Source: Luteolibacter pohnpeiensis
GTDB taxonomy: Bacteria > Verrucomicrobiota > Verrucomicrobiia > Verrucomicrobiales > Akkermansiaceae
DNA length: 64,000 bases
Direction: 5' to 3'
Assembly: GCF_016595435.1 (NCBI RefSeq)
Contig: NZ_JAENIJ010000015.1
Location: 1-64,000, forward strand
This document shows positions 1-64,000 of this stretch, in pieces. Below the pieces are notes generated by a model. The model worked only from the letters and a program-made list of their open reading frames with translations. It ran no database searches and was not told the origin of the DNA. Every line of letters starts with the position of its first letter. Positions within the stretch are counted from its first letter, which is position 1. The position numbers and the translations under genes were made by a program.

Positions 1-364
1 CATCATTCACCACGAAGCAACCGGAATTCTTGATTCATTCATGCTTGCTTGAATCCATCACCGAGGAGTTCTACAGAGTGAATTCCTCAGCGAACAGTAT
101 AATTGGTTCCGAGCGAGTCGATCGCAAAATTGCGGTGGGTGCGAATCATTTCATCCACCCTGCCAGGATCTTACTCGTTCTCAAGGAGTTTTCCAATTCA
201 TGAAAAAAACCATATTTTTTGGATGAGAATACATCTCAGAACTCCGAAGCAATTGGTTCGCAGTTTTTATCCACATTGATTTTTTGGAACATCATAAAAC
301 TCATCATCCCGTATTATAATTTTCTAAATTGACCGGATGCAACCATCAGACGATCTCTGTTCAG
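1..364. other. AT-rich left flank upstream of the integron integrase
   Basis: No convincing gene is visible here. The stretch is visibly more AT-rich than the rest of the window. A perfect TATAAT lies at 315-320, about 45 bp before the chosen integrase start, but no good -35 box sits 16-18 bp upstream of it. In a classical integron the attI site would lie in this region and cassettes would extend to the left. I looked for GTTRRRY and RYYYAAC core sites on both strands and found no pair that fits attI or attC. The 9-mer aattggttc occurs twice (near 100 and 251), too short to interpret. Confidence 0.4.
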
Positions 365-1636
365 ATGAATACATTCCTTCGAGATGCAAAATTTGAAAAT
401 TGGCGGGAGGATTTGTCATGTTCGCGGGATTTGGGACGGAATGAGATTGAGGCTTATGGGTTTGTTTTAGGCTGGTTTGAGAATTGGCGAATGAAAATGG
501 ATTTACCTGCAGGAAGGGATGCAGCAGTTCAATGGTGGCGCATTTTTGCTATTAAAAGTGGGAAGCAACACCGGCGCCCGGCATGGCAATTACGCCAATG
601 GGAGGAAGCATTTCGTTGGTTTCTGGCTTGGCTTGAGCGCGGTAAGGAACACGGAAAACCCACCGCATCCATTCCAGAACGCATGAAGGTTGCGGTATAT
701 CGTGTAGGGGCAAGACGCGGCCTATCACCAAGAACCAGGCAGACTTATGCAGGCTGGATGGCCAGGTTCGGTGAGTTTGCAAAATCCGAACAACGGGTCA
801 TGGAGCCGGAAGTTGCACGCGAGTGGCTCACTTTTCTTGTCCGAGAAAAGAAGGTGGCGTTCGCCACTCAAAAGCAGGCATTGAATGCCATGGTATTCTT
901 TTATCGCGATGTTTGCGGGCGGGGAGAGGTGGACCTCCAAGTAAAATTAAGAAAAACAACCCGGCGGGAACCGGTGGTATTGAGCCGTAATGAATTGATA
1001 CGATTGATTGCTAAGGTTGAGCCGCGTTATAAGCCTCTCGCGCTATTGCAATACGGTGCAGGATTGCGCCTGATGGAGTTGGTACGGCTGCGCTATAAAG
1101 ACGTGGATGTGGAACGTGGCGTGGTGACGGTGCGTGCTGGCAAGGGGGATAAGGATCGTTGCACGATTTTACCCAATTCCCTCAAAAGCTGCATGGCGGA
1201 AGAGATGCAACGAGCGAAGGCGATTTGGGAAAAGGATCGAGAGGATGAGGTGCCAGGCGTCTGGCTACCAGATGCGCTTTCACGCAAAATGCCTCGCGCG
1301 GGTGAAAAGTTGATCTGGATGTGGTTGTTCCCGGCTGATCATTTATCACTGGATCCTCAAAGCGGGGTGAAGCGGCGACATCATGTCTGCGCTAAAGCCT
1401 ATTCGGCGGCGTTACGAACTGCGGCTGAGGCTGCTGGTATAGGAAAGCGGGTCACGAGTCATGCGCTGCGCCACAGTTTCGCGACGGACTTATTGAAAAG
1501 CGGAACCGATATTCGAACCCTGCAGGATCTTTTGGGACACGCGAATGTGAAAACGACGGAGATCTATACTCATGCGGCGGAAATAGGGAATGACCGTGGC
1601 GTGCGCAGCCCTTTGGATGCGATAGGGACGTGGTAG
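365..1636 (+). CDS. intI: Integron-type site-specific tyrosine recombinase (IntI-like)
   Basis: This 423-residue tyrosine recombinase would cut and rejoin attI/attC sites to move gene cassettes. The catalytic set is complete: R in GAGLRLMELVRLR (about residue 235), K in GKGDKDR, HALRH (H366, R369), H392 in LLGHANVKTT and Y401 in EIYTHA. The extra helix that separates IntI from XerC/D is present at about 305-340, with PRAGEKLIWMWLFP followed by LDPQSGVKRRHHV. About 100 residues precede the usual core-binding domain, making it longer than IntI1 (337 aa); long N-termini are known in environmental IntI proteins. An in-frame TTG start at 329 would add 12 residues; I prefer the ATG because it is the only ATG before the conserved region. 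Neither start has a clear ribosome site. No cassette array is visible on either side. Confidence 0.88.
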   Translation: MNTFLRDAKFENWREDLSCSRDLGRNEIEAYGFVLGWFENWRMKMDLPAGRDAAVQWWRIFAIKSGKQHRRPAWQLRQWEEAFRWFLAWLERGKEHGKPTASIPERMKVAVYRVGARRGLSPRTRQTYAGWMARFGEFAKSEQRVMEPEVAREWLTFLVREKKVAFATQKQALNAMVFFYRDVCGRGEVDLQVKLRKTTRREPVVLSRNELIRLIAKVEPRYKPLALLQYGAGLRLMELVRLRYKDVDVERGVVTVRAGKGDKDRCTILPNSLKSCMAEEMQRAKAIWEKDREDEVPGVWLPDALSRKMPRAGEKLIWMWLFPADHLSLDPQSGVKRRHHVCAKAYSAALRTAAEAAGIGKRVTSHALRHSFATDLLKSGTDIRTLQDLLGHANVKTTEIYTHAAEIGNDRGVRSPLDAIGTW

Positions 1637-2069
1637 AACTTTGGTGTGCCAACGGGTTGATTTACGCATCAGCGCCTGAACGATGGGCTCAATCATCGGC
1701 AAAGCGCAGATTTGGAGACGCAAGATCGAAGTGCCTTCTCTTCCCCCTCCCCTGATCCGCTACGGTATTGATTTGATCAATCACTTGACTGGCTACGCTG
1801 CCGCCATTGGTCGATTCGCGCACCATGGAGCAAAGACCGGTTGGAATTGACTGATTGCCACCAGACAACCCAAGGATGCATTTCCTGTCAGTCTTAAAAC
1901 ATGGCTTCATGAAAAATTCACAGAAGTCAGCATCGCCGGATCTTAGATAATATTCTGCATTTCGGAAAAAATGGATCATTGAGACGCTGCTCGGAAGATC
2001 CAATGGTTGCTAGGCACTCGAATTCGCCTTAATGCCATTTCAGCTGAACCCGAACTGAAAAGAGCGATC
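1637..2069. other. Unassigned stretch between intI and copA, with short overlapping ORFs
   Basis: This 433-bp stretch has no gene I recognise. On the plus strand, 1683-1850 could encode 55 residues (MGSIIGKAQI... ending ...KTGWN); on the minus strand, 1689-2003 is open for about 104 residues. Neither resembles a family I know, and they overlap, so at most one is real. A short palindrome (ATTGAT-TTG-ATCAAT) lies at about 1767-1781. No attC site is visible. The region may be decayed mobile DNA beside the integrase or simply the copA leader. The last 60 bp are an in-frame upstream extension of copA from a TTG at 2007, which I judge untranslated. Confidence 0.35.
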
Positions 2070-4391
2070 ATGAGTGAATGTTGCAAACCGAAGATGCCTG
2101 AGAAGAAGTCATGCTGTTGCAGCGGAGAGCACTCGGCGCATGGTCCGGTGAAGGCGAACAAGGATGCGAAGTATTTTTGCCCGATGTGCCCCGGGATGGA
2201 ATCGGATCAACCAGGAGATTGTCGGAAATGTGGAATGGCGCTGGAGCGGAACCCTTCCTGGAAGCCGGTTGCAAAAACGATTTTCACCTGCCCGATGCAT
2301 CCGGAGGTCCAGCAGGATCATCCAGGCGATTGCCCGAAATGCGGCATGGCGCTGGAGCCAATGGCAGGAGGCGCTGCCGATGATGAGGAAGATGATGAAT
2401 TGAAAAGCCTGACCCGGATGCTCTGGATCGCTGCAGGGTTGGCGTTGCCTGTTTTCCTTTTGGCGATGGCTCATTTGATTCCAAGCGAATCATTGCACCA
2501 AGTCGCAGCAGGCCAGGTTTCGCGTTGGCTTCAATTCGTGCTGGCCACTCCAGTCGTATTCTGGGCTGGCCTCCCATTTTTCCGCCGGGGATGGCGCTCA
2601 CTGCGGAGCGGACATCTCAATATGTTTACACTGATCGCCATCGGCGTGGGGGCGGCGTATATTTTCAGTGCGGCAGCGATGCTGGCCCCGGGACTGTTCC
2701 CTGCCTCCATGCGGACGCGGGGGATGCTGCCGATTTATTTTGAGGCATCGGCCGTCATCGTGGTCCTGGTGTTGTTTGGCCAGGTTTTGGAAACACGGGC
2801 GCGCAGCAAAACCGGCAGCGCCATCAAGGCGTTGTTAGATCTCGCGCCACCCACAGCGCGGAAAGTCACGGCAGACGGCGATCGGGAAGTTTCTGTGGAT
2901 GAAATCGCAGTGGGCGACGAATTGCGCGTGGTCCCCGGAGCAAAAATCCCAGTCGATGGCGTCGTGACCAGTGGCAGTTCACGGGTCGAGGAATCCATGA
3001 TCACAGGCGAGCCTGTCCCGGTTGAGAAAGGACAGGGCGATCATGTCACTGCAGGCACCGTGAACGGGACTGGCAGCTTCACCATGCGGGCTGAGCGGAT
3101 CGGCAGTGATACATTGCTCGGACAAATTGTGAACATGGTTGCGGAAGCCCAGCGCAGCCGGGCTCCAATTCAAGGTCTGGCTGACCGGGTATCCGGGATC
3201 TTTGTCCCGGCGGTTTTGATCATTTCAGCGCTGACGTTCCTTCTTTGGCTGCTGATGGGGCCGGAGCCGAAGCTGGCCTATGCCATCGTCAATGCAGTGG
3301 CGGTGTTGATCATCGCCTGCCCCTGTGCTCTGGGTTTGGCAACCCCTATGTCGATCATGGTTGGCGTGGGAAGAGGTGCCCAAGCCGGGGTGTTGGTGAA
3401 AAACGCTTCAGCACTGGAGCGCCTGGAGAAGGTTCGCACCTTGGTAGTGGATAAGACCGGCACGCTTACCGAAGGCAGACCACGACTTGTGGAAGTTTTA
3501 CCTGCAGAGGGCATGGATGAAGCGGAATTTCTGCGTCTTGCGGCATCACTGGAACAACCTAGCGAACACCCGCTCGGTTCGGCGATCGTAGCAGGAGCCA
3601 AGGATCGCGGTTTGCAACTCAGCCCCGTGGATCGATTCCGCTCCATCACCGCCGGCGGAGTTGCAGGGACCGTCAGTGGTCGCGATATCCTCATTGGAAA
3701 GCATGATTTCCTGCGCAACGAAAACATTGCCTCACTGGAGCCATGGGTTGCCAAAGCAAGCTCGCTGCAAAAGGAGGCAAAAACCGCCATGTTCGTTGCG
3801 ATCGACGGCAAAGCCGCTGGGATTCTAGCCGTGGCGGATCCGATCAAATCGACGAGTGCGGATGCCATTGCAATGCTTCATCGGCTGGGGCTGAGCATCA
3901 CCATGGTAACCGGGGATCATCCAGACACGGCGGGCGCGGTGGCCAAGCAACTGGGCCTGGATTCTGTCAAAGCGGGCGTGGAACCGGCTGGCAAAGCAGA
4001 TCATGTCAGGCAATTGCAGGCCGATGGCCATCTCGTTGCGATGGCAGGCGATGGCATCAATGACGCGCCCGGGCTAAGCGCCGCAGACGTTGGCATTGCC
4101 ATGGGCACAGGCACCGACGTGGCGATGGAAAGTGCCGATGTCACTCTGGTGAAGGGGGATTTACGCAGCATCGCCCAAGCGATCCAGCTGAGTCGGGCCA
4201 CGATGAAGAACATCCGACAAAACCTGTTCTTCGCCTTTTTTTACAACGCACTGGGCATTCCCCTGGCGGCAGGGATTCTCTATCCGGTGTTCGGCTGGGT
4301 GTTGAGTCCGGTCATCGCAGGGGTCGCCATGAGCTTAAGTTCGGTCTCCGTGATTGGGAACGCGTTGCGGCTCAGGAACACCAAGCTTTAG
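2070..4391 (+). CDS. copA: Copper-translocating P1B-type ATPase with two heavy-metal-binding domains
   Basis: This inner-membrane pump of 773 residues exports copper (probably Cu+) using ATP. The N-terminus is cysteine-rich (SECCKPK..., KKSCCCSG), followed by two tandem heavy-metal-binding domains of the CPM-C/H-P...GDC-KCGMAL type (about residues 35-58 and 72-95). It has no classical CxxC HMA domain. The core is complete: TGEPVPVEK actuator loop, ion-binding [10 protein letters not shown], phosphorylation site [15 protein letters not shown] nucleotide-binding motif and GDGINDAP hinge. A TTG start at 2007 would add 21 poorly conserved residues, so I use the ATG at 2070. The gene appears to stand alone; no copper regulator or chaperone is next to it. 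Copper rather than silver is inferred from the CPC motif and family. Confidence 0.93.
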
Positions 4392-4469
4392 GCAGGCCAT
4401 AGCCGAAGATCCGCGCCGACTTTTTGTTTGACCCGGGCTTTCCTCCAATCCTAGCTCTTGGCTAAACGT

Positions 4470-5150
4470 ATGGCCAAAACTCAAAAAAACGGATTCACCC
4501 TCGTTGAACTACTCGTGGTGATTGTGATCATCGCCGTGCTGGGCACGATGAGCGCTATTATCGGTCCAAAAATTCTCAAAAAAGGGCGTCAATCCGGCTC
4601 GGTTGCCAACATGCGGCAGCTCAATACCATCCTGCATTCCTACGCCGCAGATCATTCGAACAAACTGCCAGCTCCAGTTTACATGAGTGACAATGATCAG
4701 GAAATCTACTGGCACATGATCCTCCAACAAGAGATTTCCGGGGATTCCTTGGACAAGCTGATGGATGATAAATGGTGGAAGCAAAATGACAGCCTGCTGG
4801 TCAATCCATTGGTCACAAAAAGCAAAATCACCCACAAAAACGTCGGCTATGGCATGAATGCCGCCATCGCCCAGAACATCGCCAAAAGTCGGGATGAAGA
4901 TCTCACCTTGGAAGATGCGGTTTACACCCAAGTCAATCTCAACACCATCTCTGACGAAACGCAGACACCGATCATCGCCCCATTCTGGCACTGGGCCTAT
5001 GTGATCACAGAGGATAACGTCAGTAATCCTAAATGGGAGGAAATTTCGGTAACTGGTAAAATCCCGATTCTATTTCTGGATGGCCACACGGATCTCATGA
5101 CACCACGGGAATACCTCTCCAAGCATCTGGACCAGAAGCCACAGCGCTAA
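4470..5150 (+). CDS. Prepilin-like secreted/anchored protein (type IV pilin N-methylation motif)
   Basis: The protein has 226 residues. It starts with a short basic leader and a class III signal (NG|FTLVELLVVIVIIAVLG), so prepilin peptidase should cut after the glycine and methylate the new phenylalanine. The following hydrophobic helix would hold it in the inner membrane or in a pseudopilus. The C-terminus has FLDGHTDLMTP, resembling the H-x-DG region of the abundant DUF1559/prepilin-like proteins of Planctomycetes and Verrucomicrobia. No pilus or type II secretion gene lies nearby. The start is the ATG at 4470; a TTG at 4458 would only lengthen the leader. tsaE starts 37 bp downstream. Function beyond a pseudopilin-like role is unknown. 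Confidence 0.75.
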   Translation: MAKTQKNGFTLVELLVVIVIIAVLGTMSAIIGPKILKKGRQSGSVANMRQLNTILHSYAADHSNKLPAPVYMSDNDQEIYWHMILQQEISGDSLDKLMDDKWWKQNDSLLVNPLVTKSKITHKNVGYGMNAAIAQNIAKSRDEDLTLEDAVYTQVNLNTISDETQTPIIAPFWHWAYVITEDNVSNPKWEEISVTGKIPILFLDGHTDLMTPREYLSKHLDQKPQR

Positions 5151-5187
5151 CAGAACACTGATCCAGTAATTTTCTACAAATACCACC

Positions 5188-5613
5188 GTGGTCGAGAGAG
5201 CTGCCACATCCGAGGCCATGGTGGAAATCGGCCGCAACGCTGCCGAAAACGCAACACCGGGATCAATCTTTGCCCTCGTAGGCGATCTCGGTGCTGGCAA
5301 AACTCATTGGACCAAAGGATTTGCCGCTGGCTTGGGATCTCCGGCCGTGGTGACAAGTCCCACATTTTCCTTGGTTCACGAATACGATGGGGCGCGGCTC
5401 CCCTTGTTTCATTTCGACTTCTATCGTCTCGAAAGCGCGGAGGAGCTCATTGCTCTCGGCTGGGATGAGTATCTGGACGCGGGTGGAGTTATCATTGCCG
5501 AATGGGCGGATAAATTCCCTGAACTTTTGCCTAGCACGACTCGCTGGCTCCGGTTTTCTGTAGAGCCGGATCAGAGCCGTTCTATCAATCATGACCCACC
5601 CCATTCCCCGTAA
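5188..5613 (+). CDS. tsaE: tRNA threonylcarbamoyladenosine biosynthesis ATPase TsaE
   Basis: TsaE is the ATPase that works with TsaB, TsaC and TsaD to make t6A at position 37 of ANN-decoding tRNAs in the cytoplasm. The protein has 141 residues, normal for the family. It has the Walker A motif GDLGAGKTHWTKG (about residues 32-44), the VTSPTFSLVHEY segment, the FDFYRL motif and an IIAEWADKF strand. The start is GTG at 5188; an in-frame TAA at 5167 leaves no earlier ATG. The 3' end overlaps nagB by 23 bp, suggesting coupled translation. Confidence 0.93.
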   Translation: MVERAATSEAMVEIGRNAAENATPGSIFALVGDLGAGKTHWTKGFAAGLGSPAVVTSPTFSLVHEYDGARLPLFHFDFYRLESAEELIALGWDEYLDAGGVIIAEWADKFPELLPSTTRWLRFSVEPDQSRSINHDPPHSP

Positions 5614-6334
5614 GACCTTTCAAACTTCAGAAGCCGCATCTCAGGCAGTTGCGCAGGAAATCGCCACCCTCATTCGTGGCAAACCCAAGCCGGTTCTAGG
5701 ACTGGCAACCGGCGGCACCCCGCTCAAACTGTACGCCGAACTAATCCGCCTGCATCGTGAAGAAGGGCTTTCATTTGCCCATGTCACCACCTTCAACCTG
5801 GATGAATATTGCGGGCTGGACCGCGAACATCCACAAAGCTACTGGAACTTCATGTGGCGCCATTTGTTCGACCACATCGACATCGATCCAGCCAACGTTC
5901 ATCTTCCCTCCGGCACCGTGGCCGAGCAGGAAATCAACAATCATTGCGCAGCATACGAGGCTGCCATCATGAATGCCGGCGGCATCGATTACCAAGTGCT
6001 CGGAATTGGCCGCACCGGACACATCGGTTTCAACGAACCCGGATCGGCGATCGATTCAAAAACGCGCCACGTCTTGTTAGATCCCATCACCCGCGAAGAT
6101 GCGGCCAAGGATTTCGGCGGTATCGAACAAGTTCCGACCGGCGCCATCACGATGGGTTGCGGGACCATTCTCAGCGCTCGCAGAATCGCACTCCTCGCCT
6201 TCGGAGCAGCCAAGGCAGCTGTGGTGGATGCAGCTACGACCGGGCCTGTAACGGATCAACTTCCGGCATCATTCCTGCAGCAACACCCGGCAACTACGTT
6301 CTTCGTAGATCAAGAGTTAGCAGATGCGTCATGA
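5591..6334 (+). CDS. nagB: Glucosamine-6-phosphate deaminase
   Basis: NagB converts glucosamine-6-phosphate to fructose-6-phosphate and ammonia, feeding amino sugars into glycolysis. The 247 residues include LGLATGGTPLKLY, the FNLDEYCGL motif with the catalytic acid, and the signature GIGRTGHIGFNEPGS. It starts inside the end of tsaE and its stop overlaps the next start (ATGA at 6331-6334), so three genes are likely translated together. The window also has a GH85 endoglycosidase and a PIG-L deacetylase, which fits use of N-acetylglucosamine-containing glycans, though those genes are far away. Confidence 0.93.
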   Translation: MTHPIPRKTFQTSEAASQAVAQEIATLIRGKPKPVLGLATGGTPLKLYAELIRLHREEGLSFAHVTTFNLDEYCGLDREHPQSYWNFMWRHLFDHIDIDPANVHLPSGTVAEQEINNHCAAYEAAIMNAGGIDYQVLGIGRTGHIGFNEPGSAIDSKTRHVLLDPITREDAAKDFGGIEQVPTGAITMGCGTILSARRIALLAFGAAKAAVVDAATTGPVTDQLPASFLQQHPATTFFVDQELADAS

Positions 6335-6870
6335 AGCAATTGCATACCTCTTATCATAACCTTGGCTCGTGGAAGAAGGTTTACGACCCGATCAGCCAAA
6401 CTAGCATCTTTCGGTTCGATCAGCGAACAGGCATTTATATGTCCGGTTTACTTTTCATCCTGTGCGTTGCTTTCGCAATCGGGCTGGCACAACTGAAAGG
6501 ACATAGCAAAAACGAGGAGGCATTGAAATTCGGAATACTAATCCCGGTGGCAACCGGGATTGGCGTACCATGCATGATACTCGCCCATGGCCGTTCTCAA
6601 ATCAAGAAAGGCGATCTACTGCGCTATCATCACGACACCGGAACTCTCGAATTACCGAGAACTGGTGTGACCATCGAAAACGGGCGTTACCGGGTTTGGT
6701 TTTCTTCGGAACACTTTTCGAATGGCGAGCACTACTATGAGTTCAACATCGTGATCGATGGCGAGCGCACCAAGTTTCTAAGCTCAACCAGTTCCAATGG
6801 ATTCAAATCCATCGCCAAGCCACTGGAAGAACTTGGCTTTCCGGTCCGGCATCAGAAAATCAAACTCTGA
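6331..6870 (+). CDS. Hypothetical membrane protein coupled to nagB
   Basis: I do not recognise this 179-residue protein. It has about 35 polar residues at the N-terminus, two hydrophobic segments (about residues 36-53, MSGLLFILCVAFAIGLA, and 65-85, FGILIPVATGIGVPCMIL), then a soluble C-terminal half rich in short beta-like stretches. The topology resembles small bacterial membrane proteins with a PH-like cytoplasmic domain, but that is a guess. The start overlaps the nagB stop by 4 bp, a strong argument that it is real and co-expressed. An open frame continues far upstream in this phase but runs antiphase through nagB and is a shadow. Confidence 0.7.
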   Translation: MKQLHTSYHNLGSWKKVYDPISQTSIFRFDQRTGIYMSGLLFILCVAFAIGLAQLKGHSKNEEALKFGILIPVATGIGVPCMILAHGRSQIKKGDLLRYHHDTGTLELPRTGVTIENGRYRVWFSSEHFSNGEHYYEFNIVIDGERTKFLSSTSSNGFKSIAKPLEELGFPVRHQKIKL

Positions 6871-6883
6871 CAAACCACATCCA

Positions 6884-6921
6884 CAGCAGGCGATCCGTTA
6901 GAACCACCGGATCGCCTGCTG
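6884..6921. terminator. Perfect 14-bp inverted repeat between convergent operons
   Basis: CAGCAGGCGATCCG (6884-6897) and CGGATCGCCTGCTG (6908-6921) are exact reverse complements separated by a 10-nt loop. It lies after the stop codons of both the plus-strand nagB run and the minus-strand oxidoreductase operon, where a bidirectional terminator would be expected. There is no U-tract on either side, so it may act as a 3' stabilising hairpin or a Rho-linked barrier instead of a textbook intrinsic terminator. Confidence 0.7.
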
Positions 6922-6928
6922 CGGTGCA

Positions 6929-7951
6929 TCACAGCGACACCGGCATCCCGGTCCGCGCGGATTCATCTGCAGCAAAAATCACCCGGTGGGTTTCCATCGC
7001 TGCGGCAAGATTGGTCAGCGGCATTTCTTCTCCGGCATCAATCGCGTCGAAGAACGCCTGGAATTGATTCTGGTAAGGATGATCCGAAACATCGCCCGAA
7101 TCCAACATCGTCATGGAGAGCTGACTCCAAGCCGACTTGTCGGTATGCAGTTTCATTGAGTGAAATTTGTTATCTAACAAGCTTCCCTCACTTCCACAGA
7201 GATGAGTGTGGAAATAATAGGGCTGCAGGCAATCCACCACTGCCGCGCATTTGCCGACTTTGCCATTCGCGAACGTCACAATGGTCACACTGGTCGTATC
7301 ATATTCATACGGCTCGAAAATGCCACTGTTCGATCGGGTTGAATAACTGGAAACCGATTTCACCTCACTGCCCATGCAAAGCAGTAAGGCGTCCAGCGCA
7401 TGACAGCCTGCAGTGAGCAACGCGCTACGGCCGCCATCGAGTTTTACATTCCATTCAAATTGGCCATACCAAGGGCCAATGCCGTGATAATAATCGACCT
7501 CGCCGTAGTGAACATCACCTAACAGACCTTGATCAATCACGGCTTTGGTGGCGACGAATTGGCTGGAGAACCGGCACTCGAAACAGACGCATACCTTCAC
7601 ACCCGCTTCCTCCACCGCTGCGGCGATGCGTTGGCAATCCTCCCAGTTCAATGCCAGCGGCTTCTCAATGATCAAATGCTTGCCAGCCTTTGCCGCCTGA
7701 ATTGCCTGCTCTGCATGGAGATTTGAATAACTGCAAATCGAGACCGCATCGATCTCCGGATCTGCCAGCATCGCATCCAAATCCGTGTATGCCTTGACGC
7801 TGCCGCCGTGAGTTGCCGAGAGCTCAGCTGGATCTAACGAGCGGGATGAACAAATTGCGGTGACTTGCGCTTGCTTGCAGGCATTGATGGCGGGGATGTG
7901 AGCAGTGGCGACCCAGCCGTAACCGATGATGCCGACGTTGTAAGTTTTCAT
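6929..7951 (-). CDS. Gfo/Idh/MocA family NAD(P)-dependent oxidoreductase (cytoplasmic)
   Basis: The protein has 340 residues, the normal Gfo/Idh/MocA length, with a Rossmann fold at the N-terminus (VGIIGYGWVATAHIPAI) and the EKPLALNWEDC motif with the conserved lysine near residues 95-105. Enzymes of this family oxidise or epimerise sugars, inositols and amino sugars; the substrate cannot be read from sequence. It has no signal peptide. It is the last gene of a minus-strand operon with a PIG-L deacetylase 11 bp upstream, suggesting it acts on a sugar released or deacetylated by that enzyme. Confidence 0.88.
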   Translation of the reverse strand: MKTYNVGIIGYGWVATAHIPAINACKQAQVTAICSSRSLDPAELSATHGGSVKAYTDLDAMLADPEIDAVSICSYSNLHAEQAIQAAKAGKHLIIEKPLALNWEDCQRIAAAVEEAGVKVCVCFECRFSSQFVATKAVIDQGLLGDVHYGEVDYYHGIGPWYGQFEWNVKLDGGRSALLTAGCHALDALLLCMGSEVKSVSSYSTRSNSGIFEPYEYDTTSVTIVTFANGKVGKCAAVVDCLQPYYFHTHLCGSEGSLLDNKFHSMKLHTDKSAWSQLSMTMLDSGDVSDHPYQNQFQAFFDAIDAGEEMPLTNLAAAMETHRVIFAADESARTGMPVSL

Positions 7952-7962
7952 AAGCTAATGAT

Positions 7963-8760
7963 TCAAAGTTCCAGCGATGCCTCAAAGGCTGGATTGATGT
8001 AATGATCGTCACCTAACACTTCGGCAAGCGGATCCTGATCCGTTGCAGAAAAACCGGTGTGGAGATGGCGCCACCAACCTTCCGCGTATTCAAAGCGCCC
8101 CGACTGCACTCCCATGCCACGGGCCTTTTCCTCCATGGAGTTCAGATAACTGCTCATCCCCTGGGTCGCATCCAGCCACTCCTTTTGACTGCGATGTGCT
8201 GCCAGCGCGGACAAGGCGGTTTGATGCACCGTCGTGGTGTTGGTCCAGGCTCCAGGCAGCACTTTTTTTCTCAATGGATCGCGCCCGCCATGGGGGGTGC
8301 AGTGATAGACCGTCACATCGTCCGGGTAGGCATCGCGCGGCGGATCAGTCCGGTAATTTTGAATTCCGTGAGCAAAGGTCGCCGTGACCGCGAGGCGCGC
8401 GGTGATCATGTGGTCCTCCATGTAATCCTGGAGCGGATGGGTGAGAACAATGGATGGCCGCACTTCACGCACCACGGCAGCAACTTTCCGTAGCAGCTCA
8501 TCATTGTAAAAAATTTCCAGATCATTCGCGATCGGTGGGTGCCAGTGCGCTCCCAGAATCGCAGCTGCTTGGATCGATTCTTCGCGACGCATGGCCGCCG
8601 TTTCATCCGGGCCATGGGAAATGCTGCCGCCGTTTCCAGTTGCTAAATTGAAGTAATGGATTTCCCAACCGATGTTCTTCAACATCAACAGGGTGCCGGC
8701 CATCTGGAATTCGATGTCATCCGGATGGGCGGCGATGGCAATGGCAGTGCGGGGATTCAT
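7963..8760 (-). CDS. PIG-L/LmbE family deacetylase
   Basis: This 265-residue protein belongs to the zinc-dependent PIG-L (LmbE) family, which removes N-acetyl groups from GlcNAc-containing substrates. It shows the family AHPDDIEF motif at about residues 11-18, an N-terminal Rossmann-like start, and the later THPLQDYMEDH segment supplying the third zinc ligand. No signal peptide is seen. Its start codon overlaps the end of apbE by 4 bp (ATGA), so the two are translationally coupled. The substrate is unknown; the flanking Gfo/Idh genes point to a carbohydrate. Confidence 0.88.
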   Translation of the reverse strand: MNPRTAIAIAAHPDDIEFQMAGTLLMLKNIGWEIHYFNLATGNGGSISHGPDETAAMRREESIQAAAILGAHWHPPIANDLEIFYNDELLRKVAAVVREVRPSIVLTHPLQDYMEDHMITARLAVTATFAHGIQNYRTDPPRDAYPDDVTVYHCTPHGGRDPLRKKVLPGAWTNTTTVHQTALSALAAHRSQKEWLDATQGMSSYLNSMEEKARGMGVQSGRFEYAEGWWRHLHTGFSATDQDPLAEVLGDDHYINPAFEASLEL

Positions 8761-9698
8761 GGTAGAAAAAGTTCAGTGGCTCCAACAGTGCGGACCAGTT
8801 CACGCGCACGCTCCGGGGTAGCGATGCAGCACGCGGTTGCCAGCGCATCACTCATCGCCGCACATGGGGCAATGACCGTGGCCGCAGCTTTCTTGGTGAT
8901 TCCAAGTCCCGTCATGGGATCGATAATATGCGCATAGCGAACGCCATCAATCTCGATCGCCTGTTGCAGATCACCAGAAGTCGAAACTGCGTCATTCGAT
9001 AAAATCAAAGTCCTTGAGTCGCTCGTTTTATCAAAAGTCCGGACGCCGACGCGCCAGCCTTTGCGCTGCTCCGGCGGATCTCCGAGCCGCACGTCACCAC
9101 CGCAAGTGATCGAAATACGAGAAATACCGTACTTCTGCAAAACAGCCAGCATCGCATCCGCCGCCTGTCCTTTGGCGATCCCACCGAGATCAAGCCGCAT
9201 GCCGGATTTAGCGAAAGTCGCCGTCGATTTATCCTCGTCCAGTGTCAGATATTTCCAGCCACTCACCGAACGGGCCGCTTCCAAAATCTCAGGGCTGGGC
9301 AGTGTTAGTCGACGCCTTGACTCGCGCCACAGCTTCGTCAGTGGGCCTAAGGTCGGGTCGAACAAACCATCGGTTTTTTGTGCGAATTCCAGCGCCTGCT
9401 TCAGCAACGGAAAAAGCTCGGCCGAAACTTTCACCGGCGTGCCCGCAGGATGTTTCTGCAACGACAACAGCTCACTATCCGCAATGTAGTCCGACGCGAC
9501 TTCGTTAATCTGGTCCGCCGCAGCAAACGCCGCGGTGCAGGCGGTTTTCACCAGTTCCTGATCCGGATGATCGCATTCAATGGCAAACCGCGTCCCCATC
9601 AGCGCGCGCTCCATGACGGGCGATGCGTCACGAGCGCTCACTCGGGGAGCCAATGCCGCCGCGGAGATCCATGCGATGGCCTGACGTCGGGTCATCAT
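8757..9698 (-). CDS. apbE: FAD:protein FMN transferase ApbE
   Basis: ApbE attaches FMN from FAD to a threonine or serine of extracytoplasmic proteins such as NqrB/NqrC, RnfG or FMN-binding-domain proteins. The 313 residues contain ERALMGTRF, LDLGGIAKGQAAD, the VSTSGD loop and HIIDPMTG, all family hallmarks. The N-terminus (MMTRRQAIAWISAAALAPRVSA) is a short Tat-like or Sec-like export signal. The start is the ATG at 9698; a GTG at 9704 that overlaps the previous stop is also possible. No obvious flavinylation target such as an FMN-bind protein is encoded in the window, so its partner is elsewhere. Confidence 0.92.
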   Translation of the reverse strand: MMTRRQAIAWISAAALAPRVSARDASPVMERALMGTRFAIECDHPDQELVKTACTAAFAAADQINEVASDYIADSELLSLQKHPAGTPVKVSAELFPLLKQALEFAQKTDGLFDPTLGPLTKLWRESRRRLTLPSPEILEAARSVSGWKYLTLDEDKSTATFAKSGMRLDLGGIAKGQAADAMLAVLQKYGISRISITCGGDVRLGDPPEQRKGWRVGVRTFDKTSDSRTLILSNDAVSTSGDLQQAIEIDGVRYAHIIDPMTGLGITKKAAATVIAPCAAMSDALATACCIATPERARELVRTVGATELFLP

Positions 9699-9700
9699 GT

Positions 9701-10798
9701 TCACTCAGTCGGCCCTGGACCCATGTTCCAGTAGCGGTGCATTTCTTCAACATCCGGAGTTTTCAACGGACGGACAATCCGGAACCCGAGCCATGGTGCA
9801 TCCGTGAAAAACCAGATCGACTTCGGCAACTGCGGATCGCGAGCCTTCAGTTTCGCCGATGTGCCGAGGCGCGCCGCGCAACGCAGCATCTCCGGATCCG
9901 CATCCCAGTTTCCCCCGCGAACGCTCGTCGGATAACGATTGGCCGCAGGAATCCATGGATTGGCGGCACCATCTTTCATTTTTGCGTATGCATCAGCCTC
10001 GTACTGGTCCAGGACCAGTTCGGACACATTGCCGAGCATGTCATACAAGCCCCAGGCGTTGGGCTTTTTGGTGCCGACTTTTTGATACTGGAACTCTGAA
10101 TTCTCAGCAAACCAGGCGTAGTCGCCCAACTTCGAAACATCGTCACCGAAGCTGTAAGTCGTGGTGGTTCCGGCGCGGCACGCGTATTCCCACTCCGCCT
10201 CGGTGGGCAGACGATAGAAATGCCCGGTCTGAGCGCTGAGCCATTCACAGAATTTACTCGCCGCATGTTGGGTCATGCCGACCGCGGGGTATTCCTTCGA
10301 ATAGCCCTGGCCCATTTCGAAGTGCATCGGCATGTAAGGAGGAGTTGGCTGGGTGATGGTATCATCAAGCGTTTCTCCTTCTTTGATTTCCGGGGCTTCC
10401 GAGCTGTAGATGTCAGAATCCCGGTTGAGCGTGCCGTCCTTGTTCCGGCTTTTGCCGTTTTCCATGAATGGCCGGTAGAGATCCCAGGTCATCTCCAGTT
10501 TCCCCATCCAGAATGGATCGACCTTTACCTTGTGTTGCGGGCCTTCGTCCGGTTTGTGACCGGGCTCGGAGTCCGGCGAACCCATGACAAACTCACCACC
10601 GGGAATCGCAATCATCTCGTAGGCAGCATCGCTGGCGAGAGGTGCTTTCTCGGTGTAAGTTTTCATGTCTGCCGCTGCAGGATCGGCCTGCGCGGCGATT
10701 TTCTCATGGATCGCCCGGGTCGTGGGCAGAAGCTGAGGGTTCGGAAGATCGGCTGCGCAAGCGACAGCGCTTGCCGCGAGGAAAAGAGGCAATTTCAT
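9701..10798 (-). CDS. SUMF1/FGE-fold secreted protein, catalytic cysteines absent
   Basis: The protein has 365 residues with a Sec signal ([17 protein letters not shown]). The SUMF1 domain runs from about 60 to 345: [55 protein letters not shown] and WLGFRIVR. In true formylglycine-generating enzymes two cysteines sit between the GG and RCAAR motifs and bind copper; here the intervening stretch is shorter and has neither. It is therefore unlikely to activate sulfatases, and no sulfatase is encoded in the window. Non-catalytic SUMF1-fold proteins often bind ligands or act as accessory enzymes. It lies 3 bp or less upstream of apbE and 23 bp downstream of the Tat oxidoreductase. Confidence 0.85.
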
Positions 10799-10821
10799 GG
10801 AGTGACGGAAATGGGAACCGA

Positions 10822-12105
10822 TTAGCCCAACTTGTAGGTTCCAGGTGTCGGAACTGGATCGACCGGATGCGAGTCACCCATGCTGAGTGTGTCCGGAGCA
10901 AGGTCTTGATCTTTTTTCCAGAGCTCATCCCAAGTGATGCGTTGGCCGGTGTGAGCCGCCTCGCGACCAAGGATCGCCAGCATGGTGCTGTTCGCCATGT
11001 ATTCGCCGCTGTTGAGTTCCTTGCCGGCGCGGATCGCAGCAAACCACTCGTTGTGGCAAACCTGATACATGTTTTCGACTTCCTTGCGATAGGCCCAGGT
11101 GATCTTGCCTGCGCGATCTTTGGTGAGAACGCGGGAAGGCGCTTCCATCGTGCCTTTTTCGCAGAATACGCGATCCATCACTTCGTTGAAAGTGTCCGGG
11201 AACTGGCGCTGACCCACGGTGCAGAACACATTGCCCGGGTATTCGTAAACCACTTCGTAGTGATCCCAAACGTTGCCATCGTCCTTGCGTTGTGCGCGGC
11301 CACCACCGGCGCGGGCAGCGATCGGCGCGATGTCACCCATCGCCCATGAAACTTTGTCCACGGTGTGAATTGCTTGTTCGAGGAGCGGTCCACCGGAGAG
11401 CCATTCGTGGCCCATCCAGTTGCGCAGCTGCCATTCCACATCTGCCCACTTTGGATCGCGTTGATCGATCGAGGTCGATGGCTTTGGCACGCTGGACATG
11501 TAAGTGCCGTAAATCGAAACCACGCTTCCCAGCTCGCCCGACAGAACCTTGGCGTAGCCTTCGCGTGTGTTCGGCGAGAAACGCCAGCAGAAGCCGTGTT
11601 GCAGCGTGGTGCCCTTCTGCTTGGCGATGCGGGTGGACTCAAGCACCGACTTGATGCCGTCGATATCGACCGCCATTGGCTTCTCGGTGAAAACGTGTTT
11701 CCCGGCTTCCACTGCAGCGCGCAGGTGCTGTGGGCGGAATGCCGGCGGTGTGGTGAGCAGGATCACGTCCACCCCGCTATCGAGAACCTTTTGATAAGCA
11801 TCCATGCCGACAAATCGACGACCTTCCGGGACATCGATTTTTTCCGCAAGCGGCTGCAGCGACTCCAGACTGCGAGTGATCTGGGTTTCAAAAATATCGC
11901 CGATCGCCCAAAGTTTCACGTTGGGATCCGCGCTGAGCGCCTGAGATGCGGCACCCGTTCCGCGCCCGCCCGCGCCGACCAAACCGATTTTCAGAGTTTT
12001 ATGATCCGTGGCGTCTTGGCCGCGAAGAACACTTGGAAACCCGACGACGGCAGCGGTGGCTCCGGCGGCGGCGAGGAAATTACGACGTGAGGTTGCTGGG
12101 TTCAT
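10822..12105 (-). CDS. Gfo/Idh/MocA oxidoreductase with Tat signal
   Basis: The 427-residue protein starts with a twin-arginine signal ([20 protein letters not shown]) and continues into a Rossmann fold ([20 protein letters not shown]). The [10 protein letters not shown] motif carries the conserved lysine. This is the exported Gfo/Idh/MocA type very common in Verrucomicrobia and Planctomycetes; because NAD(P) is not normally periplasmic, the Tat route suggests the cofactor is loaded before export. It is the first gene of a five-gene minus-strand operon (SUMF-like, apbE, PIG-L, second Gfo/Idh). About 140 bp separate it from the divergent GH43 gene, which could share regulation. Confidence 0.9.
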
Positions 12106-12243
12106 GGCTTGGTAGTATAGGGATTCTACCGGGCCAAAACGAACGAATTTTCACGACTTTTCGGTGATTTGCAGGATCAGCAGCAATTGATTGATAGCGT
12201 GCACAAAAACGGTGAACTTTTTTTTGGAACCGCTCCGTAACTG

Positions 12244-13194
12244 ATGCCGATGACCCTCCGTATTCTCGTTCTTTCGCTTTGTTTGTCCGCCTTGGGCCTC
12301 GCCGAAACCGGCAATCCGATCATGCCCGGAGCCGACCCGGATGTCGCTCTCATCGATGGAAAATTCTGGCTGTATGCCACGCGCGGCAAGGGCGGAGAAA
12401 ACTTCCTCGCGTTCGAGTCACGCGACCTGACCCGCTGGAAAGAACATGGACCGATCCTTGATTTTAAGGACATTCCATGGATTGCCGAAGACGGCAGATC
12501 GAGCCACGGCCCGTGGGCACCCTGCATTTTCGAAGATGGAAAACGGTTCTATTTTTACTACTCGGTCGGCCCCCAGGATCCTGCCCATCCTTCACGGATT
12601 GGCGTTGCCGTCGGCCGCAGCCCGAAAGGCCCCTTCAAAGATTCCGGCAAGGCATTGATCACTGGGGGTAAAGACTTTGAAGCCATTGACCCCATGGTTT
12701 TCAAAGATCCTAAAAGCGGAAAATTCTTCCTCTACGCCGGAGGAAGCGCCGCGTCGGTGATGAAAATTTTTGAGCTAAACTCCGATCTGGTGAGCGTGAA
12801 GCGGGAGATCAGAACTCAAAATCCGGAATACTTCACAGAAGGGGTGTTCATCGATTACCATGATGGGCTGTATCATCTCACCTACAGTCACGGAAATTAC
12901 CGTGATGCGAGCTACAGCGTGCATTACTCCACCGGAAAGACCCCCAAGGGACCGTGGAAATATCAAGGCGTGCTTCTGAAGAGCGACGAACATCATAAGG
13001 GCCCCGGCCACCACTCCATTTTCCCAGACGGTCAGGGAGGATGGCTGATCGCCTATCACCGCTGGAACAACCGCACTGGCGATGGCCCATTTCAAGGCAG
13101 GCGCGAGATTGCAATCGATCGCATCGAATATGGTAAAAACGGACTGCTGCAATCCGTGCAAATGACCGATGCGGGCGTAAAGCTCGATCCTTAA
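12244..13194 (+). CDS. Glycoside hydrolase family 43 enzyme (secreted)
   Basis: This 316-residue protein has a signal peptide (MTLRILVLSLCLSALGLA|E) and a five-bladed GH43 core. The three expected acids are visible: general base Asp in PGADPDVAL near residue 35, the pKa-tuning Asp in AIDPMVFKD near 142, and the acid Glu in YFTEGVFI near 200; GPGHHS is also typical. GH43 enzymes hydrolyse arabinans, xylans or galactans; substrate is not decidable here. A second ATG at 12250 is an equally good start. It is divergent from the oxidoreductase operon and may supply its sugar. It ends 11 bp before the convergent next gene. Confidence 0.88.
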   Translation: MPMTLRILVLSLCLSALGLAETGNPIMPGADPDVALIDGKFWLYATRGKGGENFLAFESRDLTRWKEHGPILDFKDIPWIAEDGRSSHGPWAPCIFEDGKRFYFYYSVGPQDPAHPSRIGVAVGRSPKGPFKDSGKALITGGKDFEAIDPMVFKDPKSGKFFLYAGGSAASVMKIFELNSDLVSVKREIRTQNPEYFTEGVFIDYHDGLYHLTYSHGNYRDASYSVHYSTGKTPKGPWKYQGVLLKSDEHHKGPGHHSIFPDGQGGWLIAYHRWNNRTGDGPFQGRREIAIDRIEYGKNGLLQSVQMTDAGVKLDP

Positions 13195-13205
13195 CCGACC
13201 ATGCC

Positions 13206-13886
13206 TCAATCGTGTTTCTGCGGTGGCATTTTCCGTTCGTCTGGCAGCAGTTTTTCCATCTCTAACAAAGCCTTGGGATGAACGCCGGTGATTCTCATCA
13301 AACCACCAGCGGTTCTGCCGGCGAAGAGGATCTCACGCATCAACAAGACCGCCACCAAGCGGATCATGAATACCAGTGGGAGCAGCCAGTGCTGGTAATC
13401 GACGGGAAGTAAACGCAGTTTCCCGCTGGCATTCGTGCCCATCAATGCAATGAGCGCGAGGACAAATGTCAGGTTCAAAATCCGAGCGACACGCATCCGT
13501 ATCAGTGTCGATTCAGATACAAAGACCCGCATCATGATCGACTTGTAAAAGCTACCAATGATGATCTGGGCCACAATCGACAACACTCCAAAGAGCCAAA
13601 CCATTCGATTGTAATCTTCAGGCAGTAGCTCCAAAAGCGCCACCACCAGAGCGACCAATCCAGCGATCAAAAGATGCCTCAATCCACGCGGGCGCTTCTG
13701 AACTCTGAGCAAAAACAAGGTCATCCGCTCCGGTGTTTCTCCGGAAAACGGGTCGACCATCGGTAACACCGCGCCAGCAGAGACGAGCAGTCGTTTTCCA
13801 TGCACCGTCCAGCCGCGAGACTGGGGAGCGGTTTCCGGCTCCGACTCCAATATCGATGGAGCCACGGCGTATGGATCCTCGGTCAT
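13206..13886 (-). CDS. Hypothetical integral membrane protein downstream of rlmN
   Basis: I do not recognise a family in this 226-residue protein. The first 60 residues are soluble and acidic, followed by about four hydrophobic helices between 65 and 185 (for example LLIAGLVALVVALLELL and MVWLFGVLSIVAQIIIG), then a basic tail. Its start overlaps the rlmN stop by 4 bp (ATGA), so it is translated with rlmN. A cytoplasmic N-terminus is suggested by the lack of a signal peptide. Confidence 0.7.
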   Translation of the reverse strand: MTEDPYAVAPSILESEPETAPQSRGWTVHGKRLLVSAGAVLPMVDPFSGETPERMTLFLLRVQKRPRGLRHLLIAGLVALVVALLELLPEDYNRMVWLFGVLSIVAQIIIGSFYKSIMMRVFVSESTLIRMRVARILNLTFVLALIALMGTNASGKLRLLPVDYQHWLLPLVFMIRLVAVLLMREILFAGRTAGGLMRITGVHPKALLEMEKLLPDERKMPPQKHD

Positions 13887-14968
13887 TTGCGTTTCACCGG
13901 TGCTTTGATAATGCCTTCCTCGGTCTCTTGCTTAAGCCTCAACTGGCCGCAAGCCGCATCAATGTCGTGCCCCTTTTCCAATCGAAGAGTCGCGGAAACA
14001 CCGGCATTTTTCAGCACATCCTGGAATGCCCTGCAGCGTGGGATCGGCGGACGCTTCCAGTCCAATCCTTCCACCGTGTTGTAGGGGATGAGATTCACCT
14101 TGGCGCGGAGTTTCCGTGCGTGACGGGCAAGGATGGTTGCCTGCTCCAGAGAATCATTCACGCCGTCGATCAAGATGTATTCCAGGGTGATCTTCTGGTT
14201 CTTACGAGAGTTCCAGTACTCAAGCGCCTCGAACAATTCGGCAACCGGCCATTTTTTGTTCACCGGCATGATTTGACCACGGACCTCATCGGTTGCGCCA
14301 TGCAATGAAATGGCCAGTCGGATTTGCTGGGGGTGATCTGCCAGGCGCTTGATCTGCGGCACCAAGCCGGAAGTGGAAATGGTTAGGTGCCGAGCCCCCA
14401 GATGTAGTGTCTCCGGCCCTGTGATCAAAGCGATCGCATCCAGCAGGTTATCGAGATTCGAGAGCGGCTCGCCCATGCCCATGAAGACCAGGTTATCGAC
14501 CCGTTGGCCGGAAAGCTGCTCGGCGGCCAGCACCTGACCGGCGATTTCAGAGGCATCCAGATTCCGGGTAAAACCAGCCAATCCCGAGGCACAAAATTTG
14601 CAGCCATACGCACAGCCAACCTGGGATGAAACGCACAGCGTCCGGCGATCGGATTTTTCACCATACAGCGCCGGATTCGCCGGGATCAGCACGGACTCGA
14701 TGTAGCGCCCATCGTGCAATCTGAACAAAAACTTCCGCGTCGTATCCTCGCTACCCTGGGTGTGCGTGTGTTCCAAGGAGTCGAATCGAAATGCGTTGCT
14801 CAGCTTTCCGCGCAAAGTCGCAGGCAAGTTGGTCATCGCATCGATCGATCCGACCTTCTTCTTCCACGTCCAATCCAGAATCTGGTTCGAGCGAAATGCC
14901 GGTTCCCCCTCCTCCTTGAGCCAGGTTGAAAGAGCGTCGGGCGATTGACCTGTGAGAGCTGGGAGCAT
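13883..14968 (-). CDS. rlmN: Dual-specificity 23S rRNA A2503/tRNA A37 methyltransferase RlmN
   Basis: RlmN is a radical SAM enzyme that methylates C2 of A2503 in 23S rRNA and A37 in some tRNAs. The 361 residues contain the cluster motif CAYGCKFCASG (three cysteines for the 4Fe-4S cluster), the LSNLDNLL and MGMGEPL segments, and near the C-terminus ATLRLEKGHDIDAACGQL, including the C-terminal catalytic cysteine. The ATG at 14968 is used; a TTG two codons earlier is possible. It leads a two-gene run with a membrane protein. Confidence 0.95.
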   Translation of the reverse strand: MLPALTGQSPDALSTWLKEEGEPAFRSNQILDWTWKKKVGSIDAMTNLPATLRGKLSNAFRFDSLEHTHTQGSEDTTRKFLFRLHDGRYIESVLIPANPALYGEKSDRRTLCVSSQVGCAYGCKFCASGLAGFTRNLDASEIAGQVLAAEQLSGQRVDNLVFMGMGEPLSNLDNLLDAIALITGPETLHLGARHLTISTSGLVPQIKRLADHPQQIRLAISLHGATDEVRGQIMPVNKKWPVAELFEALEYWNSRKNQKITLEYILIDGVNDSLEQATILARHARKLRAKVNLIPYNTVEGLDWKRPPIPRCRAFQDVLKNAGVSATLRLEKGHDIDAACGQLRLKQETEEGIIKAPVKRK

Positions 14969-15056
14969 GGGCAAAATGAATCATTCGGCGAAAATTCCGC
15001 CTGTCAGAGAACTGTTCCCAGAAATGACAGAACCTGTCAAACCGGCTTGCATTTGC

Positions 15057-17048
15057 CTAAGCCTGATCGCCCAGCTTCTCTCTCACTTTCTCGATTTCAT
15101 CGGAAATTTCACCCCAACGCGAGTAGGCGGTCTCAAGCGCTTTCGCCACTTTCGACACGGCATTGGAAGTTTCACGAAGCTTGTCGGGATCGCTGGAAAC
15201 TTCGACTGACGAAAGATTCGCGCTCAAGGTGGCCTGGGCTGACTCGAATTCCGCAATCTTGACTTCAAGTGCCTCAAGTTCGGTCTCAAGAGGCTTGAGA
15301 ACCTTCGATTTGAGCTCGCGCGCTTCCGCCTCGATGCGCCGCTGCTCCTTGCGGCTCACGCCCGGTGCCGCCTTTGGCTTCGCCGTCTCCGCAACCGGCA
15401 ACGAGGCAGGTTTTGTGGTGCTCTTGGGCGCGCTTTTCTCTTCAGCGATCTTGTCGAGGTAGTAGGAAATGTTGCCGTGAAACACGCGCGGCATGTGACT
15501 GGGCCTGAACTCCAAGGTCTTGGTCACCAATGGATCGAGGAAATTCCGGTTGTGCGAAACGATGAGCACACTGCCCGGATAATCGATCAGGGCGCGCTGC
15601 AGCACATCCTGCGATTGCATGTCGAGGTGGTTCGTCGGCTCGTCGAGAATCAGGAAATTCGCTGGCCGCAACAGCATGCAAACCAAGGCAACGCGGGATC
15701 GTTCCCCACCGGAAAGCACGCCGATTTTTTTGAAAACATCGTCCCCACGGAACAGGAAACAGCCGAGCAAATTCCGCGCGTGTGGAGCGGACTCCCGGGA
15801 GGCCGCCGCCTCGACGGTTTCGAGAATCGTTTTCTCTGGATCGAGCTCGTCCGCGTGGTTCTGCGAGAAGAACGAAGTCGCGACTTTATGGCCGAACGCG
15901 TGGCTGCCCGTGTCCGGTTCTTCCTGGGCGGTGATCAACCGACAAAACGTCGATTTACCAGCGCCGTTCGGGCCGACGATGGCGAACTTCTCGCCCTTGT
16001 TGATTTCGAAATCATAGCCGCTGAAAATTTGCAACGGCCCGTAGGCTTTCGAAACGCCCTCCAGTTTTGCCACCATGTGACCTGAATTCGGTGGCGGCGG
16101 GAATTTGAAATTCATCACCGCATCGTCCTGCTCAGGCGCAGGAATGCGTTCGATTTTCGCCAGCTGCTTGATCCGCGATTGCACCAGAGTCGCCTTGTTC
16201 GCCGAAGCACGGAAGCGGTCGATAAAGCGCTGAATATCGGCGATTTCCCGTTGCTGGGCTGTGTATTGTTTCAGCCGGATTTCTTTCCGCAGCACCGACT
16301 CTCTTTCGAAGTAAGAAAAATTCCCGGCATACTCCTCCGCCCGGCCATGAGCGAAGGCAATCGTGCGAGTGCACAAGGTATCGAGCAATCCGCGATCGTG
16401 GGAAATAAGCAGAATCGCGCCAGGATAGTTGACCAAATACTGCTCGACCCAGAGCTGGGTTTCGATGTCGAGGTGGTTCGTCGGCTCGTCGAGCAGCAGC
16501 ACTTCCGGCTCCTGCAAAAACAGCTTCGCCATCGCGATCCGCATCTGCCAGCCACCGGAAAACTCCGAACAGTCACGTGTGAAATCCTTGGTCTGAAAGC
16601 CCAATCCTTTCAGCACGGATTCGATTTTCGGCTTCATCCGCGCCGGGTCCATCGTGTCCAAACGGATTTCGAGATCGCCGATTTCCTCCAGCAAATCGCC
16701 GTAGGGCGACGAACGTGGATCGAGCTTTTCCAGTTCTGCCGACAGTCGCTCGATCTTTTCCCGCATCGCCACCGCTTCGCTGAAAGCCGACTCGGTCTCA
16801 TTCCACAGGGTGATGCCCTTCACGTGAATTCCCTCCTGCGGCAAATAGCCAACGCGGGTCCCTTTCGGCGCGCTGATTTGTCCGGCACTTGGCTTGATGA
16901 TGCCTGCCACGCATTTCATCAACGTCGATTTGCCGGCACCGTTATGGCCAGCGAAAGCGATCCGTTCCCGTGGTTGAACGGAGAACGAAAGGTCGTTGAA
17001 AAGAACGCGGGCGCCGTATTCGACGCGCAGTGACTGGATGGAAATCAT
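15057..17048 (-). CDS. ABC-F family ATPase (Uup/YheS-like)
   Basis: The protein has 663 residues with two ABC domains and no membrane segments. Walker A motifs are GHNGAGKST and GPNGAGKST, with signatures FSGGWQMR and LSGGERSR and Walker B LLLDEPTNHLD and LILDEPTNHLD. The C-terminus (about 540-660) is a charged coiled coil, as in Uup. ABC-F proteins act on ribosomes to relieve stalling or give antibiotic protection, or on DNA intermediates for Uup. The chosen start (MISIQSLRVEYG) is where family similarity begins; an in-frame extension to 17192 adds 48 unlike residues. The divergent TonB receptor starts 195 bp upstream. Confidence 0.9.
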   Translation of the reverse strand: MISIQSLRVEYGARVLFNDLSFSVQPRERIAFAGHNGAGKSTLMKCVAGIIKPSAGQISAPKGTRVGYLPQEGIHVKGITLWNETESAFSEAVAMREKIERLSAELEKLDPRSSPYGDLLEEIGDLEIRLDTMDPARMKPKIESVLKGLGFQTKDFTRDCSEFSGGWQMRIAMAKLFLQEPEVLLLDEPTNHLDIETQLWVEQYLVNYPGAILLISHDRGLLDTLCTRTIAFAHGRAEEYAGNFSYFERESVLRKEIRLKQYTAQQREIADIQRFIDRFRASANKATLVQSRIKQLAKIERIPAPEQDDAVMNFKFPPPPNSGHMVAKLEGVSKAYGPLQIFSGYDFEINKGEKFAIVGPNGAGKSTFCRLITAQEEPDTGSHAFGHKVATSFFSQNHADELDPEKTILETVEAAASRESAPHARNLLGCFLFRGDDVFKKIGVLSGGERSRVALVCMLLRPANFLILDEPTNHLDMQSQDVLQRALIDYPGSVLIVSHNRNFLDPLVTKTLEFRPSHMPRVFHGNISYYLDKIAEEKSAPKSTTKPASLPVAETAKPKAAPGVSRKEQRRIEAEARELKSKVLKPLETELEALEVKIAEFESAQATLSANLSSVEVSSDPDKLRETSNAVSKVAKALETAYSRWGEISDEIEKVREKLGDQA

Positions 17049-17243
17049 GAGCCGCAGCAGCGTGGGCAAACCGCGATCAGGGTCAAGCCCGGGAAACAAC
17101 GCAGTGATCGATGATTCAGGAGTTCTTCGATCGGAAATCCAACCCGAGCTTCGGCTGCTTTGCCAATCTGACCACCACCCCTTAAAAGGCAATCTTATTG
17201 CATTAACAATTGACTTCCATCTGCAATTTATTGAGATCTCGCC

Positions 17244-19274
17244 ATGACCTTACAGATCAAAACAGTATCCATGGTGACCGGCGGCAGCTTGTTGATAGCC
17301 GGACTAGCAAGCGGCCAAGATGTTGAACTGGAAGCGCTTACCGTTTCCGCAAGTCGGTTGAGCGCGACCCTTCAAGAATTGGCCCAACCCGCGACAGTCG
17401 TCGAAGGCAAGGAACTCCAGCTCACTTTACAACCCACTCTGGGTGAAACGCTTTCGAAAGAGCCTGGGGTCCGGTCGACTTACTTCGGACCTGGCGCAAG
17501 CCGTCCGGTAATTCGCGGCATGGATGGCGACCGGATCCGAATTCTTCAAAACGGGCTGAACACGATTGATGCTTCCGCCACCAGCGTTGACCACGCCGTC
17601 AGCTTTGATCCGGTAAGTGTCTCTAAAATCGAGGTCGTCCGCGGCCCCGCAACGGTGCTGTTCGGACCTAACGCCATTGGCGGAGTGGTGAACGTCGTCG
17701 ACGGTCGGATTCCTAGCGAACGCATCGACGAACCGATCCGGGGCAGTCTGAGCAGCCGCTACAGTTCGGCAGACGATGGCATCGGCGGCGATTTCCAACT
17801 CGAAGGCGGCTACAAGGGTTTCGCTTGGCACCTCGAAGGATACAAACGGGAAGTCGATAACCTCAGCATCCCGGGCTACGCACGCTCCAAGCGACTGCGT
17901 GACATCGATCCACTGCCAGCCGGTGAATCGGAGGAGAAGGATGAGCTCGGAAACAGCTATTCGAACACCGAAGGCTTCTCTGGCGGCGGCTCTTATGTAT
18001 GGGATGGTGGCTATTTCGGCCTCGCCTATTCCGGGTTCGACGCAGATTACGGCTCCCCGGCGGAAAAAGACGTAAGCATCGATCTCCGCCAGCGCCGTTG
18101 GGATTTCCAAGGGGCGCTGTATGATCCATTCAAGGGCATCAAGGAGCTGAAATACCGCTTTGCCACATCCGATTACGAGCACACCGAATACGAGGATGGC
18201 GAGCCTGGCACCACCTTCAGCAACGAAGGTTATGACGGCCGCATTGAGCTTTCGCACGACCAGTGGGGCCCCTTGCAAGGAACCTTCGGAGCTCAATCGC
18301 AACGCAGCGATTTCGAAGCAGTCGGCGATGAAAAATTCCTGCCCCGTGTGCTGACCCGCACCAATTCGCTGTTTGCTTTCGAAGAAATGCAGCTCAACAA
18401 CGACTTCCGTCTGGAAGGTGGCCTGCGCTACGACAACGTTTCTGCGGATGCCGATCAAGACTCGGACTTTGGTCCTGCACGAGATCGCAGCTTCGACAAT
18501 TTCAGCGGATCACTCGGAGTGGTTTACACCCCGAACGATGACTACGTGGTGGCCCTTTCTTCCTCTTGGACCGAGCGCGCGCCGACCTATCAAGAGCTCT
18601 ATGCCGATGGCCCGCACGTCGCAACCGGCGCTTATGAAGTCGGGGATGATTCCCTTTCACCGGAAGAAGCGCTGGGATTTGACCTTTCGCTGCGCAAGGT
18701 CACAGGACGGGTGACCGGCGGCGTTACCGCATTTTACACCCACTTCAACCGGTTCATCGGCCAATTCCCAACCGGTAACATCGAAGACGGATTACCCGAA
18801 TATGCTTACCGTTCTACCGGGGCTGAGTTCTTCGGCGGGGAGCTAGAAACGACCTTCCATTTGCTGCAGCCGGCGACAACTGACACGACCGATCTCGATC
18901 AGCTGAATCTGGAACTCAAGGCGGATTACGTGCAGGCGAACGATACCAAAACCGGCGATCCACTGCCCCGGATTTCACCTTTCCACGCCAGCGCGGCGCT
19001 CGACTACAAAACCGGCCCGTTTGGCGCACGAGTCGAAAGCATCTTCTCCGCACGGCAAAATGAAACCGCTGATAACGAACTGCCAACCGACAGCTACGTC
19101 ATGTTCAACGCGGCGCTGACCTACACGCTCAACAGCAAATACACCACGACCGACTTTTACATCAAAGGCGTCAACCTGACCAATGAAGAAGCCCGTGAGC
19201 ACACTTCCTTCCTCAAGGACAGCGCACCTTTGGGCGGTCGCGGCGTCGTCGCAGGCGTTAAAATGAGTTTCTGA
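17244..19274 (+). CDS. TonB-dependent outer-membrane receptor, ZnuD-like
   Basis: This 676-residue protein has a signal peptide ending near GLASGQ, a plug domain (LSATLQELAQPATVV, VIRGMDGDRIRILQNG, SVSKIEVVRGPATVLFG) and a beta-barrel ending in the typical C-terminal aromatic (VKMSF). The plug segment around DASATSVDHAVSFDP is characteristic of the ZnuD group that imports zinc or heme. A TonB box is possible in LEALTVSA. No zinc ABC transporter or Zur gene is in the window. The 195-bp upstream region is AT-rich near the start (for example ttgcattaacaattgac), where a metal-responsive operator would sit, but I cannot identify a box. Confidence 0.9.
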   Translation: MTLQIKTVSMVTGGSLLIAGLASGQDVELEALTVSASRLSATLQELAQPATVVEGKELQLTLQPTLGETLSKEPGVRSTYFGPGASRPVIRGMDGDRIRILQNGLNTIDASATSVDHAVSFDPVSVSKIEVVRGPATVLFGPNAIGGVVNVVDGRIPSERIDEPIRGSLSSRYSSADDGIGGDFQLEGGYKGFAWHLEGYKREVDNLSIPGYARSKRLRDIDPLPAGESEEKDELGNSYSNTEGFSGGGSYVWDGGYFGLAYSGFDADYGSPAEKDVSIDLRQRRWDFQGALYDPFKGIKELKYRFATSDYEHTEYEDGEPGTTFSNEGYDGRIELSHDQWGPLQGTFGAQSQRSDFEAVGDEKFLPRVLTRTNSLFAFEEMQLNNDFRLEGGLRYDNVSADADQDSDFGPARDRSFDNFSGSLGVVYTPNDDYVVALSSSWTERAPTYQELYADGPHVATGAYEVGDDSLSPEEALGFDLSLRKVTGRVTGGVTAFYTHFNRFIGQFPTGNIEDGLPEYAYRSTGAEFFGGELETTFHLLQPATTDTTDLDQLNLELKADYVQANDTKTGDPLPRISPFHASAALDYKTGPFGARVESIFSARQNETADNELPTDSYVMFNAALTYTLNSKYTTTDFYIKGVNLTNEEAREHTSFLKDSAPLGGRGVVAGVKMSF

Positions 19275-19287
19275 AAAATCAGAACCT

Positions 19288-19818
19288 TCAAGCCGGAACC
19301 TTTTCCCAGGACTTCAGGAATTCCTCGATTTCCCGGGAAACGGTTTCGCACCGTTTATCCCATTTGCCGGTGCAGCGGAGAACCATGACTGACTCGCGCA
19401 GCCCGCTGAAACGGATTTCCTCCGCACCGGCACTTCTCAAATCCTCCAACTCCGCACGGAGAACTTCGAAGAACGCGAGTTCGTAACCGGAACCTGCTTC
19501 GATCGCAGCTCTGACCAAGGAGACCGTTACAGGGGGAGCCAGCGGCCTGAGCTCTTCCGCAATCCGCTCGCAACCAATCTTCACCAACATTTTCCGCACC
19601 TTGTCGAAGAGATCCTCGATTTGGAGCAAACGAAGCGGGCACTTCGTCTCAAGGTATTCCACCACTCCACTGCGGATTTCCACAATGAATGGAAAATCCG
19701 GATGGTTCGCCGCACTCGCAGCGCGCCGAAGCGAGTCGTCCAACCATGCGGTGCCATAATCAATCACTTGATAGCGGCCGATTTGTAACGCAGGGCGATT
19801 GCCAATGAAGGAGATCAC
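19288..19818 (-). CDS. Uncharacterised protein downstream of nrdR, possibly with an ATP-cone-like half
   Basis: The protein is not one I recognise. From a GTG at 19818 it has 176 residues; the frame is open further upstream to 19935, overlapping the end of nrdR, and no start has a ribosome site, so the N-terminus is uncertain. The middle (about 50-110) has an EIRSGVVEYL strand and a helical stretch IEDLFDKVRKMLVKIGCERIAEEL that resembles, by eye, the second half of an ATP-cone domain like that in NrdR and ribonucleotide reductases. It follows nrdR on the same strand, which would fit a nucleotide-sensing partner. This link is a hypothesis. Confidence 0.6.
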   Translation of the reverse strand: MISFIGNRPALQIGRYQVIDYGTAWLDDSLRRAASAANHPDFPFIVEIRSGVVEYLETKCPLRLLQIEDLFDKVRKMLVKIGCERIAEELRPLAPPVTVSLVRAAIEAGSGYELAFFEVLRAELEDLRSAGAEEIRFSGLRESVMVLRCTGKWDKRCETVSREIEEFLKSWEKVPA

Positions 19819-19900
19819 GGAGAATGGGAGGGGTCGTTCTGGGTGAGGCTGGTTGGGGGTTTGAGTGAAACAGTGGGACGAAAGGGACTTTGGGTTAACG

Positions 19901-20392
19901 TCAATCCTTGAAAAGGCGCCGCTGGAACGGATCACGCGCAGCGTGATTCGAAAGCGACTGAATTTCGGCGATGAACTCGTTCACGTCTTCGAACTGACGA
20001 TACACGGATACATAACGAACGTAGGCTACCGGGTCAATCTGATGTAGCTTATCCATCACTTTACCACCGATGATCGCCGAGGGAACCTCGCTGAGATGAT
20101 CCTTGTGCAGGTCAGTAAGGATTTCCTCAACGGCGCGGTCAAGCCGATCCATGGAAACAGGCCTTTTTTCGCAGGCCTTGATCAGCCCGCTCATGAGCTT
20201 TTCCCGGTTCAGGGCTTCCCGGACGCCATCACGCTTGATGACGCGGAGTTCAGTTCTTTCGATTTGTTCGTAAGTGGTGTAGCGGTAGGAGCAGTTCAGG
20301 CACTCGCGGCGACGGCGGATCGAGGTTCCATCCTTCGACGCTCGCGAATCGAGAACCCTGTCTTTAATAGAACCGCATTGGACGCAACGCAT
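19901..20392 (-). CDS. nrdR: Transcriptional repressor NrdR
   Basis: NrdR represses ribonucleotide reductase operons when its ATP-cone is loaded with dATP/ATP. The 163 residues have the N-terminal zinc ribbon (MRCVQCGS ... ECLNCSYRYTTYE) and the ATP-cone beginning VIKRDGVREALNREKLMSGL. Family alignment fixes the start at MRCVQCG, an ATG at 20392; the open frame 21 codons upstream is not conserved. Immediately upstream of the start the coding strand is very C-rich (CCGTTCCCCCC), a feature shared with the ECF sigma gene. No ribonucleotide reductase gene is in the window. Confidence 0.95.
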   Translation of the reverse strand: MRCVQCGSIKDRVLDSRASKDGTSIRRRRECLNCSYRYTTYEQIERTELRVIKRDGVREALNREKLMSGLIKACEKRPVSMDRLDRAVEEILTDLHKDHLSEVPSAIIGGKVMDKLHQIDPVAYVRYVSVYRQFEDVNEFIAEIQSLSNHAARDPFQRRLFKD

Positions 20393-20596
20393 AATAAAGG
20401 GAGGGGGGAACGGAGAAACCCATACTGAATCAAGATGTGGTATAGTCAACTTCAAAACAGCCTCGCATTTAGTTACAGAAGCGTTGAATTATCGATTTAG
20501 CTCATTCAATCATTTGAAAAATACCACCGATTTGACTATCGGCCAACGAGTTATGTAAGCAAAACCCCTACATAGGATAGGCTATTATTTTATGAG

Positions 20597-21205
20597 TTAA
20601 AAACTCCGACGTCCCTGCAAGGCTCGCATGAGTGTCAGTTCATCAGCGTGTTCCAGTCCTCCACCCGCAGGTAGCCCTTGAGCAATCCGGGTAATTCGGC
20701 AGTTCTTGCCACGAAGCATGTCGGCCAAATAATTAGCAGTCGCCTCCCCTTCCACATCAGATCCCAGGGCAAGTATTATCTCCACTTCGGAACGATGAGC
20801 ATCAATACGCTGCAATAGTTGTGAGATATTTAGATCCTCAGGTGATACCCGATCAAGCGGTGAAAGTTTACCGCCTAAACAATGATAACGACCATTAAAT
20901 GAACCGGAACGCTCCAGGGGCAACACATCTGTCGCCTGCTCGACAACGCAGATCATCTGGTCATCCCGCTTCAAATCATCACAGACCGAGCAAAAACTTT
21001 TCGTCGCGAAGAATCCACAAATCGGGCACGCCACGATGGATTCTTTTGCATGCAGCAAGGCCTGGGAAAGTGCGGCAGGCTCCGCCTTCGGGCTTTGCAG
21101 AAACCACACGGCCATGCGCTCCGCGCTACGCGGGCCGATTCCAGGCAGCCGCTTAAGCTCGGCGATCAACGCCTTGACCGGTTCAGGAAAATCCACACGT
21201 GCCAT
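20597..21205 (-). CDS. recR: Recombination mediator protein RecR
   Basis: RecR works with RecO/RecF to load RecA at gaps. The 202 residues include the helix-hairpin-helix LPGIGPRSAERMA, a C4 zinc finger (CPICGFFATKSFCSVC at about 57-72) and a Toprim domain (VVEQATDVLPLE ... LALGSDVEGEATANYL). Length matches the family. It is the last gene of a run bcp-membrane protein-recR, with a 3-bp gap to the upstream gene. A 204-bp AT-rich gap separates its end from nrdR. Confidence 0.95.
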   Translation of the reverse strand: MARVDFPEPVKALIAELKRLPGIGPRSAERMAVWFLQSPKAEPAALSQALLHAKESIVACPICGFFATKSFCSVCDDLKRDDQMICVVEQATDVLPLERSGSFNGRYHCLGGKLSPLDRVSPEDLNISQLLQRIDAHRSEVEIILALGSDVEGEATANYLADMLRGKNCRITRIAQGLPAGGGLEHADELTLMRALQGRRSF

Positions 21206-21208
21206 AAA

Positions 21209-21640
21209 TCAATCCTCTCCGGGCATCCGGTGTTTACCGACATAGACCATCGCGCAGATTCCGGACCAGAGACCGGCGATGAATGGCGCGGCGATTTTTG
21301 GTTCATAGGAAGCCAAAATCAGCACCGGCACCCAGAAAATGATCAACCCCAACGCAACCAGCCAGAAAATCCAGCGCCGCCAATTCCCACGGATCGCGAG
21401 GATCGAAGCCGCGATACCGTACGAGACGATCAAGGTGAAACCCCAAACCTGCCATGCGGGAAGCAGGTTCGAAAACGATAGGTGGATTCCTGATGAAAGT
21501 TTCGCCACCAGCATCAGATCCAGCCGCTCAAGCAAATGCAGCAGCGCGAAACCACCGGTCAGCAACATCGCGAGGCTACCAATGACAAGAGACGCGGCAG
21601 CCACGTGTCCGTCAGGTTTGGGGGAGGATTTCGAAGTCAT
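21209..21640 (-). CDS. Hypothetical small membrane protein between bcp and recR
   Basis: The 143-residue protein has four predicted transmembrane segments: about 16-36 (AASLVIGSLAMLLTGGFALL), 64-83, 88-110 and 115-133. No catalytic motif or family is apparent. Spacing of 3 bp to recR and 9 bp from bcp indicates co-transcription. Function is unknown. Confidence 0.7.
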   Translation of the reverse strand: MTSKSSPKPDGHVAAASLVIGSLAMLLTGGFALLHLLERLDLMLVAKLSSGIHLSFSNLLPAWQVWGFTLIVSYGIAASILAIRGNWRRWIFWLVALGLIIFWVPVLILASYEPKIAAPFIAGLWSGICAMVYVGKHRMPGED

Positions 21641-21649
21641 GGGGTCAAT

Positions 21650-22120
21650 TCAACCTAGTGCCTGGAGCAGCAAATCATAGTGCTTCGCCGGAGATACTTT
21701 TTCCAAAATGGTGGCGATCTTTCCCTCTTCATCAATGATGAACGTGGAGCGCTCAATCCCCATGAATTTCTTGCCGAGCATGGATTTCTCAACCCACACC
21801 CCATAATTCCGAACGATCTCGCCGCTTTCATCCGCAATCAACGGATAGGGCAACGAGCGTTTCCCGATGAATTTTTGGTGGCTTTGGACGGAGTCTCCAC
21901 TGATGCCATAAATCCTGGCCTTGTTCGCAATGGCGTCCCAGCCGTCTCGCAAAGCGCAGGCCTGCATGGTGCAACCAGGCGTGTTGTCGCGCGGGTAAAA
22001 CACCAAAACCACCTTCTCCCCTTTCAAATCTGACAGGGTGACGGATTCCGCCTCACCACCCGCGACCACCGCGACCGGCGCGGTGAAATCTGGAGCCAAT
22101 GTGCCGACCTTGGGTTTCAT
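21650..22120 (-). CDS. bcp: Thioredoxin-dependent peroxiredoxin, BCP/PrxQ type
   Basis: This 156-residue cytoplasmic peroxidase reduces hydroperoxides. It has the PrxQ pair of cysteines five residues apart in NTPGCTMQACALRD (peroxidatic and resolving), preceded by LVFYPRDN, and the IERSTFIIDEEGKI strand. It is the first gene of the run ending in recR and is divergent from the phosphatidyltransferase gene, leaving an 89-bp shared upstream region. It is one of two peroxiredoxins in the window. Confidence 0.93.
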   Translation of the reverse strand: MKPKVGTLAPDFTAPVAVVAGGEAESVTLSDLKGEKVVLVFYPRDNTPGCTMQACALRDGWDAIANKARIYGISGDSVQSHQKFIGKRSLPYPLIADESGEIVRNYGVWVEKSMLGKKFMGIERSTFIIDEEGKIATILEKVSPAKHYDLLLQALG

Positions 22121-22209
22121 GCCGCGAGTTTCACCAATTCCCGGCGCGACGCAACCTCAGCGTGAAGTTTCGAGTTTCGCAGGCGCATCGGCTCTGCTTC
22201 ATTCAGGGT

Positions 22210-22797
22210 GTGACGCTTGCCAGTAAAATCACCCTGCTGCGACTGCTTTTGGTGCCCGTTTTCGGCTACCTTGCGGTCAGGTATGGTCACAGCGTCGATG
22301 CTGGAAATGCCTCTGAATCGACCCGTTGGGCAGCGCTGGCCGTTTTCGTCACGGCCTCTGCAAGCGATGGCCTCGATGGCTGGATTGCGCGCCGGTTTAA
22401 CCAAAAATCGAAATTCGGCGCTTTCATCGATCCCATCGCGGATAAATCGCTGCTTCTCACCGCCGTCATCACCCTCAGTCTGGTCGATTGGGGGCCGGAT
22501 GGCTGGCGCCTGCCCATCTGGTTTCCGATGCTCCTCATCCTCCGCGACTGTGTGATCCTGGGCGGCATCACCATTCTTTATTTTCTCCGCAGCCGGGTAA
22601 AAATCGCACCTCACTGGAGCGGCAAAGTCTGCACCGTGACGCAGATGTTCGCCATTGGCTGGGTCATGCTGAAGGTCGTGCCTTTTTCGCCCATTTATCC
22701 CTGCCTGGTGGCCGCGGTCTTCACCGTGTGGTCCACCGTGGCGTATGTCCGGCGTGGAATCGAAATTCTTCGCACCGATCCAACTTCAGCAGCCTGA
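22210..22797 (+). CDS. pgsA: CDP-alcohol phosphatidyltransferase (PgsA-like)
   Basis: The enzyme transfers a phosphatidyl group from CDP-diacylglycerol to an alcohol, probably glycerol-3-phosphate, in the inner membrane. The family signature DG-x2-AR-x8-G-x3-D-x3-D is complete in DGLDGWIAR ... FGAFIDPIADK (about residues 55-81). Several hydrophobic helices follow. I start at the GTG at 22210 (VTLASKITLLRLLL), where family similarity begins and a CAGGG lies just upstream; the open frame extends to 22099 with unconserved residues. The PgsA assignment rather than another alcohol acceptor is probable but not certain. Confidence 0.82.
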   Translation: MTLASKITLLRLLLVPVFGYLAVRYGHSVDAGNASESTRWAALAVFVTASASDGLDGWIARRFNQKSKFGAFIDPIADKSLLLTAVITLSLVDWGPDGWRLPIWFPMLLILRDCVILGGITILYFLRSRVKIAPHWSGKVCTVTQMFAIGWVMLKVVPFSPIYPCLVAAVFTVWSTVAYVRRGIEILRTDPTSAA

Positions 22798-22812
22798 TCG
22801 AGAACCGCTAAC

Positions 22813-23478
22813 TCAGTCCGGCAACTTGATTTTCTCCCCCATGTGCTGGGGTCGGGTGTTGAGAAAATGCACGTCCAGCCACATCTGCACCCGCGCGGCG
22901 ACTTCCCTCAACTGCGTTCTCAATCCAAATTTCGCACTCACATCACGGGCATTGAATCCGTAGGCCTCGATGCCATTGGCCTGAGCCAAATAGATCGCCC
23001 GCTCGTTGTGAAATTTCTGACTGAGAAATAGCACCGGCTCGGCGCCGAAAATCTCCTTCGCCCGCACCACCGAATCCAGCGTGCGCAGACCCGCGTAATC
23101 GCACACGATCCGATCCGCCGGGACGCCGCGGGCGATCAATGCCTGCTTCATTTTCTCCGGTTCGTTGTAGTAACGGGTCCGGTTGTCGCCGGAAACGATC
23201 AGAGTATCCAGCTTGCCCGCTTTCCAAACTTTCTCCGCAGCATCGATCCGGTAACGAAAATATGGATTTTCCCGACCATTGACCCGATCGGTCGTGCCAA
23301 AAACCAGACCGACTTTTCCTTTCGGCAAAGCATTCACATCCGTGAAAATGCGGCCACGTGAGGCCCAAATTGCCGATACATAAGTGTAGCTGATCAACCC
23401 GACCCCAAACAGTGCCGTCAAAACACCGAGCACGCAGATCCGCTTAATCCACGATCTGATTTTCGGCCGCTTTTTCAT
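22813..23478 (-). CDS. sanA: SanA/YdcF-type envelope protein (DUF218)
   Basis: The 221-residue protein has a basic N-terminus and one membrane anchor (about 13-35), then a DUF218 domain: VGLVFGTTDRVNG, YFRYRIDAAEKVWKAG, LIVSGDNRTRYYNEP, ADRIVCDYAGLRTLDSVVRA and FLSQKFHNERAIYLA. This matches SanA, the E. coli envelope protein linked to vancomycin exclusion. The biochemical activity is unknown. Its start overlaps the end of the lipid-kinase gene by 4 bp. Confidence 0.85.
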   Translation of the reverse strand: MKKRPKIRSWIKRICVLGVLTALFGVGLISYTYVSAIWASRGRIFTDVNALPKGKVGLVFGTTDRVNGRENPYFRYRIDAAEKVWKAGKLDTLIVSGDNRTRYYNEPEKMKQALIARGVPADRIVCDYAGLRTLDSVVRAKEIFGAEPVLFLSQKFHNERAIYLAQANGIEAYGFNARDVSAKFGLRTQLREVAARVQMWLDVHFLNTRPQHMGEKIKLPD

Positions 23479-24458
23479 CCCACACGTGGTGCTTGGAACT
23501 CAGCGGGACGGCGCGGCCATTGCAGCAATGCTTTCACCGCTTCGGCAAACCAACTGACGGTCGGTGTTTCCGGCGCGATCACCCGCAAGCGGCATGAGCT
23601 TTCGGCAAATCGAATCTCGCGTGATCGCCCTAACAAATCCCCATCCACTTCGACCGGCACCTCGCGATCGACCACAACCTTGAACTCCTCCGCCTGGAAA
23701 TAAACGGTGGAATCCGCGAGATCCATTCCGCCTTGAGCGAGGCCACGCAGTGAGTCCAGGACCAAACGATAGCCGGCTTCCTTGAAAACCAGAACGTCCA
23801 ATTTCGAGTCACGATTGTCCGCATTCCGGAACAACCTGAATTGCCCGCCGTAAAGGGAACCATTTCCCGCCAAAACGGCCACTCCCTCTTCACGGCGGCC
23901 ATCCGAGCAGATCACCTCCATCTTCGGCGGGCGTTCTCCGAGGACTTTCACCGCAGCTAGCAAATAAGCGAGCGGCCCCAACATTTTTTTCGACTCCCAG
24001 GTCGTTTCCTCGATCACCATGGCGTCGAACCCAACCCCCGCCATCTGGATAAACGGTGCGCCATTCGCTTGGAATAAATCCACTTCACGAACCAAACCCT
24101 TTTCCAAAATTTCGAACGCGCGGGTCAGGTTGTCCCACGGAATTCCCAGCTCACGAGCGAAGACATTCATTGTTCCGGCCGGCAAGACACCAAGGATGGT
24201 GCTGGAGCCAGCCAATCCTTTTACCACGCCATTCAGGGTCCCATCTCCTCCGGCAGCGACGACGATGGGCTCGCCAGCGGCGGCAAAGCGCGCGGCCAGT
24301 TCCCGGGCTTCATCCGCATGATTGGTCGCATAGAGCGCAAACCGGTTTGCCCGCTCCATCAGGAATCGCAAAGTCCGCTGGCCGCGCTGACTGCGCGCCT
24401 TCGGATTGAAAATGAGTGGATATCGAGGCAGAGTGCCCATGGCCGATTCTTCGCCCAT
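23475..24458 (-). CDS. Diacylglycerol/lipid kinase family protein
   Basis: The protein has 327 residues with the DAGK catalytic domain: LIFNPKARSQRG, the nucleotide-binding VVAAGGDGTLNGVV (about 68-81) and LGVLPAGTMNVFARELG, and a second domain with FDAMVIEETTWESKK and LYGGQFRLF. It belongs to the YegS/BmrU/DgkB group that phosphorylates diacylglycerol or related lipids at the membrane. It is coupled by overlap to sanA; 128 bp separate it from maf upstream. Confidence 0.88.
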   Translation of the reverse strand: MGEESAMGTLPRYPLIFNPKARSQRGQRTLRFLMERANRFALYATNHADEARELAARFAAAGEPIVVAAGGDGTLNGVVKGLAGSSTILGVLPAGTMNVFARELGIPWDNLTRAFEILEKGLVREVDLFQANGAPFIQMAGVGFDAMVIEETTWESKKMLGPLAYLLAAVKVLGERPPKMEVICSDGRREEGVAVLAGNGSLYGGQFRLFRNADNRDSKLDVLVFKEAGYRLVLDSLRGLAQGGMDLADSTVYFQAEEFKVVVDREVPVEVDGDLLGRSREIRFAESSCRLRVIAPETPTVSWFAEAVKALLQWPRRPAEFQAPRVG

Positions 24459-24559
24459 CCAGCCAGGATTCGCAATGCCATTCCCTCCCCGAACTGATGA
24501 GATAGGGAGTAAAACCCCATCAATTCCCTACCGGGCCTGCCAAATCAGCCACCGGACGC

Positions 24560-24578
24560 AATCGTGGAGATCACGATT
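24560..24578 (-). terminator. Short hairpin after maf
   Basis: AATCGTG (24560-24566) pairs with CACGATT (24572-24578) around a 5-nt loop, just downstream of the maf stop on the minus strand. The stem is only 7 bp and no U-tract follows, so it is a weak terminator candidate that would separate maf from the lipid kinase gene. Confidence 0.35.
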
Positions 24579-24586
24579 TCTCCGAC

Positions 24587-25171
24587 CTAGGCCGGATCAT
24601 GACCGATTTCCCCGGCGGCCACTTTCAAGGCCTCTAGAACTTTCCGTGTCGGCAATCCCATGACATTGTCAAATTCACCCCGGATCCCCTCAACCAGCAA
24701 ATCGCCATGTTCCTGGATGCCGTAGGCTCCTGCCTTATCGAGCGGGTTTGCGACAGAAAAATAGCGATCAATGACCTCATCATCGATGGGATGAAAAATG
24801 ACCTGCGTGAGGTCATGAAAGGTCGAGATGCGCCCCTTTGGTCCACAAATCGCCACTCCCGTGCAAACCACGTGTTCGCGACCAGAAAGCTTCTTCAAAG
24901 TCTGGCGTGCCTGCTCCAGATCCGCCGGTTTGCCGAGAGGTTCTCCATCGATGTAGACCAACGTATCCGCACCAATCACGATCGCTTCCGGATGTTCAGC
25001 CGCTACGGCTGCCGCCTTGAGTCGGGCATTTTCCTCACATAACTGCTCTAAAGGAATGGCAGCATCATGAATTTCCTCGGCGGGAGACACGATGATTTCA
25101 AAAGCAACTCCAGCCTCCGCCAAAAGTTCGCGGCGGCGGGGGGACGATGAGGCAAGCACGATTCGATTCAT
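24587..25171 (-). CDS. maf: Maf family nucleoside triphosphate pyrophosphatase
   Basis: Maf proteins hydrolyse non-canonical or canonical dNTP/NTP to monophosphates and have been linked to septum formation. The 194 residues have the P-loop-like VLASSSPRRRELL at the N-terminus, the catalytic EAIVIGADTLV and LSGREHVVCTGVAI motifs, and DKAGAYGIQEHG. The length is standard. Its start overlaps the stop of the HtrA-like gene by 4 bp, linking it to the sigma-factor cluster. Confidence 0.93.
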   Translation of the reverse strand: MNRIVLASSSPRRRELLAEAGVAFEIIVSPAEEIHDAAIPLEQLCEENARLKAAAVAAEHPEAIVIGADTLVYIDGEPLGKPADLEQARQTLKKLSGREHVVCTGVAICGPKGRISTFHDLTQVIFHPIDDEVIDRYFSVANPLDKAGAYGIQEHGDLLVEGIRGEFDNVMGLPTRKVLEALKVAAGEIGHDPA

Positions 25172-26061
25172 GGCTTTTCCACAGCAGGCTTCAGGTGGAT
25201 GTTCAACATCTGATCGCCCCGCTGGAATTTTAAAATCACTGGCTGATCCGGAACCAGATAGAAAAACGCATCCACGGCATCGGCATAGTTTTTAATCATT
25301 CGGTCGCCCACCACCACTAGAACATCATCCGCTTGCACTCCAGAATCTTTGGCAGGAGATCCTGGCAAAACGCGTACCACTTTTGCCTGGTCCGCCCCCG
25401 CTAAAAGGCTGATACCCAGCCAACCTCGCTGAAACTGACCGGTTTTTTCGACATCCCGGTAAACCCGATGCACCGCCTCGACCGGGAGAGCATACGCGCT
25501 TTGATCATCGGCAGCCTGGAACAAAATCGCATTTACCTGGTTTTTCGCATCCAGCATCGGCGTCCCAGGAGGTGGAACTTCGGGAGTAAAATCGAACTTG
25601 AGCAAGGCCAGCGGCAGCACCTTGCCGCCGATGCTTTTCACCCGCCCCTTGAAGACTGCCTGGGAGCGTTTCGCCCGCAAAGTCAGATTCGGCGACACGG
25701 GGGTTCTTCTCAGCCAGACCAACGGTTCTGAAAGCCCGAGGTTACGCGGCTTCACAAATCCGAGACCGGTGATCGGATCATACCCAGCCAAAGTTGAAGG
25801 CTTCAATTCCTCCCCGCGATGGAGTTTCAACGACTGAAGATTCGCACCCGTTGCAGCCACAAAAACAATCATGCCCCCATCGCCGATCGGGCTGGCGGCG
25901 GAGCGAGTCGGATGGTCTTTCCGGGCCGTATCAAATGTCACGCCCCACTCTGGAGAGGATGCATCAACTTGCTGAGCCGCAACGAATGAATCCGATGCAA
26001 GCAGCATCCCCATACTCACTGCAAAAGTGAGCCATGTGATCCGACATCCGAAGATCACCAT
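25168..26061 (-). CDS. Secreted HtrA-like protein with PDZ domain and degenerate protease domain
   Basis: The 297-residue protein has an N-terminal signal or anchor (ITWLTFAVSMGMLLASDSFVAAQ). The region 35-205 follows the order of a trypsin-like HtrA domain but lacks the catalytic triad: where GNSGGP is expected there is PPGTPMLDAKNQVNAI, and no HD dyad is evident. A PDZ domain follows (about 213-290: GWLGISLLAG, VVRVLPGSPAKDSGVQADDVLVVVG). It therefore probably binds peptides without cleaving them. It is downstream of an ECF sigma factor and a one-helix membrane protein, a context like rpoE-mucABCD in Pseudomonas, so a signalling role is plausible. Confidence 0.78.
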   Translation of the reverse strand: MVIFGCRITWLTFAVSMGMLLASDSFVAAQQVDASSPEWGVTFDTARKDHPTRSAASPIGDGGMIVFVAATGANLQSLKLHRGEELKPSTLAGYDPITGLGFVKPRNLGLSEPLVWLRRTPVSPNLTLRAKRSQAVFKGRVKSIGGKVLPLALLKFDFTPEVPPPGTPMLDAKNQVNAILFQAADDQSAYALPVEAVHRVYRDVEKTGQFQRGWLGISLLAGADQAKVVRVLPGSPAKDSGVQADDVLVVVGDRMIKNYADAVDAFFYLVPDQPVILKFQRGDQMLNIHLKPAVEKP

Positions 26062-26085
26062 GACGAAATTGCGTCGTATTTGATT

Positions 26086-26472
26086 TTAAAAAACCTGTTC
26101 GCCGGTTTCACCCTCTGTGGTTGGGCTTAAATCGAGACGCTGCAACTGCTGGACCGGCTGTGTTGGTTCCACAACCCGATGGACCGGGGTCGTGGGGGAT
26201 TGAGCAGCAGGCGGAGAAGGTGGCGAAAGGAAATAACCGATTGTCACCGCAGCGTAGGCAAGTCCGGCTCCGTAAGCCCACTTCGAGGGGCCCATCTCCG
26301 AAAACCACTGCACCACTGAACCAATCATTCCAGATAATCCCGATTTCTTCACTGCTTGCTCTCGCTGGCGTTGATGAAATTCGCAGAGAAAATCCTGCCA
26401 GTATGCCTCCTCAGGGCGTATCTCACGCTTGAGGGCAAGCAGGTTTCCAAGTTGTTCAACAGAAGGTTTCAC
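26086..26472 (-). CDS. Small one-helix membrane protein after the ECF sigma gene, candidate anti-sigma factor
   Basis: This 128-residue protein starts with GTG. Residues 1-70 are soluble and charged, with a helical LLALKREIRPEEAYWQDFL segment; one transmembrane helix follows at about 68-86 (YGAGLAYAAVTIGYFLS); the last 40 residues are Pro/Thr/Gln-rich and would be periplasmic. That topology and its place 53 bp after an ECF sigma gene suggest an anti-sigma factor, but no known anti-sigma domain (zinc HxxxCxxC or RseA) is visible. Function is inferred from context only. Confidence 0.6.
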   Translation of the reverse strand: MKPSVEQLGNLLALKREIRPEEAYWQDFLCEFHQRQREQAVKKSGLSGMIGSVVQWFSEMGPSKWAYGAGLAYAAVTIGYFLSPPSPPAAQSPTTPVHRVVEPTQPVQQLQRLDLSPTTEGETGEQVF

Positions 26473-26525
26473 TGCGATTAATGGTTAGGATTTACAAAAT
26501 ATTCTAAAAAATGGCGAGAGAAATT

Positions 26526-27125
26526 TTAAAACCTCTCGTCCCAACTGTCTTGCAAGGCAGCCTGTAGTTGAATGTGGGCATAGTGCAGCCGTGATCGCAC
26601 AGTGCCTTCGGAAACCTTGAGCATCCCTGCGATTTCGCCATGGGAAATCCCCTGAATATCATACATGGTCACCACCATTCTATGGGAGTCTGACAACTTC
26701 ATCATGGCGGCGTTCAAACTTTTTTGCAGCTCGTTGAGCCTGCTTTGGCGCTCTGGATTCGCTTCGTTGGTCGAATCAATCAGTGCCGGATCCTTCTGCA
26801 GGGTTTGGTCCAACTCGGTGAGACTCAATCCACGACGCCGTTTGCGTTTCTTTAAAAAATTTAACGTCTGGTTCACCGCGATCTGATAGATCCAGGTGTA
26901 GAAAGTCGAATTTCCGCGGAATTTTCGTAGCGATTGGTAAGCTTTCGCGAATATTTCCTGGAGCAAATCATGGGTGTCCTCATGGTGGCTCGTCATGTTG
27001 TAAACCAAACCATGGAGCTTGTTGCCATATTTCAGGATCAACGCGTCAAATGCACGCGTATCTCCTTCCTGGGCACGAGTGACCAGATCCTGATCAGGGT
27101 CGGGAGGCCGAGACGGGCGAAACAT
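26526..27125 (-). CDS. ECF-type RNA polymerase sigma factor
   Basis: The 199-residue protein has sigma-70 region 2 (FDALILKYGNKLHGLVYNM, DLLQEIFAKAYQSLRKFRG, FYTWIYQIAVNQTLNFLKK, about 23-95) and region 4 with a helix-turn-helix (ISHGEIAGMLKVSEGTVRSRL, about 160-185). Region 3 is absent, as in ECF factors related to RpoE. It probably responds to envelope stress through the next two genes. The coding strand just upstream of the ATG is C-rich (CCGTTCCCCCC), the same 11-mer as before nrdR. It is divergent from a small SH3-type gene. Confidence 0.93.
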   Translation of the reverse strand: MFRPSRPPDPDQDLVTRAQEGDTRAFDALILKYGNKLHGLVYNMTSHHEDTHDLLQEIFAKAYQSLRKFRGNSTFYTWIYQIAVNQTLNFLKKRKRRRGLSLTELDQTLQKDPALIDSTNEANPERQSRLNELQKSLNAAMMKLSDSHRMVVTMYDIQGISHGEIAGMLKVSEGTVRSRLHYAHIQLQAALQDSWDERF

Positions 27126-27263
27126 GTGGGGGGAACGGGGGGAGAAGCAAAGGCAGACTACATGCCACCGCGCTTCTGTAAAGGAGACGCATTGTCAACA
27201 CGATCCTGATTCCAAAATTCTGGATTCGCATTTTGCGCGATCGGTGATTTCTTGGTGCGTCAT

Positions 27264-27605
27264 ATGGCCAGTTTCACCGCAAATGCAGACTACGAGGAAA
27301 AGGATCGCAATCCACTGGCCTTGGAGGCCGGTGATGAAGTGACCGTCGGCCCGGAGGACCGGGCTTGGCCGGGCTGGATTTGGGCCAGAGATAACAGCGG
27401 AAGAAGCGGCTATGTGCCGGACAACATGCTTGAGCCTCTGGGCGAAGGCAGATTTGCCGTTACCGAAGACTTCGATCCGACGGTGTTGACCGTCAAACGC
27501 GGCGACACCTTGGAATCCGTCCGCCAAATCCATGGATGGCATTGGTGCAAAAACGACCATGGAGATGAAGGATGGGTCGCCGGCTATCTGCTGAAGCCCA
27601 TGTGA
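27264..27605 (+). CDS. Small protein with two tandem SH3-type domains
   Basis: The protein has 113 residues and consists of two similar halves of about 55: FTANADYEEKDRNPLALEAGDEV ending GRSGYVPDNMLEPL, and FAVTEDFDPTVLTVKRGDTLESV ending DEGWVAGYLLKPM. Both show the SH3 pattern of ALxxGDxV, a central tryptophan and a GYVP-like end. There is no signal peptide, so it is probably cytoplasmic and binds proteins. The ATG at 27264 is preferred to a TTG at 27252. The gene is divergent from the ECF sigma factor and 42 bp upstream of a mutarotase gene. Confidence 0.72.
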   Translation: MASFTANADYEEKDRNPLALEAGDEVTVGPEDRAWPGWIWARDNSGRSGYVPDNMLEPLGEGRFAVTEDFDPTVLTVKRGDTLESVRQIHGWHWCKNDHGDEGWVAGYLLKPM

Positions 27606-27647
27606 CCGAGTTCCAATCGTTCCATTTTATCCAAACCATTCTGAGCA

Positions 27648-28457
27648 ATGAAACACCTGCATCAGCGCGAAATCGCGCCTGGGTATGTGATCTACGAGAT
27701 CGATCATCCCGCCTGCAAAGCCAAAGTCGCGCGCCATGGAGCCCATCTCATGGAATGGCAGCCGACGGGAGAAGATCCGGTGATTTACCTGAGCCCGGAT
27801 GCTGTCTTCCATGAAGGCAAAGCGATTCGTGGCGGCATTCCGATCTGCTGGCCATGGTTTGGCCCGCATCCGACAGATTCCTCCAAACCGGCCCATGGCA
27901 TCGCCCGGACGAGATTCTGGACTTTCGACGATGCCACTGAGTCCGAGACAGGTGTGCGCTTATTTTTCTCACTGGAAGACGACGAGGCGACCCGCGAATT
28001 GTGGCCGTTTCCATTCCGTTACGAGCTGGAAATCTTCGTCGGCTCCGAATTGGAAATCCGTCTGACGACCTGCAACCGGAGCGAACAGCCGATGCCCGTG
28101 AGCGGTGCCATCCACGCTTATTTTGCCACCACCGATAGCCGGCTTGCGCATGTGACCGGCTTATACCTGAAATCCCCTCTGCATATTGACCGGGAGGTGG
28201 AAGCGTTTTTCCCGACCCTGGAGGGCGCGGTGCTGATGGAAGGCAATCGGGAAGTCCAGGTTGAACAGACCGGGCTGTCCGCGACCATGATCTGGAATCC
28301 CTGGATCGAAAAGGCGGCCTCGTTCCAGGATTTACCAGATGAAGATTACCTCCGATTCATTTGCATCGAGCCGATGATCGCCAACCCGGACGCGGTCATC
28401 ATTTCGCCGGGCGGGCAATACACCATCAGCTCAACCGTCAAAGTCAGCCACCGATGA
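27648..28457 (+). CDS. D-hexose-6-phosphate mutarotase (YeaD-like aldose epimerase)
   Basis: The 269-residue protein interconverts alpha and beta anomers of hexose-6-phosphates. It has the YeaD signature [16 protein letters not shown] followed by [10 protein letters not shown] (catalytic His), and the later [11 protein letters not shown] and LSPGGQ-like ISPGGQYT end. No signal peptide is seen. It ends tail-to-tail with a hydrolase gene, the two overlapping by 14 bp. Confidence 0.88.
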
Positions 28458-29439
28458 AATCTTCGATCGCTGCAATGTATTGATCGTAAACTTCATATTG
28501 CGGCAAGTGGCCGACACCCGGAAAAGTCACCAGCTTCGCATTCGGAATGCTGGCTGCGACCTTCTTGCCGAGGATTTGATATTGCCCCATGGTTTTAGCG
28601 ACCTCGGACGTTGCGCGATTTTTCCCAATGGCAGTGCGATCCCGCTCGCCGACGATCAACAGCGTGGGAACTTTCAGATCCTTGAATTCATGGACCACTG
28701 GCTGGGTGAAGACCATGTCGGAGGTAAGAGCCGCGACCCAGGCCAGATTTTCCTTATCGGGTCCGATCGCCCAGCCTGCCTGCAGCGCGAGTAATGGGTC
28801 ATACTCAGGCTTCCACTGGTTGTCGAAATAAGAGGTTTCCATGTATTTCCGGATCGATTCCGGAGTTTTTGCCAATTCCTGCTGATAAGCCTCGTCAATG
28901 CTTTGGTAAGGCACCATGCGCTTCCAATCCTCCAAACCAATGGGATCGACCAAGACCAACTTTTCCACGCGCTCCGGGAACATCAGGGCAAATCGTGTCG
29001 CCACCATGCCGCCCATTGAGTGACCGACCAGGATGACTTGATCGAGTTTCAAAGAGTCCAGCAAATCGCGGTTGTTCAGCCCGTAAGATTGGAAGCTGTA
29101 TTGATAAGCCGAGGGCTTGCTGGATTTACCGAAGCCGATTTGATCCGGAATCACCACGCGGTAACCTTTTTCTGACAGCGATTTCGCGGTTGGCCCCCAA
29201 TAGGCACCGGAAAAGTTTTTACCGTGCATCAAAACAATCGTTTTCCCATTTGGCTGTTCAGGCTTCACGTCCATGTAGGCGAGCTGCAGCTCCTGCCGTT
29301 GACTCTTAAGTTCCAGTTTATGAACCTCATAGGGATAAGCGTAACCGTCCAGATCCTCACCGAGAGGGGTCACTTTTGACGCTTCTTGAGCCAGCAAGGA
29401 CCCGGCTAGCATTGGCAATAATAGGCAAAACCACTTCAT
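28444..29439 (-). CDS. Secreted alpha/beta-hydrolase
   Basis: The protein has 331 residues with a signal peptide ([18 protein letters not shown]) and a complete alpha/beta-hydrolase triad: nucleophile Ser in GHSMGGMVA (about residue 145), Asp in GERDRTA, His in [11 protein letters not shown]. The oxyanion segment is [10 protein letters not shown]. Such enzymes are esterases or haloperoxidase-like; substrate unknown. The open frame reaches 29499 but the signal peptide fixes the ATG at 29439. It is divergent from the AraC regulator. Confidence 0.85.
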
Positions 29440-29561
29440 GATCTCGCCGATAGACCCGGAAATTGGCGAAAACAAGAAGGGATTCCCCGCTGAGCTCAAT
29501 TCGGCGGGAGTGATCTGTTAAAATTATTCTTGCGACTGGGTCTCAATAGTGAGCATGCCTT

Positions 29562-30419
29562 GTGGGCATCGAAGCGATCGTTTTACATCAACAGACCGGC
29601 GCCATTAGCTTCCGCTTGGTGTCGTATGTCTCTCCGGCAGGTGCGCGGGCGGGCTGGACTCCGGTTTACCCCGGGATGTCGCTTCACTTTATTCTGAATC
29701 AATCGGGCGAGGGCGTCATCATCGGCCCAACAGCTCGATTGACCCTGCTGCCGCAATCGCTTGCCATTTTCCAAACAGTGGATGACCGGGCCGAAGTGAC
29801 CGCGACGCGTTTCGTCGGCAATGAAGTTCATCGATTTTTGGTGCTCAGCCTGAGCGCGGATACGGTGGCGAGAATTTTCCGTGGCGGCGTGGTGATTCCT
29901 GGAAAAAACTACGGATTGCTGCGCCGGTGGACCGAACGGGAACGATTGCTTTACGAGGATATGCAAAACGTTCCGGTTCCTGAAGCTGCCTACCCGGCGT
30001 GGTTTCAGGCGAAAGTGTTGGAGATTCTATCGCTGCACTTGTTTCACCACAAAAACGAAACCCAGCCCTTATTTTGCACGGAAATCAAAAATCTCGTGCA
30101 TCGCCATGTCAGAGACGCGCTGCAACTGCTTCGCGGGCGCTTGGATCTGCCGCTGGATCTTTCCCAACTCGCCAGCGATGTCGGCTGTGCGCCGCATTAC
30201 CTGAGCCGACTGGTTAGCCAGGAAACGTCCAAGCCACTTTCGCTGCATCTGCGGGAGATGAGGATCGAGAAAGCCGTGGAGCTGCTCGCGGGAAACCGCC
30301 TGAACGTTACGGAAGTGGCACTGCAGGTCGGTTACAGTTCACTTTCGCATTTCTCTAAAGCCTTTGCGCTCGAGAAAGGCATGACTCCGTCTGATTTCCT
30401 GAAGCGCCAGCGGCTTTGA
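29562..30419 (+). CDS. AraC family transcriptional regulator
   Basis: The 285-residue protein has an N-terminal sensing region (to about 180) and a C-terminal AraC DNA-binding domain with two helix-turn-helix motifs (DLSQLASDVGCAPHYLSRLV and LNVTEVALQVGYSSLSHFSK, ending KGMTPSDFLKRQ). The N-terminus lacks a clear cupin signature but resembles PchR-type regulators of iron uptake in length. The start is GTG at 29562. The divergent hydrolase and the following DUF6607-like gene are candidate targets. Confidence 0.88.
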   Translation: MGIEAIVLHQQTGAISFRLVSYVSPAGARAGWTPVYPGMSLHFILNQSGEGVIIGPTARLTLLPQSLAIFQTVDDRAEVTATRFVGNEVHRFLVLSLSADTVARIFRGGVVIPGKNYGLLRRWTERERLLYEDMQNVPVPEAAYPAWFQAKVLEILSLHLFHHKNETQPLFCTEIKNLVHRHVRDALQLLRGRLDLPLDLSQLASDVGCAPHYLSRLVSQETSKPLSLHLREMRIEKAVELLAGNRLNVTEVALQVGYSSLSHFSKAFALEKGMTPSDFLKRQRL

Positions 30420-30496
30420 GCCTCGCAACCGGTCGCCAAGCAAACGCAACGCGTCACCAGCTCTGGCCCTGAGGGCAGGATGTAATCGCCGGGTAA

Positions 30497-31420
30497 ATGA
30501 AACCACTTCTCCTCCTCACCACCCTCATCGGCGTGCAGTTTGCCAGCGCCGGCGAGGCCGACTTCGAGCTTGATCGCAAAGCCATCCTGTCCATGGCGGG
30601 CAACTTTGCCGTGAACTTTCAGTTCAAAGAAACTGTCTCGCTCACTGCTGGCTACGAATTTCATGAGCCATACGAAGAGAACGCCCATGAGCATGTGGAA
30701 CTGGTCGAGGACACCGGCAATACCATCACTTTGCAGCATTTGCTCGTGATCAACGAAGGCGGACCAAAACCGGTGATCATTAAGCACTGGGCACAAATCT
30801 GGAAATACGAAGACCCGATCGTGCTCGATTTCCAAGGCGACCGCACTTGGAAATCCGTTCATCTTTCGGCTGACGAAGTGAAAGGCACCTGGACCCAATA
30901 TGTGACCTCGGTCGATGACAGCCCGCGCTACAAAGCAGCTGGCAAATGGGTGCATGAGGGAAATTATTCAGCGTGGACATCCATGCCTTCGACCCGCCCC
31001 CTGCCGCGGCGTGAATACAGCAAGCGCAAAGACTACGATCTCATCGCTGCCGTCAATCATCACATCATCACCCCGGACGGTTGGGTCCATACCCAGGAAA
31101 ACCGAAAAGTGGTTCATCGCGATGGACGCAACGAAAGCCTGTGCCTGGAAATCGGCAAAAACACCTATCGCCGCGTGACTGACGATGAGGTGGACTTCCA
31201 AGCTGCAATCCAGTTCTGGAATGAACAAAAAGACTTCTGGGCGAAAGTTCGGCATGCATGGGTGGGCATCATCGACAACGCCTCCGGCCCGATTCATTGC
31301 GAGCAATGGGTCGACCAAAAACGCCTCCGAGAGGTCATCGCCGAGCTTCAGAAGGAAGCAGACGTGCCGACCGAAAAAGTAGCCAAAGCCATCGGCAGCT
31401 TCGTCAAAACCGGCGAGTAA
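30497..31420 (+). CDS. Secreted DUF6607-like protein
   Basis: The protein has 307 residues with a signal peptide (MKPLLLLTTLIGVQFASA|GE). Features include a Met-Ala-Gly-Asn-Phe segment followed by VNFQFKET, the run KHWAQIWKYEDP, KGTWTQYVTSVDDSPRY, KWVHEG and PLPRREYSKRKDY. By memory this pattern matches DUF6607, a periplasmic family of unknown function often found near iron/heme or TonB loci in Bacteroidetes. It follows the AraC gene by 77 bp and may be regulated by it. It ends 8 bp before the convergent hydrolase. Confidence 0.7.
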   Translation: MKPLLLLTTLIGVQFASAGEADFELDRKAILSMAGNFAVNFQFKETVSLTAGYEFHEPYEENAHEHVELVEDTGNTITLQHLLVINEGGPKPVIIKHWAQIWKYEDPIVLDFQGDRTWKSVHLSADEVKGTWTQYVTSVDDSPRYKAAGKWVHEGNYSAWTSMPSTRPLPRREYSKRKDYDLIAAVNHHIITPDGWVHTQENRKVVHRDGRNESLCLEIGKNTYRRVTDDEVDFQAAIQFWNEQKDFWAKVRHAWVGIIDNASGPIHCEQWVDQKRLREVIAELQKEADVPTEKVAKAIGSFVKTGE

Positions 31421-31428
31421 GCTGGGTT

Positions 31429-32358
31429 TCAGCCATCCATGACCTTCGCCAGCCAATCCAACAAGCGCTGGCGGTAGGCACCATCATCCCGGAGCAGGGA
31501 ATCTCCGTGATGGCCATCTTTCACCTCAAACAAGGTCTTCGGCTCGTGGGCTAGCTCAAAGAGTCGAAGGCCTTGCGACACGGGGACCACTTCGTCCTGA
31601 TCACCGTGGACCACCAACAGCGGCACCGGGGCGATCTTGGAAATGAAATTCTCCGGAGCCCAATCGTCCGAGACAATATTGGCACCGATCTGGCCGCCCA
31701 CGATCAGAGCCATCGATTTGTAAGACGCAAACGCGCCGTCGACAATCACCGCCCGCAATCCCGGAATGTGCTTTTCAGCCAACGCGGTGATCGATTTCGC
31801 ACCACCCAAGCTGTGGCCGAAGGAAATGATCCGGTGTGGATCAACACCCGGGCGTTCCGAAACGTAGGCGAATGCCGCCTGCACGTCATCCAGCATGCCG
31901 CGGCGATCCACCTGACCAGCGGATTTTCCGAATCCACGATAGTCATAGGTGAAGACGTCATAACCCGCCTCGACCAGCCACATCACAAAGCCGAGGTGAT
32001 GCCCCATGGAACCGGCATTGCCGTGGGAAAAAACAATCGTCCCCTTATCCACTTTGCCACGCGCCGGTAAGAACCAGCCGTGCAAACGGGTGCCGTCCCG
32101 GGAATCGAATTGGACGTCCTCATACTTGAAGCCCCAGGTAGCTGGCGTCGCAGGTTCGTCGTGAGTGGGCAGATAGAACAGGCGGTTGCCGCCGTTCTTG
32201 CCGAAAATGAATTGGGCAAGTTTGGAAATCTCCTGCTTCGGATCGATCAGGATCTGCCTGGCGCTTTTGACTTCATCCGGAGTCGGCGGCACGCCAGACG
32301 ACTGTGCCGCAACCACACTGAAGAGCGACAACCAGCAAGCAGGAACCCATTTACGCAT
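31429..32358 (-). CDS. Secreted alpha/beta-hydrolase (Bem46/ABHD13-like)
   Basis: This 309-residue protein has a signal peptide (MRKWVPACWLSLFSVVAAQ) and a serine hydrolase core: oxyanion VFSHGNAGSMGHH, YDYRGFGKSAG, nucleophile in GHSLGGAKS (about residue 178), Asp in VHGDQDEVVP and His in VKDGHHGDS. The pattern fits the Bem46/ABHD13 group of alpha/beta-hydrolases whose substrates are largely unknown. The signal peptide sets the start at 32358. rmuC ends 53 bp upstream on the same strand. Confidence 0.85.
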   Translation of the reverse strand: MRKWVPACWLSLFSVVAAQSSGVPPTPDEVKSARQILIDPKQEISKLAQFIFGKNGGNRLFYLPTHDEPATPATWGFKYEDVQFDSRDGTRLHGWFLPARGKVDKGTIVFSHGNAGSMGHHLGFVMWLVEAGYDVFTYDYRGFGKSAGQVDRRGMLDDVQAAFAYVSERPGVDPHRIISFGHSLGGAKSITALAEKHIPGLRAVIVDGAFASYKSMALIVGGQIGANIVSDDWAPENFISKIAPVPLLVVHGDQDEVVPVSQGLRLFELAHEPKTLFEVKDGHHGDSLLRDDGAYRQRLLDWLAKVMDG

Positions 32359-32411
32359 ACTTTCTAAATGGAACATCAATTCGGGGCACTGTCGAGCTGC
32401 TTTCCTCCCCC

Positions 32412-33938
32412 TCAAGCCGGACTTTGGAAGCGGGGATCCAATGCAGACCGCAAATCCGCCGCGGCTTGACGGGCACTGGCTGGAGGGTCCGGCAGGAACG
32501 CGAAATCGTCCTGCGGATCAAGTGCTGCCGGGACCGAAAAGGGTTGAGCTACCGGGGCCGGCACAGCCTGCGCCGTGGTGCGGGCGGATTTATCCACCGG
32601 ATCAAGATGCTGGATGATGGCACCAGGTGGCGTTGCTTGAAGGTCTTCGAATTTCCGCGCGCTGGTGAGCACCCGGGTTTCGAGTGAACCGATCGCGCTG
32701 TTATAACTCTCCACTGCCGATCCCAGCGAGCGACCCAGTTTGGCAAAATGATCCGCCAGCTTGCCCAGACGTTCATGCAATGTCCGACCGAGATCGGAAA
32801 TTTCGCGGGCATTATCGGCAATCGCTTCCTGCCGCCAGCCATAGGCGACGGCGCGCAGCAGCGCGATCAAGGTCGTCGGTGTGGCGAGGATGATACCGTG
32901 CTCGACGCCGCGCTCGATCAACCCCGGATCGGTCTGCAGCGCGGCGGAAAAGAACGATTCGCTCGGCAAAAACAGCACCGTGAACTCCGGCGTCTGCTCG
33001 AATTGCGCGGTGTAGTTTTTCGACGAAAGCTGTTGAATGTGAGTCCGCACCTGCTGCGCGTGTCGGCTTAGCGCGGCATCGCGTTTCGAATCTTCCACGG
33101 CTTCCAGCGCATCTAGATAGGCGTCCATCGGAGTTTTCGCATCGACCACGATGACTTTTCCACCTGGCAGGCGCACGATCAGATCCGGCCGCAAGCGCTT
33201 GCCTTCGTCCGTGGTCGTGGTCGTTTGGGTCTCGAAATCACAATGCTGCTGCATGCCTGCCAGCTCGACCACCCGGCGCAATTGCAGCTCGCCCCATTGG
33301 CCACGCCCGGTCGGCTGACGCAGAGCCTTCACCAACGATGAGGTCTCACGCTGCAACCCAAGCTGGCCCTCGCCGAGTGCCCGAACCTGCTCCTTCAGCT
33401 CGGCATAAGCGCCTTCGCGGGCTTTTTCGATCTCCCCGATCCGCAACTCGAACTTGCCCAGCGAGTCCGCCATCGGCTTGACCAGAGTTTCGATTTCCAG
33501 CTTCCGACGCTCAATCTCCCCTTTCGCCTGTTCATTCTGAACGGAAAGTGTCGATTTCGCCAGCCGCAGGAATTGCTCGGATGAAGCGCGCAGGGCGTCA
33601 GCGGACAGAGCCTTGAAGGTATTGGTGAGCTTTACCTCGGAGCGCTCCAGCAGAAGCTGTTTCTCAGCAGCCGACCGCATTTCCACCTCCAGTCGGGAGC
33701 GGAGCTCGGTTGCCTGATTTCGGAATGCCTGGCCTTCCTGTTCGTTCCGGTGCGCCTCGTCGGTCATTTGGGCCAGCCGGGCTTCGATTTCCGTGGACCG
33801 ACGCTGCTCGGATTTCAAGCGCTCCTGGGCAGCCGCCATTCGGCTATTGGCAGACAACCGGGTGAACAACCAGCCGACGAAAAGTCCGCCGAGGCCGATC
33901 AAAATATGCGGGAGATAGGGTTGAATTTCCGGGGGCAT
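32412..33938 (-). CDS. rmuC: RmuC family DNA recombination protein
   Basis: The protein has 508 residues: an N-terminal membrane anchor (about 10-27, [17 protein letters not shown]), a long coiled coil (about 30-190), and the RmuC nuclease-like domain containing [41 protein letters not shown] and a later [12 protein letters not shown]. RmuC limits recombination at inverted repeats and was recently linked to DNA uptake/defence roles. An in-frame extension to 34001 adds 21 residues before the anchor. The C-terminal 70 residues are Pro/Ala-rich. It is divergent from the superoxide dismutase gene. Confidence 0.92.
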
Positions 33939-34058
33939 GATCTGAGTGGATGGATTTGTCCTTGCGGGAAGGTGCGTGCTCGCTTTCGTAATGGGCGTCA
34001 TCGCTTGTCCGTGCTATCGGACCTGAGCACAAGACCGAATCCCAACTCCCTAACGACC

Positions 34059-34685
34059 ATGGCCCATACTCTCCCAGAACTCGGCTACTCCTACGACGCG
34101 CTCGAACCTTACATCGACGCGAAAACCATGGAGATCCATCATTCCAAGCACCACAACGCTTACATCACCAACCTCAACAACGCGATCGCCGGAAAAAGCG
34201 ACCTCGAAGCCAAATCCAGCGAAGAGCTGATCAAAAACCTCGCTTCTCTCCCTGACGACATCCGCATGGCCGTTCGCAACAACGCAGGTGGCGACGTCAA
34301 CCACACCTTCTTCTGGAAAGTCATCGCACCCGGCGGTGCCAGCGCTCCTTCCGGTGAGCTTGCCGCTGCAATCGATGCCGCTTTCGGCTCGTTCGACGCC
34401 TTCAAAGAAGCTTTTGCAAAAGCAGGCGCAACCCGCTTCGGCTCCGGCTGGGCATGGCTCGTCAAAGGCGCGGACGGCAAACTCGCCGTGACCTCGACCG
34501 CCAACCAGGACAACCCGATCAACGGCGCTGATTTCGGCGGCGGTGGCGGCACTCCCCTGCTCGGCCTCGACGTTTGGGAACACGCCTACTACCTCAACTA
34601 TCAAAACAAACGTCCTGATTACATCGCCGCATTCTGGAATGTGGTGAACTGGGACGCAGTTGCTGCCAATTTCGCCGCAGCTTGA
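34059..34685 (+). CDS. sodA: Superoxide dismutase, Mn/Fe type
   Basis: The 208-residue enzyme dismutates superoxide. Metal ligands are in place: His in [11 protein letters not shown], His in [10 protein letters not shown], and Asp/His in [12 protein letters not shown]. The [15 protein letters not shown] and NVVNWDAV segments are standard. The usual GGH of the active-site loop is GGD here. The family position fixes the start at 34059 ([20 protein letters not shown]); a long open frame upstream is spurious. No signal peptide, so it is cytoplasmic. A strong terminator follows. Manganese versus iron cannot be decided. Confidence 0.95.
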
Positions 34686-34711
34686 TCCTCTGCGAATTTG
34701 CTCCATCTTCA

Positions 34712-34745
34712 GGGCGCGGCCACTTCGCGGGTCGCGCTCTTTTTT
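34712..34745 (+). terminator. Intrinsic terminator after superoxide dismutase
   Basis: GGGCGCGGCC (34712-34721) pairs with GGGTCGCGCTC (34729-34739) to give a stem of about 10 bp with two G-U pairs, followed by six T residues (34740-34745). It lies 27 bp after the sod stop and only 3 bp before the ATG of the LOG-family gene, so that gene either needs read-through or has a promoter overlapping the hairpin. Confidence 0.85.
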
Positions 34746-34748
34746 GTC

Positions 34749-35555
34749 ATGAAACCCCCATCCACTCCCCACTGTCCGGACGCCAGTGAAGAGGAAATCG
34801 CCCAACAAAGAATCTACGAACTTGAGCTGCCCGATCGCACCTGGCTTTCCGGCCCGCGCTCAAGATTCCAGGATTTGATGACGTTGTTTCACGTTTGCCG
34901 CGATTTCATGCGCGCATTCCGCACGCTGCATTTCGCCGGCCCTTGCGTGACCATTTTTGGCTCCGCCCGGACAAAACCCGGCACGGAATACTACGAATTG
35001 GCCCGCAGGATGGGTGAAGAATGCGCCAAACTCGGCTTCACCGTGGTCACCGGCGGCGGCCCCGGCATCATGGAAGCCGGCAACAAAGGCGCGTTCGAAG
35101 CCGGTGGATGCTCAATCGGCGTCAACATCCAGCTGCCATTCGAACAAGCGCTCAACGAAAACGTCCACCACTCGGTGACCATGCGTTACTTTTTCACCCG
35201 CAAGACGATTTTGGTGAAGTATTCCTATGCATTCATCGTTTTGCCAGGCGGCGCAGGAACTCTTGACGAGATGTTCGAGACCATGACGCTGATCCAAACC
35301 GGCAAGCTGCGAAATTTCCCGATCATCCTGATGGGCAAGGACTACTGGCAGCCGCTGATGGACTTCGTCTACCGCATGGCCGAAGCAGGAACCATCAGCC
35401 CCGGCGATCCCGAACTGATTTTCTTCACCGATGACATCGATGAAGCGGTCGCCCATTTGCAACGTCACGCCGTCCGCCAATTCGGCCTGCGCCGGAAATC
35501 CGTGCCACGCGCCATCACGCTACTCGGCGAAAAAGCCGTTAAGGAACCGGGTTGA
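34749..35555 (+). CDS. LOG-family (TIGR00730) nucleotide phosphoribohydrolase
   Basis: The protein has 268 residues with the LOG/lysine-decarboxylase-like Rossmann fold: IFGSARTKPGTEYYE, VVTGGGPGIMEAGNKGA, and the active-site PGGAGTLDEMFE. Members hydrolyse nucleoside 5'-monophosphates (cytokinin-like or AMP) to base and ribose phosphate. The first 60 residues form a longer N-terminal part than in the small plant LOG proteins, as in the PpnN-like or longer bacterial group. The start codon lies directly after a terminator hairpin. Confidence 0.88.
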   Translation: MKPPSTPHCPDASEEEIAQQRIYELELPDRTWLSGPRSRFQDLMTLFHVCRDFMRAFRTLHFAGPCVTIFGSARTKPGTEYYELARRMGEECAKLGFTVVTGGGPGIMEAGNKGAFEAGGCSIGVNIQLPFEQALNENVHHSVTMRYFFTRKTILVKYSYAFIVLPGGAGTLDEMFETMTLIQTGKLRNFPIILMGKDYWQPLMDFVYRMAEAGTISPGDPELIFFTDDIDEAVAHLQRHAVRQFGLRRKSVPRAITLLGEKAVKEPG

Positions 35556-35570
35556 TCCTTCTAGTTCAGC

Positions 35571-36554
35571 TCACTTTTTCGGCAGGAAATAGCCGCGCTG
35601 TTTTTCGGAAATCGGCAGTTCTAGCTTTTCCATCACGGCCAGCATGTCCTCCCAAACCGAGCGTTTGGCGGTACTGCTGGAGCCGCTTTGCAACAAGTAG
35701 CTCGGGTGGTAGCTCACCCGCACCGGCGTGCCTTCAAAATCATGCCAGCTGCCGCGCATCGAGGTCACCGTTCCTTCCAATCCCAGAAGTCCTTCCGCCG
35801 CTGTGCCGCCCAGCGCGACGATGCATTCCGGCTGCACGATCTCGATTTCCGCGCGCACGAAGGGCATGCAGGAAGCCATTTCCTCGGGCGTCGGCTTGCG
35901 ATTGTTGGTCGTCTGGTTCGGCGTCGCAGGGCGAAATTTGACGATATTGGAAATGTAGACTTCCTCGCGGGAAACTCCCATGGCCTTGAGGATATCGTTC
36001 AGTTTTTGCCCGGCCGGCCCCACAAATGGCTCGCGCTCGCGTTCCTCCTGGTAGCCCGGCGCTTCGCCGACCAACATCAACCTCGCTTGAGGATTTCCCG
36101 TCGAAAAAACCATCGTGTCCCGCAAGGTCCCGAGCTCTTTGGCAGGCTGCCAGTTTTCCGCCTGAGATCTTAACGCGGCCAAGCGCTCTTCGCGGGAGCC
36201 TGACTCATCGCGCGAAACCGCAGGAACCACTGCCGGTTCAGAAGGCGGCGCATCCAGCGAAACCTGCGCGACGGGAGCTTGCTCCTGTTGAGGTTTCGCG
36301 ACTACTTGCGGTTTATTTCCCGGGCGGGATCGTTCAAACAAATCGCGCAATCCATCCCGTCCCTCTTCATCCAGATACATGTGCGTATTGCCACGCGCAT
36401 GCTCGGATTCGAGAAATTCAATGAGGAGATCAACAGGACGGGTCACGCTCCAAGGAGTAATGCGATCTGCCCTGCGGTGCAATCGCTGGATTTCCCGAAC
36501 TGGCCCATCCACCCAGCTGATTCCAAAAGGAGGTGGCTCTTCTACTTGCTCCAA
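35571..36554 (-). CDS. Uracil-DNA glycosylase superfamily protein lacking most Fe-S ligands
   Basis: The 327-residue protein has a C-terminal (about 150-320) family-4/5 uracil-DNA glycosylase fold: LVGEAPGYQEERE, PFVGPAGQKLNDIL, VYISNIVKFRP and VSYHPSYLL. Family-4 enzymes hold a 4Fe-4S cluster with four cysteines; here alignment by eye places Gln136, Lys139 and Phe207 at three of the positions and keeps only Cys229. The protein therefore probably lacks the cluster. Residues 75-130 are a Pro/Gln/Ala-rich linker and 1-70 an extra N-terminal domain I do not recognise. The start is TTG at 36554, since an in-frame stop lies just upstream. It is divergent from pspA. Confidence 0.82.
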   Translation of the reverse strand: MEQVEEPPPFGISWVDGPVREIQRLHRRADRITPWSVTRPVDLLIEFLESEHARGNTHMYLDEEGRDGLRDLFERSRPGNKPQVVAKPQQEQAPVAQVSLDAPPSEPAVVPAVSRDESGSREERLAALRSQAENWQPAKELGTLRDTMVFSTGNPQARLMLVGEAPGYQEEREREPFVGPAGQKLNDILKAMGVSREEVYISNIVKFRPATPNQTTNNRKPTPEEMASCMPFVRAEIEIVQPECIVALGGTAAEGLLGLEGTVTSMRGSWHDFEGTPVRVSYHPSYLLQSGSSSTAKRSVWEDMLAVMEKLELPISEKQRGYFLPKK

Positions 36555-36590
36555 CAGCTGAATCCATCATATTAGGCCGGTAATCAGGCC

Positions 36591-37346
36591 ATGTTCAAAC
36601 GCATTTCAAATCTATTCAAAGGCTTCTTCGGACTCTTCATCGGCGGCATCGAACGCAAAAATCCGGAGGCCCTGCTTGATGTGGAGAAGGAAAATCTCCG
36701 CAAGCAAATCGTCGAGTTTAACAAGGGCCTCGCCACGCACGCCGGACTGGTCGAGCGTCTCCTTTCTCAATCCAAGAAGCTGGAAGCAGAGGAAAACGAC
36801 CTCCGCGCCCGCACCAAAGCCATGCTCACTGCCGGTCAGCGCGAAACCGCTGCGGAATACGCGCTCCGCCTGCAAACGGTTGACAAGCAACACGATGAAG
36901 TCGCCGCTCAATTAGCCGATGCGGAAACCCGCTACAAGGAACTCATTCGCGCCCGCGATGTTTCGGTCAAAAATGCCCGTGAAAAAATGGAAAAACTCCG
37001 CCGCGATATCGACGACATGAAAGTCCAAAAAGCCATGGCCGAGCTGAATGAAATGGCTTCCGGCATGGTCACCTCCATCGGAGGTTCCGGCGACACGCTC
37101 AGCCGACTGAGTGAAATTGTGGAAGACGAGCGCACCAAAGCCGCGGGCCGCGCCCGGGTTTCCCGTGACAGTCTCAACATGAGTGACATCCACGTTCAAG
37201 AAGCGGAGCAGAAAGCACTTGCGGACATGGCTCTCGCTGATTTCGCAGCCGCAGAAGGCATCGCCATGGACGAACCTGCCAAAAAGGAAGCCGAGGCCCC
37301 TTCGCAAGAGAGCCAAGGCACCATGGGCCCTTCCGTAAGCCAATAA
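36591..37346 (+). CDS. pspA: PspA/IM30 family membrane-stress protein
   Basis: The 251-residue protein has the PspA-type start (MFKRISNLFKGFFGLFIGG, amphipathic helix) and then almost entirely coiled coil to about 215, with many heptad-like Leu/Ala/Lys positions. PspA/IM30 proteins bind and stabilise stressed inner membranes, related to ESCRT-III. The C-terminus (about 215-251) is acidic and Ala/Pro/Gln-rich, beyond the usual fold. A DUF1232 gene begins 15 bp downstream, suggesting a shared membrane-protection role. Divergent from the glycosylase gene by 36 bp. Confidence 0.85.
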   Translation: MFKRISNLFKGFFGLFIGGIERKNPEALLDVEKENLRKQIVEFNKGLATHAGLVERLLSQSKKLEAEENDLRARTKAMLTAGQRETAAEYALRLQTVDKQHDEVAAQLADAETRYKELIRARDVSVKNAREKMEKLRRDIDDMKVQKAMAELNEMASGMVTSIGGSGDTLSRLSEIVEDERTKAAGRARVSRDSLNMSDIHVQEAEQKALADMALADFAAAEGIAMDEPAKKEAEAPSQESQGTMGPSVSQ

Positions 37347-37361
37347 CCTCCCCTATTTCTT

Positions 37362-37757
37362 ATGCCAATTCGGTTTCTGAATCCCACCAAACGGCTCGCC
37401 CCCGGATGGTATTCCAAGGCAGAGTTTTGGAAAACCCTGCGACGGGCCGCCGTGTCTGCGGGACGGAAATCCCTCGTGGCCGCGCTGACTCTGTTCTACT
37501 GCCTGCAGGACAAGGACACGCCGAAATGGGCAAAAGGTGTCATCATCGGCGCCCTCGGCTATTTGATTCTCCCTACGGATTTGATCCCCGATGCGATCCC
37601 AGCCATCGGCTTCACCGATGATTGGGGTGCCATCCTGACGGCACTTTCAACCGTCACCGCCTACATTAAGGAAGAGCACAAAATCAAGGCGGAGGAGCAA
37701 ATCCAGCGGTTGCTCGGTAGCAATCATTCTGGTCCTCCGCAGGAAATATTTGAATAA
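37362..37757 (+). CDS. YkvA/DUF1232 family membrane protein
   Basis: This 131-residue protein carries a DUF1232 domain in the middle, with the pattern LTLFYCLQDKDTPKWAKGVI followed by GALGYLILPTDLIPDAIPAIG and FTDDWGAI (about 40-90). DUF1232 proteins are small membrane proteins of unknown function. It lies 15 bp after pspA and 47 bp before a secreted protein gene. Confidence 0.85.
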   Translation: MPIRFLNPTKRLAPGWYSKAEFWKTLRRAAVSAGRKSLVAALTLFYCLQDKDTPKWAKGVIIGALGYLILPTDLIPDAIPAIGFTDDWGAILTALSTVTAYIKEEHKIKAEEQIQRLLGSNHSGPPQEIFE

Positions 37758-37804
37758 AACCGGCCGGTTTCGTGTATAATGAGCAGCGGCAACCTCCTCT
37801 GCTC

Positions 37805-38551
37805 ATGAATCGTTTCTTCTCCATCCTCGCGATCTCTCTCGCATCCCTCGGCACTTCGCTCGCAAAAGTGAAGGTAAACGAGGACGAATTCGGCAAAGAG
37901 CTCGGCGGCTGGACCAAGCGAGGCAAACAAGCAGCCGAATACGCCCATTCCGGCGCGGTCTATCGCACCTATCGCCCTGAAATCACACCGACACCCGACG
38001 GCGGCATTTTCATCTCGTTAAGAATCGATCACGTGCGTGGTTGGCTCGCATCCGACGACCACGCCGTTCTGGAAATCACGGTGGATAAGAAAGGAAACAT
38101 CGTCGCTGCCCAATCGAACATCGCCATTCAAGGCCAGGCTATCACCAGCGAAGTCATCAAAGGCGGAACCGCCGCTGGCCAACAGCTTGTCGGCGTGGAT
38201 CGCGCCGTGCAGATCGGCACCGACCTCATCGCGGATCTCTCGGAAAAGATGCTGCGGGAAAAAATCGTCGAAGCCGGCCGCGTTTCATTCCCGGCAGTGC
38301 TACGCCACAACTACAACCTGCTTTTCCAAGCCGTTCACGTGGTGAAAGAGGAAACTCCTGCAGTAGCCGTGGTCGTCCCTGAGCCGGATCAACCTGCAGC
38401 AGATCCCAAAGAACCTGCAAAGGCTGAGGAAAAGCCAAAACCCGATGCGGAAAAATCCGAGAAAGCTCCGGAAAATCCGAAAGCCGCGAAGCTCGAAATC
38501 AAGCCCTACGGCACCCCCACCGTTGATCTGCCGACGACCAAGCAGGAATAA
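37805..38551 (+). CDS. Hypothetical secreted protein with Lys/Pro/Glu-rich tail
   Basis: The protein has 248 residues and a signal peptide (MNRFFSILAISLASLGTSLA|K). The mature part, about 20-175, is a compact domain I do not recognise (for example GGIFISLRIDHVRGWLASDDHAV and MLREKIVEAGRVSFPAVLRHNYN). From about 190 it becomes low-complexity, with repeated Pro, Glu, Lys and Ala (EPAKAEEKPKPDAEKSEKAP), like linkers that cross peptidoglycan. The first in-frame start is GTG at 37772, but the signal sequence makes the ATG at 37805 preferred. It ends convergently with xerD. Confidence 0.7.
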   Translation: MNRFFSILAISLASLGTSLAKVKVNEDEFGKELGGWTKRGKQAAEYAHSGAVYRTYRPEITPTPDGGIFISLRIDHVRGWLASDDHAVLEITVDKKGNIVAAQSNIAIQGQAITSEVIKGGTAAGQQLVGVDRAVQIGTDLIADLSEKMLREKIVEAGRVSFPAVLRHNYNLLFQAVHVVKEETPAVAVVVPEPDQPAADPKEPAKAEEKPKPDAEKSEKAPENPKAAKLEIKPYGTPTVDLPTTKQE

Positions 38552-38596
38552 GCTGCAATCATCAAGATCGAGTCAATGGCTGGATTTTACTCAACC

Positions 38597-39481
38597 CTAG
38601 CCTCGCGGGTGGAATTTTTTGTGAACGGACTTCAGCCGTTGGCGATCGACGTGGGTGTAAATCTGGGTGGTTGAAATGTCGGCGTGGCCTAACAGTTCCT
38701 GGATGACCCGAAGGTCCGCGCCGCCTTCCAACAAATGAGTCGCGAACGAATGCCGCAATAGGTGCGGATACATGTTTTGCTCGATCCCGGCTGCAGCGGC
38801 CCGTTCCTTCGCGATTTGACGAACCCGATCCGGCGAGAGCGGGCCGCCGCGCACACTCAGAAACGCGTGCGATGAAGTTTTTTTGGTGACCAACGACCGA
38901 CGCTCATTCTGCAGGTAATCGTTAAAGGCCTCCAACGCCTTCTGCCCGATCCTGACGAGCCGCGTCTTGTTGCCTTTGCCTGTGACCCGAATGAATCCTT
39001 CTTCCAGATCGATCCACTCAAGCCGTGCTTTGCAAAGTTCTGAAAGACGCAAGCCAGACGAGTAAAACAGCTCCAGGATCGCCTTGTCGCGTCGGCCCAG
39101 GGGTTGTTGCAGGTCGATCGAATCGAGCAATTTCACCACTTCACTGGCGTGCAATGTTTCCGGCAGCGATTGATCACCGCGAGGCGCCATCAGGGGCTCC
39201 GCCGGATCCATTTCCAACTGATGCGTCATCGCCATCCAGCGGAAAAACACCTTGAGATGAACCGTGGCGATGCGCAGCGATGATGTGGCGAGTGCGGTGG
39301 TTTTCCGATCGCCCAGAAACTTCGAAAGCTCCTCCGTGCCGAGATCCTGGAGCGGAATGGATTGCTTGGCCATCCAGCCACTGAGCGCATCCAGCGTCTG
39401 CTTGACCGAAATCTGATAAGCTTCCGATAGTCCGCGCTCGACTGCGATGAAGCGGATGAAGCCATCGATCGCCCGCTCCAT
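38597..39481 (-). CDS. xerD: Tyrosine recombinase XerD
   Basis: XerD, with XerC, resolves chromosome dimers at dif. The 294 residues have the N-terminal SAM-like domain and the catalytic domain: R in SSGLRLSELCKAR, K in GKGNKTRLVRIG, HLLRHSFATHLLEGG, LGHADISTTQIYTHV with H and the nucleophile Tyr. The ATG at 39481 is preferred to a TTG two codons earlier. It follows the CBS-pyrophosphatase gene by 6 bp on the same strand. No IntI extra helix is present, unlike the recombinase at the left edge. Confidence 0.92.
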   Translation of the reverse strand: MERAIDGFIRFIAVERGLSEAYQISVKQTLDALSGWMAKQSIPLQDLGTEELSKFLGDRKTTALATSSLRIATVHLKVFFRWMAMTHQLEMDPAEPLMAPRGDQSLPETLHASEVVKLLDSIDLQQPLGRRDKAILELFYSSGLRLSELCKARLEWIDLEEGFIRVTGKGNKTRLVRIGQKALEAFNDYLQNERRSLVTKKTSSHAFLSVRGGPLSPDRVRQIAKERAAAAGIEQNMYPHLLRHSFATHLLEGGADLRVIQELLGHADISTTQIYTHVDRQRLKSVHKKFHPRG

Positions 39482-39487
39482 AGCCAA

Positions 39488-41164
39488 CTAGCGGGAATGG
39501 CGGATCGCTTCCGAAACCGCTGGGAAAAGTTGTTTCTTCCGGCTGACCACCCCCGGCGCATCGAACAGCAAACTGTCGATTCGCTTGAACGGAAAATGCG
39601 CCAGCACGGCATCGGGACCGACTGCGAGAATCACGCTGTGGTGACCGGTAACGTCGGTAATCGCGAGCACGGCGATGTCGTAATTCCACTTTGCGGCCAA
39701 TTCCTTGAGCACCTTTTCCAGTTCATCCCGGCGGGAGCTGAACCCATGAAGATCGCGTTCCTCAACCTGAGAAATACTGATGCTCATGCCATCCTCGGTG
39801 AACTCCTTGCGGTCGGCATTGAGAATTTCGCTCGGCGTTCCGGTCGCAATCAGCGAGCCGACGGCGAAGAACTCCTCGGTGAATTTTTCCGGCTCAATCT
39901 TCGCGATGCCACACAGCCATTTCAGCATTTCGTGGTCGAGCGATGTCGTCGTCGGCGAAGTTAGGCAGAGCGTGTCCGAAATGATTCCAGCGCACAGGCA
40001 CATCGCAACGCCCGGATCTGGTTCGAGATCACGGTGAATGAACTTCCGCGCGACCAAGGTGGAAGTTGAGCCGACAGGTTCGTTCAGATACCGGATCGGC
40101 TCGCGCGAGACCAAATCACCAGCCAAGCGGTGGTGGTCGATCACTTCCACGACTTCCGCTTCCTCGACCCCATTGACCGCCTGGGCGTATTCGTTGTGGT
40201 CGACGAGCGCCAAGCGAATGCGTGGCGGATCGACCAGGTCCGATTTCGAAATGACGCCGAGCATTTTCCCGGTTTCGTGCTCGTTCACCGGGAATAAGTC
40301 CTGATCGACACTGGCAAGCCGCTTGCGCAAACGGGAAACCGGTTCGCAAGCACCCAGCGTCGTGAAATCGGTTTCCATGACGTGGCGCACCGTGCGCGAA
40401 CAGCGGATCAGAGTCGACGCACTCGCCGTATCCTGATGGCAGCGCAGCAAGACGATGCCTTTTCGCGCGGCATAAGCCAGAATATCACCCGAAATCGGAT
40501 TATCACCGGTGACAAGCAAAGCCCGCGCGCCGTGATCAATCGCCAAGCGCTGCACAATCGGCCGGTCGCCGCAAATCACCAGGAACTTGCCGATGTTGCC
40601 TTCCTTGGTCGCAACGCGCAGACGTTTGTCCACCGTGCCTTGGGATGACGCACCGACGAGAAGGATCAGGTCCTCCTCATCTTCCGGGGGCGGCAATTTC
40701 GCGCCAATACTTTGAGCCTGAAGCGTATCCGCCAATTTCGCGAGCGACACATGAACCGTCCGCACGCTCAAACCTTCGGTTTCGGCAGGAAGCAGCAGTT
40801 CCAAAAGATCAAGGTAACGCAGCACCCCATGGACCGTACCTTCCTCATCCGTGACTGGCACGCAACGCACGCCGAAGCCGAGCATCTTGCGGTAAGCCGT
40901 CAAAAAGGTGTCCGACAACGAAACCTGCACGACATCGCGGCGGCAGAGCATGCCGACATTGACCCGAGCATCGGTCAGCAAAATCGGATCTTCGATCCCC
41001 GCCCGATCCAGCACCCAGGCAGTCCGCTGGGGGATGTCACCGCATCGGGCTGCCACCGCTTCCGGCTCTTCACCGAGAGCTCGCAGCAGTGAGGCGTGGC
41101 CAATCGCGGAGCAGATGGCATCCGTGTCCGGATTTTTGTGACCAATGACGTAAAATGGAGGCAT
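39488..41164 (-). CDS. Manganese-dependent inorganic pyrophosphatase with regulatory CBS/DRTGG insert
   Basis: The 558-residue protein is a family II pyrophosphatase (DHH/DHHA2) with a nucleotide-sensing insert. The N-terminal motifs HKNPDTDAICSAIG and later LVDHNEYAQ and EVIDHHRLAG bind Mn/Co and diphosphate; the C-terminal part has SRRDEL-type DHHA2 segments. Between about 70 and 290 are two CBS repeats (for example VQVSLSDTFLTAYRKMLGFG) and a DRTGG-type region. In this class CBS domains inhibit or activate by adenine nucleotides. The gene lies between argS and xerD on the minus strand. Confidence 0.9.
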   Translation of the reverse strand: MPPFYVIGHKNPDTDAICSAIGHASLLRALGEEPEAVAARCGDIPQRTAWVLDRAGIEDPILLTDARVNVGMLCRRDVVQVSLSDTFLTAYRKMLGFGVRCVPVTDEEGTVHGVLRYLDLLELLLPAETEGLSVRTVHVSLAKLADTLQAQSIGAKLPPPEDEEDLILLVGASSQGTVDKRLRVATKEGNIGKFLVICGDRPIVQRLAIDHGARALLVTGDNPISGDILAYAARKGIVLLRCHQDTASASTLIRCSRTVRHVMETDFTTLGACEPVSRLRKRLASVDQDLFPVNEHETGKMLGVISKSDLVDPPRIRLALVDHNEYAQAVNGVEEAEVVEVIDHHRLAGDLVSREPIRYLNEPVGSTSTLVARKFIHRDLEPDPGVAMCLCAGIISDTLCLTSPTTTSLDHEMLKWLCGIAKIEPEKFTEEFFAVGSLIATGTPSEILNADRKEFTEDGMSISISQVEERDLHGFSSRRDELEKVLKELAAKWNYDIAVLAITDVTGHHSVILAVGPDAVLAHFPFKRIDSLLFDAPGVVSRKKQLFPAVSEAIRHSR

Positions 41165-41228
41165 GACGAAGAACGCCGCAAATCCTACCTGAGCTTATCT
41201 TCGCCGAAACTAAAAAATGAAACTTGGT

Positions 41229-42974
41229 TCACATTCTCTCTGGCACCTTGATACCCAGAAGGTCGAGGCCTTTGCCCAGGGTCTTGGCGGCAAGATCGCA
41301 CAACGCAAGGCGGCTTGCGCGAGTCACGCCTTCCGCCTTCAGCACCGGGCAAGCCTCAAAGAACGAGTGGAACGCACGAGCTAATTCCAGCAGGTAATTC
41401 GCCAGCAGGTTTGGCCGGAAATCATCCAACACCGTCGGCACCACTTCACCAAAGCGAACCAGCAACCGGGCGAGATGGATTTCCTGGTCTTCGGTCAGGA
41501 CAATCGATGCGTTCGCGGCGTCGAATGGTTGCTCTAGTTTACGGAAAATCGAACGAATCCGGACATTGGAATATTGCAGGTAAGGGGCCGTGTCCCCTTG
41601 AAGGGCCAGCATCCGCTCCCAGGAAAAGACGTAGTCGGTGAGCCGGTTTTGCGAAAGTTCCGCGAATTTGACCGCTCCAATGCCGACCGTTTCAGCAATT
41701 TCAGCAGCCTCTTCCGCTCCCAAATCCGGATTTTTCTCCGCAATGGCGGCTGCGGCGCGCTCAACAGCTTCTTCCAGCACCTCGATCAGGCCGACATTTT
41801 CGCCGGATCGTGTGCGCAGCATTTTACGGTCTTCACCCAGGATCGAACCAAAGGCCACGTGCTGGAAATCACAGGATTTACCCCAGCGTTCAGCGGCGTC
41901 GAACAACTGACGGAAATGCAGCTGCTGTGGGACACCCACGACATACCAGACATGGTCTGCTTTCCAGGTATCGATCCGGTATTCAATCGTCGCCAAGTCC
42001 GTCGTGGCATAGAGAAAGCCACCATCGGCTTTGCGAATGATCGATGGATTGTCCACCCAACCTTCTTCCCGGTGCACCTGGAACGGGTCTTCTTCGAGCT
42101 TTTTGGTGCCGCCGGAAAAAACACAAACCGCTCCGTTGCTCACGCGAGCCAGATCCTTTTCCAGGAACTCTTCCACCAGGCTGCCGAGCCGATCATTGTA
42201 GAAACTCTCGCCAAGCCAGTAATCAAAATGAACGTCGAGGCGATCATAGATCTTCTGCAGGCCGAGTTTCGACAAATCAATGCAGCGCAGCCAGATTTCC
42301 GTATTTTCCGGATCGCCGGTTTGGAGACGAACCAGTTCGTTTTTGCACTCCTCGCGCAACTCGGGATTGTCCTTGGTCGCCGCATTGACCTCGCGATACA
42401 CGCGGACAAGTTCGGCGATAGGATCGACTTCCAGCGCATCGTGGTTCAGAAGATTTTTCCAGCCGTAGAGAATCATCCCGAACTGGGTCCCCCAATCGCC
42501 GATGTGATTGTCTGCAATCACGTTGAAACCGAGAAACCGTGCCACCCGCCCCAACGAATCACCGATGATGGTCGAGCGGATGTGACCGATGTGCATCGGC
42601 TTGGCGACGTTGGGTGAAGAGAAATCCACGACCACGGTCTTGCCGGCTCCGATGTTGGGCACGCCGAGTTTTTCATCGTTCAGCATGGCCGTCGCACGGC
42701 TGGCGAAGGCCTCTGGTAAAATCCGGAAGTTCAGGAAGCCGGGACCGGCGATTTCCGCAGTGGCGAGGCCGGAGAGGTCGATTTTGTCGATGATTTCCTG
42801 CGCCAGGGCTCGCGGATTCGTCTTGCGCTGCTTCGCCAACACCATCGCCGCATTCGATTGGTAATCGCCGAATCTCAGGTCCGCGGCAGGTGTCACGGGA
42901 CCGCGCGTCGGCTCGCCGACTACGGATTCGAGGGCAGTGGCGAGACGTGATTCAAGGTCCTGGAGGATCGTCAT
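41229..42974 (-). CDS. argS: Arginyl-tRNA synthetase
   Basis: ArgS charges tRNA-Arg. The 581 residues include the class I HIGH signature in KPMHIGHIRSTIIGD (about 105-119), the FSSPN segment before it, and the C-terminal anticodon-binding domain beginning near TAPYLQYSNVRI. As in many ArgS proteins, no canonical KMSKS is obvious (KMLRTRSG in its place). The conserved start is MTILQDLES; an in-frame extension of 9 residues is not needed. It follows ptsN by 34 bp. Confidence 0.95.
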   Translation of the reverse strand: MTILQDLESRLATALESVVGEPTRGPVTPAADLRFGDYQSNAAMVLAKQRKTNPRALAQEIIDKIDLSGLATAEIAGPGFLNFRILPEAFASRATAMLNDEKLGVPNIGAGKTVVVDFSSPNVAKPMHIGHIRSTIIGDSLGRVARFLGFNVIADNHIGDWGTQFGMILYGWKNLLNHDALEVDPIAELVRVYREVNAATKDNPELREECKNELVRLQTGDPENTEIWLRCIDLSKLGLQKIYDRLDVHFDYWLGESFYNDRLGSLVEEFLEKDLARVSNGAVCVFSGGTKKLEEDPFQVHREEGWVDNPSIIRKADGGFLYATTDLATIEYRIDTWKADHVWYVVGVPQQLHFRQLFDAAERWGKSCDFQHVAFGSILGEDRKMLRTRSGENVGLIEVLEEAVERAAAAIAEKNPDLGAEEAAEIAETVGIGAVKFAELSQNRLTDYVFSWERMLALQGDTAPYLQYSNVRIRSIFRKLEQPFDAANASIVLTEDQEIHLARLLVRFGEVVPTVLDDFRPNLLANYLLELARAFHSFFEACPVLKAEGVTRASRLALCDLAAKTLGKGLDLLGIKVPERM

Positions 42975-43008
42975 GATAAAAAAAGGGGTCCTGGAAATCA
43001 CCAGGAGA

Positions 43009-43491
43009 TCAGTTGGTGGCCAAGCCGGTGCGGGATGGCTTCGAGCTTAGAATTTCGAGAATTTCTTCCCGGTTCTGGGCCATTCCCAATTGGCGCCGGA
43101 TGCCGGCATTGGTGAACATTTTCGCAATGGCCGCCAAAGTTCGAAGGTGAAGGTGATAATCCTTTCGCGGCACAATAAAAAGAATGATGAAATGGACCGG
43201 CGCGTCATCCAGGGCCTGAAAATCAATGCCGTTTTGGGAGCGACCGAAGATCGCGACCACGTGATCCAGATTATCGGAGAACGCGTGCGGGATCGCAACT
43301 CCGTGGCCGATCCCTGTGCTAACCTGCTCTTCCCGAGCCTTGAGAGACTCCAGAACTTCTTCATGCAGAGCGGCATCCAGCTTTCCCAACTCAGCCAGCT
43401 GTTGCACCAGCTCTTGGATCGACGGCCAGTGATCCACCGCTTTCATATCGGGAAGGATCTGATCTAGGTCTAACAGCTGGGCCAACTTCAT
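43009..43491 (-). CDS. ptsN: PTS EIIA protein, PtsN/fructose type
   Basis: This 160-residue EIIA domain carries the phosphorylated histidine in GIGHGVAIPHAFSD (about residue 63-70). The start at MKLAQLLDLD matches the family; the frame is open to 43563 with extra residues that begin after two more Met codons. In bacteria without fructose PTS genes nearby, such proteins usually act in nitrogen-related regulation (PtsN) and not in sugar uptake. It is followed by argS. The ATP-binding or partner EI/NPr genes are not in the window. Confidence 0.85.
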   Translation of the reverse strand: MKLAQLLDLDQILPDMKAVDHWPSIQELVQQLAELGKLDAALHEEVLESLKAREEQVSTGIGHGVAIPHAFSDNLDHVVAIFGRSQNGIDFQALDDAPVHFIILFIVPRKDYHLHLRTLAAIAKMFTNAGIRRQLGMAQNREEILEILSSKPSRTGLATN

Positions 43492-43670
43492 GAAAGAATC
43501 GCGCGTCGAGGGACTTGCGGGATTATCCATCTGTACAAGGGTTGGCAAGCCGATTTCCCGCACGCTTCATTCAGAGAACCTTTAAGATACGTGATTTTTA
43601 ACAATTTCTGAGGTCAACTTCATGCTGCCGGGGGTTGACGGTTTGACATTCTCAATTACACCTATGCGCC

Positions 43671-44255
43671 ATGCACCCCGACGCCGATCCTGACAAAAAC
43701 GCCGAAACTGCCGACAACTCCGTCGAAGAAACGGCCACCCAGGAAACCCAACCAACCCCAGAACCCGCTGCCGCCGAAGCATCTGCGGATGCCGACCCAT
43801 GGGAGCAATTGGAAGCGGAAGCTGCAAAATGGAAGGAAGTCTCCCTGCGCACCGCTGCAGAAATGGACAATCTCCGCAAGCGCACCGCGCGCGACCGCGA
43901 GGATGCGATCCGTTTTGCCAACCAGCGCTTGCTGGAGGAATTGCTCCCGGTGATTGATAATTTCGAAATGGGCATGCAAGCCGCATCCCAAGACCAAAAA
44001 TCGATGATCTACATCGGCATGGACATGGTTCGCCGCCAGCTGAACGAATTCCTTTCCAATCAAGGAGTGGAAGAAATCAATGCAACCGGCACCTTCGATC
44101 CAAATCTGCACGATGCGGTATCATCCGAAGAAGCGGAAGGTGAAGAAGGACAAATCCTGCGCGTAACCCGCCGTGGATTCCGCCTGCGTGACCGCCTGCT
44201 GCGCCCTGCCAGCGTGATCGTTTCCAAACACCCGGCTGAAGAAGGAGCCCAATAA
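43671..44255 (+). CDS. grpE: Nucleotide exchange factor GrpE
   Basis: GrpE releases ADP from DnaK. The 194 residues have an acidic, low-complexity N-terminus (about 1-45), a long helix (WEQLEAEAAKWKEVSLRTAA, NLRKRTARDREDAIRFANQ), and the C-terminal beta domain (GTFDPNLHDAVSSEE, ILRVTRRGFRLRDRLLRPASVIV). dnaJ follows after 4 bp. dnaK is not in the window. No CIRCE element (TTAGCACTC-N9-GAGTGCTAA) is seen upstream. Confidence 0.93.
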   Translation: MHPDADPDKNAETADNSVEETATQETQPTPEPAAAEASADADPWEQLEAEAAKWKEVSLRTAAEMDNLRKRTARDREDAIRFANQRLLEELLPVIDNFEMGMQAASQDQKSMIYIGMDMVRRQLNEFLSNQGVEEINATGTFDPNLHDAVSSEEAEGEEGQILRVTRRGFRLRDRLLRPASVIVSKHPAEEGAQ

Positions 44256-44259
44256 GACG

Positions 44260-45405
44260 ATGGCCGATAAACGAGATTACTACGAAATCCTGGAAGTCAC
44301 CCGCGAGGCGACGCCCGACGTCATCAAAAAATCCTACCGCAGATTGGCGGTAAAGATTCACCCGGACAAAAACCCCGGGGACCCGACTGCTGAGGAGCGC
44401 TTCAAGGAACTTGGCGAGGCTTATGAAGCGTTGTCCGATCCGGACAAGCGCGCTGCTTACGATCGCTACGGCCACTCCGCCTTCTCCGGTGGCATGGGTG
44501 GAGGTCGCTCCGGTGGCGGCTTCCATGATCCGATGGACATTTTCTCCCAGGTTTTCGGAGGTGCCTTCGGTGGCGGCTTCGAAGAATTTTTCGGCGGCGG
44601 CTCATCCCGTCGCAAATCCTCCGGCAAGCAGCGTGGCAGTGATTTGCGCTACGATTTGGAAATCTCTCTCGAAGATGCCGCCAAAGGCGTCGAGAAAGAG
44701 TTGGAAATCGAGCGCTCCGTTCCATGCGAAACCTGCCACAGCAAGGGCACCAAAGGCTCCGGTGGAGTCAAAGTCTGCTCGACCTGCGGTGGTCGCGGCG
44801 TGATCGCCCGCCAGGCTGGCATTTTCATCCAGCAGGTCACCTGCCCTGAATGCCGCGGTGCGGGAGAAACCATCTCCGACCCATGCTCTGACTGCCACGG
44901 TGAAGGCCGGGTGCAGCGGGACAGCCGGATCAAGCTCCGGATTCCCGCCGGGGTCGATACCGGCACGCGCTTGCGTTCGTCTGGAAATGGCGACGCTGGG
45001 GTGCGCGGCGGTCCAGCTGGCGATCTCTACGTATTCCTCCACGTCCGCGATCACGATGTCTTCGAGCGCGAAGGCGACGATCTGTTCTGCGAGGTGCCTC
45101 TTCCTTTCAGCGTGGCTGCGCTGGGTGGCGAACTGAAGGTTCCTTCCCTGAACGGTCAGTCATCGATCAAAATCCCTGCCGGCACTCAAGGCGGCACGGT
45201 TTTCCGCCTGCGCGACAAAGGCATTCCCGCACTTTCCGGCGGACGCCGTGGTGACCTGAATGTGAAGGTCCAGGTCGAGGTACCAACCCGGCTGAATCAT
45301 GAGCAGCAGGAGAAACTCCGTGACTTCTCAGAATCGATCGGCGAGGCCAATTCCCCAATGCAGGAAGGATTCTTCCAAAAAGCGAAACGCTTTTTCGACT
45401 TATAA
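44260..45405 (+). CDS. dnaJ: Chaperone DnaJ
   Basis: The 381-residue co-chaperone has the J domain with HPDKN (IHPDKNPGD), a Gly/Phe-rich region (about 75-115), and the zinc-finger domain of four CxxCxGxG repeats (CETCHSKG, CSTCGGRG, CPECRGAG, CSDCHGEG, about 150-215), followed by the C-terminal substrate-binding domains. A GGAG lies about 9 bp upstream of the ATG. grpE precedes it and rsmE follows by 13 bp. Confidence 0.96.
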   Translation: MADKRDYYEILEVTREATPDVIKKSYRRLAVKIHPDKNPGDPTAEERFKELGEAYEALSDPDKRAAYDRYGHSAFSGGMGGGRSGGGFHDPMDIFSQVFGGAFGGGFEEFFGGGSSRRKSSGKQRGSDLRYDLEISLEDAAKGVEKELEIERSVPCETCHSKGTKGSGGVKVCSTCGGRGVIARQAGIFIQQVTCPECRGAGETISDPCSDCHGEGRVQRDSRIKLRIPAGVDTGTRLRSSGNGDAGVRGGPAGDLYVFLHVRDHDVFEREGDDLFCEVPLPFSVAALGGELKVPSLNGQSSIKIPAGTQGGTVFRLRDKGIPALSGGRRGDLNVKVQVEVPTRLNHEQQEKLRDFSESIGEANSPMQEGFFQKAKRFFDL

Positions 45406-45418
45406 GCCCGCCTGATCC

Positions 45419-46141
45419 ATGCCTCGGTTCCTCCTGCCACCCGAGACTTGGGATCAAGCGATCCTGACCGGCGATGAAGCCCGGCACGCCTCCCAAGTGC
45501 TGCGGCTCAAGCCGGGAAAGGAAATCGTCGTCTTCGATGGCAAAGGGCGGCGCGCCGCGGCCGAGATTACTCAGATTTCACGCGATAAGGTCTCATTATC
45601 AATGGGTGAGACACTTGCCTCACCAGTTCTATCGCCAGCCATCACCCTGCTCCAAGCGATCCCGAAAGGGAAAAATATGGAGCTCATTGTACAAAAGGCG
45701 GTTGAGCTGGGTGTGTCCACCATCATCCCGGTCATCACCCAAAACACCGTGGTCCAACCAGGCGATGGAAAAGCCGATAAATGGCGACGCATCGCGCTTG
45801 AAGCATGCAAACAATGTGGCCAGGACACGCTCCCTACGATCAGCGAGCCGAAAACGTTCAATAATTGCCTGGATCACAACGATTCATGCAACTCACTGAA
45901 AATCATTGCATCGCTTCAAAAAAACTCAGAGCCGCTCAAAAAGATTTTGCGCGTTTCTGAAAGAATGAAAGAGGTATCTTTACTTATTGGCCCAGAAGGG
46001 GATTTTACCTGTCCTGAAACCGAGGCAGCCCTCCGTGCCGGATTTCAACCTGCTTCACTTGGAGACATCGTGCTCCGGGTGGAAACAGCAAGCCTGTTTT
46101 GCCTGTCGGCAATTCGCTATGAATTCGACGATTTGAGTTAA
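45419..46141 (+). CDS. rsmE: 16S rRNA (uracil-1498-N3)-methyltransferase RsmE
   Basis: RsmE is a SPOUT methyltransferase that modifies U1498 of 16S rRNA. The 240 residues have the N-terminal PUA-like part (ARHASQVLRLKPGKEIVVFDGKG) and the SPOUT motifs: KGKNMELIVQKAVELGV, LLIGPEGDFTCPETE, and LGDIVLRVETA with the knotted C-terminus. It is the last gene of the grpE-dnaJ-rsmE run. In many bacteria rsmE is placed near dnaJ. Confidence 0.94.
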   Translation: MPRFLLPPETWDQAILTGDEARHASQVLRLKPGKEIVVFDGKGRRAAAEITQISRDKVSLSMGETLASPVLSPAITLLQAIPKGKNMELIVQKAVELGVSTIIPVITQNTVVQPGDGKADKWRRIALEACKQCGQDTLPTISEPKTFNNCLDHNDSCNSLKIIASLQKNSEPLKKILRVSERMKEVSLLIGPEGDFTCPETEAALRAGFQPASLGDIVLRVETASLFCLSAIRYEFDDLS

Positions 46142-46208
46142 CCCTCGAATCCGCCGAACTGGCTGAGCCGTCGACAGTCTTGACAGGAGCAATCCGATAT
46201 CAAGATCC

Positions 46209-48581
46209 ATGGCCAGCTTAACTCCCTCCCTCACCCTCAAAGGAGCGACATTACTATCCACCCTGTTGTTTTCAGCGAATGCAATCGCCTGGACGCCACG
46301 GGTTTATACCGATGATCCATCAGACTCGGTAAGTTCAGGATTTACCGTGGATACTTATGACCGGAATGACGTGGTCTCTTTTTGGCATGGAGTTTACCAG
46401 GCTTCGGAAAACTATCGTAGTCACGAGGCATTTATTAACTTAGGTGCATCCACCATGGGTGAGCCCGGCCCGGAATACTTAAACTTAGTTCGCGATTGCG
46501 AGCGACGTTTAAATTACTTTAGAGCTATGGCAGGAGTATCTGCGGATATTCAGTTAAATACGGCTTCTACCGTTCGCATCGATACCGACGATACCTATAA
46601 GCCGGCCGACACGACGACCAAAGCCACCGCCGCGCAAGCTTCTGCGACCATGATCGCGGCGACCTACAGCTCCCCCACTGCGTCTGGAAATGCTGCGAGC
46701 GGGCTGAACCACGACCCGGTGCCTGCGCAGTGCGTCGGCTGGAGCACCATCGCCTGGAATGGCAATGCCAAATCCAACCTCACTTACGGCTTCTACGGAC
46801 CGGCAGCGATCAATGCCTTCATGCGGGAGGACTACGCAAACACGACCGGCGAAAACGATCGGGTCGGTCACCGCCGTTTTGTCCTGTCTCCGAACGCAAC
46901 GGATTTCTCCACCGGAAATACCCCGGGCTACTGGAACTCCGACACATTTACTCCACGGCCGCCGACCAGCGCTTTGTATGTTCTGCAAAAACCGGACGAG
47001 GTTCAATCGGCCACCGGAACCGGCTTTTTCACTTTCCCGAATGAGGGCTACTTTCCGGCCCCAATCAACTCGCCTTATTGGTCATGCAGCCATCCCGGCG
47101 CCGATTTTTCCAACGCGACCGTTTACATGACTGTCGAGGGTGGCTCGCGGATCAAAATGAATGCCGTCGGGGACAACCGTTACGCAAATCCGGCAATCGT
47201 CTGGCAAGTCACCGGCGACATGGCAGCGACCGATCTGATCGAAGATCGCCACTGTGTGGTCGAGATTGAAGGCATCGAGGGAGATGGCGTTCCATCATCG
47301 TTTTCCTACCCGGTCACGCTGATCAACCCCAACGTTGTGACGATTCCACAAACCGTATTGGGCAGCGCCGAACCATTTTTGCCAGCCACGCCGAAATATT
47401 ATTTCGAATGGTCCAGCCAAGTCGAAGCCATGGAAATTTCCACTTTCCGCGATGCTCCCGGCAATTGGATCGAGACAGCAGAGGAAGAATCGGCCACCGT
47501 GATCAACAGCACCGATTCCACCTACGATTTCCGCACAACGGTGAATTATCCGGCTTACAGCGTTTTCACCGGGATCAATGGCAGCAAGGTGTTCCATCTC
47601 ACTTTCCCGTATCTATTTGATCCGGTCGTAAACCGCCCGCCGGAACAAAGCTTTGAGCTGGATCGGGAGATTTTCACTTCCAGTGGTTCGACCCTCACTT
47701 TCCTATACAAGCGTGGTCTGATGACTCCGGACAGTATTCTGACGGTTGAAGCCAGCACCAATGCAGGCTCCACCTGGACCGCAATTGGCCAACCGATTGT
47801 AGGGATCAACAACCCGGACACCGCTATCAAAACCTGGTCCGGTCAGCTTCCAAACACCGATGAGCCGGTCCGCGTGCGATTCCGCTACCATGCGGAACCC
47901 TATAAATCGGTTTACTCGCATCACCTGTATCCCACTTATCCGACAGGTATTTTCATCGATGATATTTCCACGACGAACACCGTAATGCTGGAACTGCTCA
48001 AGCGGAATCCGATCGAGCGTGGAACCACCAGCTTTGCCCTGAGTTCGGATTTCACCGGAGAAGAACTGGAAGCAGGAGAGACCGTCCACTTGCGCATGCA
48101 TGTGAAACTCGGCAACCGCTGGTTCCCTTACGGGCCATTCAATACCATCACCCCCACCACCAATCCGAAGCAGGGCTTTGATGCATGGATCGAATACAAC
48201 TTCCCATTCCTCACCAAAGGATTCGCTGGCGACGATACCGGTGACGGCGTGCCAAACGGCGTGAAATACGCCTTCAGCCTCGACCCTCTCAAGCCAGGAT
48301 CCCTTGCAAACACCATTGAGGTCGAAGAAGTGGAGCCGAATATCTCGTCAAAAGGTTCATTCCTGGACGCAACCGAATCACGACTCGTGCTCCGCCAGCC
48401 TCTGCCAGAGGTCAAGGACGGCATCACCTATTCAGCCGAATGGTCGGACGATCTCGTGAACTGGTCCGAGGAAGGCGTGGAAGTGACTCTCACCGATGGC
48501 GAAGCGGTGGCGCGTGCGCCATCAGCACCCACCGGCACCACCAAGTCACGATTTCTCCGCTGGGCGATCCACGAGAATTAA
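46209..48581 (+). CDS. Large secreted CAP (SCP/PR-1)-domain protein with verrucomicrobial C-terminal module
   Basis: This 790-residue protein has a signal peptide (about 1-28). Residues about 75-260 resemble a CAP domain: the start LVRDCERRLNYFRAMAGV and a GHRRFVLSP motif near 220. The middle (about 260-650) is beta-rich and unassigned. The C-terminus (about 656-790) has the pattern FDAWIEYN, GDGVPNGVKYAFSLDP, EWSDDLVNWS and RFLRW, which also ends the GH85 enzyme in this window; it may be a secretion or surface-attachment module. CAP proteins have various roles, and I cannot assign one. It overlaps mazG tail-to-tail by 4 bp. Confidence 0.75.
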   Translation: MASLTPSLTLKGATLLSTLLFSANAIAWTPRVYTDDPSDSVSSGFTVDTYDRNDVVSFWHGVYQASENYRSHEAFINLGASTMGEPGPEYLNLVRDCERRLNYFRAMAGVSADIQLNTASTVRIDTDDTYKPADTTTKATAAQASATMIAATYSSPTASGNAASGLNHDPVPAQCVGWSTIAWNGNAKSNLTYGFYGPAAINAFMREDYANTTGENDRVGHRRFVLSPNATDFSTGNTPGYWNSDTFTPRPPTSALYVLQKPDEVQSATGTGFFTFPNEGYFPAPINSPYWSCSHPGADFSNATVYMTVEGGSRIKMNAVGDNRYANPAIVWQVTGDMAATDLIEDRHCVVEIEGIEGDGVPSSFSYPVTLINPNVVTIPQTVLGSAEPFLPATPKYYFEWSSQVEAMEISTFRDAPGNWIETAEEESATVINSTDSTYDFRTTVNYPAYSVFTGINGSKVFHLTFPYLFDPVVNRPPEQSFELDREIFTSSGSTLTFLYKRGLMTPDSILTVEASTNAGSTWTAIGQPIVGINNPDTAIKTWSGQLPNTDEPVRVRFRYHAEPYKSVYSHHLYPTYPTGIFIDDISTTNTVMLELLKRNPIERGTTSFALSSDFTGEELEAGETVHLRMHVKLGNRWFPYGPFNTITPTTNPKQGFDAWIEYNFPFLTKGFAGDDTGDGVPNGVKYAFSLDPLKPGSLANTIEVEEVEPNISSKGSFLDATESRLVLRQPLPEVKDGITYSAEWSDDLVNWSEEGVEVTLTDGEAVARAPSAPTGTTKSRFLRWAIHEN

Positions 48582-49390
48582 CCGCCGGCCTGCTTCACCG
48601 CTTCCCACGCACTTTCCATTTGGCCAGGCGTGGCCGATTCGAGAGTGTGTCCTTGGGACTTGAGCAGCTGCTCCATTTTGCCAAAGCGGGTTTCGAATTT
48701 TGCATTCGCCGTCGCCATGAGCACCTCGGGATCCGCACCGCGAAAGCGCGCGAGATTCACCACCGAAAACATCAGATCTCCCAGCTCTTCTGAAACCGCG
48801 GGCAAATCCTGGGCATCCACGGCAGATTGCAGCTCGATCAATTCCTCACGAATCTTGGCGATGACGCCGGTTTCCACCGGCCAATCGAAGCCAACCTTGG
48901 CGGCTTTCTTCTGCAACTTCGCCGCCCGCAGCAACGCAGGCAAGCCTTTGCCAACACCGTGCAGGTAGGGTTTTTCACCATCACCTTTTTCCGCCCGCTT
49001 GATCTGATCCCATTGCTGAAGTACGGCATCTGTCGTAGCGGCAGCGCTCGTGCCGAAAACGTGAGGATGTCGGCGGACGAGTTTGTCGCAAATTCCGCGA
49101 GCGACATCGTCCAGATTGTAACGACCTGCTTCCTGCGAAATTTCGCTATGGAACACGACCTGGAGCAGCAGATCGCCCAGCTCCTCCTTCATGTGATCGA
49201 AGTCCTCACGCTGAATCGCATCGACCGTTTCGTAAGCTTCCTCGATTAGATTGGAAACCAGCGATTGGTGGGATTGTTCCGCATCCCATGGGCAGCCGCC
49301 TGGTGCACGCAGGCGATGCATGATGGCGCGCAGTCGGTCGATCTGCGAGGCATCATCCGGGCAATTCATCATTTCCTGATCTGTCATCAT
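48578..49390 (-). CDS. mazG: Nucleoside triphosphate pyrophosphohydrolase MazG
   Basis: MazG hydrolyses NTPs/dNTPs to monophosphates and pyrophosphate. The 270 residues show two MazG repeats: CPWDAEQSHQSLVSNLIEEAYE with EELGDLLLQVVFHSEI, and a second with IREELIELQSA and EELGDLMFSVVNLARF. The EExxE-x-DxxF-type metal-binding acids are present. An ATG at 49387 is an equally likely start. The start overlaps the rhomboid stop by 4 bp. Confidence 0.92.
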   Translation of the reverse strand: MMTDQEMMNCPDDASQIDRLRAIMHRLRAPGGCPWDAEQSHQSLVSNLIEEAYETVDAIQREDFDHMKEELGDLLLQVVFHSEISQEAGRYNLDDVARGICDKLVRRHPHVFGTSAAATTDAVLQQWDQIKRAEKGDGEKPYLHGVGKGLPALLRAAKLQKKAAKVGFDWPVETGVIAKIREELIELQSAVDAQDLPAVSEELGDLMFSVVNLARFRGADPEVLMATANAKFETRFGKMEQLLKSQGHTLESATPGQMESAWEAVKQAGG

Positions 49391-50256
49391 GAGTCGGACT
49401 TTTTGCCTATCGAGGCACGGTTTAATTTTTCTCTTTCCTCAGCAGTGATGCTGTGGATGCCCTCACGCGAAATTTTATCCAGAATGCGATCCACCTCCGA
49501 ATCACGCTCAAGATTCACACTGGTGCGAGGCTTCAATTTCGCCTCGGGACGGAAACTGAATCGCTTCGGCCGAATGATCTCGACCTCTTTTTCATGCTTC
49601 TTCGCCCAACCGAGTAGAATCGGATATTTGACCAGGATGAATCCAAGGATGGCACCTCCCAGATGGCCTGCTTCGCCACCTGCGTTGCTCAGATCGAAAA
49701 CGATTTTCACCACCGCGATCAGCAAAACAGCCAAAGCCATCTGCCGGATGGAAAGTTCGATCGGAGGAAAAATGAGCATCGCCCGTAAATTCGGAGCAAT
49801 GATCGCAATCCCGACCAAGATGCCATAGATGCCAGCTGAAGCACCTACCAATCCACCAAAGAGGTCCGTGGGAAGCACGTGCAGCAGCGTCAGCAGCGAA
49901 TAAAATAAAGCGCCTGCCGCTCCACAAAGGAGATAAAATACCAAAAAACGCCTCGCCCCCCACCAGCGTTCCATCCAGGGGCCGAAGAAGTAGATTCCGA
50001 TCGAGTTGAATAGCACGTGGGCAACGCTGCCGTGCAAAAACTGGAAGGTGATGAGCTGCCAGATCTTCCCTTGAAGAATGGATGAACTGATGGTGAAGGC
50101 ACCTAAATTCCTCAATCGACCCTGGAACCACAGAATATCCAGCAGATATACCCCGATATTGATGATCAATAGCCACTTAACCACCGGTGTCAGCGTCCCA
50201 GTCGGCGCGGAGCGCCTTGTTTCCGTCCGCGAATAATCTCGATCAGCTGCTCCCAT
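49387..50256 (-). CDS. Rhomboid family intramembrane serine protease
   Basis: The protein has 289 residues and about six transmembrane helices. The catalytic dyad is visible: Ser in VGASAGIYG (GxSx motif) and His in [13 protein letters not shown]; the [17 protein letters not shown] loop provides the conserved HGSxxH pair. The C-terminal 80 residues are soluble and basic, then acidic. The start is the ATG at 50256; upstream residues are not conserved. Rhomboids cleave membrane proteins, with unknown targets in most bacteria. mazG is coupled by overlap; pckG is divergent. Confidence 0.9.
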
Positions 50257-50404
50257 GGATTCACCGGGGTTAGCACGGCAATCCGCCCATCGCAAGACCC
50301 ACCGCCGCAATTTCGATCAGATCCGACGCAAATCGGCCAAATTCCCCCGATTCGGCGTCATCTCGTTGCAAACTGGTGCATCTCAGGTTCAAGATAACCA
50401 CAGC

Positions 50405-52246
50405 ATGAGCAAAATGACCTCCACCAGCCACGCACCGCTTCAGAAATGGATCGATAAAATGATCACACTCTGCACCCCGGATGCCGTCGAATGGTGTGAA
50501 GGATCAAACGCGGAGTGGGACCGCCTTTCCAATCTGCTGGTTAAATCGGGAACCTTCACCCGCCTCAATCCTGAGAAGCGACCGAATTCATTCCTCGCGC
50601 GCTCCGCCCCATCCGATGTTGCCCGCGTGGAGGAACGCACGTTCATCTGCACCCGCCGAGCCGACGAAGCCGGTCCCACCAACAACTGGGCGGAGCCAAC
50701 CGAAATGCGCGAGCTTTTGCAGGGAAAATTCCAAGGCTGCATGAAAGGCCGGACGATGTATATCATCCCATTTTGCATGGGGCCGATTGATTCCCCATTG
50801 GCCAAAATTGGCGTGCAGGTGACCGACAGTCCTTACGCCGTTCTCAACATGAAAATCATGTGCAGCATCGGCTCCAGCGTTCTGAAGCGGCTTGAGGAAG
50901 AATGGTCCGGTGTTGCGCCAAAGAAACGCCACGGTCACAAGTTTTTCATTCCGTGCCTCCATTCGGTTGGGGCGCCACTTGAGCCCGGGCAACAGGACGT
51001 GCCCTGGCCGTGCAACGAGGACAAATACATCGTCCATTTCGTCGAAACCCGTGAAATCATGTCCTACGGTTCCGGCTACGGCGGCAATGCGTTGCTTGGA
51101 AAAAAATGCCTCGCCCTCCGCATCGCATCCAACATCGCGCGCGAACATCAATGGATGGCGGAGCACATGCTCATCGTCGGTCTCGAAGCTCCGGATGGCA
51201 CCAAAACCTACGTCACCGCAGCCTTTCCTTCTGCCTGCGGAAAAACGAATCTAGCAATGATCGTGCCGCCGGAGTCCTACCAAAAAGCCGGTTGGAAAAC
51301 GTCGATCGTCGGTGACGACATCGCCTGGCTGTGGCCGCACGAGGATGGCAAGCTGCATGCGATCAACCCGGAAACCGGCTACTTCGGCGTCGCACCCGGA
51401 ACCGCATACGAAACGAATCCGATCGCCATGGATTCGATGCTGGAAAACACGATTTTCACCAACGTCGCACTCACCGACGATGGCGATGTCTGGTGGGAAG
51501 GCATGACCAAAGAAGCCCCCGCTCACCTGATCGACTGGACCGGCCAGGACTGGACACCGGATTGCGGACGTCCAGCGGCACATCCGAATGCCCGTTTCAC
51601 CGCGCCTGCCTCGCAATGTCCGACCATTGATCCGCAATGGCAAAATCCCGATGGAGTGCCCATCGAAGGGATCATTTTCGGCGGACGCCGTGCCACAACC
51701 ATGCCGCTGGTTTATCAAGCATACAACTGGTCTCACGGCGTCTACATTGGCGCGACCATGGGTTCGGAAATGACCGCTGCAGCGGCAGGCACGATCGGCA
51801 AAGTTCGCCGTGATCCGATGGCGATGTTGCCGTTCGCAGGATACAACATGGGTGAGTATTTCGCCCATTGGTTGGAGATGCGGCGTTACCTCAAGCACCT
51901 CCCGCGGTTTTTCCATGTAAACTGGTTTCGCAAAGATGAGAACGGAAAATTCCTTTGGCCTGGATTCGGCGAAAACATGCGCGTTCTTGAATGGATCGTT
52001 AAACGCTGCCACGGCACCGCTGCCGGGCATGAAACCCAGATCGGCTGGACCCCGGCACCGGAGGATTTCGATATCTCCAGCATGCAGAATTACAGCCGGG
52101 AACAATTCGAAGCGGTCATGAACTATCACCGTGACGAATGGAAAGCGGAGCTGGTCAGTCAGGCTGAGTTTTTCCTCGATCTCTACGACCATCTGCCAAA
52201 AGAGCTCATTTTCCAGCGTGAGCTCCTGGCGGCACGGCTTGCCTGA
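50405..52246 (+). CDS. pckG: Phosphoenolpyruvate carboxykinase (GTP)
   Basis: The enzyme makes phosphoenolpyruvate from oxaloacetate with GTP, the first step of gluconeogenesis. The 613 residues match the GTP-class length and motifs: [12 protein letters not shown] (kinase-1a P-loop with the hyper-reactive Cys), VGDDIAW (kinase-2), IIFGGRR and the NWFRKDE... nucleotide loop region. The ATG at 50405 begins the conserved [19 protein letters not shown]; the frame is open further up but unlike. Divergent from the rhomboid gene; GH85 gene follows by 52 bp. Confidence 0.96.
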
Positions 52247-52298
52247 ATCGCCTTTCGTTGCTTGAATTGCGGCCCCGAACCGCAATCAAGCACTATCA

Positions 52299-55200
52299 AT
52301 GATTTACATTCCCGGGCGGAGAATTTCCGCTCTCCGCGTCTTTCCCCTCGCGCTCGCCAGCAGCCTATTTGCCGCCACATTTTCGCACGCCGCCGAAAAA
52401 AGTTTCTCTCAATTCCGCTTCACTCCGACGCGGTTGAGGGACAGCTCGTCGCCGAACTCGGTGCAGGTTTCCGAATTCCGATTTCTTCTCGGTGGCAATC
52501 TCGTCGATCTCTCCAGCGCGACCGCAGTCAACGCCGCAGGCACCTCGCCCGCAACCGAAGGGCCTGAAAAGTTGATCGACGGCAGCACCGATACCAAATG
52601 GCTGAACTACGCGAAACAAGGTGTCATCATCCGCTTTCCCGAAATCACCACCATCGATGCTTATTCGTTTTCGACCGCCAATGATTCGCAGGAACGCGAT
52701 CCCGGAAACTGGAAGTTGGAAGGCAGCAACGATGGCACGAATTGGTTTTTGTTAGATGTTAGAATCAACGGCTCCGTGCCGAGCGACCGCAAAGCAAGCA
52801 CCGATACGTTTTCGCTGCCGGTGACCGTGCCGCCGTATGCTTCGTTCTGGCATCCGGACTACTTGCTGAAGTGGACACCGGAGGCGGACCCGGATTCCGA
52901 TTTCAACCGTGCCTCGATTCCGATCACTTCGCGGATGGCAAATCCGGCGTTGAAGGTGAATTTCAACGCTCGATCCAACGAGGCGAAGATCACGATTTTA
53001 TCGTCATTTGGCTCGACCAGTTTCCTGCCGTCGCAAGGGGCGAAGGTGGCGCATTTCAATGCTTACACGGGTTGGCAATACACGGACAAATTGGTGTTTT
53101 GGGGCGGTTCTGCAGGTGAAGGAATCATCCTCGCACCCGCGGCCCCGATCGTCGATGCCGCCCACCGCAACGGCGTGCCGGTTTTGGGAAATGTGTTTTT
53201 CCCGCCGAACGTTTATGGCGGCCAGTTCCACTGGGTGCAGACGTTTTTGCAGAAGAGTGGCGATGCTTTTCCTGTCGCCGACAAGATGATCGAGGTCGCC
53301 CGCTACTACGGTTTTGACGGCTGGTTCATCAACCAGGAGACCGGTGGAGGTAGCACTGCTGACGCAACGAACATGCGGGATTTTATTTCGTATTTCAAAG
53401 CGCAGGCCCCAGATCTGCAGATCATGTGGTATGACGCCATGACCCGCACCGGCAGCATCAGCTGGCAGAACGCGCTTACCTCGGAAAACGAGCAATTCGT
53501 GAAGAGCGATGGCAACGCAATCGCCGACAGCATGTTTCTCAATTTCTGGTGGAATAGTGACATGCTTTCCAGCACCCGCAGCAGGGCTTTGGGATTGGGA
53601 CTCGATCCTTACTCGATCTATGCAGGGATCGACGTGGAAAGCGCCGGCACGGGAACTTCGGTTTCCTGGGACGCGATTTTCCCGAACCGCTCCCAACACC
53701 GCGTTTCCGTTGCATTCTATGGCGAGCAGGCGTTGTTCCGGAACTCAGGAAACCCCGGCCAATTCCGGCAAAACGAACTCCGCTTCTGGTCGGGACAAAA
53801 TGCGGATCCATCGAATACCTCCACCACGGAAAGCTGGAAAGGCATGGCGAACTACGTGCCCGCGCAGTCGCCGTTGGAAAAACTGCCGTTCGTCACCAAC
53901 TTCAATCGTGGCCAGGGCGATCGCTATTTGATCGATGGCCAAGTGGTATCAACCTCGGGCTGGAACAACCTGAGCCTTCAGGATGTCCTGCCAACCTGGA
54001 GATGGATCGTTTCCTCCACGGGGACGAAATTGACTCCCGCACTGCTCTTTGAAGATAGCTACTATGGAGGTAGTTCTTTGAAAATTTCCGGTCAGCTGGA
54101 CGCCACCAATGATATCAAACTCTACGCCGCCAGCTTGCCTGTCAGTGCGGATACGAAATTCAAATTGGTTTACAAAACCGGCACCGCTTCGGCGCCATCG
54201 AACCTAAAACTCGCCATCGCATTCGAGGACGCGCCAAGTTCTCCGGTTTACTACGATGTTGGCAGTACTTCGACCAATGGCTGGAACACCGTGACCTTCG
54301 ATCTCGGTTCACACGCTGGTCAAAAAATCGCGACCATTGGCGTGCGCTGCTCATCCACAAGTGTGATTGAAAACTACGTGGTCCGGCTTGGCCAATTCGC
54401 GATCTACGATGGCACGCCGACTCCACCCGCCGCCGTCACGGATTTGCGCATCATACAAAACGATCCAAGCACGTTGGATAACACCAACCTGCGCATCAAG
54501 TGGAGCGCATCCTCTACCGGGAACATCTATTACTACAACGTTTTCCAGCGACTCGCTGATGGTTCACGGCTCTGGCTTGGCGCAACTCCGGCGAATGCAT
54601 TCTACGCGGCAAATGTCGCCCGCTCAGGCAATCAATCGTCGGCCATGATCGAGGTCGAAGCCGTTGGAAGTGACTTCGCTATCTCAAGCGCCGCCGAAGT
54701 CGCTGCCGCGTTTCCACCACAACCCGAGGCGAATTTCCAACTCACCGGCACCATCATTGGCACGGAAGGCTCATGGTCGAATCTCGGCGACGTCCGGGAA
54801 AACGTGTTCGATGGAAACTTCAACACCGCCTTCGACGCTCCGGATGAATTCGGCGCGTGGGTCGGACTCGATCTCGGCTCTGCCGCACAAATCACCGCGC
54901 TTCGTTACGCACCACGCTCTGGCTTTGCTGCACGCATGGTGGGCGGAGTATTTGAAGGTGCCAACTCCGTTGACTTCAGCGACGCCGTCACCATTTACAC
55001 CATTCCCGATCAACCCCCGGTCGGTTCCTTCACTTCAGTCCCTGTTACCAATCCGCACACTTTCCGCTACCTTCGCTATCGGTCCGATCCGAATTGCAAC
55101 ATCGCGGAACTGGAAGTCTACGGACTGCGACTGCCGGATACGCCGGGAACGATTGTGGCTTCAACCGACCCAGGCGGTGCCTTGCTCACCTGGAACACCA

Positions 55201-55778
55201 CACCATGGGCCACTTCCTACCGACTCGAACGCGGCACCTCAGCAAGCGGTCCGTTCACGGTGATCGCGGACCAACTTGGCTCAACCTCTTACACCGATCC
55301 GGATGCACCTGCAGAGACCGAGTTATTTTACCGAGTCATCGCCATCAATTCGCTTGGAGAAAGTTCTGCTTCGGCAGTCACCCCACTTGCCGCGAATCTG
55401 ATTGGCTTTGCCGCCTGGCAGCAAAGTCAATTCGCCGATGAGACCGATGAATCCATCATCGGCCAGCTAGCCGATCCAGATCACGATCAAATCCCGAATC
55501 TTCTGGAGTATGCACTCGGCACCGATCCTGCGGTTGCCAATCCGCCTCTGGAGCCAGGGGTCGATGAGGCAACACTCTCGCTAACCTACACGCAAAATGC
55601 CGATGCCACCGACATCAGCCTGAAAGCCCAGTGGTCGGACGATTTGCAAACCTGGAGCGACGTCGGCGTCATTTACGAAACACTGTCAGAACAAGCTCAA
55701 ACCCAGACCATTCGGGCCACCGTAGCGATCGGAAGTGGCGGCCATCGCTTCCTGCGACTCCAAGCGGTTTCCGAGTAA
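52299..55778 (+). CDS. Secreted GH85 endo-beta-N-acetylglucosaminidase with discoidin-like and C-terminal modules
   Basis: This 1159-residue protein should cleave the GlcNAc-GlcNAc core of N-glycans. Residues 1-31 are a signal peptide. A F5/8 type C-like domain lies at about 35-178 (LIDGSTDTKWLNY, WKLEGSNDGTNWFLLDVR). The GH85 catalytic domain begins near 183 (FWHPDYLLKW) and has GFDGWFINQE (338-347), with the catalytic Asn345 and Glu347. A second discoidin-like region (about 835-950) and a fibronectin III-like segment (about 945-1020) precede the C-terminal module at 1037-1159 (DPDHDQIPNLLEYALGTDP, WSDDLQTWSD, RFLRL), shared with the CAP protein. Confidence 0.88.
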   Translation: MIYIPGRRISALRVFPLALASSLFAATFSHAAEKSFSQFRFTPTRLRDSSSPNSVQVSEFRFLLGGNLVDLSSATAVNAAGTSPATEGPEKLIDGSTDTKWLNYAKQGVIIRFPEITTIDAYSFSTANDSQERDPGNWKLEGSNDGTNWFLLDVRINGSVPSDRKASTDTFSLPVTVPPYASFWHPDYLLKWTPEADPDSDFNRASIPITSRMANPALKVNFNARSNEAKITILSSFGSTSFLPSQGAKVAHFNAYTGWQYTDKLVFWGGSAGEGIILAPAAPIVDAAHRNGVPVLGNVFFPPNVYGGQFHWVQTFLQKSGDAFPVADKMIEVARYYGFDGWFINQETGGGSTADATNMRDFISYFKAQAPDLQIMWYDAMTRTGSISWQNALTSENEQFVKSDGNAIADSMFLNFWWNSDMLSSTRSRALGLGLDPYSIYAGIDVESAGTGTSVSWDAIFPNRSQHRVSVAFYGEQALFRNSGNPGQFRQNELRFWSGQNADPSNTSTTESWKGMANYVPAQSPLEKLPFVTNFNRGQGDRYLIDGQVVSTSGWNNLSLQDVLPTWRWIVSSTGTKLTPALLFEDSYYGGSSLKISGQLDATNDIKLYAASLPVSADTKFKLVYKTGTASAPSNLKLAIAFEDAPSSPVYYDVGSTSTNGWNTVTFDLGSHAGQKIATIGVRCSSTSVIENYVVRLGQFAIYDGTPTPPAAVTDLRIIQNDPSTLDNTNLRIKWSASSTGNIYYYNVFQRLADGSRLWLGATPANAFYAANVARSGNQSSAMIEVEAVGSDFAISSAAEVAAAFPPQPEANFQLTGTIIGTEGSWSNLGDVRENVFDGNFNTAFDAPDEFGAWVGLDLGSAAQITALRYAPRSGFAARMVGGVFEGANSVDFSDAVTIYTIPDQPPVGSFTSVPVTNPHTFRYLRYRSDPNCNIAELEVYGLRLPDTPGTIVASTDPGGALLTWNTTPWATSYRLERGTSASGPFTVIADQLGSTSYTDPDAPAETELFYRVIAINSLGESSASAVTPLAANLIGFAAWQQSQFADETDESIIGQLADPDHDQIPNLLEYALGTDPAVANPPLEPGVDEATLSLTYTQNADATDISLKAQWSDDLQTWSDVGVIYETLSEQAQTQTIRATVAIGSGGHRFLRLQAVSE

Positions 55779-55905
55779 ATCCAGAACTATCAGCCCGGCG
55801 CAACATCGATTCAGGGGACAAAAACCTTGTCCGCCACCTCCGCATCGCCTACCCAGCGCCGGGCACAAATCCTGCCCGATTTTTTCACTCCAACCTAACA
55901 GCTCC

Positions 55906-56532
55906 ATGTCCGTCCTCGTTGGCAAATCAGCTCCATCCTTCAGCGCCAAAGCCGTCAAAGGCGAAACCATCATCGAGAATTTCTCGCTCGAACAATACAA
56001 GGGCAACAAATACGTCGTTTTCTTCTTCTATCCGAAGGACTTCACCTTCGTTTGCCCGACAGAGCTTCATCGTTTCCAGGAAGAACTCGCTGAATTCGAA
56101 AAGCGCAATGTCGCTGTCGTCGGTTGCTCGACCGATTCCGAGTTCTCGCACTGGGCTTGGCTCCAAACGCCAAAAAACCGCGGCGGCATCCAAGGCGTCA
56201 ACTACCCGCTCGTTTCCGACATCAACAAGACCATCTCTGAAGACTACGATGTTCTCGCCGGTGAATACACCACCGACGAAGAAGGCAATATCGAGGTCAT
56301 CGGCGAACTCGTTGCTTACCGCGGCCTGTTCCTGATCGATAAGGATGGCATCGTCCGCCACCAGGTCGTCAACGACATGCCACTTGGCCGCTCCATCCGC
56401 GAGTGCCTGCGCGTCATCGACGCCCTGCAACACTTCGAAGAGCACGGCGAAGTCTGCCCGATGGACTGGGAAAAAGGCGACGCCGGCATGACTCCCGATC
56501 AAGACGGCGTCAGCGGCTTCCTTTCGAAATAA
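55906..56532 (+). CDS. ahpC: Typical 2-Cys peroxiredoxin (AhpC/TSA)
   Basis: The 208-residue peroxidase has the peroxidatic Cys in DFTFVCPTELHRF (about residue 51) and the resolving Cys in EVCPMDWEKG near the end. FFFYPKDF and GRSIRECLRVIDALQ are standard. The start is the ATG at 55906; upstream in-frame residues are not conserved. No AhpF or thioredoxin reductase is beside it. A strong intrinsic terminator follows, so it is probably monocistronic. Confidence 0.95.
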   Translation: MSVLVGKSAPSFSAKAVKGETIIENFSLEQYKGNKYVVFFFYPKDFTFVCPTELHRFQEELAEFEKRNVAVVGCSTDSEFSHWAWLQTPKNRGGIQGVNYPLVSDINKTISEDYDVLAGEYTTDEEGNIEVIGELVAYRGLFLIDKDGIVRHQVVNDMPLGRSIRECLRVIDALQHFEEHGEVCPMDWEKGDAGMTPDQDGVSGFLSK

Positions 56533-56565
56533 GCTCCGGCAGATCCACCAGATTCTAATTCAGCA

Positions 56566-56603
56566 AAACGGTGCTTTCGCAAGAAGGCACCGTTTATTGT
56601 TTT
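56566..56603 (+). terminator. Strong intrinsic terminator after ahpC with GCAA tetraloop
   Basis: AAACGGTGCTTTC (56566-56578) pairs with GAAGGCACCGTTT (56583-56595) in a 13-bp stem with one G-U pair, closed by a GCAA (GNRA) tetraloop. An imperfect U-tract, ATTGTTTT, follows (to 56603). It lies 33 bp after the ahpC stop. Confidence 0.92.
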
Positions 56604-56927
56604 GGATTAGCTCAGATTTGCACCAGCCGATCTACGACCAGGTAACTTTCTGAGTATCACAGCACATCATCGTCGGGACATTGGTGTTGCCTGAAAGGCT
56701 CATTTCTGATTGATTCCAATTTAGGTTCCAAGGTCGCTGATAGCAGGTGCTACAGTCTATCCCGAATGATCCTTATACCATTCTGATTCGAACGCCGCTC
56801 CCCAATGATTATTCTTTCTCAAGGAGCCATTTTCGGCCGAATGCTCAATCGATCAAACTCACGGATAGAGAACCAAACCGGCCATTTCCTGGCCTGAATC
56901 GAGCTACTTTTGTTTCATATCGATTGC
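56604..56927. other. Non-coding stretch before the acyltransferase gene
   Basis: About 320 bp with no supported gene. A 66-codon open frame at 56747-56947 has no recognisable homology and runs into the acyltransferase start out of phase, so I regard it as chance. The stretch is moderately AT-rich with no clear promoter pair that I can defend. Confidence 0.4.
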
Positions 56928-58085
56928 ATGAACACCCAAGTTCCTGAAGCGGCTGTACCCGCTCACAATAGTCGGCAGCACCTGTTAGGTCTGGATGGAG
57001 TTCGAGGGCTCGCCATCTTAATGGTGATGATCGGCCATTTTATCGTAGTCGGGAAGCACCTTGATTATAAAGTAGACGGTCAGCGCTTTTTCACCAGTGG
57101 CTACCTTGGGGTGGACCTGTTCTTTGTCCTCAGCGGATTTCTCATCACCGGGATTTTGATAGATGCGAAGGGCACTCCCGGTTATTTCAAGGTATTTTAT
57201 ATCCGACGCGCTCTACGGATTTTTCCGCTTTATTATGGCTTACTAGCTCTGGGATGGCTGAGTGTTATTTTCATCACCCCGGGAGATAAGCAAGTTCTCA
57301 CCGGCCATAACTCGATGGCATGGTATTGGCTATATGCCTCAAACATCGGGATGGCAGTCAAAGGAGGGTGGCTCGCTTCGCCTACTTGGCTGGGCTTAGG
57401 TCATTTTTGGTCACTCGCAGTCGAAGAACAATTCTATCTAGTCTGGCCACTGATAGTCATGTTGCTTCCTGTAAAATGGCTGCAGAGGCTCTGTGTCGCC
57501 TTAGTAATTTCCAGCCCGATCATTCATGCGATTTTGCAAAACCAAATCGGCCTATTGGCGACTTATGTTTCGACCTTGAATCGCCTCGGCGTGCTTGCTG
57601 CCGGAGCATGGCTTGCAATCATGTGGAGAAACCCCGATGGGTGGAAACAGGTCACGAGATGGCTCGTACCGGTCACCGGCTTTTTTGGCATCATCTTGTT
57701 AATTGAGCGAATTTTTGTGATCTATCCGTTAGCAAGCTGTGAGTCATTTATCATGATCTTCTTCGGTGCGGGCTGCGTGGGCCTGGCAGCGAATGGCGAC
57801 GGAGCCATCAGCCGGTTTATATTTGAAAGCCGCATGCTTCGTTGGCTTGGGAAATATAGCTACGGCATCTATGTTTATCATCATGCTCTCAAGCCAGTCT
57901 GGATGCATTTCTTTTGGAGAGGCTGGATTGTTCCGACCATTGGCTCAGGTTGGCCTGGCACCTTCACCTACATGGCTTGCGCTACTGTCGCATCGCTGTT
58001 GCTAGCCTGGTTGAGTTGGAAATTCTTCGAATCCCCGATTCTTTCCTTAAAATCACGGTTCACCTATCGCAGCAGGCAACGGTAG
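56928..58085 (+). CDS. Acyltransferase-3 family membrane protein (OafA/YrhL-like)
   Basis: The 385-residue protein has about ten transmembrane helices and the acyltransferase-3 hallmarks: LDGVRGLAILMVMIGHF near the start (catalytic His), GYLGVDLFFVLSGFLITG and FYIRRALRIFPLYYG. It would O-acylate surface polysaccharide, lipopolysaccharide or peptidoglycan. It has no SGNH domain fused. ATG at 56928 is chosen over a TTG at 56910. It ends tail-to-tail with a CE2 esterase gene and overlaps it by 33 bp; the pair, an acylase and a deacylase, may act on the same class of glycan. Confidence 0.88.
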   Translation: MNTQVPEAAVPAHNSRQHLLGLDGVRGLAILMVMIGHFIVVGKHLDYKVDGQRFFTSGYLGVDLFFVLSGFLITGILIDAKGTPGYFKVFYIRRALRIFPLYYGLLALGWLSVIFITPGDKQVLTGHNSMAWYWLYASNIGMAVKGGWLASPTWLGLGHFWSLAVEEQFYLVWPLIVMLLPVKWLQRLCVALVISSPIIHAILQNQIGLLATYVSTLNRLGVLAAGAWLAIMWRNPDGWKQVTRWLVPVTGFFGIILLIERIFVIYPLASCESFIMIFFGAGCVGLAANGDGAISRFIFESRMLRWLGKYSYGIYVYHHALKPVWMHFFWRGWIVPTIGSGWPGTFTYMACATVASLLLAWLSWKFFESPILSLKSRFTYRSRQR

Positions 58086-59171
58086 AATCCGATCTTTCCG
58101 GATGGCAGCAAGGATCTGATCGGCGATCTTGCGATGAGTCGCAACGGTCGGGTGACCATCTGAGACATACCCACCAGGAAAGCGATCAAACTGAGCATAA
58201 TAAACGCCACCGCGGTGACCGGCAGCCTCCTCTGATACGACGAGTTGTGTATTCTCTCTGGCCCATTCCACATGCGGCGCCAATGCAAGAATCGGCACGT
58301 CCGGATCATGCGATCTCACTTTGGCAATCAGTTGATGATATTTGTCACGAAATTCAGCGGATGACGCTTCATTCACGATACCTTGTTTGTTTTTCAATCC
58401 AGCGTAGTCATTAATTCCCAGGCATATGACCACCAGGATCGGTGGTGACTCGGAGAACGCCCACCGACCTCCATCTGCAGTTTCCATCTGGGTCCAATCA
58501 TATCGGTCGAGCATCGAATTTTTCGCGTCCCCTAACCAATTGCGCGCTACTCCGCTGCCGGAGCGACATATGCCGATCGCATCTGCATCAAGCGCATCCG
58601 CAACCATGGATGCAAATCCCCGACGGAAATTCGTAACCGGATATTTCTCCAGCCAGGGTAAGGTTTCCCTCGTCGACTCATTCCCCTCGGCGACCGTGTA
58701 AGAGTCGCCAATGAATTCAATTCGCGCGCGCTCCGGTGCTTTATCAAGTTTTGCCCCTTCATTCAGGACGAAGCCAAGGAGGGCAGTCGGCTTATCAAAT
58801 GAGATATTTCTTCTCTCAAATCGAATGCGATGTGGCTTCCCATCCAACCCGCTCGCCAGAGGATAAACCACCATTTTCCCTTTCTTGCCACCAACGACCG
58901 CCGTTTGCTGGCCATCGACGCTGACATTGTAATAATTCCCCTCGTCCCTTAAGCAAATGCTCAGATCGCGCCCGGTAAATTCAACGGCCACCGCAAAACC
59001 CGGCCAGGAAGCTTCGGGCGGTGTCTGATCGGATTGGCTCCATCGTCCGATCAAGCGGACATCCGCATGGGAAATCGGTAAATAGGTTTGTCCGGCCTGG
59101 AGCGGCGGAGTCGGCTTGCAACTGGTCAGCCAAAAACCAAGTCCCATGAGAATCCAACACCACCTCGTCAT
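58053..59171 (-). CDS. SGNH-type carbohydrate esterase (CE2-like) lipoprotein
   Basis: The protein has 372 residues with a lipoprotein signal (LGFWLTSC, lipobox Cys at about residue 18). An N-terminal beta-jelly-roll-like region (about 30-140) precedes the SGNH esterase domain: IEFIGDSYTVAEG (catalytic Ser), GINDYAGL and YVSDGHPTVATH (Asp and His). This two-domain plan fits carbohydrate esterase family 2, which removes acetyl groups from polysaccharides. The lipobox fixes the start at 59171. It is 62 bp after acylphosphatase on the same strand. Confidence 0.82.
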   Translation of the reverse strand: MTRWCWILMGLGFWLTSCKPTPPLQAGQTYLPISHADVRLIGRWSQSDQTPPEASWPGFAVAVEFTGRDLSICLRDEGNYYNVSVDGQQTAVVGGKKGKMVVYPLASGLDGKPHRIRFERRNISFDKPTALLGFVLNEGAKLDKAPERARIEFIGDSYTVAEGNESTRETLPWLEKYPVTNFRRGFASMVADALDADAIGICRSGSGVARNWLGDAKNSMLDRYDWTQMETADGGRWAFSESPPILVVICLGINDYAGLKNKQGIVNEASSAEFRDKYHQLIAKVRSHDPDVPILALAPHVEWARENTQLVVSEEAAGHRGGVYYAQFDRFPGGYVSDGHPTVATHRKIADQILAAIRKDRILPLPAAIGEP

Positions 59172-59233
59172 TGAGGCATCCTGAACTCTCGCAAAATCCG
59201 CCACAAGCATCGAGTGCTTGAGCCAGAGGCGGA

Positions 59234-59509
59234 TCACGAAACGATCGAGAAACCGGTCACATTTTCTAACAGATCAATCTCTGTCGCCTGAAGATTCTTG
59301 ATGTGATGGGCCACGGCCGACTCTTCGGCGATCTCCTTGATGAAATCCTCGACCTCATCATCTTCACCCATGACCTGAAGTTCAACCGTGCCGTCCGGGA
59401 GATTTTTCACCCAGCCACAAACTTCGAATCCGCGCGCGAGGTCCTTGGTGGTGTAGCGGAAACCCACACCCTGAACCCGGCCTTCAAAGATGACTCGCTT
59501 AGCTTTCAT
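59234..59509 (-). CDS. acyP: Acylphosphatase
   Basis: The 91-residue enzyme hydrolyses carboxyl-phosphate bonds such as acetyl phosphate. The signature is clear: VQGVGFRYTTKDLARGFEVCGWVKN (Arg and Asn catalytic residues), and a C-terminal half with LPDGTVELQVMGEDDEV. Length and ATG at 59509 match the family. It is placed 4 bp after the oppF-type gene, so it is probably part of the transporter operon. Confidence 0.93.
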   Translation of the reverse strand: MKAKRVIFEGRVQGVGFRYTTKDLARGFEVCGWVKNLPDGTVELQVMGEDDEVEDFIKEIAEESAVAHHIKNLQATEIDLLENVTGFSIVS

Positions 59510-59513
59510 ACGA

Positions 59514-60542
59514 TCAATCTTCCGAGTCTTGCAAAAGCTGATAGTCTTCTGGGGAAAGACAGCATGGATCATTGGCGACCAGATGCCCCGGTGCAATCTC
59601 ACGCAAGCTCAGGTCTGCACCAACGGTTTGTGCATAGAGAGGATGGCTGATCCGATGCCCGAACGCGCTTCCTGCAGGCGGATCGATTGGCGAAGGCACA
59701 TCCCCTTCTAACAAAATCCGCTTCGGTCTCACGGTTGGATCAACCGAAGGGATGGCGGAAAGCAATGCTTTGGAATAGGCGTGGCGTGGATCACGGTAAA
59801 TGGTTTCCGCATTGGCGACCTCGACGATTTTTCCCAGATACATCACCGCCACCCGATCGCTGATGTGCTTCACCACCGATAGATCGTGAGCAATGAAAAG
59901 GTACGAGAGCCCGAACTCCTGCTGGAGCTCAACGAGGAGATTCAGAATTTGTGATTGAACGGAAACATCGAGAGCGGACACCGGCTCATCGCAAATGATC
60001 AGCTTGGGCCTCAATGCCAACGCACGTGCGATCCCGATGCGTTGTCGCTGACCACCGGAGAATTCGAACGGAAAGCGATCTGCTGCGGAAGCTGGCAAAC
60101 CAACCCGGTCCAAAAGTTCACTTACCCTCGCATTCCTTTCGGCCCGATTGCCCAACTTGTGAATGATGTAGGGCTCTTCCAAAATCGAGCGAACGCTCAT
60201 CCGAGGATCCAGCGATTCACTTGGATCCTGGAAGATCATCTGGATATCACGTCGCAACGGACGCAGTGACCACTGGGATAAGTGACTGATATTGATCCCT
60301 TCGAAGTCAATCTTTCCGGAGGTCGGGCGGATCAATCGAACAATGGTTTTCCCCAAGGTTGATTTGCCGCATCCGGATTCCCCGACGAGACCTAGCGTTT
60401 CTCCGGGCTTGATATCGAGCGACACCCCATCGACTGCGCGAACTGCGGAGGTCTCGCGCATCATCACGCCGGAGCGGACAGGAAAATGCACCCGGAGGTC
60501 TTTGACGGAAAGCAGTGGATTTTCGATCACGGTTGGTAGCAT
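59514..60542 (-). CDS. oppF: Peptide ABC transporter ATP-binding protein, OppF-type
   Basis: The 342-residue ATPase has Walker A GESGCGKSTLGKT, Q-loop MIFQDPSESLDPR, signature FSGGQRQRIGIARAL and Walker B LIICDEPVSALDVS. The C-terminal OppF/OppD extension (about 265-342) normally carries a 4Fe-4S cysteine motif; here only the CC of NDPCCLS is seen, near 327. It overlaps oppD by 16 bp and is followed by acylphosphatase. It energises import with OppD and the upstream permease genes. Confidence 0.93.
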   Translation of the reverse strand: MLPTVIENPLLSVKDLRVHFPVRSGVMMRETSAVRAVDGVSLDIKPGETLGLVGESGCGKSTLGKTIVRLIRPTSGKIDFEGINISHLSQWSLRPLRRDIQMIFQDPSESLDPRMSVRSILEEPYIIHKLGNRAERNARVSELLDRVGLPASAADRFPFEFSGGQRQRIGIARALALRPKLIICDEPVSALDVSVQSQILNLLVELQQEFGLSYLFIAHDLSVVKHISDRVAVMYLGKIVEVANAETIYRDPRHAYSKALLSAIPSVDPTVRPKRILLEGDVPSPIDPPAGSAFGHRISHPLYAQTVGADLSLREIAPGHLVANDPCCLSPEDYQLLQDSED

Positions 60543-61513
60543 TCGGGACAGGTTTCAACCCAATGGCCGGTGGAAACTTCAGTGAATTTCGGACGCTCGC
60601 GACTGACCGGCGCGGTCCGTCCCATGCGTTGGCAAAAGCGACAACCATGCGAGTAATCCCCCAGCGAGGCGACCGTGCCGGGGATGGTATTGAGGATCGA
60701 TTTGGACGGAGTATCCAAGGTGGGAATCGAGGACAGCAGCCCCTTGGTGTAGGCATGCAGGGGATTGGCAAACAACTCGATCGCCGATGCTCGTTCCACC
60801 ACACGACCCGCATACATCACGACCACTTCATCGCAGGTTTCTGCGATCACGCCCAGGTCATGGGTGATCAAGATGGTGGACATGCCCATCTCCTCCTGGA
60901 GCTTCGCCATGAGATCGAGAATCTGGGCCTGCACGGTAACGTCCAACGCCGTGGTTGGTTCATCGGCAATCACCAATGACGGGCGACATGCCAAAGCCAA
61001 GGCAATGACGATCCGTTGGCGCATTCCCCCGGAAAGTTGATGGGGGAAATCCATCATGCGTTGCTCCGGCGCAGGAATACGAACCAGCTTCAGCATTTCG
61101 GTAGCAGCGTCCCAGGCGTCTTTTTTCGAGAGCTTTTGATGCAATCGGAACACTTCGGAAACCTGACGTCCGATCCGATGCAGAGGATTCAGCGCCGTCA
61201 TCGGTTCCTGGAAAATCACCCCGATGTCACCACCACGGATCTTGCGCATTTCCGCATCGCTTGCGCGAACAAGGTCGGTGCCTTTGAAATGCACATGACC
61301 TCCGAGAATTTTCCCAGCTGGCTGGGGCAAAAGCCGGATGATCGACATCGCGGTAACGCTCTTGCCGCAACCGGACTCGCCGACGATGCCGAGGGTTTTA
61401 CCGCGTTGAACTGAAAACGAAACCTGGTCGACCGCACGCAGGAGACCTTGTTCGGTCTCGAAGGAGGTGATCAGTTTATCGACTTCAAGAATGGTATCGG
61501 CAGATTCGCTCAT
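60527..61513 (-). CDS. oppD: Peptide ABC transporter ATP-binding protein, OppD-type
   Basis: The 328-residue ATPase has Walker A GESGCGKSVTAMS, Q-loop IFQEPMTALNP, signature LSGGMRQRIVIALAL and Walker B LVIADEPTTALDVT. The C-terminal extension with HGCRFCQRMG and ETCPEC carries the cysteines typical of oligopeptide-transporter ATPases. Its start overlaps the solute-binding protein stop by 4 bp (ATGA). In YejF these two ATPases are fused; here they are separate genes. Confidence 0.93.
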   Translation of the reverse strand: MSESADTILEVDKLITSFETEQGLLRAVDQVSFSVQRGKTLGIVGESGCGKSVTAMSIIRLLPQPAGKILGGHVHFKGTDLVRASDAEMRKIRGGDIGVIFQEPMTALNPLHRIGRQVSEVFRLHQKLSKKDAWDAATEMLKLVRIPAPEQRMMDFPHQLSGGMRQRIVIALALACRPSLVIADEPTTALDVTVQAQILDLMAKLQEEMGMSTILITHDLGVIAETCDEVVVMYAGRVVERASAIELFANPLHAYTKGLLSSIPTLDTPSKSILNTIPGTVASLGDYSHGCRFCQRMGRTAPVSRERPKFTEVSTGHWVETCPECYQP

Positions 61514-63753
61514 GGTCCGTTTCCTTTCTCCTCAGGAGCTACTGCTGGATCCGCCGGCACTGGCTGCTCACTCGCTGGAGCTGTAGGTGGTGGTGTTGGA
61601 TCGTTGGCGGGAGTTGCCGGAGTTTCATCCATAGGAGCTTCTGATGCATCATCTCCCTCTGGTGATTTCTGACGGTAGTCATCCACAGTCTTGACCGATT
61701 CCGGGAAAGTCTTGCCTTCACGCCGTGCCTCCAGCGTTTCCTTTTTCATATCTTCATCAATCCAGAGCACGTGAACTTCATGGGGATCGTAAACCACGGG
61801 CGGGCAGAATTTTGTCGTATCGGAATCCGGCCAACGCACCCAGCGCCACGAGCCGACCCGCACGAAGTCAACTGCGTAGCCAGGCAGGAAGATCGCTTCG
61901 TCATGCATGATATGCTGCAATTTCTGAACCGCGGTCCTCAAGTCATCCATGGTGGTCGCCGTGCGAACCTCCTCACTCAGCATATCAGTATCCGGTCTCG
62001 CCCAGGCGAAGGTGTTGTTGGTATTCGGTTTGAGATTACCGCTTTCATCGTAGGCGTTCGACGAATGGAGGAACTGATAGAAATCCGGCATGGGCGGCTC
62101 GATGCCCCAGGCACCGAGTGCGATATCATGCTGCTTCAACATTTCCTTTTTGTAGGCAACCGTCGCCTCCAGGCCATCGAGCCGCAGCTCAAGACCGCAG
62201 TTTTTTGCCTCTTCACGAAGCAGTGAGAAAATTTGATCGTAAATCGGAAGCGTCGGATAAGTGATGGATACCGAAAGGCGTGTGCCATCGGCCTTTTTGA
62301 GAATTCCATCCCGATCCTCCTGGGTGAAACCCGCCTTGGCAAAAGAGGCTCGCGCATCTGAAATCGAAAAGCCCCGGGCTTTGATCGTAGGATCACTCAG
62401 CCCCTCGTAACCTTCGTTAAAAGCATTCAGCCGCTGGTAATCTCCGCGGAACATCACGTTGATGACCTTTTTCCAATTCAGCGATTCGGCGATTCCGATT
62501 CGCACATCCCGCTCTTTCAATAAAGGCCGGCTCACATTGACATACAAGCCACGGGGAATTTTCGGGTAGCGGGTGTAAAAGGTAACTTTATCGATGTAGC
62601 CATTATAAACAGGCTTCATCTCCGACTTTTCATACCAAAGCTCCGGAGTCGTGATAAGGAAGGTATCAAGCTCACCTGCCTTGAACAATTCAAAGGCCTT
62701 CGACTGGTCACGAACCACGGTGTAAACGATCTTGTCCGGGTTGTAACGATACTTGTAGTACTTCCGATCTTTCGCCCACCAGTTCTTCACCCGCGTTTCG
62801 GTGATGGAGACACCTTTGACAATATCTTCAGGTTTCACCTCGTAAGCGCCCGTGGTTGGCCGGAACCGCCACTGATAACGAGTATCATAATCCGGGCCGT
62901 ATTCCGCGAAGAAATGAGGAGGAGAAGGAGTAAAATCCCCGGCAATCAATGGACCGTAAACTTGTGCCTCCGGCAATGAAATGGAGATCGTATGATCATC
63001 GTACATCGCCACCTGGGCCAGGTTTTCCTTGAAGTATTGCTTGGCGTAGGGGTTGACCACGTTGTCGGAAACATTGACGTAGACGCTCACCAGATAGTCC
63101 TTGGCATGAACCGGCTCACCATCGGAATAGCGCGCTGCCGGATCAATTTTGTAATAAATGGTGCGACCATCTTTTGAGACTGCCCAGCTGCTCGCGACCC
63201 CTGGAATCATGTGCATGGTTTCGCGATGGTAATCAACCAATGGAATGTCGATGTCATCGTAAAGATAGCCACGGAAACTGTTATTTGAATTATCACCAAA
63301 CAACCGGGTCGTCGGAGGAAAATCAGGAATGTATTGCCGCAGCACACCGCCCTTCTTCGCACGCGGATCGCCGATCTCAGGCTCATTCATGCCGTCATCC
63401 CATACCAGATCGGTAGGAATCTCGGATGGATCGCCCATCTTCAAATAGTCACCAAGACTCAAGCGAAATGCCCACTTTTCGAGTTCACGGGCATTGGCCT
63501 GCAGCCGGACTTCGAGAAGCTTGCGCTTCTCATCATCGGCCTTGGCGATCTCTTCTTCCAAATGCGCCTTCTCCTTGATGGCTGCATCTTGCTGCTCGAT
63601 CAGCCATTTGTGAATGAAGTCATTATAACGCGGGACAAACCCATCGAAGTCATAGCGCGACCCCAAGGCGCCCTCCTCATGACGACATCCGTTGAGTCCA
63701 AAGCAGCCGACGATTGCGGCTACCACCGCGAGTAGTGAAAACAGGAAACGCAT
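61510..63753 (-). CDS. Peptide-binding lipoprotein of ABC transporter (YejA/OppA-like), with extra coiled coil and Pro-rich tail
   Basis: The 747-residue protein has a lipoprotein-type signal ending LNGC (Cys near residue 24). Residues 45-98 are a charged coiled coil (for example AAIKEKAHLEEEIAKADDEK) absent from ordinary OppA. From about 115 follows the SBP_bac_5 domain: KKGGVLRQYIPDFPPTTRLF, IPGVASSWAVSKDGRTIYYKI, and FSISDARASFAKAGF. About residues 665-747 form a Pro/Thr/Ala-rich tail. It would bind peptides on the periplasmic side. The ATG at 63753 shares its A with the stop of the upstream permease. Confidence 0.88.
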   Translation of the reverse strand: MRFLFSLLAVVAAIVGCFGLNGCRHEEGALGSRYDFDGFVPRYNDFIHKWLIEQQDAAIKEKAHLEEEIAKADDEKRKLLEVRLQANARELEKWAFRLSLGDYLKMGDPSEIPTDLVWDDGMNEPEIGDPRAKKGGVLRQYIPDFPPTTRLFGDNSNNSFRGYLYDDIDIPLVDYHRETMHMIPGVASSWAVSKDGRTIYYKIDPAARYSDGEPVHAKDYLVSVYVNVSDNVVNPYAKQYFKENLAQVAMYDDHTISISLPEAQVYGPLIAGDFTPSPPHFFAEYGPDYDTRYQWRFRPTTGAYEVKPEDIVKGVSITETRVKNWWAKDRKYYKYRYNPDKIVYTVVRDQSKAFELFKAGELDTFLITTPELWYEKSEMKPVYNGYIDKVTFYTRYPKIPRGLYVNVSRPLLKERDVRIGIAESLNWKKVINVMFRGDYQRLNAFNEGYEGLSDPTIKARGFSISDARASFAKAGFTQEDRDGILKKADGTRLSVSITYPTLPIYDQIFSLLREEAKNCGLELRLDGLEATVAYKKEMLKQHDIALGAWGIEPPMPDFYQFLHSSNAYDESGNLKPNTNNTFAWARPDTDMLSEEVRTATTMDDLRTAVQKLQHIMHDEAIFLPGYAVDFVRVGSWRWVRWPDSDTTKFCPPVVYDPHEVHVLWIDEDMKKETLEARREGKTFPESVKTVDDYRQKSPEGDDASEAPMDETPATPANDPTPPPTAPASEQPVPADPAVAPEEKGNGP

Positions 63754-64000
63754 CAACGGTAGTAGGTGAATTTTTTCGGATCAAAGGCCTCGCGGATCGC
63801 TTCGCCGATGAACGTGATCAAAACCAGAAGTCCAACCAGGGCAATGAAGGTGGATGTCACAAGCCATGGGGCGGAAAGGTTCGACAGGCCATCACTCAAC
63901 AGTCGCCCCCAAGTTGCATATTCCGGCGGTAAACCGAAACCGAGGTAATCGAGTGAAGCGAGCGACGAAATCAAAGAGGAAAGACTGAACGGAACCAAGG
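63753..64000 (-). CDS. yejE: Peptide ABC transporter permease, YejE/OppC-like (truncated by the window edge)
   Basis: Only the last 81 residues are in the window. They contain LASLDYLGFGLPPEYATWG, LSAPWLVTSTFIALVGLLVLITFIGEAIRE and the DPKK terminus typical of YejE and DppC/OppC permeases. The rest of the gene and probably yejB lie to the right of base 64000. The stop is TGA at 63753-63755, overlapping the next start by one base. Confidence 0.88.
   Translation of the reverse strand, partial: LVPFSLSSLISSLASLDYLGFGLPPEYATWGRLLSDGLSNLSAPWLVTSTFIALVGLLVLITFIGEAIREAFDPKKFTYYR

Follow-up and report, generated by a model that had tools for sequence, protein, structure and literature searches.

The stretch of DNA analysed here, hereafter the window, comprises positions 1–64,000 (forward strand) of contig NZ_JAENIJ010000015.1 in the Luteolibacter pohnpeiensis assembly GCF_016595435.1. 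Two of its genes encode proteins with predicted signal peptides that close with a common C-terminal module. The features of these two genes are:

46209..48581, + strand: exported protein of 790 aa, family unknown (open reading frame)
46209..46289, + strand: predicted signal peptide of the 790-aa protein, MASLTPSLTLKGATLLSTLLFSANAIA (our own heuristic predictor)
48177..48578, + strand: C-terminal module, copy 1, in the 790-aa protein (profile match of 83.7 bits, ending one residue before the stop)
48231..48266, + strand: TSP3-type loop of copy 1, DDTGDGVPNGVK, partly degenerate (hand-counted in the two aligned tails)
48552..48578, + strand: terminal strand of copy 1, FLRWAIHEN-stop (from the sequence)
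52299..55778, + strand: GH85 endo-beta-N-acetylglucosaminidase of 1159 aa (PF03644, E = 1.3e-80)
52299..52391, + strand: predicted signal peptide of the GH85 enzyme (our own heuristic predictor)
53037..53927, + strand: GH85 catalytic domain (PF03644, residues 247–543)
55158..55385, + strand: predicted FN3 domain directly ahead of the module in the GH85 enzyme (AF2 model)
55407..55775, + strand: C-terminal module, copy 2, in the GH85 enzyme (profile match of 116.2 bits, ending one residue before the stop)
55473..55508, + strand: TSP3-type loop of copy 2, DPDHDQIPNLLE, with EF-hand-like spacing (position hand-counted)
55545..55775, + strand: putative beta domain of copy 2, start approximate (hydrophobic alternation in an alignment of 93 tails; low-confidence AF2 strands)
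55749..55775, + strand: terminal strand of copy 2, FLRLQAVSE-stop (from the sequence)

Pfam also placed two F5/8C stretches and a GH85_C domain in the GH85 enzyme, and the FN3 call rests on residues ~15–90 of the AF2 model, compared with FN3 folds (best Z 10.1, rmsd 2.1, 76 aligned residues). A preliminary description of the sequence had correctly named this enzyme, as the PF03644 match attests, and had the shared tails begin at residues 656 and 1037, which indeed map to 48174 and 55407. Its 'CAP domain' label for the 790-aa protein found no confirmation: neither Pfam nor NCBIfam gave a match at E≤1, and the Pfam search at E≤10 was also empty, HMMER's filters discarding most matches above ~0.1. 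A search of genome contigs found relatives of this protein encoded at four loci; three of the four are long, and their Pfam matches are weak and unrelated.

The two window tails are members of one family. All the shared motifs of the preliminary description were present in the same order in the 790-aa protein and the GH85 enzyme, respectively (FDAW/FAAW, DTGDGVPN/DPDHDQIPN, YAFSLDP/YALGTDP, WSDDLVNWS/WSDDLQTWS and RFLR/RFLR), with one correction: the loop motif occurs in both, but the GH85 tail reads D-H-D-Q rather than D-x-D-G. The loop of copy 2 has D1, D3, D5, N9 and E12. BLASTP of one tail against the other gave E = 5e-10 (a single comparison). We built a profile from 91 other tails, leaving out both window tails; it scored the GH85 tail at 110.7 bits and the tail of the 790-aa protein at 51.7 bits, although this profile is not fully independent because it was grown from a search begun with the GH85 tail. 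Among the 528 six-frame open reading frames of the window, its other domain matches at E≤10 scored only 3.1, -2.2 and 14.9 bits and fell in the same two frames; shuffled sequences reached a maximum of 11.2 bits (3890 scored of 4000 made).

The module spans ~125 residues. An F-x-x-W segment comes first, then a calcium loop of the TSP3 type (DPDGDGxxNLLEYALGxDP), and lastly a beta domain that ends in FLRLxV followed by ~3 residues. Searches of Pfam, NCBIfam and the PDB yielded no family name for it, and no description of the tail was found among openly licensed PMC papers. Of 121 full-length matches, 111 tails passed our filters (≥40 bits, ≤15 aa from the end, distinct), and we aligned 93 of these. 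Mean column identity was only 26%, so any recognition must be structural, while the F and R of FxR were kept in at least 90% of the alignment. By regular expression, the FxR-type motif begins 8–10 residues before the end, counting its first residue, in 69 of the 93 tails. The last residue is proline in 42 tails and F, W or Y in 6, and the loop ligands D1, D3, D5, N9 and E12 are kept in 78, 77, 93, 88 and 78, respectively; the 18 tails left out were mainly lower-scoring, so these last-residue and loop statistics reflect the better-scoring terminal copies.

The loop follows the DxDxDGxxNxxE pattern of TSP3 repeats, and this calcium-binding spacing makes it likely that most copies bind calcium, as had been suggested for the window proteins. 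Calcium is nonetheless not essential to the module: in eight of the nine likely-Akkermansia copies read, the loop runs P-A/S-G-D-G...K and lacks most ligands, and two GH85 homologues from other genomes (L222 and L218) have lost theirs, yet these copies keep the C-terminal end. Calcium binding as the core function is thereby weakened.

The module is widespread in the phylum. Its profile matched at least 230 of 387 Verrucomicrobiota genomes at E≤1e-5, a level at which a weak match may be to the TSP3 loop only; among the candidates scored, 157 genomes gave no match at this threshold. Two single-contig genomes gave at least 127 and at least 116 matches (150 candidates scored in each, out of 255 in the first), and about sixty large exported proteins close with the module in the window's own genome. 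The earlier impression of similar endings on many verrucomicrobial secreted proteins therefore holds, since across the phylum many unrelated exported proteins carry the module. In viral contigs, pattern searches found no relatives.

Position within the protein was strikingly constant. In the window's genome, 67 open reading frames had a profile match reaching the beta part, that is, extending to model position 88 or further; a few of these are doubtful (among them C203:205, and C199:37249, which has an internal stop codon). Where the match extended to the last strand, it lay ≤15 residues from the stop in 61 of 63 cases, while loop-only matches were terminal in 0 of 31; five further matches fell outside both classes. 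Across the own genome, further loci and a 40-genome sample, 120 of 121 full-length matches (spanning model positions 20 to 100) ended ≤12 residues from the end of the frame. These include all 40 of the sample, taken as the first listed match in each of 40 other genomes, where eight frames were cut at a contig end. Twenty further places, chosen by hand from the lower part of the match list, all ended ≤6 aa from the end; the regions around them contained, in addition, a strong neighbour that had been counted before and a match to the loop alone. A reading of 28 of 29 loci (L149, shorter than expected, was left out) found 27 ending ≤6 aa beyond the model and one, L150, ending 52 aa beyond. The exceptions were an N-terminal copy of the beta part (L077) and a match followed by 57 residues (L083). 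As a control, FN3 domains in the same material were terminal in 0 of 21 cases. The broad internal occurrence that would speak against a terminal signal was thus confined to the TSP3 loop and did not extend to the full module.

The carriers are enriched for signal peptides. A strict test called 56 of 65 own-genome carriers and 22 of 64 control frames (≥200 aa, on the window's contig; Fisher p = 1.2e-9) with a home-made heuristic scorer rather than SignalP, a looser version of which gave 40/65 controls positive. Another hydrophobic segment was present in 3 of the 65 carriers, and 22 of the 40 sampled carriers from other genomes passed the strict test. Together with the terminal position, which the preliminary description had proposed to check by a profile search, this makes strong evidence for a C-terminal module of exported proteins. 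The cargo is large, with a median open frame of 968 aa in the own genome, and varied: 50 of 61 carriers were surveyed, and they matched 70 Pfam families at E≤1e-4, the 25 listed including subtilase, SASA esterase, sulfatase, GH85, LRR and PATR repeats. Six of seven GH85 homologues from other genomes (four families) matched the module profile, five at E≤1e-9, and the seventh has a similar beta tail at its end, judged by eye.

The fold of the beta part can be proposed only in outline. Two AF2 models had mean pLDDT of 52 and 54, probably because the alignment input consisted of five rows, and Foldseek with the first returned no match at E≤0.001. VIA-align on the same low-confidence model gave Ig-like folds as its best matches (Z 5.6, rmsd 3.1, 79 aligned); its list holds no known secretion-tail fold, an absence that proves nothing. 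With hhalign the beta part aligned over positions 1–70 of a 77-column FN3 profile (P=0.034, probability 0.8%), in a register that we read as reaching the next-to-last strand of FN3. This register, which has no statistical support, suggests an Ig/FN3-like fold minus the last strand; one low-confidence AF2 model has seven strands in the beta part, unlike such a fold.

We compared the module with known C-terminal signals and related domains. PEP-CTERM first came to light in Verrucomicrobium spinosum, where there are 65 (PMC1569441), through evidence of the kind used here. Like the module it is a C-terminal tag on signal-peptide proteins, many in one genome, but it is a short motif with a transmembrane helix and a basic cluster, and 0 of 93 module tails contain a hydrophobic helix (17-residue window, KD≥1.6). 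In the own genome TIGR02595 marks 44 other places, the sole coordinate overlap with a module frame being in a different reading frame, and the two tags sit on different sets of proteins, with median open frames of 271 aa for PEP-CTERM and 968 aa for the module. PEP-CTERM is therefore ruled out, as is GlyGly-CTERM/rhombosortase for want of a hydrophobic helix. Type V autotransporters have a C-terminal beta-barrel, usually with an aromatic last residue; they too are ruled out, as the module is ~125 aa long, only 6 of 93 tails end in an aromatic residue and no autotransporter is among the 21 Pfam families matched. The TSP3 repeat PF18884 shares the loop and was matched by 7 of 93 tails at E≤0.05, but the beta part lies outside its model and lone loops are internal. 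DUF3999 (PF13163) was matched by 10 tails at E≤0.05 (best 4.6e-5), over 64–71 of its 424 positions in the two cases shown, both under the 30-bit cut-off. The Amuc_1099 family NF042425, the sole NCBIfam family at E≤0.01, was matched by 9 tails (best 2.5e-7); we did not adopt a pilus-like tie, because the match in the one member shown covers only the 27-residue calcium loop. A type II secretin as partner was not decisive: a GspD-like match, never above the curated cut-off, occurred in 39 of 42 genomes, several of them module-free, and the remaining three also lack the module. In likely-Akkermansia genomes this match runs mainly across the secretin domain.

On the sequence evidence, we propose that the module is a sorting or anchoring domain of a new class, placed at the C-terminus. 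That it serves, by the mechanism proposed here, to sort or retain large Sec-exported proteins of Verrucomicrobiota is the reading towards which we lean, with modest confidence. The signal peptide would take the protein across the inner membrane. In the periplasm, the last ~125 residues would then fold, giving a short helix, a TSP3 loop that calcium stiffens and that serves as a spacer, and an Ig-like beta domain. The final strand of this domain, FLRLxV, would be exposed at the very C-terminus. A putative envelope apparatus would recognise this exposed end and either move the cargo to the cell surface or fix it there. We infer the beta fold, the recognition of the end and the translocation or anchoring from the features described above.

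The module might instead be an ordinary accessory domain that binds carbohydrate, calcium or the cell envelope, placed last by architecture and served by no dedicated sorting machinery. The pattern Y-x-V-E-x-S-x-D-L-x-x-W ... F-x-R-L recalls the F5/8C-CBM32 and FN3 beta-sandwiches, although only 2 of 93 tails match F5_F8_type_C at E≤0.05. In favour of a binding role, the beta part bears a weak likeness to F5/8C-CBM32 and other beta-sandwiches, several carriers have glycan-active or lectin-like domains, TSP3 loops are common in adhesins, and the L077 copy is N-terminal. Set against this, the FN3 accessory domains are internal and never terminal, unlike the module; the spacing between the module's last motif and the last residue hardly varies, and the module also occurs on proteases and one LRR protein. 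We regard an accessory binding role as unlikely, if still a serious contender. A C-terminal cap that promotes folding or stability, and so shields exported proteins that are large and multidomain from proteolysis in the periplasm or outside the cell, would suit the size of the carriers, the calcium loop and beta domain at the free end and the frequent terminal proline. Such a cap alone accounts neither for one family on unrelated folds across the phylum nor for its absence from as many as 157 of the 387 genomes, and we consider it improbable.

Type IX C-terminal domains, with which the preliminary description drew a comparison, likewise stand at the end of functionally unrelated proteins with signal peptides, occur many times in a genome and have beta-sandwich character. 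The likeness holds as analogy, but there is no sequence match and the module has a TSP3 loop in front. The type IX tail model PF18962 had no matches in the own genome (a positive control matched) and is not among the 21 Pfam families matched by the 93 tails at E≤0.05, nor is TIGR04183, whose presence in the library we assumed, among their NCBIfam matches at E≤0.01; membership is therefore rejected. A divergent type IX (Por) domain exported through an unrecognised type IX system has a precedent in Poribacteria, which are reported to possess TIGR04183 tails but no recognised Por structural genes (PMC3909097), and follows the same logic, but we hold it very improbable given these missing matches and the 0 matches to SprA_N (PF14349) in the genome, where control genomes gave none either.

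Should the module be a sorting or retention domain, Verrucomicrobiota, probably including Akkermansia, may have a dedicated, non-type IX system for outer-membrane export and surface attachment that reads it and carries dozens of large enzymes and adhesins, perhaps more than 100 in some genomes; we put this forward tentatively. To our knowledge, little is understood of how these bacteria place polysaccharide-degrading enzymes beyond the outer membrane. If dozens of large proteins per genome bear a recognisable tag, the cargo could be listed directly and the machinery sought through pull-down and phylogenetic profiling; the tag would also help to predict extracellular enzymes from environmental genomes, and probably those of Akkermansia in the gut.

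Two proteins encoded in the window end in a common C-terminal tail of about 125 residues (the module), made up of an F-x-x-W segment, a TSP3-type loop and a beta domain ending FLRLxV:

46209-48581, open reading frame of the first protein, 790 residues
52299-55778, open reading frame of the second protein, a GH85 enzyme of 1159 residues

Reading of the sequence placed both frames and every quoted motif where the preliminary description had put them, and the common tail that it proposed was borne out by BLASTP of one tail against the other (E = 5e-10). A profile of 91 other tails, neither window tail included, scored the two at 110.7 and 51.7 bits, the top score among 3890 scored shuffled sequences (4000 made) being 11.2 bits. 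Pfam agreed with the assignment of the second protein to GH85 and added F5/8C and GH85_C domains, and a structure model added FN3, but the 'CAP' label of the first is left unconfirmed because Pfam recognises no domain in it. The body of this protein (46209-48000) is part of a conserved family for which Pfam has no model, and its relatives in other verrucomicrobial MAGs (loci L031-L033) likewise end in a TSP3 and beta tail.

Within the genome itself (GCF_016595435.1; 4.67 Mb, 254 contigs), tblastn with the GH85 tail retrieved 57 matches at E <= 10, and a 26-tail profile 89 at E <= 0.01. A larger alignment took 93 of 111 eligible tails, the better-scoring terminal copies, and its consensus and residue figures therefore describe those copies. 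The consensus has F/Y-x-x-W near its start, aDPDGDGIpNLLEYALGxdP, a short linker, the strands LtlTF and tytVEwStDLttW, a variable stretch, tVtvtvP and, about three residues before the stop, krFlRLkV. Loop position 5 is Asp in 93/93 tails; D1 is found in 78, D3 in 77, N9 in 88 and E12 in 78. An FxR-type motif begins 8-10 residues before the end in 69/93, and the final residue is proline in 42/93. No Pfam or NCBIfam model covered the module in a scan of the 93 tails, which gave weak matches to DUF3999 (10/93) and TSP3_bac (7/93) in Pfam and to the Amuc_1099 family in NCBIfam (9/93; loop only in the single range shown), and a sequence search of the PDB returned nothing significant. AF2 models built with five eligible sequences had mean pLDDT values of 52 for the module alone and 54 with the preceding FN3 domain, itself recognisable in the two-domain model (Z 10.1). 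Foldseek and VIA-align listed Ig-like and CBM21 sandwiches, without significance, for the low-confidence module-alone model, and on this footing the fold would probably be an Ig-like beta-sandwich.

The module was expected only at the C-termini of signal-peptide proteins, and its position largely followed this. In the own genome, 67 distinct frames had a 26-tail profile match reaching the beta part, and the frame ended no more than 12 residues further on in 60 and no more than 30 in 63. With the 93-tail profile, 61/63 matches reaching the final strand ended <=15 residues before the stop, one of the other two being weak and internal to the window's first protein, the second an N-terminal copy in L077. 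Matches confined to the TSP3 loop were never terminal (0/31) and mostly lay >130 residues from the end (29/31); five further own-genome matches fall outside both groups, and in one of these, L083, 57 residues follow the match. Among fetched loci, chosen by profile score and not by position, 120/121 full-length matches ended no more than 12 residues before the end of the frame, including all of forty places in forty other genomes (39 within 7); the sole exception, L150, continues for 52 residues. Low-scoring places in four other genomes also ended within 6 residues (20/20), and FN3 domains in the fetched frames were terminal in 0/21. L077 (C177:40746-40931), the clearest non-terminal copy, consists of a beta part that lacks the TSP3 loop and stands at the N-terminus, immediately behind the signal peptide. 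Long open frames on C174 (L074) and C197 (L095) contain several spaced TSP3 loops, the stretches read stopping short of their ends. Elsewhere, two module-bearing genes lie tail to tail with matches 184 bases apart (L241, G088:C1:2286236-2287528), and near-identical module ends at the contig ends C178:49842 and C173:61309 (GKWFGRLSVTRD / GKWFGRLSATRQ) perhaps come from a repeated gene at which the assembly broke.

By a strict home-made scorer rather than SignalP, a signal peptide was predicted in 56/65 complete carriers compared with 22/64 control frames of the same contig (Fisher p = 1.2e-9), and 3/65 carriers had an additional hydrophobic segment. The same scorer passed 22/40 carriers in the forty-genome sample, where contig ends cut 8/40 frames. 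One control frame, at 4458-5150 of the window, has a prepilin-like N-terminus (GFTLVELLVVIVIIAVLG).

A Pfam scan of 50 of the 61 own-genome carriers yielded 70 families at E <= 1e-4. Among the 25 listed were PATR (9), Laminin_G_3 (8), F5/8C (4), SASA esterase (3), PA14 (3), subtilase (2), CotH (2), GH85, sulfatase and LRR. PATR repeats precede a barrel in classical autotransporters; here they were found on proteins with the module at the end. GH85 itself occurs in 8/285 genomes of the class, the own genome counted. All seven homologues from other genomes were read through to the stop: three carry clear modules (L217, 8e-32; L216, 6.4e-22; L221, 2.4e-18), two degenerate ones (L219, 6.8e-10; L220, 8.8e-10), and L222 one in which the calcium ligands are missing (5.5e-4). 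In L218 the tail, judged by eye alone, is beta-only and ends FFRLIFP.

Across the phylum, the 26-tail profile matched 59/115 genomes, in a separate set 133/145 relatives, and the 93-tail profile 230/387 genomes in 136/197 genera. Two single-contig genomes held at least 127 (150 scored out of 255 candidates) and at least 116 matches (150 scored out of 252) at E <= 1e-5, and four others 52, 20, 6 and 2; a few of these matches may be the TSP3 loop alone. Genomes of a genus that we infer to be Akkermansia had 0-8 matches each. Pfam scans of the last ~620 residues of five of its carriers found sulfatase, PA14 or GLEYA and BACON domains in three, GH18 with BACON in one and no match in one. One tail searched against 72,556 plasmid and 50,697 phage records gave no match.

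The own genome also contains 44 PEP-CTERM places, whose proteins are far smaller (the median open frame is 271 residues versus 968 for module carriers); the single coordinate overlap with a module frame is in a different frame. Four PEP-CTERM matches (C199:8152, C177:38745, C175:34213 and C111:211168) lie directly upstream of module-bearing frames on the same strand, at most 116 bases away or overlapping in another frame, which by informal estimate is more than we expect from 44 and 61 genes. A type IX tail model found no match in this genome, nor did a search for SprA run without a positive control, and GspD-like secretins tracked the module poorly across genomes in a partner search. One GspD-like match lies downstream of the window on its contig (C66:90975-92846, L130), in a frame with a signal-peptide-like start. 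In the available portions of an Akkermansia outer-membrane proteome study (PMC4960237), which report the prediction of PEP-CTERM for 23 proteins and the detection of nine that carry an autotransporter barrel, we found no mention of the module, and no description of it was found in the accessible part of the openly licensed PMC literature.

We consider a putative role in sorting or anchoring, somewhat favoured over the alternatives together, the best reading, because the module almost always closes the protein, occurs on unrelated exported proteins, is replicated dozens of times within a genome, is retained on the same enzyme in several families, and is accompanied in the same material by FN3 accessory domains that are internal. 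That it is an ordinary binding domain ranks second and seems rather unlikely, and a stability cap is improbable. In its position, its spread over unrelated proteins and its copy number, the module behaves like the C-terminal tags by which, in the available text of one study (PMC1569441), PEP-CTERM was recognised.
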